A stretch of 64,000 bases of DNA from Tenericutes bacterium MZ-XQ (GCA_002838205.1 CP017950.1:1494858-1558857), one strand, 5' to 3'. Positions 1 through 64,000 are shown, numbered from the stretch's first letter. Translations and numbers: made by a program. The notes: generated by a model not told the origin, from the sequence alone.

Positions 1-1885
1 TATTAGATTCACCTAAATAAAGTAACTTAGAGAACCCTGTTAAGCTATCATAACTTACACCTAACATATTTAAATTTCTTAAAACCTCATAGATACCAAT
101 ATCTTGCATGAATGTATTAATGAAACCAACTTCATTAAACATAACTGAGAATACCATTTGTGATAATAATGCTGGTATCGCCCATGGAAGAATTAACACA
201 GTTCTCCAAAATTTTCTAAATACGACTTTTTCACTATTTAAAATAAGTGCTTGGAAAAATCCACCAAAGAAAACTGTAGCCGTTGAAAGCACAGCCCAAA
301 CGACTGTCCAAGATAAAACTCTCCAGAATGCTACACCAAATGATGCACCTAATCCACTTGTGAAATTAAATAACGCTATGAAATTCGTAAGTCCAACCCA
401 GTTAAATGTATCCAGCATTGATTCATTACCTGCAATGTTTGTAAAGGCAATGACAAAACCAAATGCAATTGGCATAATAGAAATGAAACCTAAAACAAAT
501 ATAGCTGGTGATAAAACGATATATTCAAAACTTTCTTCATATACATTTTTGAAGTAAGCTCCATCTTTTAACACTTTTTCTTTTTTTCTCTTCTTTTCAC
601 TTGTTACATAAGCATCTCTAATACTCCAACCCATAAAGATGAAGAAAAAGAACGATAATATAACACCAATAAGTCCTTCAAGTAATAACATGGTTGAAAC
701 ATGGCCTCTTACTGGCACTGTTTCAGAAACATTAAACGATGTTAATAGTGAAAAGTCACTATCGCTATTTCCAACCATTGCATCCATTAATCCCATGTGA
801 CCGCTAATATTAACTTTTTGTGCAGTCCCTAATGTAACTACAGCCCAATAACCTCGAACGAATAATCCGCCTCGATCATAAAAGAAATTATTAAACTGTT
901 CTTCAAAACTATCTTTTAGTTCAGGATTAAGTTCATGATAAACTTTAATCATAAGTTTAGTAATATCTACACCTGTATACTCGTTCCAAGCATATGAGAA
1001 TGTATATGACATTGCTTGTCTAAATGTGACTGAAAAAGAAGTTTCTTTGTACTGAATGCGTCGTGAGTTATATATCAAATTAGGCTCGTAATATTCAAAG
1101 ATATTTCCATCAAGTAAATAAATAGGTCCTTCAACTGAAATCTCAGTTGGATTAGTTAAACTTACGACTTCACTTGTTTGTAAATCAATATAAACTGTAG
1201 CTACATCATCTGTAGCTTTAACATAAAACTTATTATTTGCACGAAAAATGTCTCCTGACTTAACAAATAAAGTTAAATCATCGAGATTTGTTTTTACATT
1301 ACTTTCTACTAATTCTCCCGTTAGTATACTAGTTTCTACAAATTCTTTTTTGTTGCTTCCGTCTTCTTGTTCTACATTTCTTTCAACGTAGTATTTGCCA
1401 TCAACATCTTTATATAAAGTTTGCTTTCTAATCAAATGTACTAAATTTTCTTCGTTATAATTCTCTTTAAAATCGTCAAGTAAAATATCTTCACTTGATA
1501 CTAAATTTGTGTATTTGATCGGACTATTTTTTTTGAGATCTTGAGCAAAAAATTCTATAAACAACTCTTCAGTTAGATTTTCTTCTCCGCCTATTTCTTC
1601 TAAAAATAGTTCGAAGTCTTCATAAGATGCACCATCTACAAGTTTATTATAATTATACTCCGCCATAAACCCATTGATGTACCACTCATCACCTAAATTG
1701 TTGCCTGCAACTTTATCATACGCATTAATATCATCTTGATAATGACTTGTTCCAAATTCAATACCAACAAATAATGCAAAAACGACAAAAAAGAATAGAA
1801 ACTTAAAAAATTGCCCATTGAGTAATTGTCCTAGGCCCCAAATAATCCCAGAAGCAATCGCTTTAATTATGCTTAATATTTTCAT
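1..1885 (-). CDS. malF: MalF-type sugar ABC transporter permease (partial, 3' end outside window)
   Basis: Membrane subunit of a maltodextrin-type ABC importer. The frame is open from the ATG at 1885 to the window edge (628 codons), so the C-terminus with the EAA loop that contacts the ATPase is not visible. One hydrophobic segment lies at about residues 24-43, followed by about 350 hydrophilic residues presumably outside the membrane, then TM segments from about residue 400 (LLLEGLIGVILSFFFFIFMG) and typical MalF-like helices (FILPWAIPALLSQMVFSVMF region). The large domain after the first helix recalls the periplasmic P2 domain of enteric MalF but is longer. RBS GGAGGG precedes the start. 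It follows the binding-protein gene after a gap holding a hairpin. Substrate (maltodextrin) is inferred from the pullulanase next door. Confidence 0.85.
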   Translation of the reverse strand, partial: MKILSIIKAIASGIIWGLGQLLNGQFFKFLFFFVVFALFVGIEFGTSHYQDDINAYDKVAGNNLGDEWYINGFMAEYNYNKLVDGASYEDFELFLEEIGGEENLTEELFIEFFAQDLKKNSPIKYTNLVSSEDILLDDFKENYNEENLVHLIRKQTLYKDVDGKYYVERNVEQEDGSNKKEFVETSILTGELVESNVKTNLDDLTLFVKSGDIFRANNKFYVKATDDVATVYIDLQTSEVVSLTNPTEISVEGPIYLLDGNIFEYYEPNLIYNSRRIQYKETSFSVTFRQAMSYTFSYAWNEYTGVDITKLMIKVYHELNPELKDSFEEQFNNFFYDRGGLFVRGYWAVVTLGTAQKVNISGHMGLMDAMVGNSDSDFSLLTSFNVSETVPVRGHVSTMLLLEGLIGVILSFFFFIFMGWSIRDAYVTSEKKRKKEKVLKDGAYFKNVYEESFEYIVLSPAIFVLGFISIMPIAFGFVIAFTNIAGNESMLDTFNWVGLTNFIALFNFTSGLGASFGVAFWRVLSWTVVWAVLSTATVFFGGFFQALILNSEKVVFRKFWRTVLILPWAIPALLSQMVFSVMFNEVGFINTFMQDIGIYEVLRNLNMLGVSYDSLTGFSKLLYLGESN

Positions 1886-1909
1886 TGAGCCCTCCGTTAT
1901 ATAAACTAA

Positions 1910-1938
1910 ATGAGGACGGCAAGATTATGCCGCCTCAT
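1910..1938 (-). other. Intergenic hairpin between binding-protein and permease genes
   Basis: An imperfect stem (ATGAGG and GGCA arms pairing with TGCC and CCTCAT, a small internal bulge, six-base loop) lies between the stop of the binding protein and the RBS of the permease. No long U-run follows on the minus strand, so it is more likely a partial terminator or mRNA-stabilising hairpin than a full terminator. This would let the binding protein be expressed above the permease, as is known for malE versus malF in enteric bacteria. Confidence 0.6.
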
Positions 1939-1969
1939 CATAGTTTTTAAATAAATTATTTTGAAATTA

Positions 1970-3355
1970 TTAACCAGCTAGACCTACACGAGTTCTATAT
2001 GATTGTTCAGCTGTAGCAGCTGCTGTTGCAGGAGCAACTCCGTTATTCCATACTTCAATAACCATAGTTTCACCTGGTCCCCAGTAATAAGTTACTTGTG
2101 GGATTGTTGGCATTGGAACTGAAGTTTGTAATTGATCAGCCATAGCTAATAATAATGTATCAGTACTTACACCTTCGATGTCTCCTAAGAGTTCAGTCTT
2201 AAGTGCTGGTAATTTACCTTTATATTCATACATTAATTCCATAGCGATATCAGAAGCTAAGAATTCTACAAATTTAATTGCATCTTCTCTATTTTCTGAA
2301 TATTTATAAACTGCAGCCATTTGTGCGCCAGCAAATGTTTGAGTTGCTTTGTCAACGCCATTAACTTCAATTGTTGGCATTGGAGCAATTGCAAAATTCA
2401 CGCCCGCTTTATTATATGCTTCAATATTCCATGGACCTGCAATAATATAAGGAATCTTACCTAATTCAAAGTTACCGCCAGCACTAATTGAGTTATGAGA
2501 ACCACCTGTACCAGTTGTACGAGGTTGAAGTTCAGATTTCATCCATGTCAATGCAGGAACTGCATTAGCAAATCCTACAGCAGATGGGTCATCTAAGTTT
2601 GCACCAAATGGATAGAATCCAAATGCTGAATAAATCGCTTGATTGAAGTAACTATCAGCCCAGTGGTTTGATGTTCCTAAATAATATAAACCAGCTTCAG
2701 CATTAGTTCTTGTTGCATCACCAGCTGATGGTGCAGCATTCCAAATGTCAGCTGCAGCAAAGATCTCTTCAAATGTAGTAGCAGGTGTATCAATTAAATC
2801 AGTGTTGTAATATAAACCAATTGATTCTAATGACATTGGTACTGCATATAATCTTTCAACAGCATTTGGACTTGATGGATCAAATGAGTTTGCTGATTCG
2901 TCATAAGTTAAAGTCGCAATTTGAAGACCTAGTTCTGCTGAACGTGCTTCAAGTGCAGTACGAGTTGCTTCTGGAAGTGGATAAACCAAATCTTCTAAAA
3001 CAGCTTGTGCTAAGTGGTCATGTGGGAATTGGAATACGTCAGCACCATTTCCTGAAGGACCAAATGTCTTTAATAATTCACGAGCGTCAACGCTACCCAT
3101 ATGTTCATGTTCAACAACGATATTTGGATATAATTTGTTAAACTCAGCAATTACTGCTTCCATATATTCACCATTTTCATCATCAATCCATACACGGATT
3201 TTAGATTTTTGAGTGAATCTGTCAGCAAAATCGATTAACTCACCATTATTCTCAGGATCTGTTGGATCTACTGGATCATCTGGATCGTCATTATTACATG
3301 CAGCAAGAGTTAAGCCCCCTAATAAAACAAATAAAATTAATAGAATTTTTTTCAT
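1970..3355 (-). CDS. malE: Maltose/maltodextrin-type extracellular solute-binding lipoprotein
   Basis: Captures an oligosaccharide outside the cell and delivers it to the MalF/MalG permease. The 461-residue product begins with a lipoprotein signal peptide (MKKILLILFVLLGGLTLAAC, lipobox LAAC, Cys20), then an Asp/Pro-rich linker of repeated DP pairs and a family-1 solute-binding fold (KIRVWIDDENGEYMEAVIAE near residue 52; PYIIAGPWNIEAYNKAGV typical of MalE C-lobes). RBS GGGAGG overlaps the stop codon of the upstream gene, 13 bases away, so the two are translationally close. It lies in the operon with the carbohydrate-binding surface protein and the permease. Substrate is inferred from that context; family assignment is firm. 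Confidence 0.88.
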   Translation of the reverse strand: MKKILLILFVLLGGLTLAACNNDDPDDPVDPTDPENNGELIDFADRFTQKSKIRVWIDDENGEYMEAVIAEFNKLYPNIVVEHEHMGSVDARELLKTFGPSGNGADVFQFPHDHLAQAVLEDLVYPLPEATRTALEARSAELGLQIATLTYDESANSFDPSSPNAVERLYAVPMSLESIGLYYNTDLIDTPATTFEEIFAAADIWNAAPSAGDATRTNAEAGLYYLGTSNHWADSYFNQAIYSAFGFYPFGANLDDPSAVGFANAVPALTWMKSELQPRTTGTGGSHNSISAGGNFELGKIPYIIAGPWNIEAYNKAGVNFAIAPMPTIEVNGVDKATQTFAGAQMAAVYKYSENREDAIKFVEFLASDIAMELMYEYKGKLPALKTELLGDIEGVSTDTLLLAMADQLQTSVPMPTIPQVTYYWGPGETMVIEVWNNGVAPATAAATAEQSYRTRVGLAG

Positions 3356-3368
3356 GATATAGCCTCCC

Positions 3369-5240
3369 TTACCCTTTAACTACTCTGAAGATGAATGTTT
3401 CTTCTGTAACATTACCCCATTCATCAACAACACGTAACATAATTTCATAATCGCCTTCAGTTCTAGTATCTAATACTGAGTAATCACCTTTTGGAACGAA
3501 TATGAATGGTGTTAAGTCACCATCACGGTCATCAGTAGCTCTAAATCTTGGGAATAAGTTTTGATTAAACGGTTGTCCCCAAGCAACTTCAATGATTCTA
3601 TCTTGTGGATCAACTCCAACAACACTTGATGGAGAAATAAATACGATAACAGGAGCTTCTCTATCTAAATCTAATACGATAGAAGCTTTAAGATTTTCTT
3701 TTGCTTCTCTTGTTGGCTCAGCATATTTTTCAGCTGGAGCATCGATATCAGCCCAAGCTAATACTTCATCATCAAATGAAATTGAATCAACATTATTAGG
3801 TACTACTAATTTACGATTGTTTGCAATAAATTCTTCATTTGCCCATTCACCACGAGTCCATTTGTATTCAAATGTAGTATATGGTTCAGTAACACTTACA
3901 TTAAACATTAGCGTATATTCTAAAGTATCACCAACTTGAGTTGCAACATAATCAACTGTACCAGGAGTCCATCCATTAAATGATCCAGCAACACTCATCA
4001 CTGCATCAACAGGTGTATTTGCCGGTACTGTAAGATTTAAAGTTACAGCAACATCTTTAGCAACAGCTAATGTTTCTTCTGGTAAATTTAAGTTGAAGAA
4101 TACTTCATAATCTTTAGTGTTATCTAACTCTTCAGCTAAAATAATAACAAATGAATTAATCGTAGCATTATTAACCGCAAAGTCAACTCGTTCAATACTT
4201 AATGGATCGCCATATGTTTCTGTACCTGTGATTTCACGTACAGTAAACCAACTTTCAACAGTTGCAATTGCAGCTTCTTTTTCAGCATCGTTTGCTGCCA
4301 ATGGATAAGGGTTAGTTACTAATGCACTTGTCTTAACGATGATCGTCGTTGGATCAACAGCATAAGTACCTTCTTTATCTTCAGCATCATAAGCCATTAA
4401 AGTAAATGAGAATGCTTCTAAAGCAAATGTAGCAGGATCATTATAATAAACATTATCTCCAGCTGTATATGCATCACCTTTACTCAATACATAAGCTACG
4501 CCAGTGTCACCTAAAGCAGGTGTATCTGATAATGCACTAGTTAATGTAACATCGCCAGTTTTCTTAGTTGCATCATCACCAGCATATACTAATAATCCAG
4601 CATCAGGAGCTGTCGATTGAAGCATAGCAGCTTTAACTTCATTTCCGCTTGCAGTTTTACCAGCAGTACTAAATACTAACGCAGGAGTTGCCCAAACACC
4701 AAAGTCAGTACCATACTTCTCAGCATCATTAACCCAACCATTCCAAGCATGAACACCTAAGTTTTCTTCATAGCTTCCAGATGGATCATAATAAGTTAAA
4801 AGCATATTGTAATGGTCGTTAGATGCAACAAAATATTGTGGATCAGTGATCACGCCATCAGTTTTACCTGTTTTGGCACCTTCGAATACATATACATGAA
4901 CAGTTTCACCTTCAATAATTGTATCTGCAGCAATATTAACATCTTCAGTTAATTTAGCCGACCAATCTGGACCGCCATCTTTCCAGTAAACAGCAATAAA
5001 CCCTACTTCGGTTCCAACTGCGATTTCGTTAAATTCATAATAAACACCAAAACTATCAGTGCCATCATAAAGTCTACCAGCAGCAGTGTCACCCCAAGCA
5101 TGTGATCCTAATCCTTCATAGTCGCCATCCCAAGACTGGAAATGTACAACTAAGTTACCAGTACCTGCAGCTAATGAATCTACTCCAAATAGTGCAAATA
5201 CGGAAAAGATAAGAACGAATGCCAAAAATATTTTTTTCAT
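3369..5240 (-). CDS. Secreted multidomain protein with pullulanase-type carbohydrate-binding (PUD/CBM41-like) and Ig-like domains, no catalytic domain
   Basis: The 623-residue product has a cleavable signal peptide (about residues 1-25, ending SLAA) and no lipobox or C-terminal anchor. Residues about 28-130 resemble the PUD/CBM41 starch-binding domain at the start of the pullulanase encoded divergently (shared pattern LVVHF..WDGDYEGLGSHAW). A second similar segment follows (HYNMLLTYYDPSGSYEENLG). A CBM20/CBM48-like segment is at about 415-480 (AGSFNGWTPGTVDYVATQVG). The C-terminus is a DUF5011/bacterial Ig-like domain (FRATDDRDGDLTPFI..VVDEWGNVTEETF). No glycosidase motif is present. As first gene of the malEF operon it may hold alpha-glucan at the cell surface for the pullulanase and transporter; that role is inferred. 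RBS AGGAGG. Confidence 0.7.
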   Translation of the reverse strand: MKKIFLAFVLIFSVFALFGVDSLAAGTGNLVVHFQSWDGDYEGLGSHAWGDTAAGRLYDGTDSFGVYYEFNEIAVGTEVGFIAVYWKDGGPDWSAKLTEDVNIAADTIIEGETVHVYVFEGAKTGKTDGVITDPQYFVASNDHYNMLLTYYDPSGSYEENLGVHAWNGWVNDAEKYGTDFGVWATPALVFSTAGKTASGNEVKAAMLQSTAPDAGLLVYAGDDATKKTGDVTLTSALSDTPALGDTGVAYVLSKGDAYTAGDNVYYNDPATFALEAFSFTLMAYDAEDKEGTYAVDPTTIIVKTSALVTNPYPLAANDAEKEAAIATVESWFTVREITGTETYGDPLSIERVDFAVNNATINSFVIILAEELDNTKDYEVFFNLNLPEETLAVAKDVAVTLNLTVPANTPVDAVMSVAGSFNGWTPGTVDYVATQVGDTLEYTLMFNVSVTEPYTTFEYKWTRGEWANEEFIANNRKLVVPNNVDSISFDDEVLAWADIDAPAEKYAEPTREAKENLKASIVLDLDREAPVIVFISPSSVVGVDPQDRIIEVAWGQPFNQNLFPRFRATDDRDGDLTPFIFVPKGDYSVLDTRTEGDYEIMLRVVDEWGNVTEETFIFRVVKG

Positions 5241-5299
5241 TTTATTCTTCTTCCTCCTAATTTTTTATTAAGAATTCTAATCAATTCTTGAACACTTTG

Positions 5300-5329
5300 A
5301 TTTTATCACAATAAATGAAATAATGTAAA
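5300..5329 (-). promoter_or_regulatory. Predicted promoter of the malE operon
   Basis: On the minus strand TTTACA (5329-5324) and TAAAAT (5305-5300) are separated by 18 bases, placing a start of transcription about 50 bases before the ATG at 5240. The -35 element lies inside a cre-like operator, so regulator binding should block this promoter. Confidence 0.55.
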
Positions 5330-5337
5330 CGCTTTAG
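5324..5337. promoter_or_regulatory. cre/LacI-family operator-like site 1 (malE-pulA intergenic)
   Basis: TGTAAACGCTTTAG matches the CcpA/LacI-family consensus TGNAANCGNWWNCA except in the last two bases. It overlaps the predicted -35 of the minus-strand operon. Binding is inferred from the motif and position only. Confidence 0.55.
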
Positions 5338-5351
5338 ACTTGACGCAATTG

Positions 5352-5365
5352 TGCAACCGTTTTCC
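5352..5365. promoter_or_regulatory. cre/LacI-family operator-like site 2 (malE-pulA intergenic)
   Basis: TGCAACCGTTTTCC matches TGNAANCGNWWNCA with one mismatch at the final base. It sits 28 bases from site 1 (close to three helical turns) and upstream of the pullulanase start. With site 1 it could form a paired operator controlling both divergent transcripts. Confidence 0.55.
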
Positions 5366-5440
5366 TTTTGTAATCGCTATCATTATATAAACATTTTACT
5401 CATGTTACATGTTATATTTAAAATATAAGGAGGCATAAAG

Positions 5441-8365
5441 ATGAAAAAAATAATTACAATGCTACTCGTCATATTTTCAATTTTTACAATAGGTATAACT
5501 TCTGTTGCTGCAGAACTACCAACAACTCTTGTTGTACATTATTATAGATATGATCAAAATTACACTGGATATGATTTTTGGATGTGGGAAAGTAAACCTG
5601 TATCAAGTGGTGGAATCGAACATGACTTTGATCCACAAAACACTGGTGACTATGGTGTTTATTATGAAGTAGATTTAGCAAATGATTATACTGATGCTAC
5701 TGAGTTAGGTATTATCATTAGAAAAGGAAGCTGGGATGGCTATCGCGAACCGGGTGGAGATCGTTTTATCGATTTAAACACTATTGAGGTCGTTAATGGA
5801 GTCGCTCATGCTTATTTTGTTGAGGGCGATATTAGAATTGGTACATCTCAAGCAGATTTGGATAATAATATCCCTGATTATCGAGATAAAATATTGACAG
5901 CTGCGTTTAATGCAAACGAACAAATTGTCATAAAAACAACAACTGTACCTACTTTAGGTATTGATGTGTTTGAAAATGATATTCTTGTTTTATCAACAAC
6001 AACGACAACAACAACGACGACAATTACTGTTCCTAATATTGATATTTCAAAAACTTACTCTGTAGTTGCAAAATTCGCAGATAATGAGAGCGAACAAATC
6101 GTTTCTCTTCAAAACATTTATGATACAGAGGCTTTTGAAAATCTATATACTTATGAAGGCACATTAGGTGTTAGTTTTGAAGATGAATATACAATCTTTA
6201 GATTATGGGCACCTTTGAGTCAATCAGTTACATTAAACTTATATCATCAAGGTCATCCAAACTACAATGACTCAGGTGAACCAAACGCTGAACTTACACC
6301 ATTTGAGTCTGAGCCGATGTATAAAATCGAAAATGGAGCTTGGGAAATTAAACTTACTGGTGATTATGATTTTAAATACTATACATTTACAGTAAATAAC
6401 AATGGACAAACTTTTGAAGTTACTGACCCATATGCTTATTCAACTGGCGCAAACGGCCAAAGAGGTATGATCGTAGATTTCAATGAAGTTAATCCTGAAG
6501 GCTGGACATACGATGATCGTCCTAATAATATTCAAAACTTAACAGATTATATTGTTTATGAACTTCATGTTAGAGATTTAACCTCTCATAGCTCATGGAA
6601 TGGCACAGAATCTTATCGCGGAAAGTTCATGGGGTTAACTGAATCTGGTACGACTTATACAGATGATGGATTAACTGTTAAAACTGGGTTGGATCATATG
6701 GAAGAGCTTGGGGTAAATGCTGTTCAACTTCTTCCAATCTTTGATTTTGGTTACGTTGATGAAGTTGAAGTCGCAAATAACCCAAATTATCAAAACGTTT
6801 TTAATTGGGGTTATATGCCTTATCATTTCAACACATTAGAAGGATCATATGCTACAAACCCATTTGATGGAGCAACTCGAATCAACGAATTTAAACAAGT
6901 TGTTATGGCACTTCATGAAAAAGATATGAGAGTCATCATGGATGTTGTTTATAATCACACAGGTGAATCAGCAACATCGAATTTTCATAAAATCGTTCCT
7001 GGTTATTACCATAGACTAACTGAAGAAGGTGGTTTCTCTAATGGTTCAGGAACTGGTAATGAAACAGCTTCAGAACGTGCAATGATGAGAAAATTCATGG
7101 TTGATTCGGTTGAATTTTGGGCAACAGAGTATAACTTATCAGGATTTAGATTTGACTTAATGGCACTTCATGATTATGAAACGATGAATGAAATTCAAGC
7201 TATGTTAGAAGAAATTGATCCAACGATTGTTGTTTATGGTGAGCCATGGAATGGTGGATCAACACCACTTCCACAAAGCATTGATGCTGGTAAGACTAAT
7301 ATAAGAAACATGAATAATGTTGGTGCATTCAATGATATAACTAGAGATGCTGTCAAAGGATCCGTATTTCAGTCAGGTGAAGCTGGATGGGTACAAGGAA
7401 ACGTATCAGCATATAATTATGATGGCATCAAATACGGTATTGTAGGTGGTATTGATTACCCAGGTATCAATCAATTTGATCCTTGGCATTTAAATCCAAA
7501 TCAAACAATTAACTACGTATCCGCACATGATAACAACACTCTATATGATAAATTTAGGTTAACAAATGTTTCAAGAAGCTTAATCGATGAACTGCAAATC
7601 CAAGCAAACGCAATCATCTTAACATCTCAAGGTATTCCTTTCTTGCATGCAGGGGTTGAAATCATGCGATCAAAACCAGACGGTGCTGGTGGATATGATC
7701 ACAACTCTTATGAATCACCTGATAGTGTCAATCAAATCAGATGGGATCGAAAAGTTGAATACTATCGAGTATTTGAGTATTATCAAACACTTATTAATAT
7801 AAGAAAAGCACTACCTCACTTTAGAATGAATAGTGCTGCAGATATACTTGCAAACTTAGAGTTCTTAGATACTGATGCTGGTATGCAAGGTTTAGCATAT
7901 AGAATTACTGGTGGTACAAATGCTCCAGATGTCATCGTTATTCATTCAGGTAATCCTCGATATGGAATTACTGGTGTTACATTAGATGCTGGTAAAACTT
8001 ACAATGTATTAACAAATTCAATTGAGGCTAACATCAATGGTATTGAAACGATATCGAATGCTGTATATGTACCTGCAAATACAACTATGATTTTAGTTGA
8101 GGAACTAGGTGATGCAATCGAAATTAAAGAAACATCAGTGACTATTGAAAAGGGTGCAAGTTTTGATCCTGCCTCAAATGTCGAGGTTTTAAATGACAGT
8201 GTAGATATTTATTATTCTAATTATCATGATGTAGATGTTCCTGGTAGATATACTATTACAATTGCTGTTCAAAGTCCTTATACCGGGTATCAATTATATT
8301 TCTACACTTTATATGTAGGTGGACAATACTACAATGTAACACTCAATGAAGGAAGTGGTGAATAA
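5441..8365 (+). CDS. pulA: Secreted type I pullulanase (GH13)
   Basis: Hydrolyses alpha-1,6 branch linkages of pullulan, starch or glycogen outside the cell. The 974-residue product has a signal peptide (about 1-24, ending SVAA), an N-terminal PUD/CBM41 domain (about 28-130), a CBM48-like domain (about 240-335) and a GH13 barrel. The type I pullulanase signature appears as FNWGYMPYHFN. Catalytic residues read from the sequence are Asp572 (GFRFDL), Glu601 (VVYGEPW) and Asp697 (SAHDNN). A C-terminal beta domain and a bacterial Ig-like end follow. There is no lipobox or anchor. A threonine tract at about residues 186-193 is encoded by a simple ACA/ACG repeat. RBS AAGGAGG. It is divergent from the malE operon across a gap with two operator-like sites. 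Confidence 0.95.
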   Translation: MKKIITMLLVIFSIFTIGITSVAAELPTTLVVHYYRYDQNYTGYDFWMWESKPVSSGGIEHDFDPQNTGDYGVYYEVDLANDYTDATELGIIIRKGSWDGYREPGGDRFIDLNTIEVVNGVAHAYFVEGDIRIGTSQADLDNNIPDYRDKILTAAFNANEQIVIKTTTVPTLGIDVFENDILVLSTTTTTTTTTITVPNIDISKTYSVVAKFADNESEQIVSLQNIYDTEAFENLYTYEGTLGVSFEDEYTIFRLWAPLSQSVTLNLYHQGHPNYNDSGEPNAELTPFESEPMYKIENGAWEIKLTGDYDFKYYTFTVNNNGQTFEVTDPYAYSTGANGQRGMIVDFNEVNPEGWTYDDRPNNIQNLTDYIVYELHVRDLTSHSSWNGTESYRGKFMGLTESGTTYTDDGLTVKTGLDHMEELGVNAVQLLPIFDFGYVDEVEVANNPNYQNVFNWGYMPYHFNTLEGSYATNPFDGATRINEFKQVVMALHEKDMRVIMDVVYNHTGESATSNFHKIVPGYYHRLTEEGGFSNGSGTGNETASERAMMRKFMVDSVEFWATEYNLSGFRFDLMALHDYETMNEIQAMLEEIDPTIVVYGEPWNGGSTPLPQSIDAGKTNIRNMNNVGAFNDITRDAVKGSVFQSGEAGWVQGNVSAYNYDGIKYGIVGGIDYPGINQFDPWHLNPNQTINYVSAHDNNTLYDKFRLTNVSRSLIDELQIQANAIILTSQGIPFLHAGVEIMRSKPDGAGGYDHNSYESPDSVNQIRWDRKVEYYRVFEYYQTLINIRKALPHFRMNSAADILANLEFLDTDAGMQGLAYRITGGTNAPDVIVIHSGNPRYGITGVTLDAGKTYNVLTNSIEANINGIETISNAVYVPANTTMILVEELGDAIEIKETSVTIEKGASFDPASNVEVLNDSVDIYYSNYHDVDVPGRYTITIAVQSPYTGYQLYFYTLYVGGQYYNVTLNEGSGE

Positions 8366-8366
8366 A

Positions 8367-8756
8367 ATGAGAAAATTATTAACAATATTTGTTTTAATCG
8401 CAACTTTGGTGACTTTAGCCGCATGTAGAGATAACAAACCTATCGATATCGAAGTTACAATCATTGATCAAAGTATGACATCAGATGAGATCATTGCTCA
8501 TGTGATTGTTACTGAAGATTTCAAAGAATTATCACAACTTGAAGAAATTGCTTATAATGTTTCTAGTCAACTTTACGAAGAAAACTTTGAAAGCATTGGT
8601 GCTTCTGCTTATACGATGATGATTTACTTCTATAATTCACAAGCAAGCTTTGATAATGAAGATATCAGTTATGGTTCAATTGTATTTGATATCAATCGAT
8701 CGATGGAAAATCCTGGATTAGCATTGAACATCAATCAATTAACAATCGATGAATAA
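8367..8756 (+). CDS. Small lipoprotein of unknown function
   Basis: The product has about 129 residues with a lipoprotein signal (MRKLLTIFVLIATLVTLAAC, lipobox LAAC). I chose the ATG at 8367, one base after the pullulanase stop, because the GGAAGTGGTG RBS lies just upstream and the signal peptide starts there; an ATG 21 bases earlier would add a charged tail that spoils the signal. The mature part is acidic and globular-looking (IDIEVTIIDQSMTSDEIIAH; TMMIYFYNSQASFDNEDISY). I recognise no family. Tight coupling to pulA suggests a surface role in glucan use. Confidence 0.75.
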   Translation: MRKLLTIFVLIATLVTLAACRDNKPIDIEVTIIDQSMTSDEIIAHVIVTEDFKELSQLEEIAYNVSSQLYEENFESIGASAYTMMIYFYNSQASFDNEDISYGSIVFDINRSMENPGLALNINQLTIDE

Positions 8757-8774
8757 GCTTAATTAAATAAATGA

Positions 8775-8806
8775 GGGAACTTCGGTTGAAGTTCCCTTTT
8801 CTTTTA
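8775..8806. terminator. Rho-independent terminator between convergent transcripts
   Basis: A perfect nine-base-pair stem (GGGAACTTC, loop GGTT, GAAGTTCCC) is followed by a T-rich tract on the plus strand. It ends the pulA transcript and lies at the 3' end of the converging corA gene, where it may act weakly in the other direction too. Confidence 0.9.
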
Positions 8807-9814
8807 TTAAAACCATTTATGTTTTTTAAAGATATATACCATCATACCTGCGACAAGCAGACAAACAGAAATAAATATGATGACCGCATGTTCATATGCT
8901 AAAACGCCAAAATGTACAAAATTCATCCCAAAAAATCCTGTTAAAAATGATAATGGTATAAAAATTGCTGAAAATATCGTTAAGGTTGACATAATCTTAT
9001 TCATTCGTGTTGATTGATGATTCATATTCAAATCGAGTAATGTTCTCATCATATCCTTCAAATGATTTAACTTTTGATCAAGTCTACTCATATGGTCAAT
9101 CAAATCATGATAATAAGATTTGACATGACTGTTCATCATTGGATGTTGCTTTGTAAGTAAACCACTGAGTTGATCATATATAGGGCTTGTCATATTTTTA
9201 AGTTGAATCACTCTTTTTCTTAGAACATAAAAAGCTTCTTCATCAATTTGCTTTGCCTCAATAATTTGCTCTTCAAATTCATTCATTTGATCTTCTAAAT
9301 CATCTAAGATATCTAAGTGATCATCTGTGATTAAATCAAGTATCTGATAAAACATAAAATCTGATTGATTGGTTTTTAATTCGTGATATTCTTTGATAAG
9401 CACTTCTAGTGGAGCCAAGAAATTAGGCTCTTTTTCATGAAAAGAAAAGACAACATTTTTACTAGCATATATACTCATGTATCTTTTTCTTAATGTTTTT
9501 TCGTCTGTATGAAAAAATGAAAAACTCGCAAAAATATAGTCATCTCCATATTCAATCTTATTTCTTTGATGTACATTAAGTATATCTTCCATAATAAATG
9601 CATCAATGGAAAACATTTCTTTAATGTTTTCCATGACTTTAATATCGTTAAGTCCTATGACTTGTATATACTGTTGATCCTGATCAATCTTCAAATCATC
9701 AAACTTGTCAAATCGATCTTTGTGATAAACAAACCGATTAATTTTTGTTTGTTGTTCTACATGTTCTCCTGTGTAAACCATTGTTTTTGGTTTGAAATAG
9801 TCAGTGATTTTCAC
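8807..9814 (-). CDS. corA: CorA-family Mg2+/divalent cation channel
   Basis: Pentameric inner-membrane magnesium/cobalt channel. The product of about 335 residues has a long soluble alpha/beta and helical N-domain and two C-terminal TM helices (about 278-298 and 310-330). The family GMN signature after TM1 is visible (GFFGMNF), and a lysine-rich C-tail ends the protein. I prefer the GTG at 9814 because AAAGGGTGG sits six bases upstream; the GTG at 9823 would have its RBS too close. It lies 18 bases after the ABC permease gene, so it is probably the last gene of the hydrogenase transcript. Hydrophobic and GMN features are clear; the link to the hydrogenase is only positional. Confidence 0.88.
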   Translation of the reverse strand: MKITDYFKPKTMVYTGEHVEQQTKINRFVYHKDRFDKFDDLKIDQDQQYIQVIGLNDIKVMENIKEMFSIDAFIMEDILNVHQRNKIEYGDDYIFASFSFFHTDEKTLRKRYMSIYASKNVVFSFHEKEPNFLAPLEVLIKEYHELKTNQSDFMFYQILDLITDDHLDILDDLEDQMNEFEEQIIEAKQIDEEAFYVLRKRVIQLKNMTSPIYDQLSGLLTKQHPMMNSHVKSYYHDLIDHMSRLDQKLNHLKDMMRTLLDLNMNHQSTRMNKIMSTLTIFSAIFIPLSFLTGFFGMNFVHFGVLAYEHAVIIFISVCLLVAGMMVYIFKKHKWF

Positions 9815-9832
9815 ATATACCACCCTTTTTGA

Positions 9833-10564
9833 TTAGATATCGTGTTTATGCTTATAATACTTTAAAATAACTTCAAAAGCAACTGTTATCAATATCATGA
9901 CGATGGTTATCGAAAAAACAAGATCATATCTTAAATTTGTTTTCGCTTGGTATAATAGATTACCAATTGACGTAGTCGTTTGAGTGATAAACTCTGATGT
10001 AACAAGTACTTTGAACCCTAAACCAAACGACTGATACAAAGCTAAAATGACATGATCTCTTATAAAAGGTAGATATACATGTTTAACACTTAATCCTAGT
10101 TCATCGGTTTCTAAATGAAAAACATCAAGATAACTTTGATCAATACCTAAGATACCTTGATATGTTGCTTGATAAAAAAGCGGAAAAACCATTAAAAAGA
10201 CAATGATGTAGGGTGCGTATACATAACCAAAGAGAATGTATAAAATAATAATAATTGATATGATAGGAACTGTTTTCAATATAGTCACATATGGCTTGAT
10301 CCATGTTTCAACATTTGAAAACCTAGCAGCCAAGATACCTAAACATATTCCAAATAGACTAGAAAAAAAGATGCTAACAAATAGTCTGAAAAAAGAGGAC
10401 GCAAAACTTGTGATATATATCTTGTGACTCAACATTTCAATCCAGGCCTGAAGCACTTGTGAAAATGATGGCACTAAAAGAGGATGACTAACAACCTCAT
10501 ATATAATCAACCATATCAAAAATATAAACATAATTGATGATGTTTTTATAAGTCCTTTTTTCAT
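9833..10564 (-). CDS. ABC transporter permease of the nitrate/taurine (TauC/SsuC) family
   Basis: The 243-residue protein has about six TM helices and the BPD-transp-1 fold used by SsuC, TauC and ThiX-type importers (IFFSSLFGICLGILAARFSN; VFLMVFPLFYQATYQGILGI as the cytoplasmic coupling region). It starts nine bases after the gene for a matching NMT1/TauA-like binding lipoprotein. No ATPase gene is adjacent or anywhere in the window, so the pair must borrow an ATPase. Substrate unknown; family members carry sulfonates, nitrate or pyrimidine precursors of thiamine. Confidence 0.8.
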   Translation of the reverse strand: MKKGLIKTSSIMFIFLIWLIIYEVVSHPLLVPSFSQVLQAWIEMLSHKIYITSFASSFFRLFVSIFFSSLFGICLGILAARFSNVETWIKPYVTILKTVPIISIIIILYILFGYVYAPYIIVFLMVFPLFYQATYQGILGIDQSYLDVFHLETDELGLSVKHVYLPFIRDHVILALYQSFGLGFKVLVTSEFITQTTTSIGNLLYQAKTNLRYDLVFSITIVMILITVAFEVILKYYKHKHDI

Positions 10565-10573
10565 AGTATCCTT

Positions 10574-11467
10574 CTATCTATAAAAATTGTCATCAGGTAA
10601 GTCTTCTCCAACAAAATTCGGATTAAACCCTTTGAGTAATCCTAAGAAAAAGATAATGTCACCTTTTGCATCTAAACTATCTTTAAACTCAATGTTAGAT
10701 CTTGGTATGGAAGCAATAATAACCTCTTTATCTATACTTACACCAAGCTCTATGGCTAATTGAGCAGATGCTTCTTGATCTTCATTAAGCAAACGAATAG
10801 AATTTTCAAAATCCGCTTTTATATCTTCAACAGCTTGATCACTTAAAGTATGATGCACAAACACACTTGCTTGTGGAAAATCTTCATACCCAGTTAGTGT
10901 TTCATAAGCAGCTTGAAGATCAAATATATCAAGTGATGTGTTACTTGATGCAACAACACTCAATTGAGGTTCGCTCATTAAATAAACTTTACTTCCGTCT
11001 AAAACAAATTCACTAACAACTGAACTTAAACTATCTAAATAACTAATTTCAAAATCAAATTCTAAACCCTCTAATACATATTGCATGATCGCATCTGGTA
11101 TTTGATTTTTTCCAAAGGCAACAATATCAAGTTGATCCATCTCATCAATGCTTGTCTTGCTAACTAAATAGTAACTACCCCAAGTAATACTCGCTACGAG
11201 TTGATAATCTGGTTTTGAATCGTAAAGTTTAGCACCTAAGTTTGTTGGTGCAATAATGACATCGTAAGATGCTGATCCAAATGCGGCAACAAGTGGATCA
11301 GCACCTTCTACGATTGTGATGTCATAGTCATCACTTGCTTGCATGTATAATTGAGCAAGTTGCGGCAAACCTGCCGGAACAATCATCTGTATGTCTTCAT
11401 GTTTACATGATGATAGCATAATAGTTGTCATGCCTATAAAGATCATCATCAAACATTTATTCAACAT
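10574..11467 (-). CDS. ABC transporter substrate-binding lipoprotein (TauA/NMT1-like)
   Basis: Extracellular ligand-binding component partnering the TauC/SsuC-like permease downstream. The start at 11467 (MLNKCLMMIFIGMTTIML) gives a lipoprotein signal with lipobox LSSC at Cys21; earlier in-frame codons would bury it. The start overlaps the stop of the hydrogenase gene by 11 bases, so translation is coupled. The fold shows the type II periplasmic-binding pattern MIVPAGLPQLAQLYMQ then ASYDVIIAPTNLGAKLY, as in proteins that bind small anionic or aromatic ligands. The ligand cannot be read from sequence. The position at the end of a hydrogenase operon is unusual. Confidence 0.8.
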   Translation of the reverse strand: MLNKCLMMIFIGMTTIMLSSCKHEDIQMIVPAGLPQLAQLYMQASDDYDITIVEGADPLVAAFGSASYDVIIAPTNLGAKLYDSKPDYQLVASITWGSYYLVSKTSIDEMDQLDIVAFGKNQIPDAIMQYVLEGLEFDFEISYLDSLSSVVSEFVLDGSKVYLMSEPQLSVVASSNTSLDIFDLQAAYETLTGYEDFPQASVFVHHTLSDQAVEDIKADFENSIRLLNEDQEASAQLAIELGVSIDKEVIIASIPRSNIEFKDSLDAKGDIIFFLGLLKGFNPNFVGEDLPDDNFYR

Positions 11468-13220
11468 CACTGTAAGCTTCTCTCTTTTGATAGTTTGTAT
11501 GTAGTAGTTCATGAGCTTTCTTAGAATAAGGTTTTTCTAAAAATTCTTCATATAGTTTTAAGACGAACTCATTTTGATGAGATTTTCTTAACGTATGTTT
11601 CTCATCAATATCATATAAAACACCAGCTCTTAAGGCTCTGACATCATATTTTTCTTGATCGATGGCTTTAACAATAGGCTGTCCACCTCCATTGATACAT
11701 CCACCTGTACAGCCCATAAATTCAACAAAATGATATTTGTTTGGATTTTGCTTTATCATTTCTAAGAATTCTAGAATTGCAACTCCACCATGAACAACAG
11801 CAACATTTAAATCCATATCTGCAATTCTATATGTTGCTTCTTTGATATCGGCATTTCCTCTGACTTGTTTGAACTCAACTGGTGTAGATTTGTTTTCTAA
11901 AATTTCGCTCACCGTTCTAAGAGCAGCTTCCATTACACCACCTGTAGCTCCGAATATGGTTCCAGCGCCTGTATATGATGCAAGCATACCATAGGGTTTA
12001 CTATCTTCAAGATTTTGAAAATCAATACCTCTTCTTCGAATCAATCTAGCAAACTCTCTTGTTGTTAGTACATAATCAACATCTCTATATCCATCTCTAC
12101 CCATTTCTTCTCTGTTTGCTTCTGCTTTTTTTGCAATACAAGGCATGATAGAAACAGACACTATATGTTTAGGATCTACTTCCATTTTTTCAGCATAATA
12201 TGTCTTAATCAAAGCACCTGCCATTTGTTGAGGTGATTTACATGAAGATAGATTAGGGATAAACTCTGGATAGTACAATTCTAATAAATTAATCCATCCA
12301 GGTGAACATGAAGTAAACATTGGAAACTTTCCACCTGTTTCTAATCTATGAATGAGTTCAGTACCCTCTTCCATAATGGTTAAATCAGCTGTAAAGTTTG
12401 TATCCATGATTTCATCAACACCTAGTTTTTTAAGTGCAGAAAACATTTTACCTTCAACATTTGTACCAATTGGATAACCAAATTCTTCTCCAAGAGCAGC
12501 TCTAACTGCTGGAGCAACTTGGACGACGATTTTTTTGTTTGGATCTCTTAAATCTCTTTCCATCTGCTTAATATAATCATATCCTTTGATCGCTCCAGTT
12601 GGACATGCCCCAATACATTTACCACAATAGATACAGCCGCTATCGGCAATATCGTGAAATAGTGCTGGACCAACATATGTCTTATTACCACGTTCATTAA
12701 AACTAAGCACTGACAATCCACTATATTTTTCACATGCAGATACGCATCGTCCACATAAAATACATTTGCTACTGTCAATAACCATCACTTTTGAATCATC
12801 TTGATAATGATAAAAATCTAAATCACATGGACCATAAGCATTTGTATATTCGTTATCGATTGAGTACTTTCTAAGTAAATCTAAAAATTCACAATTATTT
12901 TCTCTAGAGCACTTAAAACATTCAAACTGGTGTCTATGCGTTAAAAGTTCAAGATTTAAAGTCACATTGTCATAAATCTCTTGGTCATCAGTAATAATCT
13001 TCATGCCTTCTTCAACTATCGTTTTGCATGAAGGTTTCAAGTTTTTTTGTCCTTCAACTTTTACAGAACAAATACGGCAATTGCCTTCTTCATGGACGTC
13101 TTTTAGAAAGCATAAACGCGGAATAAATATATCATTTTTTTCTGCTGCTTTTAAGATTGTATCTCCCTGATCTGCTAAAAGATCGATACCATTAATATTT
13201 ATTTTAACTTTTTTATCCAT
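11457..13220 (-). CDS. hndD: [FeFe] hydrogenase catalytic subunit (HndD/HydA type)
   Basis: Reversible H2 formation at the H-cluster. Domains in order of the 587 residues: N-terminal [2Fe-2S] domain (Cys at CFLKDVHEEGNCRIC and later), a His/Cys [4Fe-4S] motif (HQFECFKCSRENNCEF), two [4Fe-4S] ferredoxin motifs (CILCGRCVSAC; CIYCGKCIGACP), then the H-cluster domain with L1 FTSCSPGW, L2 MPCIAKKAE and L3 GCTGGCINGGGQP. L1 has Ser where the second Cys of the common TSCCPGW is found. Length and domain order fit trimeric or tetrameric NAD(P)-linked bifurcating enzymes. It shares one base with the stop of hndC upstream. Maturases HydE, HydF and HydG are not in the window. Confidence 0.96.
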   Translation of the reverse strand: MDKKVKININGIDLLADQGDTILKAAEKNDIFIPRLCFLKDVHEEGNCRICSVKVEGQKNLKPSCKTIVEEGMKIITDDQEIYDNVTLNLELLTHRHQFECFKCSRENNCEFLDLLRKYSIDNEYTNAYGPCDLDFYHYQDDSKVMVIDSSKCILCGRCVSACEKYSGLSVLSFNERGNKTYVGPALFHDIADSGCIYCGKCIGACPTGAIKGYDYIKQMERDLRDPNKKIVVQVAPAVRAALGEEFGYPIGTNVEGKMFSALKKLGVDEIMDTNFTADLTIMEEGTELIHRLETGGKFPMFTSCSPGWINLLELYYPEFIPNLSSCKSPQQMAGALIKTYYAEKMEVDPKHIVSVSIMPCIAKKAEANREEMGRDGYRDVDYVLTTREFARLIRRRGIDFQNLEDSKPYGMLASYTGAGTIFGATGGVMEAALRTVSEILENKSTPVEFKQVRGNADIKEATYRIADMDLNVAVVHGGVAILEFLEMIKQNPNKYHFVEFMGCTGGCINGGGQPIVKAIDQEKYDVRALRAGVLYDIDEKHTLRKSHQNEFVLKLYEEFLEKPYSKKAHELLHTNYQKREAYSDVE

Positions 13221-15028
13221 TATATGATACCTCTTTCTAAGGGTTGACTAGATATAGCACCTACTGGACATGCTTTCTTGCAAGCTCCACATTGAATACA
13301 TAGCTCTGGATCTATTGTATGAACTTGTCTTGGCCATCCAGAAATTGCATTGACCGGACAGTTCTTAGCACATTTTGTACAACCAATACAACTATCGTCG
13401 ATCACATAATTCGTTAGATTTCTACAAACACCAGCAGGACATGATTTATCAACAACGTGTGCAATATATTCTTCTCTGAAATGCTTTAAAGTTGATAGTA
13501 CCGGATTTGGTGCAGTCTGACCTAGCCCACATAATGATGTTTTTTGGATCATTTCACCAAGTCTTTCAAGTTCATCAATATCATCTAGGGTTCCATTTCC
13601 ATCACAAATTCTATTTAAGATGTCTAACATCAGTTTTGTACCTTCACGACAAGGTGTACACTTACCGCATGATTCATCAACTGTAAAATCTAAATAAAAT
13701 CTAGCAACGTCTACCATACAGTTATCTTCATCCATGATAATCATCCCACCAGAGCCCATCATAGACCCTAATTTGGTTAAGTTTTCAAAGTCAATCGGTG
13801 TATCTAAATCTTTTTCTGTAATACATCCACCAGATGGACCACCTGTTTGAATAGCTTTAAATTTACGTTTATTTGGTATACCTCCACCGATTTCATAAAC
13901 GACTTCACGAAGTGTCGTTCCCATAGGAACTTCAACAAGACCTGTATTATTAATTTTCCCACCTAAAGCAAACACTTTTGTGCCTGATGAGTTTTTAGTT
14001 CCGATGGATTTAAAATAATCGGCTCCTTTTAAGAAAATCACTGGAATATTGGCAAATGTTTCAACGTTATTAACGTTTGTTGGATATCCCCATAATCCTT
14101 TGATTGCTGGGAATGGAGGTTTTAATACTGGCATCCCACGATAGCCTTCAATTGACTTAATGAGTGCAGTTTCTTCACCACAAACAAATGCACCAGCGCC
14201 TAAGCGAATATCTATATCGAAGCTAAAACCTGAATCAAATATATTATCTCCTAATAGATTGTAGGACCTAGCTTCTTCTATTGCATGTTTCAATCTTTCT
14301 ACTGCAACTGGATATTCAGCTCTAACATAGATATATCCTTGATTTGATCCAATTGCATAACCACAAATGGCCATTGCTTCGATTACAGAATGAGGGTCAC
14401 CTTCTAAAATAGCACGATCCATAAAAGCACCTGGATCACCTTCGTCAGCGTTACAAATCACAAATTTAGTATCATTTTCTGATTGTGCTGCAAACATCCA
14501 TTTTTTTCCAGTTAAAAAGCCTCCGCCCCCACGGCCTTTTAAACCTGAATCAGTAACTTCTTTAATGACATCTTCTGGAGTCATTTCTGAAAGAATATTC
14601 CCCAACGCTAAGTAACCATCTCTTGCGATATATTCTTTGATATCTAGCGGATTGATTTGTCCACAATTTCTAAGTGCAATTCGTTTTTGTTTAGAGTAAA
14701 ACTTAAGTTCACTCATTTGCTTAATCTTACCTTTATCCAAAGGGTTTTTCACGAGTAAGCGATCAATAACTCTACCCTTTAACAAATGTTCTTCACAAAT
14801 GGCTTTTACATCGCTGACTTTAACATGCGCGTAAAATGTTTCATCTGGATAAACAACAATAACCGGTCCTCTTTCACAAAGACCGAAACAGCCTGTTAAA
14901 ACCAGACCAACTTCTTCTTTAATTCCAAGTAAGGTCAGTTCTTCTTCAAAAGCTTTCTTGATTTCTTTTGATTGTGAACTCATGCATCCAGTGCCTCCAC
15001 AAATGAGGACTTGAGTACGTTCTAACAT
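13220..15028 (-). CDS. hndC: NAD(P)-binding flavoprotein subunit of the hydrogenase (HndC/HydB, NuoF-like)
   Basis: Carries electrons between NAD(P)H/FMN and the hydrogenase subunit, possibly with flavin-based bifurcation to ferredoxin. Domains: thioredoxin-like [2Fe-2S] at residues 1-90 (CGGTGC; CFGLCERGPV), NuoF-like NADH/FMN core (GLKGRGGGGFLTGKKW, CNADEGDPGAFMDR), the [4Fe-4S] motif ESCGKCTPCREGT and a C-terminal two-cluster ferredoxin (CIGCTKCAKNCP; CIQCGACKKACP). I chose the ATG at 15028, one base after the hndB stop and with AAAGGGTG upstream; the frame also has a GTG at 15037. About 602 residues, normal for the family. Confidence 0.95.
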   Translation of the reverse strand: MLERTQVLICGGTGCMSSQSKEIKKAFEEELTLLGIKEEVGLVLTGCFGLCERGPVIVVYPDETFYAHVKVSDVKAICEEHLLKGRVIDRLLVKNPLDKGKIKQMSELKFYSKQKRIALRNCGQINPLDIKEYIARDGYLALGNILSEMTPEDVIKEVTDSGLKGRGGGGFLTGKKWMFAAQSENDTKFVICNADEGDPGAFMDRAILEGDPHSVIEAMAICGYAIGSNQGYIYVRAEYPVAVERLKHAIEEARSYNLLGDNIFDSGFSFDIDIRLGAGAFVCGEETALIKSIEGYRGMPVLKPPFPAIKGLWGYPTNVNNVETFANIPVIFLKGADYFKSIGTKNSSGTKVFALGGKINNTGLVEVPMGTTLREVVYEIGGGIPNKRKFKAIQTGGPSGGCITEKDLDTPIDFENLTKLGSMMGSGGMIIMDEDNCMVDVARFYLDFTVDESCGKCTPCREGTKLMLDILNRICDGNGTLDDIDELERLGEMIQKTSLCGLGQTAPNPVLSTLKHFREEYIAHVVDKSCPAGVCRNLTNYVIDDSCIGCTKCAKNCPVNAISGWPRQVHTIDPELCIQCGACKKACPVGAISSQPLERGII

Positions 15029-15029
15029 G

Positions 15030-15401
15030 TCATACACCCTTTCTATTCGATAATAAATATCTTGTCACTGGTTGGTGATTCATGATATGTTTATCAACGA
15101 TTTCTCTAACCATTGGTATGGTTAAACTACAGTAGATATATGATTGACCAGATTCATCTATGAGTTCTGCCATGGGCTCATAAGCACATTCACCCATACA
15201 TCCTACTTGAGTTACTGTAACATTTTTTAAATCGTGAAATTCAACTTGCTCTAAAAAAGCATTCATGACTGGTCTTGCGCCACTTGCGATGCCGCATGTG
15301 CCCATACCAACTTGAATTCTAAATCCGTCTTTGACATCTCTCATTGTCATCTTTTTTAGTGATTCATCTCTTAATTTTTTTAGTTCGTCTAGAGTTTTCA
15401 T
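15030..15401 (-). CDS. hndB: HndB-like thioredoxin-fold [2Fe-2S] protein of the hydrogenase
   Basis: Small electron-transfer subunit found in NADP-reducing hydrogenases of the Hnd type. The 123-residue product has the family N-terminus (TLDELKKLRDESLKKM) and cluster cysteines in VGMGTCGIASGA and in QVGCMGECAYEP. It overlaps the preceding HATPase gene by four bases and ends one base before the hndC start, so it is firmly in the operon. Cluster binding follows from the family; the exact role of HndB in electron transfer is less clear than that of HndA and HndC. Confidence 0.88.
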   Translation of the reverse strand: MKTLDELKKLRDESLKKMTMRDVKDGFRIQVGMGTCGIASGARPVMNAFLEQVEFHDLKNVTVTQVGCMGECAYEPMAELIDESGQSYIYCSLTIPMVREIVDKHIMNHQPVTRYLLSNRKGV

Positions 15402-15919
15402 ATGTCTACCCCTATATTTCTTAGTTTTTGATTAATATTTTCTTCGATATATTTTTTTATACCGACAGTTTTCTCTTTGGATAAAATTTGCTTTAAATCA
15501 AACATGTAGAATTGTCCATTTTTTATATATAATCTAATGTTTGTCAAGTCTTCATACATATATAAATCTGAAATGATACTTCCAAAATTCCCAAATTTTG
15601 GAAAATCAATATGCTGATGATTAAATGTTAATCTTAAAGTTGTTCCATGATCTTTTTTTGATTTGAGCTCAAATGATCCTTCTGTTTGATTAACTAAATC
15701 ATAGATCATTGATAATCCCAAACCAACACTACGGTTTTTATTCGTTGTATAATTGAAGTTTGTGACTTTATCTAATGCTTCTTGATCCATGCCTATACCA
15801 TCATCTTGAATGATAATCGTTAAAACATTAGAAAGAGAGAGGGTTAAGATAATGGTATTTGCTTTTGCATGGATTGAGTTTTGACAAAGGTCATAAATAT
15901 AATCTGATAAATTAGTCAT
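15398..15919 (-). CDS. Stand-alone HATPase_c ATP-binding protein in the hydrogenase operon
   Basis: The 173-residue protein is little more than a GHKL ATP-binding domain. It has the N-box (DLCQNSIHAKANTI), G1 box (QDDGIGMDQ) and G2 box (RSVGLGLSMIYDLV), all intact, so ATP binding is likely. There is no dimerisation/phosphoacceptor His domain, no sensor and no TM segment. It overlaps its neighbours by four (hndB) and eight (PHP) bases. Similar stand-alone kinases-like genes occur next to NADH-linked hydrogenases in other anaerobic Firmicutes; their function is not established, and I infer only a regulatory role. Confidence 0.8.
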   Translation of the reverse strand: MTNLSDYIYDLCQNSIHAKANTIILTLSLSNVLTIIIQDDGIGMDQEALDKVTNFNYTTNKNRSVGLGLSMIYDLVNQTEGSFELKSKKDHGTTLRLTFNHQHIDFPKFGNFGSIISDLYMYEDLTNIRLYIKNGQFYMFDLKQILSKEKTVGIKKYIEENINQKLRNIGVDI

Positions 15920-16592
15920 GATTAAAGTACCTAAAAAAATGATCTATATCTAGTTTTTCAATTTCGATCGTATTTTGATCTGTTTTTTCTAACAGGTCAA
16001 TAATTTGATGCGCATCTGAATTAAACATATATATCTGTTTATGATCATCTGGTTTTTTAAACTTGTATTCGACAGCATCTACATTAACTTGATCTAGATA
16101 CTTTATACCTGATCGAAATTTTCGATCAATATGAGCAAAAACCAATAAGTGATCGTATGTTTTCAGTATTTTAATTAACTCAAAAATAGATATATCCATT
16201 GGATTTGTTAATAAATATGGATAAGTATCGATGATTTCGTCATAAATATTAGTAATTTCTTGATTGCCAAATAAATCAACATCGTATGTTTCTTTTACTT
16301 TATATGGCTCTAGTTTTTCATCAAAACTTAATGCATCATTTACTGTTTTGAAATAACATAGAACATCAAAGTTCTCTTTAACAGTTACTTCAATGCCAGG
16401 AATAAAAAGCATGTCATAACTTTTTGATATTTCATCGCATATTTCAAGTTGTTTGCAGGAGTTGTGATCCGTAACAGCTATGATGTCTAGTCCTTTGATT
16501 TTTGCCATATTAAATATATTATGCGGTGTCATCAGCACATCAGCACAAGGAGATAATACACTATGAATATGTAGATCATATGCATATTTCAT
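15912..16592 (-). CDS. PHP-domain metal-dependent phosphoesterase
   Basis: The 226-residue protein is a single PHP domain. Metal-binding motifs are all present: HIHSVLSPCAD, VTDHNS, a Glu in FIPGIEVT, His in FAHIDRKF and the closing NSDAHQI. An active phosphoesterase (nucleotide- or polyphosphate-type) is therefore likely, but the substrate is unknown. It overlaps both neighbours by four to eight bases within the run of small genes between hydrogenase subunits. Its company with HATPase and DRTGG proteins hints at a signalling pathway that makes or breaks a phosphorylated compound; that is inference. Confidence 0.85.
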   Translation of the reverse strand: MKYAYDLHIHSVLSPCADVLMTPHNIFNMAKIKGLDIIAVTDHNSCKQLEICDEISKSYDMLFIPGIEVTVKENFDVLCYFKTVNDALSFDEKLEPYKVKETYDVDLFGNQEITNIYDEIIDTYPYLLTNPMDISIFELIKILKTYDHLLVFAHIDRKFRSGIKYLDQVNVDAVEYKFKKPDDHKQIYMFNSDAHQIIDLLEKTDQNTIEIEKLDIDHFFRYFNHD

Positions 16593-16924
16593 ATAAATCC
16601 TCTTTGGAATAAATCAATGATCACTTCATGTGTCATATATGCTGTTTTTACAAGTGCGATGTTTTCTGTGTTTGCTCTATCAATAAATTTTTGTTCAACA
16701 TCTTGGTTATCGACGATAATCACCAACTCAACATCAAGCATAACAGCTAATGAAATGGTTGTTTGTGAAGTAATTAAAGTGATCAAAGCTTCTTTATGTT
16801 TCATATGTTTTATTGCGGAACTTAATAAATCAGTTGCATAAACACCTTGAAACTCATTGTTCATTGTCTCCCTATTTGTAATAAGTTCATAATTAGAACT
16901 AAGCATATCTTTAACTTTATACAT
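16589..16924 (-). CDS. DRTGG-domain protein (second copy in operon)
   Basis: About 111 residues with the DRTGG fold (EALITLITSQTTISLAVMLDVELVIIVD; ALVKTAYMTHEVIIDLFQRG). This domain occurs in the middle of Pta-like and CBS-pyrophosphatase-like proteins, where it may bind nucleotides, and its free-standing form is typical of hydrogenase operons. I use the ATG at 16924, with GGTGAT upstream and an eight-base overlap with the preceding gene; a TTG at 16936 is the alternative. It is diverged from the other DRTGG gene at 17339-17722, so it is an old duplication. Function unknown. Confidence 0.75.
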   Translation of the reverse strand: MYKVKDMLSSNYELITNRETMNNEFQGVYATDLLSSAIKHMKHKEALITLITSQTTISLAVMLDVELVIIVDNQDVEQKFIDRANTENIALVKTAYMTHEVIIDLFQRGFI

Positions 16925-17345
16925 ACTTATCACCAACGATAAAAATCATACGAATATGTGTACCTTCAGGACTTGAATTAATTTCCATAATATCTGACAA
17001 TCTTTTCATATTAGATAGTCCCATTCCGGCACCAAAACCATTCATGTGATCATGTTCGGTTGCAGTACTGTATCCTTCAGTCATGGCAAGATCAATATCC
17101 AATATACCAGGACCATCATCATACACATTGACTTCAAAGTGACTCTCTTCATAATGCGTAAAAGTCATGTATCCACCTACCGAATGAATTACAACATTAA
17201 TCTCTGCCTCATAGCATGATCCACAAATCCTTTTAAGTAAAGATCTATCAATATTTAATTGCTTCAGCCATTTTTTAATGTCTGATGAAGCTCTACCTGC
17301 TAACTCATAGTTTTTAGCTATGATTTGGTATTCTTTTTCTACCAT
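16917..17345 (-). CDS. Anti-sigma-factor-like HATPase (RsbW family)
   Basis: The 142-residue product resembles serine-kinase anti-sigma factors. It has an N-box (CYEAEINVVIHSV), G1 (VYDDGPGILD) and G2 (GFGAGMGLSNMKRLSD). It has no membrane or sensor part. It starts inside the end of the first DRTGG gene (seven-base overlap) and runs into the second. No sigma factor or anti-anti-sigma (STAS) gene is in the window, so the usual RsbW partner-switching set is absent here. The pairing with DRTGG genes on both sides suggests these small proteins act together. ATP binding is supported by motifs; the target is unknown. Confidence 0.8.
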   Translation of the reverse strand: MVEKEYQIIAKNYELAGRASSDIKKWLKQLNIDRSLLKRICGSCYEAEINVVIHSVGGYMTFTHYEESHFEVNVYDDGPGILDIDLAMTEGYSTATEHDHMNGFGAGMGLSNMKRLSDIMEINSSPEGTHIRMIFIVGDKYV

Positions 17346-17722
17346 TGTATATCGTATTTAATACCTCTAATGCCATCTTGATACATCATACCACTAATAT
17401 TAAACATGGTATAACTTGTTGAAATCAAAATGATATTAGACTCCAGTGCAAGTTGAATGACTTTATCTGAAGGTATTTTCCCTCTGACAAGTAAGACAAC
17501 ATTCACGTCAAGCATTTCAGCAGTTCTTATAGATTGTTGTGTAGCAAGTCCTGTAATCAAGATAGAATGATCTAGAATTCGATCATCCTTAACTGAGTTC
17601 ATAATCACAAGAGCATCACTCATCAAATCTGAGCAAAACGCAAATTCAATATCCTTATCCATAAAGGCTTCTTCATGATAAACATGACACTCATACTTAT
17701 TTATAATTTCAGTTAACTTCAT
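17339..17722 (-). CDS. DRTGG-domain protein (first copy in operon)
   Basis: 127 residues; the domain is seen in ILITGLATQQSIRTAEMLDV then NVVLLVRGKIPSDKVIQLA and ILISTSYTMFNISGMMY, which corresponds to the typical DRTGG pattern ending in a Thr/Ser-rich ligand-binding turn. It overlaps the hndA stop by 14 bases and the RsbW-like gene by seven. It is the first of five small genes inserted between hndA and hndB. Ligand and partner are not known; the domain is thought to bind a nucleotide-like effector. Confidence 0.78.
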   Translation of the reverse strand: MKLTEIINKYECHVYHEEAFMDKDIEFAFCSDLMSDALVIMNSVKDDRILDHSILITGLATQQSIRTAEMLDVNVVLLVRGKIPSDKVIQLALESNIILISTSYTMFNISGMMYQDGIRGIKYDIQW

Positions 17723-18209
17723 GATGATCTTCTTTCATTTCTTTCATGATATCTTTAACCTTACTTACTGTACCACTACCATGAATTGCTTGATCTACAG
17801 AAAAAACAGGTGCTAACCCACATGCCCCAATACATCTTGAAGAAGACAATGTGACTTTACCATCCTTAGTTGTTTGACCATCTTTTATGCCTAGTTCTTG
17901 CTCAAATGTTTCTAAGACGTTTTTAGATCCTCTGACATAGCATGCTGTACCTAAACAAACACTGATTTCATGTTCACCTTTAGGTGTAACAGAAAAATTG
18001 CTGTAAAATGATACAACACCGTTGATTTTCGCTACACTTTCTCCAAGTTCTTTACTAATTATCTTCTGAATGCTTAAAGGAATATATCCAAAAATATGTT
18101 GAGCATCATGAAGTGCTGGCATTAACGGACCTGGTTTAGATTTGTGTTCCTCTAAACGTGTATAAAAAAGTTCCATTTTTTCTTTACAGAAATGAGTTTC
18201 TTTATTCAT
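17709..18209 (-). CDS. hndA: HndA/NuoE-like [2Fe-2S] subunit of the hydrogenase
   Basis: Electron-transfer subunit (HydC/NuoE family). The 166 residues show an N-terminal helical part (HDAQHIFGYIPLSIQKII, VNGVVSFYSNF-like segment KINGVVSFYSNFSVTPKG) and a thioredoxin-fold cluster domain with cysteines in CLGTACYVRGS and CIGACGLAP, spaced as in NuoE. It is first in the operon, just behind a promoter with a perfect palindrome. RBS AAGGAGAC. Together with HndB, HndC and HndD it makes a complete tetrameric NAD(P)-linked [FeFe] hydrogenase set. Confidence 0.93.
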   Translation of the reverse strand: MNKETHFCKEKMELFYTRLEEHKSKPGPLMPALHDAQHIFGYIPLSIQKIISKELGESVAKINGVVSFYSNFSVTPKGEHEISVCLGTACYVRGSKNVLETFEQELGIKDGQTTKDGKVTLSSSRCIGACGLAPVFSVDQAIHGSGTVSKVKDIMKEMKEDHHEVN

Positions 18210-18226
18210 TTTTATGTCTCCTTAAC

Positions 18227-18245
18227 GAGTCGTAATTTACGACTC
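18227..18245. promoter_or_regulatory. Perfect 19-base palindrome, likely operator of the hydrogenase operon
   Basis: GAGTCGTAATTTACGACTC is a perfect inverted repeat of nine bases around a central T. It begins one base downstream of the predicted -10 box, so it covers the transcription start, the classic place for a repressor. It is not the Rex consensus (TTGTGAAN4TTCACAA) and I do not recognise the protein that would bind it. Confidence 0.7.
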
Positions 18246-18246
18246 A

Positions 18247-18273
18247 ATTATAACATAATTTTTATAAAGTCAA
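18247..18273 (-). promoter_or_regulatory. Predicted promoter of the hydrogenase operon
   Basis: On the minus strand TTGACT (18273-18268) and a perfect TATAAT (18252-18247) are separated by 15 bases. The spacing is short, so the promoter may need activation or be weak. The transcription start would fall inside the palindrome. Confidence 0.6.
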
Positions 18274-18296
18274 GCAATTTGCTTTGAAAATCGTTA

Positions 18297-18310
18297 TGAT
18301 AGCGTTTTCC
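18297..18310. promoter_or_regulatory. cre/LacI-family operator-like site upstream of the hydrogenase promoter
   Basis: TGATAGCGTTTTCC fits TGNAANCGNWWNCA with two mismatches and its right half (CGTTTTCC) is identical to the site at 5352-5365. It lies about 25 bases upstream of the -35 box. Upstream placement would suit activation by a CcpA-like regulator; this is inference. Confidence 0.4.
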
Positions 18311-18327
18311 GATTCGAAATAAAATCG

Positions 18328-18365
18328 AAAAAAAAGAGCACTAATATTTATAAATGCTCTTTTTT
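18328..18365 (-). terminator. Terminator of the amylase operon
   Basis: On the minus strand the stem AAAAGAGCA / TGCTCTTTT with a 14-base loop is followed by a U-run, just after the stop of the DUF1189 gene. It separates that operon from the hydrogenase promoter. Confidence 0.85.
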
Positions 18366-18368
18366 CAA

Positions 18369-19181
18369 CTATTTAAATGTTTTTTTACCATATTTTAACA
18401 TAACTACCATAAGGATGATTCCAATACCAAATTGAAAAACAACTGGTGCAAACGTTGGTTCAACAAATCCTACAATAAAACTGATTATACTTGGTAGGCC
18501 CATTGCAAAAACGACCATCTTCATTGTTTGTCCAAAAGTCAAAAAGCTTGAGTATCCGAATCTAAACAACTGTATCACAAGACTCATCACGAGTACGAAA
18601 AATGCATATAATCCAATACTTGTTCCAATATTAACCAACAATGTATATAAAATAATGTAATTCCCAAAGCTTGTTTCTATAGATTCACCAAAAGTTTCAT
18701 ACATGCTTTCACGATCTTCTCCGGTGGCTAAGTTTAAGCTTCTAAAACTTAAACTGTCGTCAAACCCCTTGTAATCATAGCCAATCATATATGCACCTTC
18801 ACCGTTTGTATAAACAACCCTATCTTTCATAAATAAAATTGATTTTTCGTCACTTTCATCGTATGTTTCGGTTTGAATGTTAAATACGTATTTGACGCCT
18901 CGATGTTCATAATTATATACAGTTTCAGTTTCACAAATAAACTCATTTGCAATGATATTACATTCATCAGGTAGTTGCCAATCTGGTGTTTCAGATATAA
19001 AACTTTGTTCAATAAAATCAAGTTTCCAACCATCTTCTTGTACTATAAGTAGATTCATAGGAAATAGACTGATTAAACTCAGTAAGATAAAAAATATAAA
19101 TACTTTCCATCCTTTTTCTTTAGCATGTTCAAAAAAATTGGGATAGTCAACTGCATACTTGAAATATTTGACAATAAACAT
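18369..19181 (-). CDS. DUF1189 membrane protein (YvdJ-like)
   Basis: 270 residues with an N-terminal TM helix (about 27-48), an extracellular domain of about 125 residues and three or four C-terminal TM helices. The start FIVKYFKYAVDYPNFFEHAK is typical of DUF1189, whose member YvdJ lies in the maltodextrin operon of Bacillus subtilis. Here it is the last gene after an alpha-amylase, sharing its first base region with the amylase stop. This repeated association supports a role in extracellular alpha-glucan handling, but the biochemical function of the family is not known. Confidence 0.8.
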   Translation of the reverse strand: MFIVKYFKYAVDYPNFFEHAKEKGWKVFIFFILLSLISLFPMNLLIVQEDGWKLDFIEQSFISETPDWQLPDECNIIANEFICETETVYNYEHRGVKYVFNIQTETYDESDEKSILFMKDRVVYTNGEGAYMIGYDYKGFDDSLSFRSLNLATGEDRESMYETFGESIETSFGNYIILYTLLVNIGTSIGLYAFFVLVMSLVIQLFRFGYSSFLTFGQTMKMVVFAMGLPSIISFIVGFVEPTFAPVVFQFGIGIILMVVMLKYGKKTFK

Positions 19182-20713
19182 TAGATATAATCCTCAATCA
19201 AGTCAGGGTCTATTTCTAAAATGATTGTGCCATATCCATCAATGTTAAGGCTATCTCCATAAATAAACTCTAAGTATTCAACACTAACTTCAAAAGCATC
19301 AGGTGTCATATTATGTAACACTAGAACTGCTTGCTTAAAGTCTTCGTATTCATAATATCTTACATATCCTTGAATTTGTAATACATTATTGACATATGGT
19401 TCAAAATAATTCCCATACATTAAAGCCGGATTTTCTTTTCTAAGTTCAATCATTGTTTTGTATGTGTTATAAAGTGAAGTTTGATCAGTTTTTTGAGTCT
19501 CTAAATCTGCTGTATGATCATTTGATCCATCACTTGGTAGCCAATAAGTTTCATATGTTGGAGAACCCCACATAAATGGTTGTCTACGATATTCATCATA
19601 TACAACGCCATAACCTGGTATGTTCATACCTTCGTATCTATATCCTTTCATCCCGAGTTCATCCCCATAATAAATAAACGGATTCCCTGGTAGAGTCATT
19701 AAGACTCTAGCTGCCAAAGCAAGCTTTTCAGGTTGATTGATAAATCCTTGTGAAGAAGCAATTCTATCAACATCATGGTTACCTAAAATAGGTGCATCAA
19801 TAAATTCCGGATCCACTTCTCTAAATGTGTTATAGGCACGATTTAAATTGTCGACAAAATTAAACCTGCTATTTTGCATACCTATTTTATCAAGGACTTC
19901 CCCTCTAAAATAAAAGTTGAATAATGAATCGGACCCAATATAATAATCAGATATTAGACTATATTGAGGAACAAATACTTCTGGAAGTATATAACTATTT
20001 GGGTAGTCTCTTTCCATATGTGCTTTAAGATTTAATAAGAACAAAGTGTTTTCCCAATCAGCATTAATGCCTTCGAGAAAATGCATTGCAGCATCTAATC
20101 TAAACCCATGAACACCTTTTGCTAAGTAGAAATCTACAATATTATAAATTTCGTCAATGACCTCAGGGTTTTCAAAATTTAAATCCATCATACCGCCAAC
20201 AAAATATGAATATGGAGTACCATTATTAAAGACGTAGTAATCTCTATATGGACTTGATGTGCTACTGATTGCGTCTTTAAACCAAGGATGTTGATCAGAA
20301 GTATGATTAATCACTAAATCCATAACAATTTTAATATCTTTTTCGTTTGCAGCAGTTAGTAAGTTTTCAAAGTCTTCCATAGTTCCATAGTCACTATTGA
20401 TATCATAATAATCAGTAACATCGTATCCATGGTAAGAAGGAGATGGATGAACTGGTAATAGCCATAAAGCTGTTATCCCTAATTCTTCTAAATAATCAAG
20501 GTTTTGTGTAATACCATTTAAATCGCCAATACCATCTCCATCACTATCTGCAAAACTTCTTACAAAGATTTGATAATATACATCTTGTAATGGGTTGATT
20601 TCTTCAAAATCATATGGATCAACCGGATCGATTGGATCTATTGGTTCATCTTGACAAGCAATGAGTCCAAAGCTCATCGAAATCAGTATCATAAAAATAA
20701 TTATTTTCTTCAT
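19181..20713 (-). CDS. Lipoprotein alpha-amylase (GH13)
   Basis: Surface-anchored GH13 enzyme acting on starch or maltodextrins. The signal peptide ends in lipobox LIAC (Cys20), followed by a DP-rich linker (DEPIDPIDPVDPYDF). The barrel carries DVYYQIFVRSFADSDGDGIG, region I VMDLVINHTSD, nucleophile Asp207 (GFRLDAA), acid/base Glu245 (ILPEVF) and Asp314 (LGNHDVDR). A C-terminal beta domain completes the 510 residues. The DGDGIGDLNGI calcium-site pattern is intact. It shares its first base with the stop of the RDD gene upstream. Substrate preference between amylase and oligo-1,6-glucosidase cannot be fixed by eye. Confidence 0.93.
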   Translation of the reverse strand: MKKIIIFMILISMSFGLIACQDEPIDPIDPVDPYDFEEINPLQDVYYQIFVRSFADSDGDGIGDLNGITQNLDYLEELGITALWLLPVHPSPSYHGYDVTDYYDINSDYGTMEDFENLLTAANEKDIKIVMDLVINHTSDQHPWFKDAISSTSSPYRDYYVFNNGTPYSYFVGGMMDLNFENPEVIDEIYNIVDFYLAKGVHGFRLDAAMHFLEGINADWENTLFLLNLKAHMERDYPNSYILPEVFVPQYSLISDYYIGSDSLFNFYFRGEVLDKIGMQNSRFNFVDNLNRAYNTFREVDPEFIDAPILGNHDVDRIASSQGFINQPEKLALAARVLMTLPGNPFIYYGDELGMKGYRYEGMNIPGYGVVYDEYRRQPFMWGSPTYETYWLPSDGSNDHTADLETQKTDQTSLYNTYKTMIELRKENPALMYGNYFEPYVNNVLQIQGYVRYYEYEDFKQAVLVLHNMTPDAFEVSVEYLEFIYGDSLNIDGYGTIILEIDPDLIEDYI

Positions 20714-21171
20714 TAGAAACCTCTTTTTCTCATCGACTCTGTTTTGTTAAATGCCTCAAATTTCCCTGTTGGCTTTTCTAAATCAATGACTTTTGTTTTA
20801 AATATATAATCATGGATGGTTCTGCTGGTTTTATCCGACATCACAAAGAAAGCAACGATTAAGTAAATACCAAATGTTAAAATGCTTGCCCCTAGTTTAA
20901 AGACATCTCTTAAAAACAATCTCCATAGTTCTGCTTTTGAGTCATCTATCTTTACAATTTGGATTCTTTGAACTTTTTTACCGAGTGTTTGGCCATGTGT
21001 TTTCTTAGATAAATAAGGTATAAAGTAAAAACCTAAAAAAGCGACACCTGAAACTATATAAGGTAAGGGTTTATAATACTCTCCTAAAAACAAGGATAAT
21101 ATAATAAATAAGGACACCGCAGATGTGTCAATGGCAAAGGCTCTAACTCTTTTTTCAAATGATGGTACCAT
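20713..21171 (-). CDS. RDD-family membrane protein
   Basis: 152 residues with the R..A...D pattern at the start (EKRVRAFAIDTSAVSLFIIL), a second helix pair and the conserved TLGKKVQRIQIV segment seen in RDD proteins, then a third TM region. The family has unknown or diverse roles, some members possibly transporting small solutes. It is the first gene of the amylase operon and overlaps the amylase start by a base. RBS GGAGG lies about ten bases upstream. Confidence 0.85.
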   Translation of the reverse strand: MVPSFEKRVRAFAIDTSAVSLFIILSLFLGEYYKPLPYIVSGVAFLGFYFIPYLSKKTHGQTLGKKVQRIQIVKIDDSKAELWRLFLRDVFKLGASILTFGIYLIVAFFVMSDKTSRTIHDYIFKTKVIDLEKPTGKFEAFNKTESMRKRGF

Positions 21172-21202
21172 AGTGCATAATCCTCCATAATAATCTACTC
21201 AT

Positions 21203-21208
21203 ATTATA
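21203..21208 (-). promoter_or_regulatory. Extended -10 promoter of the RDD-amylase operon
   Basis: The minus strand reads TGTTATAAT, an extended -10. The matching -35 is poor and overlaps the cre-like site upstream, as expected for an extended -10 promoter under regulator control. Confidence 0.6.
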
Positions 21209-21223
21209 ACATAATATTTTTTA

Positions 21224-21237
21224 TGAAACCGTTTGCA
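21224..21237. promoter_or_regulatory. cre/LacI-family operator upstream of the amylase operon
   Basis: TGAAACCGTTTGCA fits the consensus TGNAANCGNWWNCA at every position. It covers the expected -35 region of the RDD-amylase promoter, so binding would repress. It is the best of five such sites in the window. Confidence 0.7.
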
Positions 21238-21246
21238 ATGATATGC

Positions 21247-21274
21247 AAAAAAATAAAAGCGATTCGCCTTTATT
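21247..21274 (-). terminator. Terminator of the 5'-nucleotidase gene
   Basis: On the minus strand AATAAAGGCG, a three-base loop and CGCTTTTATT form a ten-pair stem with one mismatch, followed by a U-run. It lies just after the nucleotidase stop codon. Confidence 0.7.
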
Positions 21275-21280
21275 AATTTA

Positions 21281-23434
21281 TTAATCTATAACAAACTCAG
21301 TTGTTGTTTCTGCACGCTCTCTAAGTTCATCTTCAAAAGCGATACGATCAACAATTCCTGGGAAATAAATATCTTCATAAACTTGAAATTCATCATAATT
21401 TCCAAAAACATAATCATTAGTAGATACCCAATAATAACTATTTGGGTCAATGTCGTTTTCATTGAGACCGGATCTTAAACTGTATTTAAGACTTGAATTA
21501 TTAAACAAACTAATGACTTCACTACCTTTAATATAAACAGATATGATTTGATTATCAAATGGGAAAATTTTATAAGTTGTAGCAACAGTAATCGCTTGTC
21601 CTTGAACTAGTGAATCTCTAGTACCGCCACTATTGTGAACACCAACATCCGCGTCAGCTGCTTTTCTCATGACTTCAGCCATAAACTCAGTTAGAATCGT
21701 TCGATCATAACTTTGAGATGAGTATAAAATTGCTTCGTTTAGTAGTGGTTCAATTTGATTAACATACGTTTGAATGAGTGCATCAAGTCCCGGATGTGGA
21801 GTTTGTAGTCTTATATCATCATTTGCAACTAAATTATCAATATGATCTAATGAAAGTTTATTCGTTTCATCAACACTATATGATAAAAATCCTAAAACTC
21901 TAGCATTCGACGATGCTTGAATGAGTGGTACACCATTTACATCAGATGTAACATTGGAATGCGAATGGCCGTTAAATATACCATTAATATTTCCATTGGT
22001 ACTTACTGTCATATTATAGTAGTTATCATTACCATGATTAATTGCAAACACAGCATCAACTTGATACTCATCGATTAAAACATCGGTATAGTACTCAGTC
22101 CAGTAGGTAGGATTTTGAAACTCATAATCTTCTACCCTACTTTTAGCAATCGATGATTCTAGTCCTGCACCAATCGTTCCAATCACACCTATTTTTAAAT
22201 CTCCTTTTTCAATAATTGCATATGCATCTATAAAATCAGGTCTTGTTTCTGTATCTTTATAAAAGAGATTTGCAGCAAGTAATGGATATTCTGCTTTTGT
22301 GCCTAAAGTACTAGGATCAAAATACTCGACAACTGTATCCAAACCCCAATCAAACTCATGATTGCCTACAACAAAGACATCTAAATTCATATAATTAAAC
22401 ATCTCAATCATCGATGCACCATAATAAAAATTAGATAAAATATTTCCTTGAAGTAAATCACCACCACTTAAAAATAGTGTTTCATAAGGATTTTTATCGT
22501 ATTCATCTAAAATCACATTTCCAATTTTAGCTAAACCCATTTCTTCATTGTTTTCCAAAATTGATCCATGTGTATCATTGATATAAAATACATTTAAATC
22601 ATCTATATCAACTGATTGATCGTTATAATCAACTTGAACAGCAACCACTTGTTCAATCACATGACCATATGAATCAATCACTTTATAATAAAGCGGATAA
22701 GAGCCTACTGTATTAAGATCAACCATTTCATCATTTATCGTGATAACATGTGTAATATCGCCATCTTCATTGTCATGCGCACTAATGAGTTTCATATAGT
22801 CTGGTGCTCCACTGCCAATGTAATGATATATACGGTTATATCCAGAAATAACAGGTGCCTCATTATCATAAACAAAGACGCTAAATCGCTCTATTCTTTT
22901 GTTTCCAGAAGAATCATAGACAGTAGCAGTGATTTCATAAACACCTGGTTGTTCAAAATCTACTTCACCATCAAAAATAATATCAGCGGTTATATCACCA
23001 TCGAGGGTATCATAAGCTTTAATTTCTGCTTGATAGTCAATAACCTCTTGACCAATATAATAATTAAATGATTTTATACCTTCGAAATATGGCGGATTAT
23101 AGTCAATGATCTGTGTTGGTTCACTGACAAAAACTTTGATACTTGCAGTAATTTTACTGCCATATGTATCTTCTACTTTATAATATACATTATATGTGCC
23201 TTCTAGATTGTAATTAACTTCTTGATCATCCACAGTAATGTCTAAAATAGGTGTACCCAAATAGTCTTCTGCTGTAACACCTTCCAAATAGTTTGGGATT
23301 ACATCACCAATCGTATATTCAACATTGCTGAGTCCATTTATTTTGGGCATACCTAATTGTGGATTTGATACTTGTTCACACCCTTGAAATACAAGTAATA
23401 ATGTGACTAAAAAAAATATTTTTATAAATTTCAT
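21281..23434 (-). CDS. Surface 5'-nucleotidase/metallophosphoesterase lipoprotein with three N-terminal Ig-like domains
   Basis: Likely releases phosphate or nucleosides from extracellular nucleotides. The start at 23434 gives a lipoprotein signal (MKFIKIFFLVTLLLVFQGC) with AAGGATGG upstream; the frame extends further but without purpose. Three DUF5011-type domains follow (about 35-100, 105-185, 190-270; each with a pattern such as DGDITADIIF or EDGDITHVIT). The UshA-like core has FYINDTHGSI (metal site), GGDLLQGN, VVGNHEFDWG, INHGNDN and FNGHSHSN, then the C-terminal 5'-nucleotidase domain (VGVHNSGGTRDSL). All metal motifs are present. It is a single gene ending at a terminator. Confidence 0.9.
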   Translation of the reverse strand: MKFIKIFFLVTLLLVFQGCEQVSNPQLGMPKINGLSNVEYTIGDVIPNYLEGVTAEDYLGTPILDITVDDQEVNYNLEGTYNVYYKVEDTYGSKITASIKVFVSEPTQIIDYNPPYFEGIKSFNYYIGQEVIDYQAEIKAYDTLDGDITADIIFDGEVDFEQPGVYEITATVYDSSGNKRIERFSVFVYDNEAPVISGYNRIYHYIGSGAPDYMKLISAHDNEDGDITHVITINDEMVDLNTVGSYPLYYKVIDSYGHVIEQVVAVQVDYNDQSVDIDDLNVFYINDTHGSILENNEEMGLAKIGNVILDEYDKNPYETLFLSGGDLLQGNILSNFYYGASMIEMFNYMNLDVFVVGNHEFDWGLDTVVEYFDPSTLGTKAEYPLLAANLFYKDTETRPDFIDAYAIIEKGDLKIGVIGTIGAGLESSIAKSRVEDYEFQNPTYWTEYYTDVLIDEYQVDAVFAINHGNDNYYNMTVSTNGNINGIFNGHSHSNVTSDVNGVPLIQASSNARVLGFLSYSVDETNKLSLDHIDNLVANDDIRLQTPHPGLDALIQTYVNQIEPLLNEAILYSSQSYDRTILTEFMAEVMRKAADADVGVHNSGGTRDSLVQGQAITVATTYKIFPFDNQIISVYIKGSEVISLFNNSSLKYSLRSGLNENDIDPNSYYWVSTNDYVFGNYDEFQVYEDIYFPGIVDRIAFEDELRERAETTTEFVID

Positions 23435-23459
23435 GCCGCATACCATCCTTTGCAAAAGT

Positions 23460-23504
23460 ATTATAACATAGATTATGTTTATCATAGATAAAATATGTTA
23501 TAAT
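23460..23504. promoter_or_regulatory. Back-to-back extended -10 promoters for the nucleotidase and chromate transporter genes
   Basis: TGTTATAAT occurs on both strands: on the minus strand with TATAAT at 23465-23460 and on the plus strand at 23499-23504. No good -35 is visible for either, fitting extended -10 promoters reading away from each other. Confidence 0.55.
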
Positions 23505-23529
23505 AACTAAAGTAAAAGAGGTGGACATA

Positions 23530-24093
23530 ATGAAAAAACAACATACCTTATGGGAACTCTTCTGGACCTTTTTTAAGATAGGTGCGCTTACTTTTGGTGG
23601 TGGATTGGCGATGATGCCAATCATGCGTCGCGAAGTGGTTCATAATAAAAATTGGGTCGATGATGAAGATGTATTAAAAATATTGGTTATTTCTGAGTCA
23701 ACACCAGGTGTATTTGCGATTAACTCGGCAACTTTCATAGGCTATAAGATTGCAAAATTCAAAGGTAGTTTACTCGCAACATTGGGGGTTATCCTCCCTT
23801 CTTTTATCATTATTTCAATCATTTCTTTATTTATCATTGAGTTTAAGGAAAATCCAATTGTAGCATATGCGTTTTATGGCATTCAAGCTGGTGTAGCAGT
23901 ATTGATTTTTAAAGCAGCTTTAAAACTATCGAAAAAAATCCACTTTACATTGTTTTCAGTAGCCATCTTGGTTGCATCCATTATTGTATCCATGTTCACC
24001 GAAATTAGTGTGATTTATATTTTATTAGCAAGCGCTCTTTTAGCAATCATCTTTGGATATGTTGAGAGTTTGAAGGGAGCGAAAACAGTATGA
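23530..24093 (+). CDS. Chromate transporter family protein, first half
   Basis: Half-length (about 187 residues) member of the CHR family, which exports chromate or other oxyanions. It shows the family start FFKIGALTFGGGLAMMPIMR and VISESTPGVFAINSATFIGY, then TM helices. I use the ATG at 23530 with AGAGGTGG as RBS; a GTG at 23521 overlaps that RBS. It overlaps the second half by four bases. Short CHR proteins of this kind work as pairs, replacing one duplicated long protein. Actual substrate is uncertain; chromate is only the family name. Confidence 0.88.
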   Translation: MKKQHTLWELFWTFFKIGALTFGGGLAMMPIMRREVVHNKNWVDDEDVLKILVISESTPGVFAINSATFIGYKIAKFKGSLLATLGVILPSFIIISIISLFIIEFKENPIVAYAFYGIQAGVAVLIFKAALKLSKKIHFTLFSVAILVASIIVSMFTEISVIYILLASALLAIIFGYVESLKGAKTV

Positions 24094-24668
24094 TTTTAGA
24101 ATTTTTGAACCTATTTTGGATGTTTTTTAAAATTGGCCTCTTCACTTTTGGTGGTGGTTACGCGATGATTCCACTCATCGAACAAGAAATTGTTGGTGGT
24201 GGTTATATTCCAGAAACATTACTTTATGATTTCATCGGTATCGCAGAATCGACACCAGGACCGATTGCAATCAATATGGCAACTTTTATTGGGACTCATG
24301 AGTTAGGTGTTTTAGGTGCTGTAGCAGCAACCATTGGTGTCGCACTTCCAAGCTTCATCATTATTCTTCTTATTGCTTCTTTAGGTAGTAAATTTTTGAA
24401 TTCAAGAATTGTTAATGAGGCCTTTAAGGGCTTAAAGCCTGCTGTTATAGGACTTATTTTAACTGTATCCATCGGTTTGTTTATTCGTGGTATATTTCCA
24501 AATGTCAACTTATCACAAGTTATTTTCAACTTTTCTGGATTTAATTATAAAAACTTAATCATTTTAGTCGTTGTGTTTTTATTTGGATTTTTACGAAAAA
24601 AATCAAGTCCTGTTCAGATTATTCTGTTATCAGCACTTTTAGGCATTGCTACATACTTAATACTATAG
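24090..24668 (+). CDS. Chromate transporter family protein, second half
   Basis: Second half-length CHR protein (192 residues), with the same N-terminal signature (FFKIGLFTFGGGYAMIPLIE; GIAESTPGPIAINMATFIGT) and six or so TM helices. Its start overlaps the first half's stop by four bases, so the two are made together, probably as a heterodimer with opposite membrane orientation. The conserved GGGYAMIPL and PGPIA motifs match the first copy closely, which shows origin by duplication. Confidence 0.88.
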   Translation: MILEFLNLFWMFFKIGLFTFGGGYAMIPLIEQEIVGGGYIPETLLYDFIGIAESTPGPIAINMATFIGTHELGVLGAVAATIGVALPSFIIILLIASLGSKFLNSRIVNEAFKGLKPAVIGLILTVSIGLFIRGIFPNVNLSQVIFNFSGFNYKNLIILVVVFLFGFLRKKSSPVQIILLSALLGIATYLIL

Positions 24669-24677
24669 AGGTGCATG

Positions 24678-25424
24678 ATGAAAGATCTAACTTGGCTTAA
24701 AGAAAACTTAATCGCTCATAGAGGATTACATACACTAGATCAAACTGTTCCTGAGAATTCTCTAGAGTCATTTAAACTTGCAATAGAACAAGGGTATAGT
24801 ATTGAGTTTGATATTAACCTACTCAAAGATGGTGAAGTTGTCGTTTTTCATGACTACAATTTGAGTCGATTATTTGGAATTGATCAAACACTTGATGAAA
24901 TCACATATCAAGAACTTAAGCATTTTAAATTAAAAAATAGTGAGTTTATTCCTACTTTAAAAGACACACTTGATTTTATTGATGGCAAAGTGCCAGTTTT
25001 AATAGAGTTAAAACCTCATGGAAACGTAAAAAAGTTATGTGTGAACTTCATGAAGATTATGGAAAACTACACTGGTAAATATGCTGTATTTAGTTTTCAT
25101 CCAAAAGTTGTTTATTATTTAAAGAAACACCACAAAGATGTCATTAGAGGACAAATATCTGAGTTTTTTAGATCTGATCAAAAAATGCCAAAACTGTTTA
25201 AAATTTTGATGAAACGCATGGCTTTCAATCTCTTTACAAAGCCAGATTTCATTAGTTATGGTATCTATGATATGCCAAATAAATATTTAGATAAATTAAA
25301 GAAAAAAGGCATAACTATCATTAGTTATGCCGCTCGATCACAAAAAGATTTTGATTTTGTTAAATCTCATTATGATAATGTTGTTTTCGAATATTTTAAA
25401 CCTAATAAAAAGGTGCCAAAGTAA
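24678..25424 (+). CDS. Glycerophosphodiester phosphodiesterase
   Basis: Cytoplasmic GDPD hydrolysing glycerophosphodiesters to glycerol-3-phosphate and an alcohol. The 248 residues contain the family motifs IAHRGLHTLDQTVPENSLES, EFDINLLKDGEVVVFHD and KVPVLIELKPHG, which together supply the His, Glu and Asp of the metal-dependent active site. There is no signal peptide. I prefer the ATG at 24678 over the ATG three bases before it since the GAGGTG RBS needs some spacing. It follows the transporter stop by nine bases and is likely cotranscribed with it. Confidence 0.9.
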   Translation: MKDLTWLKENLIAHRGLHTLDQTVPENSLESFKLAIEQGYSIEFDINLLKDGEVVVFHDYNLSRLFGIDQTLDEITYQELKHFKLKNSEFIPTLKDTLDFIDGKVPVLIELKPHGNVKKLCVNFMKIMENYTGKYAVFSFHPKVVYYLKKHHKDVIRGQISEFFRSDQKMPKLFKILMKRMAFNLFTKPDFISYGIYDMPNKYLDKLKKKGITIISYAARSQKDFDFVKSHYDNVVFEYFKPNKKVPK

Positions 25425-25441
25425 TTTTGGCACCTCATTTT
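25411..25441. terminator. Bidirectional terminator between GDPD and MFS genes
   Basis: AGGTGCCAAA and TTTGGCACCT form a perfect ten-pair stem around a five-base loop, with T-rich DNA on the right and A-rich DNA on the left. The GDPD stop codon lies in the loop. Confidence 0.9.
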
Positions 25442-25442
25442 T

Positions 25443-27050
25443 TTAATCCATATCTACATCGAAGTTTTCTAGTAAACTCTTCTTTTGAATAAATGCTGCA
25501 TCACCATGTTTAGTTAAGAACATTGTGATGAAACTTGCTGCGACAAATATTGTTGCATATGGGAATAAGACAAGTCTAGTTCTAAATACATAATCCATGA
25601 AAACACCAGATAAGATCGGTGTTAATATTTGAGCTGCCATAGAAAATGCATAATAGTAACCCGTATACTTACCAACGTTAGAACCTTTAGCAAGTTCTAC
25701 GACCATTGGATATGAGTTAACATTGATGGTTGCCCATCCAATACCAGTTAGACCAAATACAATATACATAATCCATCCTGTTTCTTCATTAACAAAGGAA
25801 GCTGCCCCAAAACATATAGTTAGTAATACAATACCAATTAAAATTGATTTTTTACGTCCAATCTTTGTTGAAATTATACCAATAGGAATAAAAGCTATAA
25901 TTGCTGTGACATTTGCAACCAATAAAGGTAAAGTAAATGATGGGATTTGAAGGACATGAGGTACATAATCTGATACTTTTGATATAATCGCGTTATATCC
26001 CATAAACCACAGGAACACTGAGGCTAAAATCAAAATGAGTGAACGTTGTTTATCTTTAGGCAGTTGTTTCATGTCATGAGTCTCATCTTCATCTTCAATA
26101 AGATTCAATCTTAACTCTTCTTCTATTTTCTCTTGTACAAGTTTTGGTTCTTTGACTTTCCATAAGAAAATCAATAAAACAAATAACATAATAACGCCAA
26201 CGATAACAAACGCTAACGTATAATGAACATACGATCTACCATCTAGTCCTAATACAGTAAGTAAAACTAACGATGTTGTCCCTGCGGCTGCACCCATCAG
26301 ATTAATAATCGCATTTGCTTTACTTCTAAGTGGCTTAATCGTTACATCTGGCATTAAGCTTACAGCAGGTGATCTAAATACAGACATTGCAATAAGTGCA
26401 ATCAATAGAACACTAACAAATACGATAAAATTAAATGGACTTTGAACTGTTTCTTCCCATGCAAGTGTTGATAAATAGGTTTGATAATAGTCATTTAAAA
26501 ATGCTAGATCCCCTACTGTTAATTCTTCACCAGGGTTTTCAATTAGAATTTGATTGATTTTATCATACGTATTTGTCTTAAATCTATTATAGGCATTTGC
26601 AGTAATAACGCCTGCATCTTCTTTTGCTTGTCGTTCTTCATCCATCTCATCTAGAAGAGTTGCCCAAAAAGTCTCAAGTTTTCGATCATCGTTATCTTTA
26701 TAATTTTCGTATAATCCAATGATTTCTGTTTGCTCAATTCTTGCTGTTTGAATATTATCCATAAACGATAAACTCATAAATGCAAATGCAGCTACAACAG
26801 TCCCTATAATCACAAAAGGAGTTCTTCTACCTTTCTTATGATTCGATCTATCTGAAATAGCACCAAATATTGGAAGCATAAATAATGCTAGTATATTATC
26901 AAGTGCCATGACGAGCCCCGAAGTCGTTTGATTTAAACCGAACTTGTCAATCATAATCTTAGCGATAATATTATCATAAGTTTGCCAAAATATCGTAATA
27001 ATGAAAAACGCTAAGCCCACATAAAACGTCTTTTTATAATCTAGTTTCAT
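25443..27050 (-). CDS. MFS transporter, SLC45/sucrose-maltose-like
   Basis: 535-residue major facilitator. The N-half shows FWQTYDNIIAKIMIDKFGLN and the loop signature GAISDRSNHKKGRRTPFVIIG between TM2 and TM3. The C-half has a second such loop (IGIISTKIGRKKSILIG). The layout matches proton-coupled disaccharide carriers of the SLC45 type. An unusual charged insert of about 100 residues (about 100-205) lies between TM3 and TM4 and would be extracellular. The gene faces away from the GPH symporter gene over a 210-base gap. Sugar transport is inferred from family and neighbours; I cannot name the sugar. Confidence 0.8.
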   Translation of the reverse strand: MKLDYKKTFYVGLAFFIITIFWQTYDNIIAKIMIDKFGLNQTTSGLVMALDNILALFMLPIFGAISDRSNHKKGRRTPFVIIGTVVAAFAFMSLSFMDNIQTARIEQTEIIGLYENYKDNDDRKLETFWATLLDEMDEERQAKEDAGVITANAYNRFKTNTYDKINQILIENPGEELTVGDLAFLNDYYQTYLSTLAWEETVQSPFNFIVFVSVLLIALIAMSVFRSPAVSLMPDVTIKPLRSKANAIINLMGAAAGTTSLVLLTVLGLDGRSYVHYTLAFVIVGVIMLFVLLIFLWKVKEPKLVQEKIEEELRLNLIEDEDETHDMKQLPKDKQRSLILILASVFLWFMGYNAIISKVSDYVPHVLQIPSFTLPLLVANVTAIIAFIPIGIISTKIGRKKSILIGIVLLTICFGAASFVNEETGWIMYIVFGLTGIGWATINVNSYPMVVELAKGSNVGKYTGYYYAFSMAAQILTPILSGVFMDYVFRTRLVLFPYATIFVAASFITMFLTKHGDAAFIQKKSLLENFDVDMD

Positions 27051-27200
27051 AAAGTCTCCCTTAATATGATTTTTTATTAATTTTATTATAGCATTTTAGT
27101 TTTGAATATAAAAATATATTTACACTTTATAAACAATAAATGCCTTATCTTTAAAAAAGCGAAAAGAAAAGTAATATATTTGTGAATATATATTTTATAA

Positions 27201-27230
27201 TTGAAAATGTTATGGTATCATTTTTATAAA
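27201..27230 (+). promoter_or_regulatory. Predicted promoter of the GPH symporter-GH31 operon
   Basis: TTGAAA (27201-27206) and TATAAA (27225-27230) are 18 bases apart. The -10 box is directly followed by a palindromic operator-like site. Confidence 0.55.
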
Positions 27231-27243
27231 GAAAGCGCTTTTA
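27230..27243. promoter_or_regulatory. cre/LacI-like operator at the start of the symporter-GH31 transcript
   Basis: AGAAAGCGCTTTTA contains the palindrome AAAGCGCTTT and matches TGNAANCGNWWNCA with two mismatches. It starts at the end of the -10 box, so it would cover the transcription start and repress. It may be read by a local LacI-type repressor instead of CcpA. Confidence 0.55.
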
Positions 27244-27259
27244 CGAGAGGGAGAAACAC

Positions 27260-28750
27260 ATGGAAAAGAAACAAAATTTAACAATGAAAAATATTTTTTC
27301 GTATGCTGTTGGGGATTTATATGGTGGCGGAGCTTTTTTCATTATAGGTGCGTTATTTTTAGTATTTTTAACAGATGTTGCAAAAATCACACCAGCACTT
27401 GCTGGTACAATCATCTTAATCGGTAAAGTATGGGATGCAGTTACTGATCCAACCATGGGTTACATTTCTGACAATACAAAAAGCAAATATGGTCGAAGAA
27501 GAATATACTTTTTAATAGGGATCATCCCAATCTTTTTGTCGTGGTTTTTATTATGGTCTTCTTTTGGATTATCTAGCGATGTAGCCAAATTTATTTATTA
27601 CTTACTCGTTTATCTATTATTTAATACTGTATTTACATTAGTCATGGTGCCTTATAACTCTATGCCTTCAGAGATGACGAATCAATATCAAGAACGATCA
27701 AAACTGATTACCATAAGAATGTTATTCTCACAAGGTGGTATGTTATTGGGTGCTGTATTACCACTTACCATTATAAACTTCTTTGATTCGAATCCGAGTT
27801 TAGGTTATATGGTCATGGCTACTATATTTGGTTTAATTTTTTCTATTCCTTGGATTTTTGTTTTCCTTGGAACATTTGAGAAAAAACACATTTTTGAAGT
27901 AACTGAAAAACTACCTTTACCTAAGGTAGCTAAAAAAATATCAAAAGACTTTGGATCCACACTAAAAAACAAGTCATTACGTATTCATACATCTATGTAT
28001 ATAGCAGCTTATGTCTCAATGGATATTTTTAATGCTTTATTAATCTATTTCATTAGAGATTATTTGAATCAATACAAAAACTATCAAGTTTTATTAGGTG
28101 TTGTCGTTATTATTCAAATGTTGTCTTTATTTATCGTAATGAAATTAGTCAACAAATTTGGAAATGCCAAAACCTATAGAATACACGCAACTATTTGGAT
28201 GATTGCAGTATTTGCACTTTTCATGATTAATCAAAATATACCTATTTGGGCATTATTAATCGTCGGTGCTTTTGTTGGTTTGGGATTAAGTGGTTGTGTT
28301 ATGACACCTTACAACATGCTAGCTTTTGTAGTAGATGCAGATGAAATGATTACTACAAAAAGACGTGAAGGTATCTATGCAGGTATGATGACTTTTATGA
28401 GAAAGATAGCTCAAGCAGTCGCATTGTTTTTAGTTGGTGTGGGACTTGAAGCAGTGAATTATCAAGAACCATTAAACGACGTTGTCCAAACACAAACACC
28501 TGAAACTTTGCTTGGTATTCGCTTAATGTTCCTACTTGGACCAGTTGTTCTATTAACTCTAGGTATTATATCTTCTTTTAGATATAAAATATCACCAAAT
28601 AATCATGAAATACTTATGTCTGAGATTTCTAGATTAAAAGCTGGCGGTTCAAAAACAGATGTAGCTTCAGATCATAAACAAATCATTGAAAGCATTACAG
28701 GCCAAGACTATCAAAGCTTATGGAAAAAAGAAGGCGTAAATCATGATTAA
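27260..28750 (+). CDS. GPH-family cation:glycoside symporter (MelB/YihO-like)
   Basis: Imports a glycoside with Na+ or H+. The 496-residue protein has 12 TM helices and the GPH signature KVWDAVTDPTMGYISDNTKSK followed by YGRRRIYFLIG. The C-half carries TPYNMLAFVVDADEMITTKRREG, another conserved GPH segment. It overlaps the start of a YihQ-like GH31 gene by eight bases. In Escherichia coli, YihQ is likewise encoded beside the GPH carriers YihO and YihP. RBS GAGAGGGAG. Substrate is inferred to be the same glycoside cleaved by the GH31 enzyme. Confidence 0.9.
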   Translation: MEKKQNLTMKNIFSYAVGDLYGGGAFFIIGALFLVFLTDVAKITPALAGTIILIGKVWDAVTDPTMGYISDNTKSKYGRRRIYFLIGIIPIFLSWFLLWSSFGLSSDVAKFIYYLLVYLLFNTVFTLVMVPYNSMPSEMTNQYQERSKLITIRMLFSQGGMLLGAVLPLTIINFFDSNPSLGYMVMATIFGLIFSIPWIFVFLGTFEKKHIFEVTEKLPLPKVAKKISKDFGSTLKNKSLRIHTSMYIAAYVSMDIFNALLIYFIRDYLNQYKNYQVLLGVVVIIQMLSLFIVMKLVNKFGNAKTYRIHATIWMIAVFALFMINQNIPIWALLIVGAFVGLGLSGCVMTPYNMLAFVVDADEMITTKRREGIYAGMMTFMRKIAQAVALFLVGVGLEAVNYQEPLNDVVQTQTPETLLGIRLMFLLGPVVLLTLGIISSFRYKISPNNHEILMSEISRLKAGGSKTDVASDHKQIIESITGQDYQSLWKKEGVNHD

Positions 28751-30704
28751 TCGTATCAAAGATGGTTTTGAAATTTATATAGATGATTTGCTTCTTTTAA
28801 GGCACAGTCTAGATAAACCTTGCTTATTTATCGGAGAAAAAGCCTTAAATATCGAAATGACAAATGGTGAGTTTGATTTTCAAGATGAGACACATTTTGA
28901 ACCTGTTAAATCATTTAAAATTAAAGATAATATTATCGATTTGAATGACTTTAAAATCGAAGTTATCTCAAACCAAGAAGGACAACTTAGTTTAAAATTT
29001 ATCAATTTGAATCAACCCTTTAGACTTAACATAAACTCTCATTTGGAAGAGCGCATATTTGGTATGGGTGAACATTTCACAGATTTGAATCTAAAAGGAA
29101 ATATCGTGAGAAACTGGGTTGAAGAACATATTACGAGAAAGCAGATATATCATAAAATTATTAGACGTATGTTTAAATTAAAGCCTAAAAGATGGCCTTT
29201 TAAGGACTATAAAACATATTTTGTAGCACCAACTTTTGTCTCTTCACAAAACTATTTTTGTCATGTTGATACATATGGCTATGCAATATTTGATTTTTCA
29301 AAAAATGATGAACACCAGATATCTTTGTATTCAAAAGTAAATCAGATTGATTTCGTAAAAAAACCGTCACTTCTTGAACTATCCGGCGCATTAAGTCATC
29401 ACATAGGTAAATTACCAAAATTGCCCGATTGGATTTATGATGGCATGATTTTTTCAATTCAAGGTGGGACTGAAATCATTAATCGAAAACTCAATAAATT
29501 AATAGACTATGATGCGAAAATCAACGGGGTTTGGTCCCAAGATTGGTGTGGTGAGTTATATACTTTTTTCGGTAAACAAGTTTATTGGAACTGGGAAGTA
29601 GATCATTTGCTATATCCAAATTTGAAAGATCAAATCAGCAAATGGCATAAAAAAGGTATTCATTTTCTTGCTTATATAAACCCTTATTTAAATGCAAATG
29701 GTGATATGTATAAGGAAGCATTAGCGCTTGATTACTTAGTTAAAAACGCTGATGGAACTCCGTTTTTAACAAAAGCAACCTCATTTTTGTTTGGTATTGT
29801 TGATTTAACACATAAAGATGCTTATACATGGTTTAAAAACATCATTAAAACAAACTATATTGACTTAGGTATTATGGGTTGGATGGCTGATTTCGGGGAA
29901 TATTTACCTGTAAAATGTAAACTTCATTCTGGGACTGCCGAAGAGCTTCATAATCACTGGCCAGATCTTTGGGCAAAACTTAATAGAGAAGTTCTAGAAG
30001 AGTCAAACCTATTATCATCAGCATTATTCTTTAATAGAGCAGGTTATAAAGATAATAGTCGTTATACAACATGCATTTGGAATGGAGATCAACATGTTGA
30101 CTTTACGGATGACTTTGGCATGGCTTCTGCTTTAAGAGCGATGTTGTCATTATCATTTTCAGGTATAGGATTTTCTCACTCTGATATCGGAGGCTATACG
30201 ACAGTACCTTTTATTAAACGTTCTAAAGAACTTTATATACGTTGGTTAGAAATGAACACATTTACTCCTATCATGAGATCTCATGAAGGTAATAAACCTT
30301 GGAAAAATGTTCAATTTGACCATGACGATCAAGTATTAAGACTTACATCGTTTTTTACAAATATACATTACATGTTAAAGCCTTATTTCTTAGCAGTGGA
30401 AAATGAATATCAAGCTAGTGGATACCCTATGATTAGACCTCTTATGTTTCATTTTGATTATTTTACAGACAAAGCTTTTATGTTAGGTAAAGATCTCATA
30501 GTCTTTCCAGTCTTATCGAAAGGTAAACGCAAAATATCGATACATATGCCTGAAGGAACATGGATTCATCTATTTAGCGGTATAGAGTTTAGTCAAGGAA
30601 CACATATGATTCAAGTACCATTTGGAAGTCCAGCAGTATTCTATCGAAAGGAATCAGAATTTAGCAATATCTTTCTAGAAATCTCAAATTACATACCTAA
30701 ATAA
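28743..30704 (+). CDS. GH31 alpha-glycosidase of the YihQ (sulfoquinovosidase) family with altered sulfonate-site residue
   Basis: Cytoplasmic (no signal peptide) GH31 enzyme of 653 residues. It aligns along its whole length, from memory, with E. coli YihQ: PTFVSSQNYFCHVD, LPDWIYDG, SIQGGTE, WSQDW, LAYINPY, GWMADFGEYLP, NGDQHVDF, HSDIGGYTT and TPIMRSHEGN. Nucleophile Asp383 and acid/base Asp449 are present. Of the YihQ sulfonate-binding set (QQRWY: Gln262, Gln288, Arg301, Trp304, Tyr508), the two Gln, Trp282 and Tyr485 are kept but the Arg is Gln279 (FGKQVYW versus FGKRVMW). A related but possibly non-sulfonated alpha-glucoside is therefore possible. It is cotranscribed with a GPH symporter. 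Confidence 0.88.
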   Translation: MINRIKDGFEIYIDDLLLLRHSLDKPCLFIGEKALNIEMTNGEFDFQDETHFEPVKSFKIKDNIIDLNDFKIEVISNQEGQLSLKFINLNQPFRLNINSHLEERIFGMGEHFTDLNLKGNIVRNWVEEHITRKQIYHKIIRRMFKLKPKRWPFKDYKTYFVAPTFVSSQNYFCHVDTYGYAIFDFSKNDEHQISLYSKVNQIDFVKKPSLLELSGALSHHIGKLPKLPDWIYDGMIFSIQGGTEIINRKLNKLIDYDAKINGVWSQDWCGELYTFFGKQVYWNWEVDHLLYPNLKDQISKWHKKGIHFLAYINPYLNANGDMYKEALALDYLVKNADGTPFLTKATSFLFGIVDLTHKDAYTWFKNIIKTNYIDLGIMGWMADFGEYLPVKCKLHSGTAEELHNHWPDLWAKLNREVLEESNLLSSALFFNRAGYKDNSRYTTCIWNGDQHVDFTDDFGMASALRAMLSLSFSGIGFSHSDIGGYTTVPFIKRSKELYIRWLEMNTFTPIMRSHEGNKPWKNVQFDHDDQVLRLTSFFTNIHYMLKPYFLAVENEYQASGYPMIRPLMFHFDYFTDKAFMLGKDLIVFPVLSKGKRKISIHMPEGTWIHLFSGIEFSQGTHMIQVPFGSPAVFYRKESEFSNIFLEISNYIPK

Positions 30705-30706
30705 AC

Positions 30707-30750
30707 AAAAAAAAGAACTCAATTTTCATGAAGAAATGAGTTCTTTTTTT
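30707..30750. terminator. Bidirectional terminator between GH31 and 2-oxoacid oxidoreductase genes
   Basis: AAAAAAAGAACTCA pairs with TGAGTTCTTTTTTT around a 15-base loop, giving a strong stem with T-runs on both strands between convergent genes. Confidence 0.88.
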
Positions 30751-30764
30751 GAATTTATATTGAT

Positions 30765-31295
30765 TTATACGTATTCATAACCTACAGCTATCGCTTTTTG
30801 ATTTACTGGCAATAAAGCTTCTTTTTCACCTGTTAAGAAATGTTTTAAACTTTCTACAATCACTTCTTCTTTAAAGATATTGTTTACTTTTAAGTAAGCA
30901 CCTAGCATAACCATATTAGCAACCTGAGGTTTATTAAGTTCATTTGCAATCTCATTCATTGGTATACCATAGATATGACATTTCTGCTTAACTTTTTCTT
31001 CAATCAATGAAGCATTATAGAAAATGTTTCCTTCGTCTGTAACTAAATCTTGAAATTTATGAAGCGATGGTAGATTAAACACCATTAAATCATCAGCTTT
31101 TTTAAATATTGGTGAGTAAATCGGTTTATCACTAATCGTCACTGCACAGTTTGCAGTACCTCCTCTAGTTTCTGGTCCATATGTAGGTACCCAAACACTA
31201 TATAATCCTTGTAGGTTTGCTGCATAGGCAATGAGTTGTCCTGTAAGCATGACACCTTGGCCACCAAAGCCAGCTATTCTAATTCTTCTAATCAT
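30765..31295 (-). CDS. 2-oxoacid:ferredoxin oxidoreductase, gamma subunit
   Basis: Smallest catalytic subunit (176 residues) of the four-part 2-oxoacid:ferredoxin oxidoreductase. The family start RIAGFGGQGVMLTGQLIAYA and the GPETRGGTANCAVTISDKPI segment are clear. It overlaps the beta-subunit gene by eight bases and is the last gene of the operon. With leucine dehydrogenase at the head of the operon, a branched-chain 2-oxoacid (2-ketoisovalerate type, VOR) is the most likely substrate; 2-oxoglutarate is the alternative. Confidence 0.92.
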   Translation of the reverse strand: MIRRIRIAGFGGQGVMLTGQLIAYAANLQGLYSVWVPTYGPETRGGTANCAVTISDKPIYSPIFKKADDLMVFNLPSLHKFQDLVTDEGNIFYNASLIEEKVKQKCHIYGIPMNEIANELNKPQVANMVMLGAYLKVNNIFKEEVIVESLKHFLTGEKEALLPVNQKAIAVGYEYV

Positions 31296-32031
31296 GACTC
31301 ATCACATCCTTAAATACTCCAAGTGGGAAGATAGGAACCATTTCTTCTTTGACACGATTCATTGCGTCAAATGGCTTCATTTTCCAATTTACCGGACAAG
31401 TCGATAAAACTTCAATCATCGAAAACCCTTTACCATCAATTTGATATTGGAAAGCTTTTTTAATCGCTTTTTTAGCTTTTCTTATGTTTGGAACATCAGT
31501 TAGCATGACACGTTCTACATAAGCAGCACCGTCTACTTGTCCCAAAATCTCTGACATCTTAATCGGACCACCATGTAATGCTTGAACTCTACCATCTTGA
31601 GATGTTGTTGTTTTTTGTCCAACTAATGTTGTAGGGGCCATTTGACCACCAGTCATACCATAAGTGGTGTTGTTCGCATAAATAACAGTGATGTTTTCTC
31701 CACGATTTGCTGCATGAATTGTTTCAGCAATACCAATCGATGCTAAATCTCCATCGCCCTGATAAGTAAATACAATGTTTTCAGGCAATGAACGTTTTAC
31801 ACCAGTTGCAACCGCACAAGCTCTACCATGAGCTGCTTGTTGCATGTCACAATTGATATATTCATAACTAAACACTGAACATCCAACAGATGCAATACCC
31901 ACTGTGTGATCTAAAACACCTAGTTCATCTAATACTTCCGCTACCAATTTATGAAGTATACCATGTGTACACCCTGGACAATAATGTGTTCGATTATCTG
32001 TAAGTCCCAGACTTCTTTCATATTTAATCAT
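31288..32031 (-). CDS. 2-oxoacid:ferredoxin oxidoreductase, thiamine diphosphate-binding beta subunit
   Basis: Binds thiamine diphosphate and, with the alpha subunit, decarboxylates a 2-oxoacid to the acyl-CoA, reducing ferredoxin. The 247 residues start with RTHYCPGCTHGILHKLVAEV and carry the ThDP/Mg motif GDGDLASIGIAETIHAANRG followed by NNTTYGMTGGQMAPTT. There is no ferredoxin domain in the subunit. Its start abuts the alpha-subunit stop (next base). Confidence 0.93.
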   Translation of the reverse strand: MIKYERSLGLTDNRTHYCPGCTHGILHKLVAEVLDELGVLDHTVGIASVGCSVFSYEYINCDMQQAAHGRACAVATGVKRSLPENIVFTYQGDGDLASIGIAETIHAANRGENITVIYANNTTYGMTGGQMAPTTLVGQKTTTSQDGRVQALHGGPIKMSEILGQVDGAAYVERVMLTDVPNIRKAKKAIKKAFQYQIDGKGFSMIEVLSTCPVNWKMKPFDAMNRVKEEMVPIFPLGVFKDVMSHD

Positions 32032-33102
32032 CTATTCCACCACTCTTTCATCAAAAGTCATGATAGCTTCAACAATTTCTTCTGGTTCTGGAACAATACC
32101 ACCAGGTCTTCCATAAAATGCTACTTTATGTCTACCTCTATCTGAAATTAAAACGTCATCTAACATTTGTCCTAATGACATTTCTACAACCATTAAACCT
32201 TTAACACTCTTAGGTATTTCACTAAATGCTTTCTTAGGATAAGGCCATAGAGAAATCGGTCTAATCATGCCTACATTCACACCGTTTTCTGCTAAGATTT
32301 CAATAGAAGAACGACAGATTCTTGCTGTTGTTCCATAAGCTACAATGACATAATCTGGATTATTATCCATATTAATCATTTCATATTTTGTTTCGTTTTT
32401 TTCTATTTCTTTATATTTCTTTTGCAGTTTTAAATTATGTTGTTCCAGTTCATTTGGATCTAAGAATAAACTATTTATAACATTTCTACCTTCATGGTGT
32501 TTAGTTCCTATAGCTGCCCATGATTTCTTTGGTAGTTCTCTTTTTTTGACTGGAATATCTAAATCAACTGTTTCCATCATTTGACCAATAAGTCCATCAG
32601 CTAAAATCATGACTGGATTTCTATATGCATCTGCGATATCAAAAGATTCTTTAACCAAGTCAACTGTTTCTTGAACAGATTCTGGAGCTAATACAATCAC
32701 GTGATAATCCCCATTGCCTCCACCACGCGTTGCTTGATAATAGTCACCTTGAGAAGGTTGTATGGTTCCTAATCCAGGACCACCTCTCATGACTGAACCA
32801 ATAACACATGGTAGTTCAGCACCTGCAATATAACTAATACCTTCTTGTTTTAAGGCAATACCTACTGAAGATGATGATGTCATTACTCTTTTTCCAGAAC
32901 CAGCAGCACCATAAACCATATTAATTGCTGCAACTTCACTTTCAGCTTGAACAAACACCTTACCAGCTTCAGGTAATAATTTTGATAAATACTCTGGCAC
33001 TTCATTTTGAGGTGTAATTGGATAGCCAAAATAACAATCTAATCCTGCTTTAATCGCTGCTTTTGCTATCGCTTCATTACCTTTCATCAATACTTTACTC
33101 AT
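32032..33102 (-). CDS. 2-oxoacid:ferredoxin oxidoreductase, alpha subunit
   Basis: The 356-residue subunit contributes the pyrimidine-binding half of the ThDP site and the CoA-binding part. It opens with KGNEAIAKAAIKAGLDCYFG then YPITPQNEVPEYLSK, typical of VorB/KorA proteins, and contains SSSVGIALKQEGISYIAGAE and GGPGLGTIQPSQGDYYQ. It overlaps the ferredoxin subunit gene upstream by four bases. The order ferredoxin-alpha-beta-gamma is the standard four-subunit arrangement. Confidence 0.93.
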   Translation of the reverse strand: MSKVLMKGNEAIAKAAIKAGLDCYFGYPITPQNEVPEYLSKLLPEAGKVFVQAESEVAAINMVYGAAGSGKRVMTSSSSVGIALKQEGISYIAGAELPCVIGSVMRGGPGLGTIQPSQGDYYQATRGGGNGDYHVIVLAPESVQETVDLVKESFDIADAYRNPVMILADGLIGQMMETVDLDIPVKKRELPKKSWAAIGTKHHEGRNVINSLFLDPNELEQHNLKLQKKYKEIEKNETKYEMINMDNNPDYVIVAYGTTARICRSSIEILAENGVNVGMIRPISLWPYPKKAFSEIPKSVKGLMVVEMSLGQMLDDVLISDRGRHKVAFYGRPGGIVPEPEEIVEAIMTFDERVVE

Positions 33103-33320
33103 CTGTCTGCCACCTCTACTTTTATAACTGAATCAGGACATATGATTGCACAATTTGCACACCCAATGCATTTATCCATATCTGTGACACTTATCAAATG
33201 ATATCCCTTAGAATTCATTCTATTTTTGTCAAGATTAAGGATATCTACTGGGCATACATGCGTACAAAGCTCACATCCCTTACAAGCTTCATTGTCAAAT
33301 GTTAAATTTCCTTTTTTCAC
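33099..33320 (-). CDS. 2-oxoacid oxidoreductase ferredoxin-like (delta) subunit
   Basis: 73 residues with two [4Fe-4S] motifs, CKGCELCTHVCPVDIL and CIGCANCAIICPDSV, typical of the electron-transfer subunit of VOR/KOR enzymes. The start codon is GTG at 33320 preceded by AGGATG. The gene is 11 bases after the leucine dehydrogenase stop and overlaps the alpha-subunit gene by four bases. Its electrons would go to free ferredoxin. Confidence 0.9.
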   Translation of the reverse strand: MKKGNLTFDNEACKGCELCTHVCPVDILNLDKNRMNSKGYHLISVTDMDKCIGCANCAIICPDSVIKVEVADR

Positions 33321-33331
33321 TTGATCACATC

Positions 33332-34411
33332 CTATCTTTTAATATAATTGTCATGTAAACGATTAATTGTTTCTATTCTCTTCTTCGCGAATACTTTTGC
33401 TGCAATATGTGTATTGATATTTTCGCTTTCAGCGATATGATAAATGTCTAATAAGCGATCATAAATCTTTTCAATATCTCTAGTAGCACGTCCCACATTG
33501 TAATCTAATAACTCATGATAAACATTAATTAAACCACCAGCATTAATCACAAAATCAGGAGCATATAAAATACCTTTTTCTTTGATCATATCTCCATGAA
33601 TATCTTCATCTAATAATACGTTATTAGCTGTACCAGCAATAATTTTCGCTTTGATTTGCGGAATCGTGTCTGAGTTTAAAGATCCACCTAAAGCACATGG
33701 AACCAATACATCTACATCTAATTTATAAAAATCTTCAGGTTTAACAAACTCTACATCTGGATTTTCTTTTTTAAGTCTTGCGATATGTTTTTCATTGATC
33801 TCAGAAAAATAAACTTTTTTCGCATTGTTCTTTACTAAATGTTTGATTAAATAATAACCCGTTTGCCCTGCGCCTTGAACTGCAAACGTGTATTTTGAAA
33901 TATCCTCATCGCCAAATTGATGCATAAGTGATGCTCTAATACCATGGAATGCTCCAAGCGCTGTCATTGGCGAAGGATTTCCACTCTTACCTTCTAGTCC
34001 AACAACATAATCTGTTTCCATAGCAACAAAATCCATATCTTTAGTTGATGTATTCACATCTTCAGCAGTAATATATCTGCCATTTAAAGATTGAACATAG
34101 CGTCCTAAAGCTCTAAAGTATGCTTCAGATTTAACTTTGTCTGCTTCCCCAATTAATACTGTTTTTCCCCCACCTAAGTTGAGCCCAGCAGCAGCAGCTT
34201 TATAAGTCATACCTCTTGATAATCTTAAACAATCTAACACTGCAGCTTCTTCTGATTCATAGTTCCACAGTCTAGTTCCACCAAGGGCTGGCCCTAATGT
34301 GGTGTTATGAATACATGTAATTCCTTTCAATCCTGTCGTCTTGTCATAAAAATAGACTACCTGCTCATATCTATGTTTGGCCATGTAGTCAAAGTGTTTG
34401 AAATCGCTCAT
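33332..34411 (-). CDS. Leucine/branched-chain amino acid dehydrogenase (Glu/Leu/Phe/Val dehydrogenase family)
   Basis: Oxidatively deaminates Leu, Val or Ile to the 2-oxoacid with NAD+. The 359 residues closely follow Bacillus leucine dehydrogenase: HNTTLGPALGGTRLWNYESE, RGMTYKAAAAGLNLGGGKTV (catalytic Lys), GRYITAEDVNTS and the Rossmann motif VQGAGQTGYYL. I chose the ATG at 34411 because AAGGGAG lies eight bases upstream; the ATG at 34429 would precede the RBS. As first gene before VOR it makes the substrate for that enzyme, so the operon oxidises branched-chain amino acids to acyl-CoA, yielding NADH and reduced ferredoxin. Confidence 0.92.
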   Translation of the reverse strand: MSDFKHFDYMAKHRYEQVVYFYDKTTGLKGITCIHNTTLGPALGGTRLWNYESEEAAVLDCLRLSRGMTYKAAAAGLNLGGGKTVLIGEADKVKSEAYFRALGRYVQSLNGRYITAEDVNTSTKDMDFVAMETDYVVGLEGKSGNPSPMTALGAFHGIRASLMHQFGDEDISKYTFAVQGAGQTGYYLIKHLVKNNAKKVYFSEINEKHIARLKKENPDVEFVKPEDFYKLDVDVLVPCALGGSLNSDTIPQIKAKIIAGTANNVLLDEDIHGDMIKEKGILYAPDFVINAGGLINVYHELLDYNVGRATRDIEKIYDRLLDIYHIAESENINTHIAAKVFAKKRIETINRLHDNYIKR

Positions 34412-34452
34412 TTTAAATCTCCCTTCCATTTGTTAAAAGCACTTACATTTGT

Positions 34453-34458
34453 ATTATA
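34453..34458 (-). promoter_or_regulatory. Extended -10 promoter of the leucine dehydrogenase-VOR operon
   Basis: The minus strand reads TATGTTATAAT about 40 bases before the chosen ATG, an extended -10. I see no convincing -35 at 17 bases. Confidence 0.5.
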
Positions 34459-34520
34459 ACATAGTTATAATAAGAATACATGAGAAAATTTAAGAATGTT
34501 TCTAAATAACATAATTTACC

Positions 34521-34548
34521 AAAAAAAGAGTACTAAAATTAGTACTCT
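34521..34548 (-). terminator. Terminator of the CAT-MsrB-kinase gene run
   Basis: On the minus strand AGAGTACTA, a four-base loop and TAGTACTCT form a perfect nine-pair stem followed by a seven-base U-run. The stem overlaps the stop codon of the CAT gene. Confidence 0.88.
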
Positions 34549-35168
34549 TCTAGTCGTTTTTCTAATTGGTTGATCAGTTTACCTACATGAAAACCATCAA
34601 CAAACGCATGATGAACTTCTATGGATAAAGGCATCATCATTTTTTCACCTTGTTTCTCAAATTTTCCCCATCCTATTCGAGGAACAGCATCTTTAGAATC
34701 TATGTTTGAAGGATGACTCGTTTGAGTAAACTTAGCCCAAGGAAACGTAGTTATATAAATTAAATCCTGTCTGACTTCTTCCTCTAAATCAATAAATTTA
34801 TTGCCTTGACTTTTTGATTTTTGAATGGCTTTTTCTTGAAATGCATCAATATCATTTATGAAATCAGCATTCACTATTTTAAATGTATCACCATCTTCTA
34901 TTTTATCTGTAAAAGAGGGTGAAACTAAATCAAAAAGAGAAGGTGCTCCATCTACAAATCGATATCTAAAATTTTCAATTTTATTTAATTCATCTAGTAA
35001 TATCCACATAAATGAAAAGTAAAATGATCGTTTATTTGCTTTTACATAATCATAGAATTTTTTTACATCCAGTTCAACTGTAATTTGGTACCTTGGAAGC
35101 TCCATATCTTTATAAAACTCAAAAACATCTTTTCTCTTCCAAGAACTTATGTCAATTTTTTTCATCAT
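34539..35168 (-). CDS. Chloramphenicol acetyltransferase-like protein (CatA family)
   Basis: 209-residue trimeric-type acetyltransferase. The catalytic signature HHAFVDGFHV is present near the C-terminus, and the N-terminus (SSWKRKDVFEFYKDMELPRY) and FYFSFMWILLDELNKIENFR correspond to CatA. Such chromosomal genes may confer chloramphenicol resistance or acetylate something else; sequence alone does not tell. Two adjacent ATGs exist (35168, 35165). The start overlaps the upstream esterase gene by 17 bases. No mobile element flanks it, so recent acquisition is not evident. Confidence 0.88.
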   Translation of the reverse strand: MMKKIDISSWKRKDVFEFYKDMELPRYQITVELDVKKFYDYVKANKRSFYFSFMWILLDELNKIENFRYRFVDGAPSLFDLVSPSFTDKIEDGDTFKIVNADFINDIDAFQEKAIQKSKSQGNKFIDLEEEVRQDLIYITTFPWAKFTQTSHPSNIDSKDAVPRIGWGKFEKQGEKMMMPLSIEVHHAFVDGFHVGKLINQLEKRLEEY

Positions 35169-36087
35169 CTAATCTCCCTAATAAAAATAATGTGCGTTCG
35201 TCGATGCGTTTTCTAATGAATTGACTAAAGAAAACGGCATCATATCCATGTACTGCATTTTTCATATGTCTCTCTACAACTTTAATACCTAATGATTTAA
35301 GCTTTTCTGCAAACCAGATGCCTTCATCTCTTAAACAATCATATTCCGCAGTTTCTATATATGTTGTTGGTAGTCCTTTTAAATCAGCAATTAAAAATGA
35401 TGTATAAGTAAGCATACCATAATCACCATTTTTTAAATATATTTCCCACATGTTTTTATTTAAAATAGAGTTCCACATCGGTGTATCATCAAACATCTTC
35501 ATTGATGGTGAGATTTGTCTATGGTCAATGACCGGATAAAACAACAACATACTCTCAAAAGATCTTTTTAGTCGATCCCTAACTAAAAGCGCAACACCAA
35601 CTGATAAATTTCCACCCGCGCTATCGCCAGCAATAGATATTTGATTGATATCTATACCGAGCATATCTTTATTCTCAATCATCCATAAATAAGCTGAATA
35701 ACAGTCTTCTAATCCTATTGGAAATGGGTATTTTGGCGCTAATCTATATTTAACAAAAACAGCTAAATGATTGGAGTCATCAATCATATCAGAAACCATT
35801 CTCAAATGAACCAAAGTTCCCTCAATTTGAAATCCACCACCATGAAGATATAGCAATCCTTTTTCATTTTTTGTTTCATCTTTATGTTTTAAGACAAATA
35901 CTTTTATTTTCTTATTTTGATAGCCCTTAATGACATAAGTTTTTTTATTCATACCTTTTGTAGGTTTCGTAAAATATAAGCTCATATTAAAAATCATATT
36001 AAAAATAACTCTTCTAAACGAAGAATATTTTTTATACCGTAAAGGCCTTAATATTCTTAACTCTTTATCAATGTCATAAGGTTTCAT
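35152..36087 (-). CDS. Alpha/beta hydrolase of the hormone-sensitive lipase family
   Basis: Carboxylesterase-type enzyme. It has the oxyanion motif YLHGGGFQIEG and nucleophile elbow ISIAGDSAGGNLS, with the acid in ETAEYDCLRDEG and the His in AVHGYDAVF. About 311 residues from the ATG at 36087, which lies five bases after the MsrB stop; an ATG at 36123 inside msrB (RBS AAGAAGGG, close spacing) is the alternative and would add 12 residues. Cytoplasmic, no signal peptide. Physiological ester unknown. Confidence 0.85.
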   Translation of the reverse strand: MKPYDIDKELRILRPLRYKKYSSFRRVIFNMIFNMSLYFTKPTKGMNKKTYVIKGYQNKKIKVFVLKHKDETKNEKGLLYLHGGGFQIEGTLVHLRMVSDMIDDSNHLAVFVKYRLAPKYPFPIGLEDCYSAYLWMIENKDMLGIDINQISIAGDSAGGNLSVGVALLVRDRLKRSFESMLLFYPVIDHRQISPSMKMFDDTPMWNSILNKNMWEIYLKNGDYGMLTYTSFLIADLKGLPTTYIETAEYDCLRDEGIWFAEKLKSLGIKVVERHMKNAVHGYDAVFFSQFIRKRIDERTLFLLGRLDDEKN

Positions 36088-36091
36088 CAAA

Positions 36092-36517
36092 TCACTTTTC
36101 GAAAAGCTTTTTATACTCTCCATACCCTTCTTTTTCTAGGTCTTTTTTTGGGATAAACCTTAATGCTGCTGAATTGATGCAATATCTATATCCCCCTAGC
36201 TCAATAGGACCATCTGTAAATAGATGTCCCAAATGACTATCTGCATCTTTTGATCTAACTTCAGTTCTCATCATCCCAAAGCTTTTATCTAGCTTGGTAT
36301 TGACTGATGTTAATGGTTTAGCGAAACTTGGCCACCCACAACTACTATCAAATTTATCAAGACTTGAAAACAAAGGTTCTCCAGATACGATATCAACATA
36401 GATCCCCTCTTCGTGATGATTCCAAAACTCATTTTCAAATGGTCTTTCAGTCCCTTGCTCTTGAGTCACATGATATTGTAATGGTGTTAGTTTTTTCTTT
36501 AAGTTTTCTTTTTTCAT
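36092..36517 (-). CDS. msrB: Peptide methionine (R)-S-oxide reductase
   Basis: Repairs methionine-R-sulfoxide in proteins with thioredoxin as reductant. The 141 residues contain TEEQG-type start ([17 protein letters not shown]), [20 protein letters not shown], the resolving Cys in DSSCGWPSF and catalytic Cys in [11 protein letters not shown]. The zinc CxxC pairs found in some MsrB proteins are absent. An MsrA gene is not adjacent. It lies between the histidine kinase gene (13 bases upstream) and the esterase gene, all in one direction. Confidence 0.94.
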
Positions 36518-36530
36518 ATTTTCACCTATC

Positions 36531-38903
36531 TTATACTAGTTTTTCTAAAAACACTTTTAAAACATCTACAAGCTTTATGATTTCGTATGATAATACTTCG
36601 TATGCTTTTTCTAAAGATGATTGATCTTTTTTCTCATTCATTTCCATCATATTTGTCAATAACCATGTTGCTCGTTTACCTGATAAATATGAACAAGAAC
36701 CTTTAAAATAATGTAGTTTCTCTTTAATCTCAATACGATTTTTTGATTCTATAGCTTCTCTAATCGCATGCATATCTTTTTTATACTCTCCTAAGAAGGC
36801 TTCTATTACAGATTTAGCAATATCAAAACTATCATCAAACCTATACATATAATCTTTTTGGTCAAAAACTAAAAAAGAAGCTGGCACAAAGATTTGTTTT
36901 TGGACAGAAAGATGTTTTCTCAAAATCCGTTCTAATGCTTCCATATGAATTGGTTTAAATAGCACGTCATTCATTTGTGCCTCTTTCATCAAATCATAAT
37001 CATTTAAAAATGCGTTTGCTGTTACCCCAATGATAGGAATATAACCATATTGCGGACCTAAGCTTCTAATGTTTTTTGATGCTTCAATACCACTCATCTC
37101 TGGCATCTGAATGTCCATAAGGATAATATCAAATCGCTCATTTTTTGCTGCCTCAATAGCCTTTTGTCCACTATCAACAAGTTTTGAATGGACTCCTTGT
37201 TTTTTCAATATGTTTTCAAGTGCAATTCGATTTAAGCGATTGTCATCTACGACCAAAGCATATCCAGATAATGCCTCGTTATATTTATCAAATCGTTCTT
37301 GTTTTCTTTCAAATAATTGCCCGACTATCTTTTGATATACAGTTTTTCTTGATATGATCTTTTGGAAATATAATTGAATTTGCATGTGATGTATACGATC
37401 AAAACTTCCAACTTTAATAAATAATGTAGATGATTTCGCATAGTTATTTTTATAAAAATCTATGAGTTCTAAAGACTTTTCCTGATTAAATACAATAAAA
37501 TCGTACTTCTGAAGTTCATTTTCTTCAAAATAACTGACATACATACCCATAGAAAGGAACATCGTTTCAAAGTGTTTCATCACAAGATCTTGATCGGTAA
37601 GTAATACTTTAAGTCCATGAACTTCTTTAAAATCAACAAATCCCTGTTTTTTTAGAGATAGATTGAATGAAAACTTACTTCCCTTATTTGGTGTGCTTTC
37701 TAAATCTATAGAGGAACCAAGTTTTTCAATCAACTGCTTTACAATGGATAAACCAAGGCCTGTACCTTCATATTTTCTTGAATCTCCCGAATCAATCTGA
37801 TAAAACTTATCAAATATCTTATCGATATGATGGTCATGAATACCAATACCTGTGTCTTCTATAGTAAATCTAACAAGGTCGAATACATCACCTTTTTCTA
37901 TGCATTTAACACTCATTTTGATATATCCTTGATGTGTGTATTTAATCGCATTACTTAATAAATTTAAAATAATTTGTCTGATTTTTGAATAGTCAGCAAT
38001 ATAATGATGCTTGATCGAGTAATCAAAATCAAAATCAACATCTAATCCCTTTTCATATGCTTTTGAAAATATGGTCAACATCATATTTGTCAGTTCATTC
38101 TCTAGGTCAAATATATCTTCAAAAATATCAACCTGACCACTCTCTATTTTTGATATATCTAATAAATCATTAATCATCGACATCAAAGCTTTTGTTGAGT
38201 AAGATGCAATATCATGATATTCTTTTTGCTCTGTCGAAAGTTCAGTCGACTCAAGTAAATACAATGCATTAGAAATTCCATGTAATGGTGTTCTAAACTC
38301 ATGACTAATTTTGGCTAAAAACTGATTTTTTTCTAAACTAGCCTCATCAGCTTTCTGTTTGAGTTCTATTAATACTTTTTGCTGTTCCTGTTTTAATATC
38401 GCATTGGTAATAACCTCGGAAAGAACTTTGAGCAAGTTCATTTCTTTATCATTCCATTGCCTTTTATTTCTAACATCATCAAAGCCAACAAATCCTAAAC
38501 ATTGATCCGCATTCATTAATGGAAGTGTTGTTACTGATTTTACACCTTGAGGCTCTAATATATCATATATTAAATGACCTTGTTTTAGTGCAATAACATC
38601 CTCGTAAATCACAGGATTTCCTTCTAAGTGATGATTGACCCATACTTGATCAAAAATGTCCATACTGATGTTTTGCAAATTCTCTATTTCTTTTGACACG
38701 TTTTTATTGCACCACTCAAATGTATTGCTCATGACACGTTTATCGTGATCATAACTAAATACATAAACACGATCTACATCAAGAAAATCGCCCACCATAG
38801 CAAGCGCATTTTCGATTTTCTCATGAAACTCATTGATGTTGATATTAATCAGTTCAGTTGCAATACTTAATACAATTTCTTGAAAACCATCATGATTATT
38901 CAT
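36531..38903 (-). CDS. Hybrid sensor histidine kinase: GAF-HisKA-HATPase-REC-REC-HPt
   Basis: 790-residue cytoplasmic multistep phosphorelay kinase without TM segments. Order: GAF-like domain (about 10-170), short coiled coil, HisKA with phosphoacceptor His201 ([13 protein letters not shown]), HATPase_c ([29 protein letters not shown]), a degenerate receiver (about 440-530, [20 protein letters not shown], lacking a clear phospho-Asp), a full receiver with Asp597 ([14 protein letters not shown]) and an HPt domain with His731 ([12 protein letters not shown]). No output regulator gene is nearby. The GAF domain suggests a small-molecule or redox signal. It sits 13 bases upstream of msrB, which hints at oxidative stress but does not show it. 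Confidence 0.9.
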
Positions 38904-38974
38904 AAATCCCTCTACATAAATGAAGTCTTATATAACTATTATATATGAAAACTCAATTTCTTGAAAGTATAAGA

Positions 38975-38999
38975 AAAAAAGGCATGCGCCTTTATTTTG
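38975..38999 (-). terminator. Terminator of the PgpA-like gene
   Basis: AAAGGC, loop ATGC and GCCTTT form a short stem with a U-run on the minus strand. It overlaps the last codons of the gene. Confidence 0.65.
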
Positions 39000-39510
39000 A
39001 AAATCTATGTGCAATTGAGCTTGCTGCTGCTGCAGCCATAGCCCCAACGATGTCATCTAAAAATGTATTGCATCGATTTGGTTTTTTTCCTTCCTTATCC
39101 AAAACACCGATAATTCCCGGTTTTGCTTTATCTACATATCCAAAATTTGTAAATCCAATGGATCCATATACATTAACGATAGACAATGCCATGATTTCAT
39201 CAATACCATATAAACCGTAGTCATTTAATAATATTGTTGAAAGTGGTTCAGATAACAAGCCTTTTTCAGCTAAAACATCAAGTTCTACACCTGTAATAAC
39301 TGCATGTTGAACCTCTCTTTTCTTTACAACTTTTTTTACATGTTCTAAACAATACTCCAAAGTTAAATTTGGAATATATTTTTTTTGTAAGTCATAGGTG
39401 ATTTCTGCAATATCTTCTAGTTTGACACCACGTTTTTCTAGTGTATCAACAACAATCTGATAGTTCTTTTGGGCTTCGCGAAGCTCTTCTTCTGTCTTTT
39501 GAAAACTCAC
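38992..39510 (-). CDS. Phosphatidylglycerophosphatase A-related protein (YutG-like)
   Basis: 172-residue protein with an N-terminal helical extension and the PgpA-like core: VNVYGSIGFTNFGYVDKAKP, then KPNRCNTFLDDIVGAMAAAAA. The TFLDDIVGA acidic motif matches the metal-binding site of PgpA family proteins in Firmicutes (B. subtilis YutG type), which would dephosphorylate phosphatidylglycerophosphate. There are no strong TM helices, unlike enteric PgpA. RBS GGGAGGAATCTCC overlaps normal spacing. A hairpin with an A/T tract overlaps its 3' end. Confidence 0.75.
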   Translation of the reverse strand: MSFQKTEEELREAQKNYQIVVDTLEKRGVKLEDIAEITYDLQKKYIPNLTLEYCLEHVKKVVKKREVQHAVITGVELDVLAEKGLLSEPLSTILLNDYGLYGIDEIMALSIVNVYGSIGFTNFGYVDKAKPGIIGVLDKEGKKPNRCNTFLDDIVGAMAAAAASSIAHRFSK

Positions 39511-39584
39511 GGAGATTCCTCCCTTTATTTTTAGAGTGTATTACTATTATACACGAATCAAGTGATTAATCAAGCCCAATATTT

Positions 39585-40679
39585 TTAATCCTCTTTTATA
39601 ATGATGGTTTTGCTATTTTCTAAGTAAATAACATCCTCTATACTTAAGTCACTTCTACCTATTGAAAAATCAGTAGTCAATATTTGTGCACCACTTTCCA
39701 TAGCATCTAAAAATCTTGATTGACTAAAATGTAGATTAGAATCTATTCTAGTTCTCACCATGAAGTGCTGATCAACTAGTGTTTTTATTTTTTCTACATC
39801 CACATCATTTTGTACAAAAAAGGATGCATAACTTGGTAATATCTCAGTATAATAACTTCCTATAAACATGGACTGTTTTTGTAAGGTTTTATCCATCTCA
39901 TAGTAGGGCGCAGTATAATTTCCTGGATGTAAAACGAAAATCGTTTGATTCAAAAGATCACTAATCACTGGCCATCCATCATTCATGATGACATCACTTA
40001 AAACTTCAGTTTCATCAATCAAATGAGATGGTTTATATACATAAGTTTGAAGTTTAGTGCTGATAAGTTCATCTAAAAGGGTTAAAGCATTTTGGTCAAA
40101 AGCATCTAAAAATGGATCAAGCATCATCCAATCATCTTTGACTTCAACTAAAATGATAATCGGCAAATGTGTTTGATGTTCGGAAAAGAGCTTAATCTCT
40201 TCTAAAACAAGTTCAAAATTTACTGCTTGACTACTTTGATCTACAAGTGGTACATGTGTTAACTCAAAAACGCCGTTTCTAAATCTTAAATCAAACTCAA
40301 AACTTCTAATCCCGAGGTTAAGTTGGTCAGTTATAGACTGATAACCATAATTCAAAGCTCTTGCTTCAGCAAATGAGTCACCTAAACCAACGAAAAATCT
40401 ACCGATTGCTGGACCTACTTTTTTGTAACTATTATGTGATGCAAGCATTCGAATATCGTCTAATTTTACAGATGGATTATCAAGATCAAAGTTCACAAAA
40501 TTACTCTCATCGAGATCATCATGCTGCCCTGATTCATACAACTCTCTTATCATTTCCATGTGTTTTTCTTGTTTGTTGATATCAATCGTTCTTACTAAAA
40601 CTAATCTAATGATAATCCCTAAAAAGAAAATGATTAGCATAGACAGTGTTATGATTGTTATTTTTAATAATTTCTTCAT
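39585..40679 (-). CDS. Membrane-anchored PI-PLC-like phosphodiesterase
   Basis: 364 residues with an N-terminal uncleaved anchor (about 5-28) and an extracytoplasmic PLC-like phosphodiesterase domain. The motif RMLASHNSYKKVGPAIGR supplies the first catalytic His, GIRSFEFDLRFRNGVFELTH the metal-site Glu/Asp and the second His, and IIILVEVKDDW a further Glu/Lys region. This pattern matches the Ca2+-dependent PI-PLC-C1 family. A phosphodiester lipid or surface polymer is a likely substrate; inositol specificity cannot be claimed. RBS GAGGAGATAAATT. Monocistronic. Confidence 0.8.
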   Translation of the reverse strand: MKKLLKITIITLSMLIIFFLGIIIRLVLVRTIDINKQEKHMEMIRELYESGQHDDLDESNFVNFDLDNPSVKLDDIRMLASHNSYKKVGPAIGRFFVGLGDSFAEARALNYGYQSITDQLNLGIRSFEFDLRFRNGVFELTHVPLVDQSSQAVNFELVLEEIKLFSEHQTHLPIIILVEVKDDWMMLDPFLDAFDQNALTLLDELISTKLQTYVYKPSHLIDETEVLSDVIMNDGWPVISDLLNQTIFVLHPGNYTAPYYEMDKTLQKQSMFIGSYYTEILPSYASFFVQNDVDVEKIKTLVDQHFMVRTRIDSNLHFSQSRFLDAMESGAQILTTDFSIGRSDLSIEDVIYLENSKTIIIKED

Positions 40680-40707
40680 AATTTATCTCCTCAGTTTGAA
40701 CACTTAT

Positions 40708-40736
40708 TTGTCTTATTTATAAATCTAATATATAAT
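40708..40736 (+). promoter_or_regulatory. Promoter of the CDGSH gene
   Basis: TTGTCT (40708-40713) and TATAAT (40731-40736) are separated by 17 bases, an almost ideal housekeeping promoter, 23 bases before the start codon. Confidence 0.75.
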
Positions 40737-40758
40737 AAAGAAAAAGGAGTTTTATTAT

Positions 40759-41001
40759 ATGGATAAATCAATAATTGCTCAAAAAAAACCTTATGTCGTT
40801 GAACTTGAAGCTGGTAAAAAGTACTTATTTTGCACTTGTGGAAAAAGTGAACATCAACCTTTTTGTGACCTTCAAAGTCATAAAGGAAGTAGTCATACAC
40901 CTAAAACATTTACTGTAGAAAAAGATGGCACATACTATTTATGTGGTTGTAAGCACTCTAAAAATCAGCCTTATTGTGATGGCACACATAAAACTTTATA
41001 A
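40759..41001 (+). CDS. Double CDGSH iron-sulfur domain protein
   Basis: 80-residue soluble protein with two CDGSH-type [2Fe-2S] motifs. The first reads CTCGKSEHQPFCDLQSH, the second CGCKHSKNQPYCDGTH; each supplies three Cys and one His. Proteins of this size with paired motifs are known in bacteria, where they bind two labile [2Fe-2S] clusters and take part in redox or iron-sulfur handling. No TM anchor. RBS AAAAGGAG. It has its own promoter and terminator. Confidence 0.93.
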   Translation: MDKSIIAQKKPYVVELEAGKKYLFCTCGKSEHQPFCDLQSHKGSSHTPKTFTVEKDGTYYLCGCKHSKNQPYCDGTHKTL

Positions 41002-41008
41002 ACTCATG

Positions 41009-41037
41009 AGTTAGGAGATATCCCTAACTTTTTTTTT
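41009..41037 (+). terminator. Terminator of the CDGSH gene, joined to the IS30 end
   Basis: AGTTAGG, loop of seven and CCTAACT form a seven-pair stem followed by nine T. The last seven T belong equally to the conserved terminal repeat of the IS30 element, so the insertion lies at or in the T-tract. Confidence 0.8.
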
Positions 41038-41065
41038 GCAGATAATTTGTCAATTCAAGTGCAAC
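41031..41065 (+). repeat. IS30 left terminal inverted repeat
   Basis: 35 bases matching the right end (42105-42139, opposite strand) at 31 of 35 positions. The outer 18 bases (TTTTTTTGCAGATAATTT) and inner nine (AAGTGCAAC) are identical. The outermost T-run may partly belong to the host terminator. Confidence 0.85.
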
Positions 41066-42030
41066 GCATCATAGTGCTCATTGATTACTTCTAATGGAGT
41101 TTTAAAGTTGATACATTTTCTTGGTCTATTATTCAAACGATTTAATACTTCATTAACTTCATGATGATCAGTTTGTGACAAATCCATTCCTTTTGGATAA
41201 TATTCTCTTAATAAACCATTTGTATTTTCATTAGTTCCTTTTTGCCATGCACAATAAGGATCAGCGAAATACATCTGACAATTTAACTTCTCTTCAATCT
41301 CTTGATATCTAGAAAATTCTTTTCCACGGTCACATGTTATTGTTTTTACAAGTTCCGATGGAAACTGTGATAATAATTCAATCATCGCAGCCGTGACATT
41401 CTCACTTGTCCTATCGGGCAACAGTTTAACAAGATACAGTCTTGATTTACGTTCAACTAATGTGACAAAACAGTATTTACTTTTGCGCTGATGATTAAAT
41501 CTTCCTGATTCAACTGTATCAGCTTCCCAGTGACCTATGGATTGTCTTTTATAAACTTCTTTAGGCCGTTTTTTTATCGGTTTACCAATATTGAATCGTC
41601 CTCTTGTTTCTGCAGGTCGTTTAAACTTGCCTTTACGTCTTAATTTTGTCATATTTCCTTTGATAAGATATTTCTTATGGATCCATCTATAAATAGTTGA
41701 AAAACAGGGGATTTTTTCAGGTTGTCCTTTATCTCTCATAGCTATTTGTTCTGGAGACCATTGTTGATTCAATTTGCTTTCAATATACTCTTTGATGATT
41801 GGTGATATTTTTACCTTTCTATGGCTATTGATTCGACGTTTGTTGTATTTTTTTTGTGCGACATGAGGTAAGTATTTGTAACGATATCCACATGAATTTC
41901 TCTTTAACTCTCTAGATATCGTACTAGGACTCCTCTTTACTGCTTTACTAATCTGTCTAATACTCACGCCTGATAACCATAACTGATATATACATGTTCT
42001 TTCTTCTATGGTAAGATGTATGTAGTTCAT
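41050..42030 (-). CDS. IS30-family transposase
   Basis: 326-residue DDE transposase. The N-terminal helix-turn-helix is visible (LTIEERTCIYQLWLSGVSIR; SPSTISRELKRNS), and the catalytic domain carries Asp in GHWEADTVES, Asp in TCDRGKEF and Glu in GTNENTNGLLRE with the usual family spacing. The reading frame is intact, so the element may be active. The start lies about 75 bases inside the right end. Confidence 0.96.
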   Translation of the reverse strand: MNYIHLTIEERTCIYQLWLSGVSIRQISKAVKRSPSTISRELKRNSCGYRYKYLPHVAQKKYNKRRINSHRKVKISPIIKEYIESKLNQQWSPEQIAMRDKGQPEKIPCFSTIYRWIHKKYLIKGNMTKLRRKGKFKRPAETRGRFNIGKPIKKRPKEVYKRQSIGHWEADTVESGRFNHQRKSKYCFVTLVERKSRLYLVKLLPDRTSENVTAAMIELLSQFPSELVKTITCDRGKEFSRYQEIEEKLNCQMYFADPYCAWQKGTNENTNGLLREYYPKGMDLSQTDHHEVNEVLNRLNNRPRKCINFKTPLEVINEHYDALHLN

Positions 42031-42104
42031 AGTTTCTCCTTTTGTGTTTGTTTGGTCACTTACATTATAAAGGAATCTATGAACTTTTTTGATTTTTATT
42101 TAGT

Positions 42105-42139
42105 GTTGCACTTGTAATTATAAATTATCTGCAAAAAAA
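42105..42139 (-). repeat. IS30 right terminal inverted repeat
   Basis: Partner of the repeat at 41031-41065. The stop codon (42118-42120) and final six codons of the SDR gene are inside this repeat. Confidence 0.85.
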
Positions 42140-42984
42140 TCTTTGATTTCAAGCATATGTAATGTCTCATTCCACAATCTCTCAATCACTTCTTCTTTAT
42201 ATGTGATTGGATTTGATGTTACAATCACACCATGTCTGACGTAACTTCCGGATTGATTATCAAAGTTGGGTTCTGTTATAACATTTAACATATGTCTAGC
42301 GGCAACTTCAGGATCAATACCTTTTTTTGCTCGCCATGTCCATATGAAACTAGCTAATTTCGATGTGTTTTTAGTTCCAATATCAGTTTTCACTAAACCT
42401 GGATCAATGGCATATATTGGTATATCTTTATACTTACTAGCAAATCCTTTTACAAATAATACATTATATAGTTTAGATCTTTTATATGACCTTAAAATTG
42501 AATAAAGTGTTTTGGTCTCTAGATTATTAAAATTAATGTTAGCTCTATAATGTGACTGTGAACTAACCACAAGTATTCTTGATTTTGTATTTTGATTCAT
42601 ATAATCAAGTAATTGGTAAGTTAAATCTACAACAGCCAAATGATTTACTTGAAAGGTTAACTCGTGATTGTCTTTACTGATATGATATCCTGAAGTAACT
42701 CTTCCTGCAACATGGCACATATAATCAAGTCTTATGTTTTTTTCTTCCAAAAGATGTATGACCTGATTTGAGATATTTATAATGCCTTCATGATTGCTTA
42801 AATCACCTTTAACAATCATAAGTTCACTCTTGTTATCTAAATGATTTACTTCTTTTTTTAACTGTTCAATTTTCTCATCACTTCGACCTAACCCTATCAC
42901 GTCAATATTAGCCTTTAAAAGTGTTAAAACTAAACTTTTGCCTATACCCGAAGTTGCACCTGTTACTAATGCCAATTTTCTCAT
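42118..42984 (-). CDS. SDR-family oxidoreductase with 3' end altered by IS30
   Basis: Rossmann-fold NAD(P)-dependent oxidoreductase. It has the cofactor motif VTGATSGIGKSL, Ser in VVSSQSHY and the catalytic YKRSK, with PG motif in IYAIDPGLVKTDIG. I chose the ATG at 42984 (MRKLALVTG) with GGTGAT upstream; a GTG at 42996 would sit on the RBS. The last six residues (FFADNL) and the stop come from the IS30 terminal repeat, so the native C-terminus has been replaced or shortened. The core enzyme is complete and probably still folds. Retinol-dehydrogenase-like in overall pattern; substrate unknown. Confidence 0.85.
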   Translation of the reverse strand: MRKLALVTGATSGIGKSLVLTLLKANIDVIGLGRSDEKIEQLKKEVNHLDNKSELMIVKGDLSNHEGIINISNQVIHLLEEKNIRLDYMCHVAGRVTSGYHISKDNHELTFQVNHLAVVDLTYQLLDYMNQNTKSRILVVSSQSHYRANINFNNLETKTLYSILRSYKRSKLYNVLFVKGFASKYKDIPIYAIDPGLVKTDIGTKNTSKLASFIWTWRAKKGIDPEVAARHMLNVITEPNFDNQSGSYVRHGVIVTSNPITYKEEVIERLWNETLHMLEIKDFFADNL

Positions 42985-43083
42985 TTTAATCACCACATCT
43001 ATCTATTGTTTTCCTTTATTATACATGATATCATTTTGAGATGAAATTTTTATGTTATAATAATTTTGAATACGGAGGTTAAC

Positions 43084-44298
43084 ATGAAAAAAATTAGTGT
43101 TTATTCTGAAGTCGCACCCCTAAAAAAAGTACTTTTACATCGTCCTGGCAGGGAACTAGAGAACTTAACACCAAAGTGGTTAAATGAGTTGTTATTTGAT
43201 GATATCCCTTGGCTTATTAAAGCTCAAGAGGAGCATGATTATTTAGCTAAAGTTTTGAAAGAAAATGGCGTGGAAGTTGTTTATTTAGCTGATTTAGTTG
43301 AAGAAAGTCTTTACACACCAGCTATTAAAAAACAATTTATCGACCAATTTTTAAAAGAATCGAATCTTAATCATCATAAATCAAAACAAAAAGTTTATGA
43401 TTACTTGAGCAACATGCCAACAAAAGAAATGATTTTAACAACGATGTCAGGTATTGTCAAAACCGATTTTCAGACTTACAGAAAGCAAACTTTGAAAGAC
43501 TACATTAGAGATTATCCATTTATCACAGATCCAATGCCGAATCTTTATTTTACAAGGGATCCATTTGCATTTGTCTATGACCATGTCTCACTTAATAAGA
43601 TGTATAAGAACACAAGAGCACGAGAAACCATATATGGTGAATATATTTTCAAATATCATCCAATCTATAAAGATACACCTAAAGTTTACGATAGATCTGA
43701 AGATTATTCGATTGAAGGTGGAGACATTTTAGTTCTAAGTGATCAAGTGATTGCGGTAGGTATATCTGAAAGATCAGAACCAGATGGCGTAGAAAATTTT
43801 GCGAAACACATTTTCGCAAAAACTGATGCAGAAGTTGTTTTAGCAATTGACTTACCTAAAAAAAGAAGTTTCATGCATTTAGATACAGTTTTAACTCAAG
43901 TTGACAAGGATAAGTTCTTGATTCATCATGATTTTTTAGGCAACTTAAATGTATATGAAATCTATAGAGGAAGTCGTCCAAAAACACTTAGAATCATCCC
44001 TAAAAATTACTCAATAAAACGTCTATTCTCATATCATTTAAAAACTAAAATTACAGTCATCCCATGTGGTGGAGATGATAAAATCGCATCAGATAGAGAA
44101 CAATGGAATGATGGTGCCAACGCACTTGCAATAGCGCCTGGTGTTGTGATTGTTTATGAAAGAAACGCAATCACAAATAAACTCTTACAAGAAGAGGGCG
44201 TTAAGACCATCGAAATTCCATCTAGTGAGTTATCTAGAGGTCGTGGCGGTCCAAGATGTATGAGTATGCCACTGATTAGAGAAAGTAAAAACAGCTGA
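43084..44298 (+). CDS. arcA: Arginine deiminase
   Basis: Converts arginine to citrulline and ammonia, first step of the arginine deiminase pathway. The product from the ATG at 43084 (RBS GGAGG) has 404 residues. Family motifs: VLLHRPGRELENLTP, FTRDPFA, SIEGGDIL, FMHLDTVLT and catalytic Cys in RGGPRCMSMPL. All look intact. Genes for ornithine carbamoyltransferase, carbamate kinase and the arginine/ornithine antiporter are not in the window, so arcA is separated from the usual arc operon. Confidence 0.95.
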   Translation: MKKISVYSEVAPLKKVLLHRPGRELENLTPKWLNELLFDDIPWLIKAQEEHDYLAKVLKENGVEVVYLADLVEESLYTPAIKKQFIDQFLKESNLNHHKSKQKVYDYLSNMPTKEMILTTMSGIVKTDFQTYRKQTLKDYIRDYPFITDPMPNLYFTRDPFAFVYDHVSLNKMYKNTRARETIYGEYIFKYHPIYKDTPKVYDRSEDYSIEGGDILVLSDQVIAVGISERSEPDGVENFAKHIFAKTDAEVVLAIDLPKKRSFMHLDTVLTQVDKDKFLIHHDFLGNLNVYEIYRGSRPKTLRIIPKNYSIKRLFSYHLKTKITVIPCGGDDKIASDREQWNDGANALAIAPGVVIVYERNAITNKLLQEEGVKTIEIPSSELSRGRGGPRCMSMPLIRESKNS

Positions 44299-44316
44299 TT
44301 TTGTCAGCTGTTTTTT
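44286..44316. terminator. Terminator after arcA, shared with convergent gene
   Basis: AAACAGCTGA, loop of five and TCAGCTGTTT are followed by six T. The stem holds the arcA stop and reaches the end of the methyltransferase gene on the other strand. Confidence 0.88.
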
Positions 44317-44951
44317 AATGTAATATATCTATAATTATTTGTTTCAATGACTTTAAACCCAACTTTATCTGCCATCACTTCAAATGTTTTTGGAGTGTAG
44401 AATGTGACATGGCTTGGGTCTCTAATGTAAAACCAATCAAAAAATTCATCTTTTTCTTTCGGGTGAAAAAGCGTCATAATGGCTAGTATACCATCTTTTT
44501 TTAAAACACTTTTCAATTGATTTAGTGTCTGTCTAGGTTGCCATAGATGTTCAAAAACTTCAGAAGAAATGATGCCGTCATAGACATGATTAAATACTGA
44601 TTCATCCTTTGCATAAAAGTAATCATATATATCCACATCAAAATGATATCTTTTATTCAAAATTTCCTTTAAAACAGGTTCAGGTCCACTACCAAAATCT
44701 AACAAATGACCTTTTTTTATGTGTGGAATCAATGCACTATCTACAAAATTTGTAAGAAAGTTCACGTATCCTTGGTCTTCAATAGAGTTTTCATGTTGTT
44801 CATAAACATGCTTCTCTTCTTTAAGTGTTATTCTATTGGTTTCATCTTTATAAATCACTTCACAAGATTCACACTCATGAAAAATCATATCAAACCTTGG
44901 ATGTTTATATGTTTTTATTTGTTTTGATCCGCAGATCTTACATATAGGCAT
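44304..44951 (-). CDS. SAM-dependent methyltransferase with N-terminal zinc-ribbon
   Basis: 215 residues. The N-terminus has two CxxC pairs (CKICGSK and CESCEV, about Cys4/7 and Cys27/30) that probably bind zinc. A class I Rossmann methyltransferase follows with motif I LLDFGSGPEPVL, a motif around GIISSEVFEHLWQPRQTL and LKKDGILAIMT. Such zinc-ribbon methyltransferases modify small molecules or cell-surface sugars; the substrate is not clear. It overlaps the arcA terminator at its 3' end and is nine bases after the DUF554 gene on the same strand. Confidence 0.82.
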   Translation of the reverse strand: MPICKICGSKQIKTYKHPRFDMIFHECESCEVIYKDETNRITLKEEKHVYEQHENSIEDQGYVNFLTNFVDSALIPHIKKGHLLDFGSGPEPVLKEILNKRYHFDVDIYDYFYAKDESVFNHVYDGIISSEVFEHLWQPRQTLNQLKSVLKKDGILAIMTLFHPKEKDEFFDWFYIRDPSHVTFYTPKTFEVMADKVGFKVIETNNYRYITLKNS

Positions 44952-44959
44952 AAACCCTC

Positions 44960-45667
44960 CTAAAATATATTGATTATAATTTCATATATGATTGGAATAA
45001 GTAATGCAGGTAGCAAGTTGGCTACTTTTATTTTTTTAATTTCCATAAAGTTAAATCCAATAGCAATCAATATAATACTTCCAATCATAGATAATGCACT
45101 GATTATATCTGGTGTTGCATAACTGCTTAAATATCTTGCTAAAAGCGTGATTGATCCTTGATAGACAAGAACACTGATTGCTGAAAAGGCAACCCCAATA
45201 CCTAAGAAAGAAGCCAATACCATTGCGGTAATAAAGTCTAATGTTGATTTAATTAGTAGTGTTGTCATGCCTAGACCTAATCCATCTTGAATTGCGCCTG
45301 TAATTGCCATAGCGCCCACACAAAAGATTAAGGTTGCTGTAATGAAACCTTTAGCAAGCGGTGGTAGCTTGTATTTTTTTTCGACTTTGTATGCCAGATC
45401 AGTAAGTCTTTGATCGATATCAATCCACTCACCTATGATCACACCAATCACTAAAGATAATATGATGAGCAAATCCATTCGTGTTGAAAAAGACGTTCCA
45501 TCAAAGACTATAAAATCTTTGACAAACCACCCAATAGATAATGCAATCAAGCCTAATCCTAACGTGAACATAATTGCTTTTTGTATTTTTTCAGATAATC
45601 CCTTTTTAAAAATGATGCCTAGAAAGGTCGCTAGTATAATTGCAGCTGCATTAATTATAGTTCCCAT
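44960..45667 (-). CDS. DUF554 membrane protein
   Basis: 235 residues, about six TM helices. The start MGTIINAAAIILATFLGIIF and the glycine-rich segment VGAMAITGAIQDGL with STLDFITAMVLASFLGIGVAFS are typical of DUF554 (YqgA-like) proteins. Function of the family is unknown, probably transport. Cotranscribed with the methyltransferase gene. Confidence 0.88.
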   Translation of the reverse strand: MGTIINAAAIILATFLGIIFKKGLSEKIQKAIMFTLGLGLIALSIGWFVKDFIVFDGTSFSTRMDLLIILSLVIGVIIGEWIDIDQRLTDLAYKVEKKYKLPPLAKGFITATLIFCVGAMAITGAIQDGLGLGMTTLLIKSTLDFITAMVLASFLGIGVAFSAISVLVYQGSITLLARYLSSYATPDIISALSMIGSIILIAIGFNFMEIKKIKVANLLPALLIPIIYEIIINIF

Positions 45668-45710
45668 AATATGTCATTCACCTTGTTTATATACCTTTCT
45701 TTAAAAATAT

Positions 45711-45745
45711 GAAGAGTCAATCAAGAAACTTGAAAGACTCTTTAT
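45711..45745 (-). terminator. Possible terminator of the aldo/keto reductase gene
   Basis: AGAGTC pairs with GACTCT and an inner CAAG with CTTG; a short T-rich stretch follows on the minus strand. The hairpin has an interrupted stem, so strength is uncertain. Confidence 0.45.
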
Positions 45746-45747
45746 CA

Positions 45748-46680
45748 TTACCATGGAAGTGGATCGTTCTTAATGTGGTTGTCGTATAAATCTATAAAAG
45801 CTTGTTTAAATTTTTCTGGTAGCTTATATGATTGATATTCAATGTGATTTTCTAAATGTTCGATATTTTTAATACCAGGAATCACTAAATCAATTTCATC
45901 AAAGCTCATGATAAATGCAATCGCATATTTCGTAACATTGTCATCTTTAGTGATATTTTTGATTTCTTGAACGAGTTTAGCTCTTCTTTCAATCGTTTCA
46001 ATATCCCATCTCGAACGGATGCCTTCAAACTCGGAATTTTCATTATATTTGCCAGTTAACCAACCTGAATCAAGTGGAACTTTTGTAATAAGCGTTATTC
46101 CTTTTTCTTTAGCTTTTTTGAACAATGGTCTCGCTTCTTGAAAAAAGATATTAAATAGTATCTCTACTACATCAACATTTAAATGTTCGATCACAGCTTC
46201 TAACTCTTCATAAGTATCAATACTTACGCCATAGGCCTTAATTAAACCTTCTTCTTTAAGACGATCTAACTCTTCAAAATGATCTGTTTCGTGTTTTAAT
46301 ATGCTCATATCTGGATTATGTAATAAAACGCTATCTAGTGATTTAACCTTTAGTCTTTCTAAAGATTCATAAATTTGCTCTTCTAGTGATGAAACACTAA
46401 AATCAGTACTTCCATCAGCCATATGCCCAAGCTTTGTATTAACAATGATTTGATCTTCTTTACCAGATATTGCATCACCGATAATTGTTTCACTCATGCC
46501 TGCTGCATATCCAGGGGCTGTATCAAAAAAGCGAATACCTGAGTTTATAGCTTTTTTGACAAGTCCTACTCCATCATCATAAGCCATATAACCCCAAAAT
46601 TCAGTATTGCCTAATTGCCATGCACCAAATCCTAACCTTGGTGTTTTCTTATTTGTTTTTAAAAAGGTAAATTCCTTCAT
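45748..46680 (-). CDS. Aldo/keto reductase
   Basis: NAD(P)H-dependent carbonyl reductase of 310 residues with the (beta/alpha)8 fold. Visible catalytic parts are Asp and Tyr in IRFFDTAPGYAAGMSE, Lys in IIVNTKLGH and His in DSVLLHNPD. The C-terminal cofactor region reads DLVIPGIKNIEHLENHIEYQ. It is monocistronic and faces away from the esterase gene at 46784. Physiological substrate unknown. Confidence 0.92.
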   Translation of the reverse strand: MKEFTFLKTNKKTPRLGFGAWQLGNTEFWGYMAYDDGVGLVKKAINSGIRFFDTAPGYAAGMSETIIGDAISGKEDQIIVNTKLGHMADGSTDFSVSSLEEQIYESLERLKVKSLDSVLLHNPDMSILKHETDHFEELDRLKEEGLIKAYGVSIDTYEELEAVIEHLNVDVVEILFNIFFQEARPLFKKAKEKGITLITKVPLDSGWLTGKYNENSEFEGIRSRWDIETIERRAKLVQEIKNITKDDNVTKYAIAFIMSFDEIDLVIPGIKNIEHLENHIEYQSYKLPEKFKQAFIDLYDNHIKNDPLPW

Positions 46681-46783
46681 AAAGCACCTCCGTTACCATA
46701 CTTTTATTTTAACATACAATTTTCGATGTTTAGCCTCTAAAGAGCTAAAAATCATGATAAAATAAACAAAAGGAGATGATTTT

Positions 46784-47572
46784 GTGAACATCATAAAAAA
46801 ACAACTCATGATACCGACAACCCAAAAAAAACGTACGATCAGAGTTTTAGTTCCGGATGATTATGCAAAAAGTGATCAAGCATATCCTGTGATTTATATG
46901 CATGACGGACAAAACCTATTTGAAGATCGTACTGCTTACAATCAGTCATCGTGGAGAGTATATGAAACTTTATCACAGTTAAAAACTGATAATAAAATTA
47001 AAAGAGATGTAATTGTTGTTGGCATTGACAATTCTGATTTACGGTTTTTTGAGTATTCCCCTTGGGTTGGAAAAGACATGGTTAAAAAAATGTTTAAGAT
47101 TCAGATCGGCGGTCTCGGTGATGTCTATGCTGATTTTGTAGTTAAGAAAGTTAAACCTTATATCGATAAAAATTTTAGAACGCTACCTAATTATGAACAT
47201 ACTTCAATTGCCGGAAGTTCTATGGGCGCTTATATTTCTACATATATTGCCGCAAAACATCCTGATATATTTAAAAATGTTGGTGTTTTTTCATTAGCAT
47301 CTTGGTTTAATGAAGATGATTTTTTGAAATATATTGATGTAGCTGACATTAAACCAGATCAAAGGTTTTTTATATCCATCGGCAAGAACGAGTCATCTGA
47401 CCCATCAAATAAAAACTTCAATAAAATATATTTAAATAACAGTAGACATTTAAAAACTCATTTAGAAGAAAAAAATGTAGAAGATATCTTCTACATTGAA
47501 ACTGATGATATTCATAATGAACTTGCATGGCGAAAAATGTTTGAAACATTTGCGCTTTGGTTATTAAAATAA
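46784..47572 (+). CDS. Esterase D/Fes-type alpha/beta hydrolase
   Basis: 262 residues with a GTG start at 46784 and AGGAG eight bases upstream. The putative-esterase fold shows YPVIYMHDGQNLFEDRTAYN, YIDKNFRTLPN, the nucleophile elbow SIAGSSMGAYIS and a likely catalytic His in DDIHNELAWRKMFE. No signal peptide, so cytoplasmic. Related families hydrolyse acyl, feruloyl or siderophore esters. It converges with another esterase (frameshifted) of the same superfamily only four bases away, but the two are not close copies. Confidence 0.85.
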   Translation: MNIIKKQLMIPTTQKKRTIRVLVPDDYAKSDQAYPVIYMHDGQNLFEDRTAYNQSSWRVYETLSQLKTDNKIKRDVIVVGIDNSDLRFFEYSPWVGKDMVKKMFKIQIGGLGDVYADFVVKKVKPYIDKNFRTLPNYEHTSIAGSSMGAYISTYIAAKHPDIFKNVGVFSLASWFNEDDFLKYIDVADIKPDQRFFISIGKNESSDPSNKNFNKIYLNNSRHLKTHLEEKNVEDIFYIETDDIHNELAWRKMFETFALWLLK

Positions 47573-47576
47573 AAAT

Positions 47577-48322
47577 TTATTCAAACATCCATTTTAAAAC
47601 ATCTTTAATATACATATCCCATAATCTCCATTCATGACCACCTGGTGATTCTTGATGAATATATGGGATGTTTTTTTCATTTAAATTTTTCAATAGATTG
47701 ATGTGATCTGGATAAAGAAAGTCATCTGTTCCACAAGCAATAAATAGGCCCGGTATGTGCCCTTTATTATATGCTTTTTCTAACAAATAAAAAATGTCAT
47801 TCTTTGTGCCTTTGACAGGCATTTTTCTAAATGCACTGATAAACTGTTTGCTTTTTGGTAAATGCTTATTGAGTTCATACAATCTATCCACATCGATAGC
47901 ACCCGAAAGGCTTGCTATTTTTTCATATTTGTTTGGATAGGTTAATCCGATTTTTAATGCCCCATACCCACCCATGGATAATCCAGCAACATATCGATCT
48001 TCTTTCTTTTTAGATACAAGAAACATATGTTCAATGATTTGAGGTAATTCTTTAGCAACATAATCAAAATATTTAATGTTGTATATATTATTTGTATAAT
48101 AACTATTATGAACCGAAGGCATCACAACACAAATACTATACATATTTGCATACCTCTCAATTGCAGTTTGTCTCATCCAGTCCATATAATGTCCTGTGTA
48201 TCCATGTAATAGATATAAGACCTTAACTTTTTTTGCTTCTCAATATGCTCTGGATAGATAACTGCAACAGTAGTATTCATATCTAACATGTTTGATTTCA
48301 TTTGAATTTCCATAAATGCCAT
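47577..48322 (-). pseudogene. Tributyrin-esterase-like gene (EstA family) interrupted by a -1 frameshift in an A7 run
   Basis: The start at 48322 (RBS GAGGAG) gives MAFMEIQMKSNMLDMNTTVA, the normal N-terminus of the EstA family. The frame then breaks at a run of seven A on the coding strand (48234-48228). Adding one A restores VKVLYLLHGYTGHYMDWMRQ and joins the long downstream frame, which contains the nucleophile elbow GLSMGGYGAL, Asp in CGTDDFLYPD and His in GGHEW. All catalytic elements are intact on either side. It is either a sequence error, a real inactivation or a slippage-expressed gene. The full product would be about 248 residues, cytoplasmic. Confidence 0.85.
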
Positions 48323-48479
48323 AGTATCACTCCTCAAACTCATTATACAAGATGATGTTTTAAATAAGAATACTATTTTGTGATTATTTCTTTCATAGTT
48401 TAAGATAATCCCCAATAAACATGAAAGATGACCCATAATATGATAAAATATAAGATAAATGACACCAAAGGAGAATCTT

Positions 48480-51158
48480 ATGGACAAACAAAGTTATCAA
48501 TTATCTTATGAAGATACTATAAAAAATCTAAATACTCACATAGAAAATGGCTTAACTGAAGATGAAGCCAAAAAGCGATTAGAAAAATATGGTAGAAATG
48601 AGTTGGAAGAATCTAAAAAAAGACCACTGATTTTAAGATTTTTCGATCAAATCAATGACTTTATGATTTATGTGCTTATTGCTGCATCAATCTTATCATT
48701 TGTTACAGATGAGCCTTCAGAAGGTATCTTAATCTTAATGATTGTTTTATTAAATGCTTTACTCGGTTTATTTCAAGAAGCAAAAGCTGAAAAAGCACTG
48801 GAATCAATCAAAGCTATGTCTTCGCCACAAGCAAAAGTTTTAAGAGATGGTCAAGAAAAATTAATCGATGTTAAATTTCTAACTGTTGGTGATATTGTTA
48901 TTTTAGATGCAGGAGATTATGTCCCTGCTGATGTTAGAATCATAGAATCCATTAACTTAAAAACTGACGAGTCTCCATTAACTGGTGAAGCCATTCCTGT
49001 TGAAAAAACAGTAGAAATAATTAATGAAGATGAAGTTGCATTAGGTGATCGTACCAATTTAGGATTCATGGGGACTGTAGTCACTTATGGACGAGGTAAG
49101 GCAGTTGTTATACACACTGGTATGCAAACTGAATTAGGGAAAATAGCGACAATGCTTAGTGAAACAATGTCAGAAACCACGCCGCTTCAAAAAAGTATGG
49201 CAAAACTTGGTAAGACCTTAGCTTTACTTGCCCTAGGTATTACATTCATCATCTTCGCAATTACAATTATTGAAGCTTATACCATTGACGGAAGTGCTTC
49301 ATTTGAAGATTGGAAAGAAGCATTACTTACTTCTGTTGCGTTAGCTGTAGCTGCAATTCCTGAAGGATTACCTGCAATTATTACGATTGTATTAGCTTTA
49401 GGCATGCAAAATCTTGTTAAAAAGAATGCAATTATTAGAACTCTTCCTGCTGTAGAAACTTTAGGATCTACGAGTATCATATGTTCAGATAAAACTGGTA
49501 CATTAACACAAAATTTAATGACTGTTACAAAAGTTTTTGTTGAAAATAAATTAGTAGATATCAATGAGAAAACCAAAACTAATGAAGCCTTAGATAAATT
49601 AACATTATTTGGTGCCTTATGTAATGACACGAAAGTCTCTATTCAAGACAATCAATATGTAAAAATAGGGGATCCAACTGAAATAGCATTCATCGATCTT
49701 GCACTTACATTAAATAAAAAGCCAATGGATATGATTGATGATAATGAAAGAATATACGAACTTCCATTTGACTCAGATCGAAAAATGATGACAACTGTTC
49801 ATGATTTTAAAGATGGAAGATACGCAGTTGTTAAAGGGGCACCTGATGTCATCTTTAGTCGTTCTTCTTCTGTTTATAACCAAGAAAAATTTGATATTAA
49901 GCCCTATGAAAAAGCAAATCAGGATATGTCAAACAATGCTTTACGCGTATTAGCTGTTGCATTTAAGAAAATAGATAAGTCATTAACATTAAAAAACTTA
50001 ACAACTGATGATCTAGAAACTGACTTAACGCTCCTTGGTTTAGTTGGCATGATTGATCCTGCAAGACCTGAAGCAAAAGACGCTATCGAATTATGTAATA
50101 GAGCTGGTATTAAAACGATTATGATTACCGGTGATCATATCAATACTGCAGTTGCGATCGCTCGTGATCTAAATATTCTATCTGATCATGAACTTGCAAT
50201 CACGGGTAAAGAACTTGATCAAATGAGTGATGATGAATTTTTTGAAAAACTAGAAAACATAAGAGTATACGCTCGTGTAAGTCCAGAAAACAAAGTTCGT
50301 ATTGTTGATGCCTGGAAAAGAGCAAATAAAGTTGTTGCAATGACTGGTGATGGAGTCAATGATGCTCCTTCTATTAAAAAAGCTGATATTGGTATATCAA
50401 TGGGTATCACAGGTACAGAAGTTGCAAAAGGTGCAGCTGATATGGTCTTAACCGATGATAATTTTGCAACGATTGTCAATGCAGTAAGCGAAGGTAGAAC
50501 CATTTTTGCAAACATAAAAAAAGCAATCCACTTTTTACTCAGCTGTAATATCGGTGAAATTGTTACAATTTTCTTAGGAACAACTATCGGCATATTAATC
50601 TTTAGCGGTCGCGTTACTACACTTACCGCTGTTCAAATCCTATGGGTAAATCTTGTAACTGATTCACTCATGGCTATTGCATTAGGTTTAGAACCTAAAG
50701 AAGAGAATATCATGGATCAACAGCCAAGAGATACACAAAAATCGATATTTGCTGATGGATTAGGTATGAAAATTGGACTTCAAGGTTTAATGCTAGGATT
50801 AATTTCATTTGCAGCATATATCATCGGATGGTTCTTAGAGCCTTCAGCAATTAGAGAAGTAAAAATGATTACTGCGCAAACAATGACGTTTATCGTTCTT
50901 GCATTATCCCAATTAGCTCATGCATTCAATGTAAGAAGTGAACTCTATTCAATCTTTAAACTTAAGAGAAATAAGTTTATTTTCTATGCTTTAGCAGCAA
51001 GTATTACTTTACAACTACTGGTTGTATTCATACCATTTACAAGAGATGTTTTTGGTATAACAGCACTACCTTTTAACTACTGGTTTATTATTATTGGATT
51101 AGTAATTCTACCCATATTAATTATCGAAAGTATTAAGTTAGTTAAAAACCGTAAGTAA
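48480..51158 (+). CDS. P-type Ca2+-transporting ATPase (PacL/SERCA-like)
   Basis: 892-residue cation pump expelling Ca2+ (or similar) from the cytoplasm. Key parts: cation-ATPase N domain, actuator motif TDESPLTGEAIPV, TM4 motif AAIPEGLPAIITI, phosphorylation motif CSDKTGTLTQN, KGAPD in the nucleotide domain, hinge TGDGVNDAPSIKKADIG and a C-terminal four-helix domain. RBS AAAGGAG precedes the ATG at 48480; a more upstream ATG in frame lies before the RBS. The PEGLPA motif and overall pattern point to a type IIA Ca2+ pump. Single gene with its own terminator. Confidence 0.94.
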   Translation: MDKQSYQLSYEDTIKNLNTHIENGLTEDEAKKRLEKYGRNELEESKKRPLILRFFDQINDFMIYVLIAASILSFVTDEPSEGILILMIVLLNALLGLFQEAKAEKALESIKAMSSPQAKVLRDGQEKLIDVKFLTVGDIVILDAGDYVPADVRIIESINLKTDESPLTGEAIPVEKTVEIINEDEVALGDRTNLGFMGTVVTYGRGKAVVIHTGMQTELGKIATMLSETMSETTPLQKSMAKLGKTLALLALGITFIIFAITIIEAYTIDGSASFEDWKEALLTSVALAVAAIPEGLPAIITIVLALGMQNLVKKNAIIRTLPAVETLGSTSIICSDKTGTLTQNLMTVTKVFVENKLVDINEKTKTNEALDKLTLFGALCNDTKVSIQDNQYVKIGDPTEIAFIDLALTLNKKPMDMIDDNERIYELPFDSDRKMMTTVHDFKDGRYAVVKGAPDVIFSRSSSVYNQEKFDIKPYEKANQDMSNNALRVLAVAFKKIDKSLTLKNLTTDDLETDLTLLGLVGMIDPARPEAKDAIELCNRAGIKTIMITGDHINTAVAIARDLNILSDHELAITGKELDQMSDDEFFEKLENIRVYARVSPENKVRIVDAWKRANKVVAMTGDGVNDAPSIKKADIGISMGITGTEVAKGAADMVLTDDNFATIVNAVSEGRTIFANIKKAIHFLLSCNIGEIVTIFLGTTIGILIFSGRVTTLTAVQILWVNLVTDSLMAIALGLEPKEENIMDQQPRDTQKSIFADGLGMKIGLQGLMLGLISFAAYIIGWFLEPSAIREVKMITAQTMTFIVLALSQLAHAFNVRSELYSIFKLKRNKFIFYALAASITLQLLVVFIPFTRDVFGITALPFNYWFIIIGLVILPILIIESIKLVKNRK

Positions 51159-51163
51159 AGATA

Positions 51164-51190
51164 AAGCCGAATCGCTTGATTCGGCTTTTT
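51164..51190 (+). terminator. Terminator of the P-type ATPase gene
   Basis: AAGCCGAATC, loop GCTT and GATTCGGCTT form a perfect ten-pair stem with a T-run on the plus strand. It abuts the 3' end of the convergent DUF3137 gene. Confidence 0.92.
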
Positions 51191-52009
51191 TTATGCAGGA
51201 ATTAAATCAATTAGTTCTTCAATGAGCTTAATTTCTTTTTTTATTTCTTCAAAAAATGTTTGATCAATTTCTCTAAACATCCTCAAATCAAAAGAATCAA
51301 TTCTTGTGTCTAAAGCGATATAAACTTGATTATCTTTAAATCCAAACATGACTCTTTTCGCAACACTTCTAAACTCAATAAGTTTTTCCATAAACGCTGG
51401 TTTTAATAAGTAAAATGCAGAATGTTTATCAACTGAAAACACATCATAAAGTTTATTAAAAGCAATCGATTCTAAATCAACTCTCTGTAATTCAGAAAAC
51501 CAATTAAACCCTATAGATAGATTCGGCATGATATAGACATCGTTTTCAAATTTTTTCTCAAAATCAATCATGAAAAATCTGCCTTGAAAAACTGTAACAA
51601 CCGTTGTAGATTTACCATTACTTCTAACATCTTGAAGTTTTACATCAGCGCAAGCAAATTTTTTATCCTTCATAACGCCTGATAAATAATCTTCACTATA
51701 ATATCTATCTTCTTTTTTCAGTATTTTCGATCCATATACCACTTCTTTTTCAAAGCCTTTTTTTGGATCATAATCAATGCCTTTAATCTCATCCTCAATG
51801 ATTTTTTTAACATGTATGGCTTTGAAATCAGTAGATAGTTTTTTAAACTGTGATCCCGTAATTGCCATGATGAGACCACCAGCAATAAATCCAATCATAA
51901 AAACTGGATTTGCAATAAAACTGATAAATGATATACCTGTAATTGCTCCCCCAAAAATCATGAAGCCTTCTAACCTTTTCTTCTTGTTATTTATTTCTCT
52001 TAGATCCAT
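51191..52009 (-). CDS. DUF3137 membrane protein
   Basis: 272 residues. After a lysine-rich start come two adjacent TM helices (about 18-55, GFMIFGGAITGISFISFIAN onward) and then a cytoplasmic-looking domain with YYSEDYLSGVMKDKKFACAD, TTVVTVFQGRFFMIDF and FWFSELQRVDLES-like segments that define DUF3137. Function unknown. It overlaps the NYN gene upstream by 23 bases, so they are coupled. Confidence 0.82.
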   Translation of the reverse strand: MDLREINNKKKRLEGFMIFGGAITGISFISFIANPVFMIGFIAGGLIMAITGSQFKKLSTDFKAIHVKKIIEDEIKGIDYDPKKGFEKEVVYGSKILKKEDRYYSEDYLSGVMKDKKFACADVKLQDVRSNGKSTTVVTVFQGRFFMIDFEKKFENDVYIMPNLSIGFNWFSELQRVDLESIAFNKLYDVFSVDKHSAFYLLKPAFMEKLIEFRSVAKRVMFGFKDNQVYIALDTRIDSFDLRMFREIDQTFFEEIKKEIKLIEELIDLIPA

Positions 52010-52901
52010 TTGTCTTCACCAATTTAACCCAATTGTTACTTACGCTAACTGATTTTATACTCGCGATAAACTTACCGAATTGTGAGAACCCAAATTCTTT
52101 ATAATTGAAGCCTAAGAAGATTTCTTCTAGTTCTTGCTTTAATTGTGACAACAACATCTTATTTGTTTTCTGTTCACTGACTATGTCGATAACTTTCTTA
52201 GCGATTTCATCAAAATTCAACCCTGATTTAAACTCTACAATCATATCATTTTGAATCGTTCTTAGTCCAGAAAATGTATTGACTAAGCTGGATAAATTCT
52301 TAACTCCGTATTTTCTTACATCAAAATCAGAACTTCTATTTCTTAACATATTGCCTAAATTACTTAATGGCATCTTATTGCCATTATCTATGATGATATC
52401 TTTTATGATTTTTTCAATGTCATCATCGTCATTATTCATTGTAGTTGAAGCAGTTCCATCTTCATCTTCTAAATACTCAAAATACTTAAACTCATTACAT
52501 GCTGACTTGAAAGCCTCTGTAACTTTCTTTTCATTACCAACACCAATAACGGTCATACCACCTTCTCTAAGTTTCATCGCAAGTGGTGTGAAATCACTAT
52601 CGCTTGTAATCAAAAAGAACGTATTAACTTTTTCTTGATACATCATCTCTAAAGCATCAATTGCCATCGCCATATCTGCAGCATTCTTTCCAGATGCAAC
52701 ATTATACTGATGCATCGGTTTAATCGCATAGTTTAAAGCTGTTTGGTGCCATTCTTTTGGTAAATTCCATATATCTCCATAAAACCTTGCAATGACAATT
52801 CTCCCATATTTTGCGATCTCATGCATGATTGGTTTAATATATTTAGCTGAAATATTTTCAGAATCAATTAAAAGTGCAATTCTATAATTATTTTGTTCCA
52901 T
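51987..52901 (-). CDS. NYN-domain ribonuclease-like protein with OST-HTH/LOTUS domain
   Basis: The start at 52901 (MEQNNYRIALLIDSENISAK) has AAGAGG as RBS; the open frame extends further upstream but only through non-coding-looking sequence. Residues about 1-140 form a LabA/NYN PIN-like domain with acidic residues in LIDSEN, DMAMAIDALEM and ITSDSDFTPLAMKL, probable metal ligands of an RNase. Residues about 165-300 hold two OST-HTH-like RNA-binding segments (LSNLGNMLRNRSSDFDVRKY; LLSQLKQELEEIFLGFNYKE). An RNA-processing role is inferred. Paired with DUF3137. Confidence 0.85.
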   Translation of the reverse strand: MEQNNYRIALLIDSENISAKYIKPIMHEIAKYGRIVIARFYGDIWNLPKEWHQTALNYAIKPMHQYNVASGKNAADMAMAIDALEMMYQEKVNTFFLITSDSDFTPLAMKLREGGMTVIGVGNEKKVTEAFKSACNEFKYFEYLEDEDGTASTTMNNDDDDIEKIIKDIIIDNGNKMPLSNLGNMLRNRSSDFDVRKYGVKNLSSLVNTFSGLRTIQNDMIVEFKSGLNFDEIAKKVIDIVSEQKTNKMLLSQLKQELEEIFLGFNYKEFGFSQFGKFIASIKSVSVSNNWVKLVKTNGSKRNK

Positions 52902-52981
52902 ATGAACCTCTTTTCTAAACATCGTTTTGTCTATATTAAGTATAGCATAATTAGTGCAAAATGAAAATGTCACACTAAAAC

Positions 52982-53013
52982 AAAAAAAGAAGATATTAAG
53001 CCAATATCTTCTT
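52982..53013 (-). terminator. Terminator of trpB
   Basis: On the minus strand an 11-pair stem (AAGAAGATATT / AATATCTTCTT, loop of five) is followed by seven U. It also stands just upstream of the NYN gene. Confidence 0.9.
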
Positions 53014-53029
53014 TTATTATCAATCATTT

Positions 53030-54205
53030 CTAATCGATTAATTCATAATTTCTAAATTTAGCAACTTGCTTAACATCTTTATCTCCACGACCGGATAAGT
53101 TGACAACAATAATCTTATCTTTAGGAAGTTTTGGTGCAAGTCTTATTGCTTCTACGACAGCATGTGAACTTTCAATCGCTGGTATGATACCTTCTACTTT
53201 TGATAAATATTCAAATGCAGACACAGCTTCTTCGTCTGTTGCACTTACATAATTAACTCTTCCGATATCTTTTAAATATGCATGCTCAGGTCCAATACCT
53301 GGATAATCTAAACCTGCAGAGATCGAATAAACTGGAGAAATTTCACCATCATCTTCAGTTAACACAAGTGTTCTCATACCATGAATCACAGCTTCTTTTC
53401 CTAGTGTCATGGTTGCAGCATGTTCTTTCGTATCAATACCTTTTCCAGCTGCTTCTACACCAATAAGATTAACTTCTTTATTATCTATAAAATCGTAGAA
53501 TGCTCCAATAGCATTACTTCCACCACCTGCGCAAGCAATGACATAATCAGGAAGTCTTTGTTCGACTTCATTTAGTTGTACCTTAATCTCTTCGCCAATC
53601 ACTTTTTGGAAATCTCTTACCATCATTGGATATGGATGTGGACCTACTGCTGAACCAATTAAGTAAAAAGTATCTTCTAGTTCACTACTCCATGTAATTA
53701 AAGCACTATCTACTGCCTCTTTTAAAGTCTTTAAACCATCATGAACTGCAACAACTTTAGCTCCTAATAGCTCCATACGATAGACATTTAAAGACTGCTT
53801 AATCATATCGACATATCCCATGTGAATCTCACATTCCATACCAAATAATGCTGCCGCAGTTGCAGTCGCAACGCCATGTTGTCCAGCCCCAGTTTCCGCA
53901 ATCAATTTCTTTTTACCCATGCGTTTTGCAAGGAGTGCTTGACCAATCACGTTATTGATTTTATGTGCACCTGTGTGATTTAAATCTTCTCTTTTGAAAT
54001 AAATTTTTGCGCCACCAAGATCTTCTGTCATATTTTTTGCATAATACAATAAAGAAGGTCTATTTGCATACGTTCTTAAATAAAATTTAAATTCATTTAA
54101 AAAATCCTCATCATGCTTATACTTGTTATAAGCCTCTTCTACTTCTTTAACCGCTTTAAGAATAGGTCCTGGGACATATTGTCCACCAAATTTTCCAAAC
54201 TCCAT
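53030..54205 (-). CDS. trpB: Tryptophan synthase beta chain, stand-alone
   Basis: Joins indole and serine to make tryptophan with PLP. The 391 residues show [40 protein letters not shown] (Lys of the Schiff base), [19 protein letters not shown], the phosphate loop [12 protein letters not shown] and the C-terminal NLSGRGDKD. This is the TrpB1 type that normally works with TrpA. No trpA or other trp gene adjoins, so the gene may serve to salvage indole. A T-box leader with a Trp specifier lies upstream, giving control by uncharged tRNA-Trp. RBS GGAAAG-type. Confidence 0.95.
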
Positions 54206-54256
54206 TTCTTTTTCCTTTCTCGTCTTTTTAGGAAAAAGTATTTGTTTTTTGGGTAT

Positions 54257-54520
54257 AAAAAAAGAGCATCATCCATCGGGACGAGATGCTCGTGGTACCA
54301 CCCAAATTCAAGAAACTATGTTTCTCCTTTAACAAAATACTCCATCATTTAAGACTTTTATATTTTTAGTTTGCTAACGGAAACCAACCGGCTCAGGCTA
54401 CTTATTTCACCCTGCTTCTCAAAAGGCCATTCACTTAGTTATTGAATATATCCATCTTTCACTACCATGGACTCGCTAAATATGTTTACCTAAGTTACTC
54501 TTCTTTATCATAGAATTTAC
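54257..54520 (-). promoter_or_regulatory. T-box riboswitch (tRNA-Trp responsive) upstream of trpB
   Basis: The leader on the minus strand holds the T-box core GGGTGGTACCAC (54303-54292) and CGTCCC (54283-54278), then a terminator stem GAGCATC/GATGCTC with a seven-base U-run (54263-54257). Stem I is formed by ACTTAG (54495-54490) and CTAAGT (54438-54433); beneath it AGAGTA faces GAATGGCC. The specifier triplet would thus be TGG (54429-54427), i.e. Trp, which fits the downstream trpB. AGCGAG and the apical loop of Stem I are also recognisable. Uncharged tRNA-Trp should favour the antiterminator. Confidence 0.93.
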
Positions 54521-54525
54521 TCTTT

Positions 54526-54553
54526 ATTATAATGAATTTTTTTTCTTTGTCAA
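54526..54553 (-). promoter_or_regulatory. Promoter of the T-box-trpB transcript
   Basis: TTGACA (54553-54548) and TATAAT (54531-54526), both perfect, are separated by 16 bases and lie just before the T-box Stem I. Confidence 0.8.
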
Positions 54554-54569
54554 CATATAAACTATTTTT

Positions 54570-54872
54570 TTACATACAAGCGTAGATGATGTATAACAAA
54601 GCGGTAATGATTGGTATGATACTCATGATCAGCTTGATCAAATTTGTCTTACTCATATCCTTAAAAAATTTTAATATTGTCGCTAAAGGTATCATTAGCG
54701 CAACCACATAAAACGCACTTCTCAAAACCATAAAGAATGTATCATCGTATAATGTGTTTGTACAAACGCTGCCCCTAATTATAAATACACCTTGTATAAT
54801 CATATAAATGAATAAACTATATAAAATAGTAAAAAATATTGAAGTTGTATTTAAATATTTCTTAGCTATCAT
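54570..54872 (-). CDS. Small membrane protein of unknown function
   Basis: About 100 residues from the ATG at 54872, chosen because AGGGGGC lies a few bases upstream. Three TM segments are visible (about 12-32, 45-68 and 80-100), with a Cys in the first loop. The pattern recalls DUF2975-like proteins but I cannot assign a family firmly. It sits alone between trpB and the arsenite pump, on the same strand. Confidence 0.6.
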   Translation of the reverse strand: MIAKKYLNTTSIFFTILYSLFIYMIIQGVFIIRGSVCTNTLYDDTFFMVLRSAFYVVALMIPLATILKFFKDMSKTNLIKLIMSIIPIITALLYIIYACM

Positions 54873-54977
54873 TTCTATGCCCCCTAAGTTTTTATACGCT
54901 TCCATTATATCTTTTTAATAAAAAATGTCAACATAAAGTCAATTGAAATATTCTAAATCTTTACAGATTGTTTTGTT

Positions 54978-56006
54978 CTAGTCAAACATCATTTTAGTTT
55001 TGTTCGCGATTTTAACTAATATCAACATCACAGGAACTTCTACTAATACACCAACGATTGTCACAAGAGCTACACCTGGATTAAGGGGGAATAATGCGAT
55101 TGCTACAGCAACTGCTAACTCAAAGAAATTGCTCGCACCAATCATACCTGCAGGAGCAGCAACATCATGTGGTAGTTTAATCAATTTTGCGCCATAATAA
55201 GCAATAAAAAATATGAAAAACGTTTGAATAACAAGTGGAATACTAATGAGTAAAATATGTGTTGGATTATCAATGATGAGATCACTTTGGAGTGAAAAGA
55301 TAAGAATTAAAGTCACTAATAAACCCATAATGGTTGTTTTCGAAAATTTTGGAATAACTATTTCTTTTAAAAATTCTTCACCCTTATTTTTGATTATATA
55401 ATATCTTGTAAGCGAAGCTGCTAGAAGCGGAATCACTACAAAGATTAAAACTGATAAAAATAGTGTACCCCATGGTACAGTTATACCACCAATACCTAAT
55501 AGCAAACCTACAATAGGTACAAATAGTAACAATATGATTAAATCATTGGTTGCTACTTGAACAAGGGTATATGCAGGATTACCTCTAGTTAAACTACTCC
55601 AGACAAAAACCATAGCTGTACATGGTGCAGCACCTAGTAAAACAGCACCTGCCAAATAATCATTTGCTAACTCATTAGGTATTAGATTTTTAAATAAAAC
55701 AAAGAAAAACAAGCTAGCAATTAAAAACATGGTAAATGGTTTTATAAGCCAATTAACAAACCAAGTAAGATATAAACCTTTTGGATTTTTTCCAACATTT
55801 TTGATAGAAGTGAAATCTATTTTTAACATCATTGGATAGATCATAATCCAAATAAGAATACCAATAGGTATATTAACATTGTAAACTTCAAATTGATTTA
55901 AAAACTCTGGTATAAATCCTAAAAAATTCCCAATCAAAAGTCCAATACTCATACATAGTAATACAAACAATGTTAAGTATTTTTCAAAGAAGCTCATCTG
56001 TTTCAT
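54978..56006 (-). CDS. acr3: ACR3-family arsenite efflux pump
   Basis: Exports arsenite. The 342 residues contain ten TM helices and the ACR3 signature around GAAPCTAMVFVWSSLTRGNP, which holds the conserved essential Cys, plus FVNWLIKPFTMFLIASLFF and GASNFFELAVAVAIALF. Its start is two bases after the arsC stop. With arsC it forms the distal half of an arsenic operon whose proximal half (arsR, permease, thioredoxin-like) is now across an IS110 insertion. Confidence 0.95.
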   Translation of the reverse strand: MKQMSFFEKYLTLFVLLCMSIGLLIGNFLGFIPEFLNQFEVYNVNIPIGILIWIMIYPMMLKIDFTSIKNVGKNPKGLYLTWFVNWLIKPFTMFLIASLFFFVLFKNLIPNELANDYLAGAVLLGAAPCTAMVFVWSSLTRGNPAYTLVQVATNDLIILLLFVPIVGLLLGIGGITVPWGTLFLSVLIFVVIPLLAASLTRYYIIKNKGEEFLKEIVIPKFSKTTIMGLLVTLILIFSLQSDLIIDNPTHILLISIPLVIQTFFIFFIAYYGAKLIKLPHDVAAPAGMIGASNFFELAVAVAIALFPLNPGVALVTIVGVLVEVPVMLILVKIANKTKMMFD

Positions 56007-56008
56007 GA

Positions 56009-56407
56009 CTATAATTCGCCTTTTTCAATACGTTCAATCAGTTCAACAACTTTTTTTCTAACCAACTCACGAGTCTCTTCAAATCCACTTTTTGGACCAC
56101 CGCTTGGATCATCTAATCCCCAATCTTCTCTATGATTACATGGCACAAAAGGACATTCGACCCCACAGCCCATCGTGATTAAGATATCTAAATCATCTGG
56201 AAGGACATCTAGTAATTTACTTTTCGCATGACTCATATCAACACCTGCATCCGTCATGACTTCTAATGCCATAGGTTTTGGAGCATCATACTTTTCAGTG
56301 CCTGCAGAATATGCTTCAATAACACCCTCACCTAAATGTTTAGCCCAACCTTCAGCCATAATACTTCTACAACTATTGTGTATACAAACAAACGCTACTT
56401 TCTTCAT
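56009..56407 (-). CDS. arsC: Thioredoxin-coupled arsenate reductase
   Basis: Reduces arsenate to arsenite for export. 132 residues of the low-molecular-weight phosphatase fold: catalytic loop VCIHNSCRSIMAE, redox cysteines in MGCGVECPFVPC and the DWGLDDPSGG acid motif. This is the Bacillus/Staphylococcus type using thioredoxin. RBS is weak. The gene now starts about 250 bases from an IS110 transposase on the opposite strand, so its original promoter at arsR is probably cut off. Confidence 0.95.
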   Translation of the reverse strand: MKKVAFVCIHNSCRSIMAEGWAKHLGEGVIEAYSAGTEKYDAPKPMALEVMTDAGVDMSHAKSKLLDVLPDDLDILITMGCGVECPFVPCNHREDWGLDDPSGGPKSGFEETRELVRKKVVELIERIEKGEL

Positions 56408-56541
56408 ACATATACTTGTATACTCAAAACTGTAATAATAGTTAGAGTATAACTTCCTTTCTTTCTATTGTTATAATTAAATTAAGCACTGTGGATTTGT
56501 GTCATTTATATATAGCTTTGACTATTGGAGGAGACTCTTAC

Positions 56542-56621
56542 CACAGTTCTTATTTTTAATGTCAATCAGTAAGTTAGCGCTTGACGCTTCATCACAAGAC
56601 TACATAAATAAGAAATCTGTG
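56542..56621 (+). ncRNA. Candidate IS110 bridge RNA
   Basis: Upstream of the transposase, CACAG plus TTCTTATTT (56542-56555) pairs with AAATAAGAA and CTGTG (56606-56621) in a long stem with one two-base bulge. It encloses a subdomain where GTCAA (56561-56565) pairs with TTGAC (56581-56585) around a 15-base loop. IS110-group elements are known to encode in this place a bridge RNA whose loops pair with target and donor DNA. Structure and position fit; exact ends and loop-target pairing are not shown. Confidence 0.6.
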
Positions 56622-56659
56622 ACTTACCCAGTGCTAAAACTTATATTGGAGGTGTTTTT

Positions 56660-57826
56660 ATGTACTTAATCGGAATTGATATCTCTAAGTACAAACACGA
56701 CTGCTTCATAGCTACTGAAGCAGGTATTCAAATCAAAGCATTCAGCTTTGATAACAATCGTTTAGGTTTCGATTTATTTCTTGAGGTCTTAAAATCTTTA
56801 GATCAGTCAAAAGAAATAAGAATAGGTCTTGAGTCAACAGGACACTATGGATCAAACCTTAAACAGTTTATCACGGCATCTGGTTATACTTATCTGGAAT
56901 TTAACCCTTACTTAACGCACATGTTTTCCAAGGCATTATCGTTACGTAAGACAAAGACAGATAAAGTTGACGCCAAAACGATTTCAAGTATGCTAGGTTC
57001 TGTTGACTACAAGACCTTACATACTAAATTTTACCACATCAACGAATTAAAACAACTGGTAAGGTATCGTCATGTTCAAATGGTCAATCGTTCTAAAACA
57101 CTCATTGAACTGACAAACATCCTTGATCGTATCTTTCCTGAGTTTAAACCTTTTTTTAACGAAAGACTCTCTAGTAGTGCGATGTTCATCCTTAAAAAGT
57201 TCAAATCCAGAGCAAGAATTTCGAAACTTTCTAACAATGACTATGAATCCATTAGAAGTCACTCTAAAGGCAGATTATCTTATGTTAGAGTTCAAAAACT
57301 TAAATCTTTAGCTAAATCATCAGTTGGATATGAAACTCAGTCTGATCTGTTACTTCTTAAACACTCCATAAAACACTATGAGACGTTAACTGAAATCATT
57401 GAATCTGTTGAACATGAAATCATCCATCTCATGGAAAATATCAATCAAACACTGACAACCATTCCAGGTCTCAACATCATCTCTGCAGCAATTATCATCG
57501 CCGAACTTGGTGATTTTAAAAACTTTACAAATCCAGCTCAAATTGTTTCATTTGCTGGACTGGATACATCTGTCAATCAATCAGGAACAATAGAAACCAG
57601 AGGACATATCGTCAAACGTGGATCCGGATTACTTAGAATGACTTTTTGGCAAATCACTTTTGCGGGCTTAAGATTGAATCCTAAACTCTATGATTATTAC
57701 CTTAAGAAACGTGCTGAAGGTAAACATCATAAAGTCGCCATGGTTCACTCTGTTAGAAAACTAATACGCACGATATACTATTTAGGTGTCAACCAACTGA
57801 CATTTGATCATTCACATTTCAAATAA
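56660..57826 (+). CDS. IS110-family transposase/recombinase
   Basis: 388 residues. N-terminal RuvC-like DEDD domain (YLIGIDISKYKHDCFIATE, with Asp; IRIGLESTGHYGSNL with Glu; KTDKVDAKTISSM with two Asp), a middle helical region and the C-terminal domain with TIPGLNIISAAIIIAELGDF, AQIVSFAGLDTS and the serine-containing segment KRGSGLLRMTFWQ. All elements are intact, so the element may be active. RBS GGAGGTG. It probably works with the RNA from the leader just upstream. Confidence 0.95.
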   Translation: MYLIGIDISKYKHDCFIATEAGIQIKAFSFDNNRLGFDLFLEVLKSLDQSKEIRIGLESTGHYGSNLKQFITASGYTYLEFNPYLTHMFSKALSLRKTKTDKVDAKTISSMLGSVDYKTLHTKFYHINELKQLVRYRHVQMVNRSKTLIELTNILDRIFPEFKPFFNERLSSSAMFILKKFKSRARISKLSNNDYESIRSHSKGRLSYVRVQKLKSLAKSSVGYETQSDLLLLKHSIKHYETLTEIIESVEHEIIHLMENINQTLTTIPGLNIISAAIIIAELGDFKNFTNPAQIVSFAGLDTSVNQSGTIETRGHIVKRGSGLLRMTFWQITFAGLRLNPKLYDYYLKKRAEGKHHKVAMVHSVRKLIRTIYYLGVNQLTFDHSHFK

Positions 57827-57941
57827 TCAAATGAGGGTGTAGCTACCTCTTATTTGTTCATAAAACTTATATAGGCTTCCATGTGAGGTCTTTTACTATT
57901 TTTTATCATTTATTGCTTGACTTATTATAGTAAGTCTCCTT

Positions 57942-58172
57942 TTATTTTAAAATTTCTACAAGTTTTGAAACTACAGGTACTTGCCCTGATATGACAACTT
58001 TTCCATCAACAACAAGTGCTGGTGTACGCATCACACCATAAGACATAATGTCTTTAATTTCTGTAACTTTTTCTACTTCTGCTTCAATATTTAATGCTTT
58101 TAAAGCATCATAAACATTTTTTTCTAATTTTTTACAACTTGGACAACCTGTACCTAATACTTTAATATTCAT
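57942..58172 (-). CDS. Small thioredoxin/glutaredoxin-like protein (TM0996 type)
   Basis: 76 residues with the redox site GTGCPSCKKLEKN and cis-Pro motif VMRTPALVVDGK. Such minimal thioredoxins are usually encoded next to the DUF318/ArsP-type permease, as here (16 bases downstream of it). It may supply electrons to ArsC or act in metal handling with the permease; the role is inferred. It is now the last gene before the IS110 insertion. Confidence 0.9.
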   Translation of the reverse strand: MNIKVLGTGCPSCKKLEKNVYDALKALNIEAEVEKVTEIKDIMSYGVMRTPALVVDGKVVISGQVPVVSKLVEILK

Positions 58173-58187
58173 TTTCTTATCTCCTTT

Positions 58188-59210
58188 TTATATGAATAAA
58201 TAACCAAATATATTAAATAAATAACCCGTAATGATAATACCAACAACTACAATAGATACAAACATCGTTAATAGTTTAGGTTTAATCACTTTTTTAAGCA
58301 TAATGATTGATGGTAAGCTTAATGCTGTTACAGCCATCATAAGGGCTAATACAGTCCCAATGCCAACACCTTTTAACACTAATGCTTCTGCTATCGGTAA
58401 TGTTCCAAAAATGTCTGCATACATTGGAATGCCTACAATCGTCGCGATCAATACAGAAAATGGATTGTTATCTCCTAAAACAGTTTCAATCAATGACTGT
58501 GGGACATAACCATGAATGATTGCACCTATACCGACACCTATGAAAATATACATCCATACTCTTGAAATGATTTCCTTAACCTGCTCGAAAGCATATGTAT
58601 GCTTTTCTTTTCGTGTTTTACTTTCAGTTTCAATATTAGTCATAGTTTCTTTTTGTTCTGTAATGAACGATTCCACATGTTTTTCCATATGGAATTTATC
58701 GATGAGCAATCCACCAATGACTGCAATCACTAATCCAACAACGACATAAGACAATGCAATCGTCCAATTAAAGATGCTCGCAAGAAGTATCACAGATGCA
58801 AGGTCAACAAGAGGTGATGAAATTAAAAACGAAAATGTAACCCCGACTGGTAATCCGGCTTTTGTAAATCCAATAAAAATTGGAATTGATGAACACGAAC
58901 AAAATGGAGTTACTGTGCCTAATAATGCACCAACAACATGACCAGATATCCCTTTAAATTTAGATAAGGTCTGTCTAGTTCTTTCTGGAGTTATATTCGA
59001 CTGTATATAAGATGATATATATATTAATACCGATAATAGAATAAATATTTTGATTACATCATAAATAAAAAACGATAGACTGTCTTTTATATAAGTTTGT
59101 TCTTTTATTCCGACTACATCAACTAAAAATCTATCAACAAGTGATTGTAACCAAGTCATTTTTAGCAGAGCATCATTTAAAAAAGCAAAGAAATCTCCTA
59201 TATACTGCAT
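58188..59210 (-). CDS. DUF318/ArsP-type permease
   Basis: 340 residues, about eight TM helices, with the family motif GTVTPFCSCSSIPIFIGFTK and SFLISSPLVDLAS, and a central cytoplasmic loop containing Glu/Lys-rich sequence. Members (ArsP) export organoarsenicals, others are of unknown function. Cysteines in CSCSS are the conserved feature. The start at 59210 overlaps the arsR 3' end by 13 bases. It lies in the arsR operon. Confidence 0.9.
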   Translation of the reverse strand: MQYIGDFFAFLNDALLKMTWLQSLVDRFLVDVVGIKEQTYIKDSLSFFIYDVIKIFILLSVLIYISSYIQSNITPERTRQTLSKFKGISGHVVGALLGTVTPFCSCSSIPIFIGFTKAGLPVGVTFSFLISSPLVDLASVILLASIFNWTIALSYVVVGLVIAVIGGLLIDKFHMEKHVESFITEQKETMTNIETESKTRKEKHTYAFEQVKEIISRVWMYIFIGVGIGAIIHGYVPQSLIETVLGDNNPFSVLIATIVGIPMYADIFGTLPIAEALVLKGVGIGTVLALMMAVTALSLPSIIMLKKVIKPKLLTMFVSIVVVGIIITGYLFNIFGYLFI

Positions 59211-59488
59211 GCATCTTCACTCGCGTTTTTCAAATTTTCTAAAAATTCAATCATCTCATCAATTTTTGACCGATCAATGTAATGCTTAATCCAATTACCT
59301 TCTCTTCTAGCGGTTGCTAGTCCAGATTTTGTAATATGTTTTAAGTGATAAGATAGTGTTGGTTGTGAAATTGGCAGTTTATCGATTAAAGTACATCCGC
59401 ATGTTTCTCCTTTAATTAATAACTCCACAATCTCTAACCGGTTCAAATCTGAAAGCACTTTAAAGTAATCTACCATTTTTTCTTTCAT
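59198..59488 (-). CDS. arsR: ArsR-family repressor
   Basis: 96-residue winged-helix metalloregulator. The As(III)-binding pair is in GETCGCTLID (CxC in the recognition-proximal helix), and the recognition helix reads ISQPTLSYHLKHITKSGL. A further Cys is near the C-terminus (EDACSI). It is first in the operon and probably represses its own promoter through the inverted repeats at 59507-59561. Arsenite binding would release it. Confidence 0.94.
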   Translation of the reverse strand: MKEKMVDYFKVLSDLNRLEIVELLIKGETCGCTLIDKLPISQPTLSYHLKHITKSGLATARREGNWIKHYIDRSKIDEMIEFLENLKNASEDACSI

Positions 59489-59506
59489 AAATTCATTCCA
59501 TCCTAT

Positions 59507-59567
59507 ATCGATGTTTATCTATATTGATAACCATCTATATTATAAACCAATAAACATCGATTATCAA
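59507..59567 (-). promoter_or_regulatory. ars promoter with paired ArsR-type operators
   Basis: Minus-strand TTGATA (59567-59562) and TATAAT (59544-59539) are 17 bases apart. The 12-base sequence ATAAACATCGAT (59550-59561) lies in the spacer and its exact reverse complement (ATCGATGTTTAT) at 59507-59518, 31 bases between them. Such AT-rich inverted repeats over the promoter fit ArsR operators. Confidence 0.75.
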
Positions 59568-59589
59568 TCTTTTTTTTGTAAAGAATGCG

Positions 59590-59614
59590 AAAAAAAAAGA
59601 TGCATGAGCATCTT
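59590..59614 (-). terminator. Terminator of the PAS-GGDEF gene
   Basis: AAGATGC, loop of four and GCATCTT form a seven-pair stem with a long U-run on the minus strand, right after the stop codon. Confidence 0.88.
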
Positions 59615-60570
59615 CTATGACTTGATTTGATTACGTCCAGCATTTTTTGCTTGATACATGAGATCATCAACGCGTTTGATGACATCATCAATGGTTTCTT
59701 CTAGTTGATACTCAACCACACCCATACTTACAGTAATGTGACCAACTTTTGGAACTTTAAGATTTGATATCAATTGATGCAAGCGTTTTGCTGCTTTAAT
59801 TGCTCCTTCTATATCTGTACTTGGAAGCACCAAAAAGAACTCTTCACCACCATATCTATAGATATAATCACTCGATCTTTTATCTTCCATAATTAATTTT
59901 GCTAAAAGCTTTAAAACATCATCTCCAACAAGATGTCCATAACGATCATTAATCTTTTTGAAGTGATCGATATCAAACATGATCAATGAAAAAGGTGCTT
60001 GTTTATGGAATTTCATTTTAATTAATTCATCTATTTTGTGAAATAATAATCTTCTGTTATACGTATGTGTTAATGTATCTCTTTCTGATAGTTCAATAAG
60101 ATCACTTTCAATTTTTTTAGATTTACTGATATCAAAAACAATACCTTGTAAAAACAATGGGTTCCCATTTTGGTCTCTTTTAGTCACTGTACCTCGATCA
60201 TAATACCATAAATAATGTCCATCTTTATGTCTAATCCGGTATTCAACTTCGTATGTTGGAGTTTTACCAGCTAAGTGATCTCTCATGTTTTGCATCACTG
60301 GTTCATAATCATCAGGATGCAGTTTATCAGTAAAAAACTCGAATCCTACTTCTCCAATAACAAGAGGATCGTATCCTAACTGAGAAACTTTCTTTTCATT
60401 AAATACAACTTTATTACGATCATAAAACCAATGCCATTGACCTAAATTTCCAGCCATGGAAACTCTACTAAAAATGAGTTATTCTTTACATCAATTTCTT
60501 TTTCCAGTGCTTCTTCCAACTCATGAATCTTTGTTATTAAATCTTCTTTGCTCCACTCTTCATATTTCAT
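59615..60570 (-). pseudogene. PAS-GGDEF diguanylate cyclase gene with a -1 frameshift near the 5' end
   Basis: The natural start is the ATG at 60570 (RBS GGGG), giving MKYEEWSKEDLITKIHELEE, a coiled-coil-like start. The frame breaks at a T5 run (coding strand 60474-60470). One extra T would give NNSFFSRVSMAGNLGQWHWF and enter the long frame, which holds a PAS_3 domain (about 35-150 of the joined product: RIRHKDGHYLWYYDRGT) and a GGDEF domain with DIDHFKKINDRYGH and active-site YGGEEFF. Without repair, an ATG at 60457 could start a product missing only the first 38 residues, with the PAS and GGDEF domains largely complete. Product would make cyclic di-GMP. Confidence 0.8.
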
Positions 60571-60584
60571 AGTCTACCCCTTCT

Positions 60585-60845
60585 CTATGATATCTGATAG
60601 TTTAGATATGTAAAAACATATACATCAGTTATATAAAAGTATATTAAGACCAAACTAACAATAAACATAACTACGCCACCAAAAATGACAGAATGAATAG
60701 CATAATCGGTGTATTCAACTTTACCTTTAATTCTAAAATAATCGCTTATTTTCAGTATAAGGACTGGTTTGAAAATTGAAAGACAACTTATTGTCCATAA
60801 GAAAAAAATAAATAATATAAACCCAACCATTGATTTAATCTCCAT
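60585..60845 (-). CDS. Small two-TM membrane protein of unknown function
   Basis: 86 residues with TM segments at about 7-27 and 52-74 and a basic segment between them (KPVLILKISDYFRIKGKVEY). The layout resembles DUF6199-like proteins, but the match is weak. It is upstream of the GGDEF gene by 15 bases on the same strand, so the two may be cotranscribed. Confidence 0.6.
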   Translation of the reverse strand: MEIKSMVGFILFIFFLWTISCLSIFKPVLILKISDYFRIKGKVEYTDYAIHSVIFGGVVMFIVSLVLIYFYITDVYVFTYLNYQIS

Positions 60846-60875
60846 TAATCATATCTTAGGATTATTATACCACTT

Positions 60876-60905
60876 AAAAAAATAAAACTCCATAATCTGG
60901 AGTTT
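60876..60905 (-). terminator. Terminator of the DUF1295 gene
   Basis: AAACTCCA, loop of five and TGGAGTTT form an eight-pair stem with a U-rich tail on the minus strand. Confidence 0.88.
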
Positions 60906-60912
60906 CATGATA

Positions 60913-61797
60913 TTATTGATCAGCTTTTCCCCAAGGGAAAATCATAGGAACTTTTTTTGTATAAGCTTCCCAACCGTCATATTTCGACATATGCTTTTCT
61001 AACATAGGTGTTGATATCTTAATGAGTACTGTGCTCATTAATAATGGGGAAATCACCATAATGAGATAATAGATGATACTTATATTTGCATCTGTAAATA
61101 ACATTGAAAAACCTACAATATATAATCCAGTCCATATCGCGATCTCTCCAAAATAATTTGGATGTCTTGTAATAGACCATAAACCTTTATCCATAAGTTT
61201 CTTTGTTTTCATAGCTATATGTTTTCGTAATTGCTCATCACCAACGACTTCAAAGAATAATCCTATTGCTGCAATAAGTAACCCAATGATCACAATGATC
61301 AGTGATATGCCTTCAAAAGCAAATGTATTAAACTTAATGATGTAATAACTTGCAGCACCAACAATAAAGTTGATAATGCCTTGGATCATAAATACTCTAA
61401 AAAAAGCAATAATAACAACTTTATTTCCCCACTCTTTACGCCAATTTGCATATCTAAAGTCTTCAGGTTTCCCCCAATTTCTTCTGATTAGTCTTGCGGA
61501 AAGTCTTACACCCCATAAAGTAATAAACCCAGCAATCACAAATGATAATATGGTAGGATTTTCTGTAAACAATATCGTAGCCCACGCTCCAAATACAAAT
61601 CCTAATCCCCAGCCCATATCAACAATTGAGTTATCCTTAATTATTTGTGCAACAATAAAAAATACAGTGAAATAGCCTAATGTGATAAGCATTGGATAAA
61701 GTAATCCTTCATCTCCAAACTTAGTAAAGCCTATGGTTGCAATTGCAACAGTAATTGCAGCTAAAACTGTGTAAATAATGATTCTTTTAATATCCAT
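60913..61797 (-). CDS. DUF1295 membrane protein (steroid 5-alpha-reductase/ICMT-like)
   Basis: 294 residues with about seven TM helices. The signature SIVDMGWGLGFVFGAWATIL near the N-terminus and SITRHPNYFGEIAIWTGLYI near the C-terminus are typical of DUF1295, which belongs with ICMT and steroid reductase folds; the RHPNYFGE motif would bind the cofactor. Possible role in lipid or isoprenoid reduction or methylation. Single gene with its own terminator. Confidence 0.88.
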   Translation of the reverse strand: MDIKRIIIYTVLAAITVAIATIGFTKFGDEGLLYPMLITLGYFTVFFIVAQIIKDNSIVDMGWGLGFVFGAWATILFTENPTILSFVIAGFITLWGVRLSARLIRRNWGKPEDFRYANWRKEWGNKVVIIAFFRVFMIQGIINFIVGAASYYIIKFNTFAFEGISLIIVIIGLLIAAIGLFFEVVGDEQLRKHIAMKTKKLMDKGLWSITRHPNYFGEIAIWTGLYIVGFSMLFTDANISIIYYLIMVISPLLMSTVLIKISTPMLEKHMSKYDGWEAYTKKVPMIFPWGKADQ

Positions 61798-61876
61798 AAT
61801 GTCACCTCTATGTTTAGTATATCACTTTTATTTAGAAAAATTATTATATATGCATAACAAGAGATATAGATTTAAA

Positions 61877-62791
61877 CTAAACTTTACCCATAGCAAAATA
61901 AATCTGTTCTTTAAGTGTTTTTACATCAATCACATCTGTAAAAAGCTGTTTTATAGATTGAAAACCATACTCGTGAACTAATATCCCATGCAAGCATAAT
62001 GTTGCAAGCTCATGTATATTTATATCTCCAAAAAAACCACGAATAAAATCTTTATCAAAACTAAAAGCGTCTGCGATGAGCGGCATATATTCATATATTT
62101 TAGGTGCTGATACTGCATCTGCAAAGTCAAGTATGTATATATCAAAATTAGGCGTGATTATGATATTATCTTCTGTTAAATCACCATGTACAAAAACTCT
62201 TTTTTCATCTTTGATTTGATTTAGAAAAAGTGTTTGCATATCTTTTATATCTTTTGGACAATCCATCCATTTATCAGATGCTAACGTCCGATTTATAACT
62301 TCAATTTCATTGATATGTTCAGATGATTTTGAAAAGCGATCCACAATCCATTTTATCTTCTTACCGATAATGTATTTTTGATCGCTTGATAACGAAGACT
62401 TTATGTCTCCTATTGTTATACCATCTATATATTCCATGATCAGGTAATTAAACTCATACTTATCATCAACACTACCTTTCGCGATCATCTTTGGGACTAA
62501 GATATCTAGTTTATGAGCTATATCCATAGCCTTTATTTCTGTTTCATATGCTGATGTACTATCATATTCAGATGCTTTTGGAGCAAATATCTTAACTATA
62601 TATTTACCCACTTTAAAAACACCATGAGTACCTGGTTTCGTGTTTTCTATTTTACCAAATGGTATTTGTTCAATCTCAAAAATTCTTTTGATTAAAGGTT
62701 CAAAAATAGAAACAGATTGAAAAACATCTCCCCATGTTTTCCAATCTCTAATTTCATATTTAAAAAATATATTTCTCTGTTCATAATACAC
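61877..62791 (-). CDS. APH/choline-kinase-like phosphotransferase
   Basis: 304 residues, kinase-like fold. The glycine-rich part is KPGTHGVFKVGKYIVKIF (Lys in IVKIF), the hinge is LIMEYIDGITIG and the catalytic loop is FVHGDLTEDNIIITP with the metal Asp in YILDFADAVSA. Cytoplasmic. It may phosphorylate an aminoglycoside, choline or another small alcohol; sequence does not decide. It is close to the flavin-type oxidase gene upstream on the same strand. Confidence 0.82.
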   Translation of the reverse strand: MYYEQRNIFFKYEIRDWKTWGDVFQSVSIFEPLIKRIFEIEQIPFGKIENTKPGTHGVFKVGKYIVKIFAPKASEYDSTSAYETEIKAMDIAHKLDILVPKMIAKGSVDDKYEFNYLIMEYIDGITIGDIKSSLSSDQKYIIGKKIKWIVDRFSKSSEHINEIEVINRTLASDKWMDCPKDIKDMQTLFLNQIKDEKRVFVHGDLTEDNIIITPNFDIYILDFADAVSAPKIYEYMPLIADAFSFDKDFIRGFFGDINIHELATLCLHGILVHEYGFQSIKQLFTDVIDVKTLKEQIYFAMGKV

Positions 62792-62842
62792 CTTTTTAAC
62801 TCTGCAGTCTATTATACTATATATTCGCTGATGATAATCCTG

Positions 62843-63331
62843 TTACCAAAAAGGTTCAAGTTTAACATCTATATGATGTGTGATCGCTTTTTTCTCTACT
62901 TTATCTTCTTCAATATTAAACGCATAGCCAATCTTATCTTTATGTATATACCCCTTATATGGAGTAATCTTTATATAACAAACACTATCTAGTGATTCAT
63001 TATTGACTTCTTCATACCAATGGTGAAACACTTTCATGTATACATCTCGAATGGATTTGTTTTTCTCTTCTAAAGGATGACCAACAACAGATGCCTTTGA
63101 CCAAAATCTGTTATGTCCTCCATCAGATATCATCACATTTTCATTACTCATGATTTCATTGACGTAGTTACATCTCAAATCTGTCACCACCCAAAAAGAA
63201 CCATCGTGATAAAAAGTATCTACTGATCTAACTGATGGTACATTATCTTTTGCTGTAGCAATTAATAGTATCGTGTCTTGTTGATATTTATCTTTAATAA
63301 TATCTATGATTCCGCTTTCTTTAACGTTCAT
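62843..63331 (-). CDS. Pyridoxamine 5'-phosphate oxidase-like FMN protein
   Basis: About 162 residues from the ATG at 63331 (MNVKESGIIDIIKDKYQQDT). The domain shows LLIATAKDNVPSVRSVDTFY, SFWVVTDLRCNYVNEIMSNE and GHPLEEKNKSI, as in split-barrel flavin-binding proteins of the PNPOx superfamily. An in-frame ATG at 63382 would add 17 residues without an RBS of note. It may be an oxidoreductase or a haem/F420-independent FMN protein; true PNPOx activity is unlikely for this short divergent form. Confidence 0.72.
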   Translation of the reverse strand: MNVKESGIIDIIKDKYQQDTILLIATAKDNVPSVRSVDTFYHDGSFWVVTDLRCNYVNEIMSNENVMISDGGHNRFWSKASVVGHPLEEKNKSIRDVYMKVFHHWYEEVNNESLDSVCYIKITPYKGYIHKDKIGYAFNIEEDKVEKKAITHHIDVKLEPFW

Positions 63332-63447
63332 TTCTTTGTTTTTTCCTCTCGCTATAATATTATATTTGATTTTTGAATCCATGCTTTAAGCAATAATCCT
63401 GTGCACTCCTATATATAAATATAACATTTAATTATAACATTTACAAT

Positions 63448-63477
63448 TAAAAAAAGATGCTTAATAATCAAGCATCT
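63448..63477 (-). terminator. Terminator of the YcxB-like gene
   Basis: On the minus strand AGATGCTT, a seven-base loop and AAGCATCT are followed by seven U. It lies about 90 bases downstream of the stop codon of the gene at 63570. Confidence 0.82.
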
Positions 63478-63500
63478 CTTTGTTATAAACTTGTGTCTTT

Positions 63501-63549
63501 ATTACGGAGTTTTACCCGATTTTGATGTATACATTACGGAGTTTTACCC
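63501..63549. repeat. Two direct copies of a 17-base repeat
   Basis: ATTACGGAGTTTTACCC occurs at 63501-63517 and again at 63533-63549, 32 bases start to start, in the gap between the YcxB-like gene and its terminator. The spacer between copies differs. Only two copies are present. I do not know its role; a remnant of a mobile-element end is possible. Confidence 0.7.
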
Positions 63550-63569
63550 TAAAATATTGTGTGTTGCTT

Positions 63570-63992
63570 TTATTTCCAAAACGGTTTTTTATTTTTTCTT
63601 CTCTCAACTTTTTCAGATAAAAAATCATCTATATCTATATCGTTTATAGTAGGAACATATATCCTTGGACCTTTAATAGTATAGATAAGAAGATAATCTT
63701 TTTTTCTAATATAGTAATCAATCAATTCGTACGGAATCGTTTTTTTATTGAAATAGAAACAATCATAAATGAGATAATCGTTATGAAATTCGATATGAAT
63801 ATTATGTTGATTCTCAGTCTTTTTTAGAATATTGATATAAATATAAAACGGATAGATGATCAATCCAATCATGTTGCTAATAAAGCCAATAATTAAAGCA
63901 ATTCTAGCAATTTGAATTTCCATATTCAATGCACTTAAAAAAGATAATAGCGCAAAAATTAAAAAGGCAAGGCTTAAGAAGAACATAATCAT
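63570..63992 (-). CDS. YcxB-like small membrane protein (5' end may lie beyond the window)
   Basis: 140 residues with two TM segments (about 1-22 and 33-52) and a cytoplasmic domain. The C-terminal part (NDYLIYDCFYFNKKTIPYEL; GPRIYVPTINDI) resembles the YcxB domain. The frame stays open to the window edge, so a start further right is possible; no RBS is visible in the eight bases available. Function unknown. Confidence 0.6.
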   Translation of the reverse strand: MIMFFLSLAFLIFALLSFLSALNMEIQIARIALIIGFISNMIGLIIYPFYIYINILKKTENQHNIHIEFHNDYLIYDCFYFNKKTIPYELIDYYIRKKDYLLIYTIKGPRIYVPTINDIDIDDFLSEKVERRKNKKPFWK

Positions 63993-64000
63993 ATCAGCTT

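Follow-up and report, generated by a model that had tools for sequence, protein, structure and literature searches.

The window, by which we mean the whole 64,000-nucleotide stretch of the Tenericutes bacterium MZ-XQ chromosome analysed here, encodes a GH31 glycosidase resembling YihQ and other sulfoquinovosidases (SQases), directly preceded by a symporter of the GPH family [Table 1]. The end of the symporter gene overlaps the start of the glycosidase gene by 8 bases, and the two are thus probably one transcription unit. That a GPH symporter partners the enzyme had been proposed in an earlier, sequence-only reading of the window, and the assignment was borne out by a TIGR00792 score above cut-off and by the retention of the gene pair in relatives (loci L035, L037/L065, L061, L063, L069, L070, L175 and L176; L and G numbers are our handles for sampled loci and genomes). 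Among the named equivalog models, MelB gave the symporter its best score, though one far under the MelB cut-off. The cre/LacI-like palindrome found upstream of the symporter gene has counterparts in L037, where GTAAAGCGTTTACAT occupies the equivalent position, and in L035, where GAAAGCGTTTGTA lies 5' of the GPH gene. This placement suggests catabolite control; a scan of the window for palindromes of the consensus type returned nothing above chance. Downstream of the glycosidase gene, three open reading frames resembling subunits of 2-oxoacid:ferredoxin oxidoreductases (30765-33102) and a further one resembling Leu/Glu dehydrogenases (33332-34429) were noted by eye.

Table 1. Positions, in window coordinates, of the genes, putative operator and codons discussed in the text.
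Feature	Position	Strand	Basis
cre/LacI-like palindrome GAAAGCGCTTTT, possible operator upstream of GPH gene	27231..27242		similar sites in relatives
GPH-family (MFS_2) sugar:cation symporter	27260..28750	+	TIGR00792 251.7 bits (cut-off 231.35); Pfam MFS_2 282 bits
Q-clade GH31 glycosidase (YihQ/SQase-like), 653 aa	28743..30704	+	ORF, profile, alignment, tree, AlphaFold2
Codon of His129, Q-clade invariant, absent from Arg clade	29127..29129	+	clade alignment
Codon of Lys138, Q-clade invariant, absent from Arg clade; rebuilt N-domain loop	29154..29156	+	clade alignment
Codon of Gln279 (YihQ Arg301)	29577..29579	+	alignment to YihQ, SQases
K344-A345-T346-S347 replacing SQase DFGE strand (YihQ 366-369; EFGE in YihQ itself)	29772..29783	+	clade alignment
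Codon of Asp383, catalytic nucleophile (YihQ Asp405)	29889..29891	+	alignment
Codon of Asp449, catalytic acid/base (YihQ Asp472)	30087..30089	+	alignment
Codon of His451 (GDQH; Arg clade mostly GDQS), Q-clade invariant	30093..30095	+	clade alignment

Fold and active site of the window glycosidase

The window GH31 aligned end to end with YihQ at ~39% identity, in agreement with the relationship claimed at the outset, and a phmmer search of the PDB returned YihQ as the top match (5aed, E 5e-159), followed by the SQases 8r56, 6pnr and 5ohy. Both Pfam PF01055 and PF21365 were matched. The AlphaFold2 model of the protein (pLDDT 94.1) found its nearest solved folds exclusively among SQases, with query-normalised TM-scores of 0.91-0.94. 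The score against PRK10426, the NCBIfam equivalog model for YihQ, was 673.3 bits for a cut-off of 553, a threshold that is not diagnostic for SQases, being exceeded also by outgroup proteins whose active-site motif differs. The window GH31 probably has an SQase-like mode of action. We did not file it as a sulfoquinovosidase, because it lacks the defining residue of that class, Arg301, and falls outside the clade of characterised SQases, in a sister clade (support 100/99 for the latter and 99/94 for the Arg-bearing SQases).

Mapping of the protein onto the 678-residue YihQ placed Q262, Q288, R301, W304, D405, D472 and Y508 of the latter opposite Q240, Q266, Q279, W282, D383, D449 and Y485, respectively. 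The catalytic Asp pair and the remainder of the QQRWY motif (Gln262, Gln288, Trp304 and Tyr508) are thus present, as the first reading had stated, and its placement of Gln279 at the site of Arg301 was upheld by phmmer alignments in which this Gln stands opposite the Arg of YihQ, 8r56, 6pnr and 5ohy. Arg301 of YihQ is taken to be the residue contacting the sulfonate; among the papers searched, none contains both YihQ and R301.

Phylogeny and conserved differences of the Q and Arg clades

Relatives were gathered by HMM-based whole-genome searches and by a peptide-pattern scan of contigs. In the resulting 78-protein tree, the window GH31 belonged to a monophyletic group, hereafter the Q clade (ultrafast bootstrap 100, SH-aLRT 99), sister to the Arg-bearing SQases (99/94). 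Gln occupied the position of YihQ 301 in 32/32 proteins of the Q clade, a count that is biased for members found by the contig scan, whose peptide pattern contained the Gln, and unbiased for those found by HMM; all 27 proteins of the sister clade carried Arg. The Gln was invariant across Q-clade proteins sharing 35-40% identity, and the notion of a lone Arg-to-Gln mutant was rejected in view of this 32-member clade. The earlier suggestion of a distinct branch is well founded. Its description of an Arg replaced by Gln is right as to the Gln and overstated as to direction, since the two groups are sister clades and residue 301 varies in the outgroup, which comes from Oscillospirales-like genomes and bears a DMGGF motif; Arg may equally be a gain of the SQase line as a loss from the other. 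With dN/dS values of 0.05-0.14 in the pairs compared (n=6), the Q clade is under purifying selection and, by its place in the protein tree, is an ancient sister branch of the SQases. A third YihQ-related group was also encountered (L149-L167; G729, G582, G699 and further genomes from the same order as G167). It shows DMGGF at the DFGE position, and its residue 301 varies; several of its members exceed the PRK10426 cut-off and would receive the annotation YihQ-type alpha-glucosidase.

The two clades differ at further positions. At YihQ 366-369, the Q clade is devoid of the (D/E/N)FGE strand and shows K/Q/V-x-T-S/T instead, Thr346 being present in 32/32 of its proteins, whereas G and E at YihQ 368 and 369 were found in 27/27 proteins of the Arg clade. 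By its spacing from the nucleophile, this segment should, we assume, match the -1 subsite loop bearing Trp406 of maltase-glucoamylase. Absence of Arg301 and absence of Glu369 were coupled across the Q clade. His129, Lys138 and His451 occurred in no Arg-clade protein, and residues 132-143, around Lys138, form a helix in the AlphaFold2 model. Trp282 (W304) was kept in all Q-clade proteins and Q262 and Q288 were retained; Tyr508 is changed to Phe in a Clostridia subclade. Lys344 was considered as a universal substitute for the Arg and rejected, Lys being found there in just 26 of the 32 proteins.

Genomic settings of Q-type genes

None of the genes of sulfoglycolysis was found within the 64-kb window, as the first reading had noted, but the statement does not extend to the genome: at ~1.862-1.878 Mb, the same chromosome has a complete sulfo-TK operon that includes a canonical Arg SQase (914 bits, HMM). 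Named as in PMC12890257, its genes encode DUF4867, the SQase, two ABC permeases, a solute-binding protein and an SqvD-type SQ isomerase, further the split transketolase SqwG/SqwH, the RpiB-type SqwI and a CitMHS-type exporter, and lastly the CoA-acylating SqwD, SqwK/SqwL and two GntR proteins. This gene content is that of the oxidative variant of the sulfo-TK pathway described from Acholeplasma (Chu 2023, cited in PMC12890257 and PMC11659671). The DUF4867 gene (SftX/SqvB type; L058:15027-15704) is single-copy in this genome and lies directly 5' of the canonical SQase gene; DUF4867 was also noted at related loci.

Most of the sampled Q-clade relatives encode the Q-type gene together with sulfoglycolysis genes; the window copy is unlinked. 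The sulfo-TK operon ends in the GPH and Q-type GH31 genes at L061/62, L063/64, L175 and L176 and in the contig-truncated operons L069 and L070; listed by genome, it runs on to this terminal pair in G034, G027, G367 and G379, and the retrieved operons of G045 and G028 are cut by the end of the stretch or contig. Elsewhere the Q-type gene immediately follows sqwL (L059; by genome, G075), or stands in one row with an Arg SQase, ABC genes and a GPH gene (L049). In the window's genus (G000, G025), G160 and G161 it is unlinked, with an Arg SQase in the genome. Within the window's family, SqwG was found in 8/10 genomes with a Q-type gene vs 6/78 others (Fisher p 1.8e-6, uncorrected for kinship). Both GH31 types co-occurred in seven genomes of a class-wide sample (G000, G075, G507, G367, G379, G279 and G373). 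At L038 (5590-13509) and L056, the Q-type gene adjoins oppositely oriented genes for IclR, Gfo/Idh/MocA, aldehyde dehydrogenase and TPP-enzyme proteins, an arrangement resembling inositol catabolism.

Other Q-type genes come from genomes in which, within the bounds of MAG completeness, no Arg SQase was detected. L178 (G393; 98% complete, 6% contamination) and L179 (G455) share a row of Q-type GH31, sulfofructose transaldolase, sulfolactaldehyde-reductase-like enzyme, SftI-like isomerase and an exporter called TauE-like by eye, no NCBIfam model having matched; L178 also has DUF4867, by sequence match, and a GPH gene. The best PDB match of both transaldolases was BmSF-TAL (275 and 283 bits, the next family scoring 152-154). 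In L185 (G664), the Q-type gene is accompanied by a sulfofructose transaldolase (57% identity), an ordinary SqvD (390.6 bits) and DUF4867, and in L046/L047 it lies beside a full reductive sulfo-TK set, again with ordinary SqvD. In these transaldolase and sulfo-TK clusters, the Q-type enzyme takes the place of the SQase. L184 combines the Q-type enzyme with an isomerase, DUF4867, Fe-ADH, a TauE-like exporter, GPH and RpiB, and other clostridial loci hold RpiB, Fe-ADH, a ROK regulator, isomerase, usually DUF4867, EamA and the Q-type enzyme. The ROK protein was tried as a sugar kinase and rejected: its best scores were with NagC/Mlc regulators, and helix-turn-helix models match its N-terminal part. 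At L045 (4834-12744), L048 (10063-17968) and L054, uxaC directly follows the Q-type gene, ahead of uxuA, an SDR, KDPG aldolase and PfkB, with two Gfo/Idh/MocA proteins and a xylose-isomerase-like protein in the same rows; uxaC and uxuA might point to a glucuronide substrate, a reading set aside because other loci of the subclade are without them.

The isomerases of the sampled loci fell into an SqvD-like group (n=23) and a second clade (n=12) sharing ~25% identity with it. The second clade, whose SftI-like members include L048:5536-6849, L178:5839-7167 and L184:10576-11886, was confined to loci with a Q-type GH31 and no Arg SQase, and always stood beside the former.

Candidate substrates and relation to known enzymes

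Taken together, these comparisons make it moderately probable that the Q-clade proteins form a second sulfoglycolytic clade of GH31 glycosidases, with an alpha-sulfoquinovoside or the glycoside of a close sulfosugar as likely substrate. The GPH symporter, probably co-transcribed with the glycosidase gene, would import the substrate, an alpha-linked sulfoquinovoside or closely related sulfosugar glycoside that would then be hydrolysed in the cytoplasm. GH31 enzymes act by a retaining double displacement in which two Asp residues take part, here presumably Asp383 and Asp449. Gln279, Thr346 and Ser347 in place of the Arg/Glu pair, the conserved Trp282 and the new residues His129, Lys138 and His451 may form a rebuilt C6 pocket and would provide the hold on the sulfonate or its substitute. 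The freed sulfosugar would enter the sulfo-TK pathway, whose genes lie outside the window on the same chromosome, passing through the SqvD isomerase, SqwGH transketolase, SqwI isomerase and SqwD/SqwKL to sulfoacetate.

The invariant absence of the sulfonate Arg and the lack of linkage between the window copy and sulfoglycolysis genes count against a sulfosugar, and the many genomes with both GH31 types suggest that the two differ in substrate. An enzyme specific for a non-sulfonated alpha-glycoside, such as alpha-glucosyl glycerol or the head group of some other glycolipid from plants or algae, imported alongside SQ glycerol, would have no charge to hold, which would account for the missing Arg/Glu pair; the paired loss of charge (Gln for Arg at 301, Ser/Thr for Glu at 369), the Phe for Tyr508 in the Clostridia subclade, the MelB-leaning symporter and the co-resident canonical SQases all fit such a specificity. 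We nevertheless hold it to be unlikely, given that the Q-type recurs in clusters for different types of sulfoglycolytic pathway and is the only such GH31 found in several of these genomes, that Q262, Q288 and W304 are retained, and that three new invariant basic residues have appeared. What tips the balance is that, where a cluster has a sulfofructose-type transaldolase, the Q-type enzyme occupies the position at which an SQase is required. We therefore favour a sulfosugar alpha-glycoside, be it of SQ or of another sulfosugar, over a neutral one. Of the two options left by the first reading, a variant SQase and an enzyme for a neutral alpha-glucoside, the former is better supported by gene context.

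The 12 loci whose isomerase is only ~25% identical to SqvD indicate that the sugar there may not be SQ, and part of the Q clade may thus serve another sulfosugar. For the clade as a whole, a substrate such as an alpha-sulforhamnoside or alpha-sulfofucoside, whose sugar the second-clade isomerases would convert to sulfofructose or an epimer, seems improbable. The restriction of these isomerases to genomes without a detected Arg SQase and their proximity, in L178/L179, to a transaldolase of the sulfofructose type speak for it, as do the facts that no sulfofucosidase is known and that sulforhamnose isomerises to sulfofructose (PMC12421959). Against it stand the unchanged residues at YihQ 262 and 288, the Q-only genomes with ordinary SqvD (L046/47, L185) and the literature surveyed, in which no natural alpha-sulforhamnosides are documented. 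A degenerate or vestigial SQase of lost function, as the absence of a residue thought necessary for SQ binding could imply, is highly improbable and was rejected, being contradicted by the low dN/dS and at odds with the intact Asp pair, the invariance of the Gln between divergent proteins and the conserved operon placement.

There is, in our estimate, a slightly better than even chance that the Q clade amounts to a second GH31 sulfosugar-glycosidase class, one that either binds the sulfonate with no canonical Arg or acts on another sulfosugar fed to its own isomerase, and that would represent an unrecognised entry into sulfoglycolysis in Acholeplasmatales and Clostridia. Among characterised enzymes, the window GH31 is closest to YihQ (5aed/5oht), E. 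rectale SftG (6pnr), B. megaterium BmSQase (8r56) and A. tumefaciens SQase (5ohy), with which it shares whole-length homology and fold, the Asp pair, the Gln pair (Lys/Glu instead in the A. tumefaciens type), Trp304 and Tyr508 and, in most sampled Q-clade relatives, the company of sulfoglycolysis genes. Unlike them, it has Gln for Arg301, K/Q-x-T-S/T for (D/E/N)FGE and the invariant His129, Lys138 and His451. Its partner is a GPH symporter, whereas the canonical SQase of the same genome has an ABC importer.

YihQ serves as the marker gene of sulfoquinovose breakdown, and SQases are presumed to recognise the sulfonate through Arg301; a deep sister clade without this Arg in the SQase slot either breaks the Arg301 rule or reveals a new sulfosugar substrate. 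Surveys currently count the Q clade as standard SQase; it is probably a second type of enzyme for cleaving sulfosugar glycosides, so far uncharacterised. Mariniplasma strain MZ-QX was reported to carry two copies, BK011_07555 and BK011_09290, both treated as YihQ, and the available part of that report makes no mention of a missing Arg or an operon link (PMC13219744). The ratio of the two locus tags (0.8132) matches that of the positions of the two genes described here (0.8126), both corresponding to ~1008-1009 bases per gene, which suggests that BK011_07555 is the window gene. In that report, BK011_07555 forms a long branch, and of the yihQ amplicon variants from rumen, 64% and 47.5% (two primer sets) attach to it (PMC13219744). 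If the two genes are identical, about half of the rumen yihQ amplicons would lie near the Q branch, and many marker counts would reflect enzymes of undefined substrate. A subset of GH188 (SqgA) resembles the Q clade in being a sulfosugar-glycosidase clade with a changed sulfonate site and unusual sulfoglycolytic clusters, but GH188 is an unrelated, NAD-dependent family, and its change is from Leu to Tyr at a backbone contact, whereas in the Q clade the Arg side chain itself is absent (PMC11465081).
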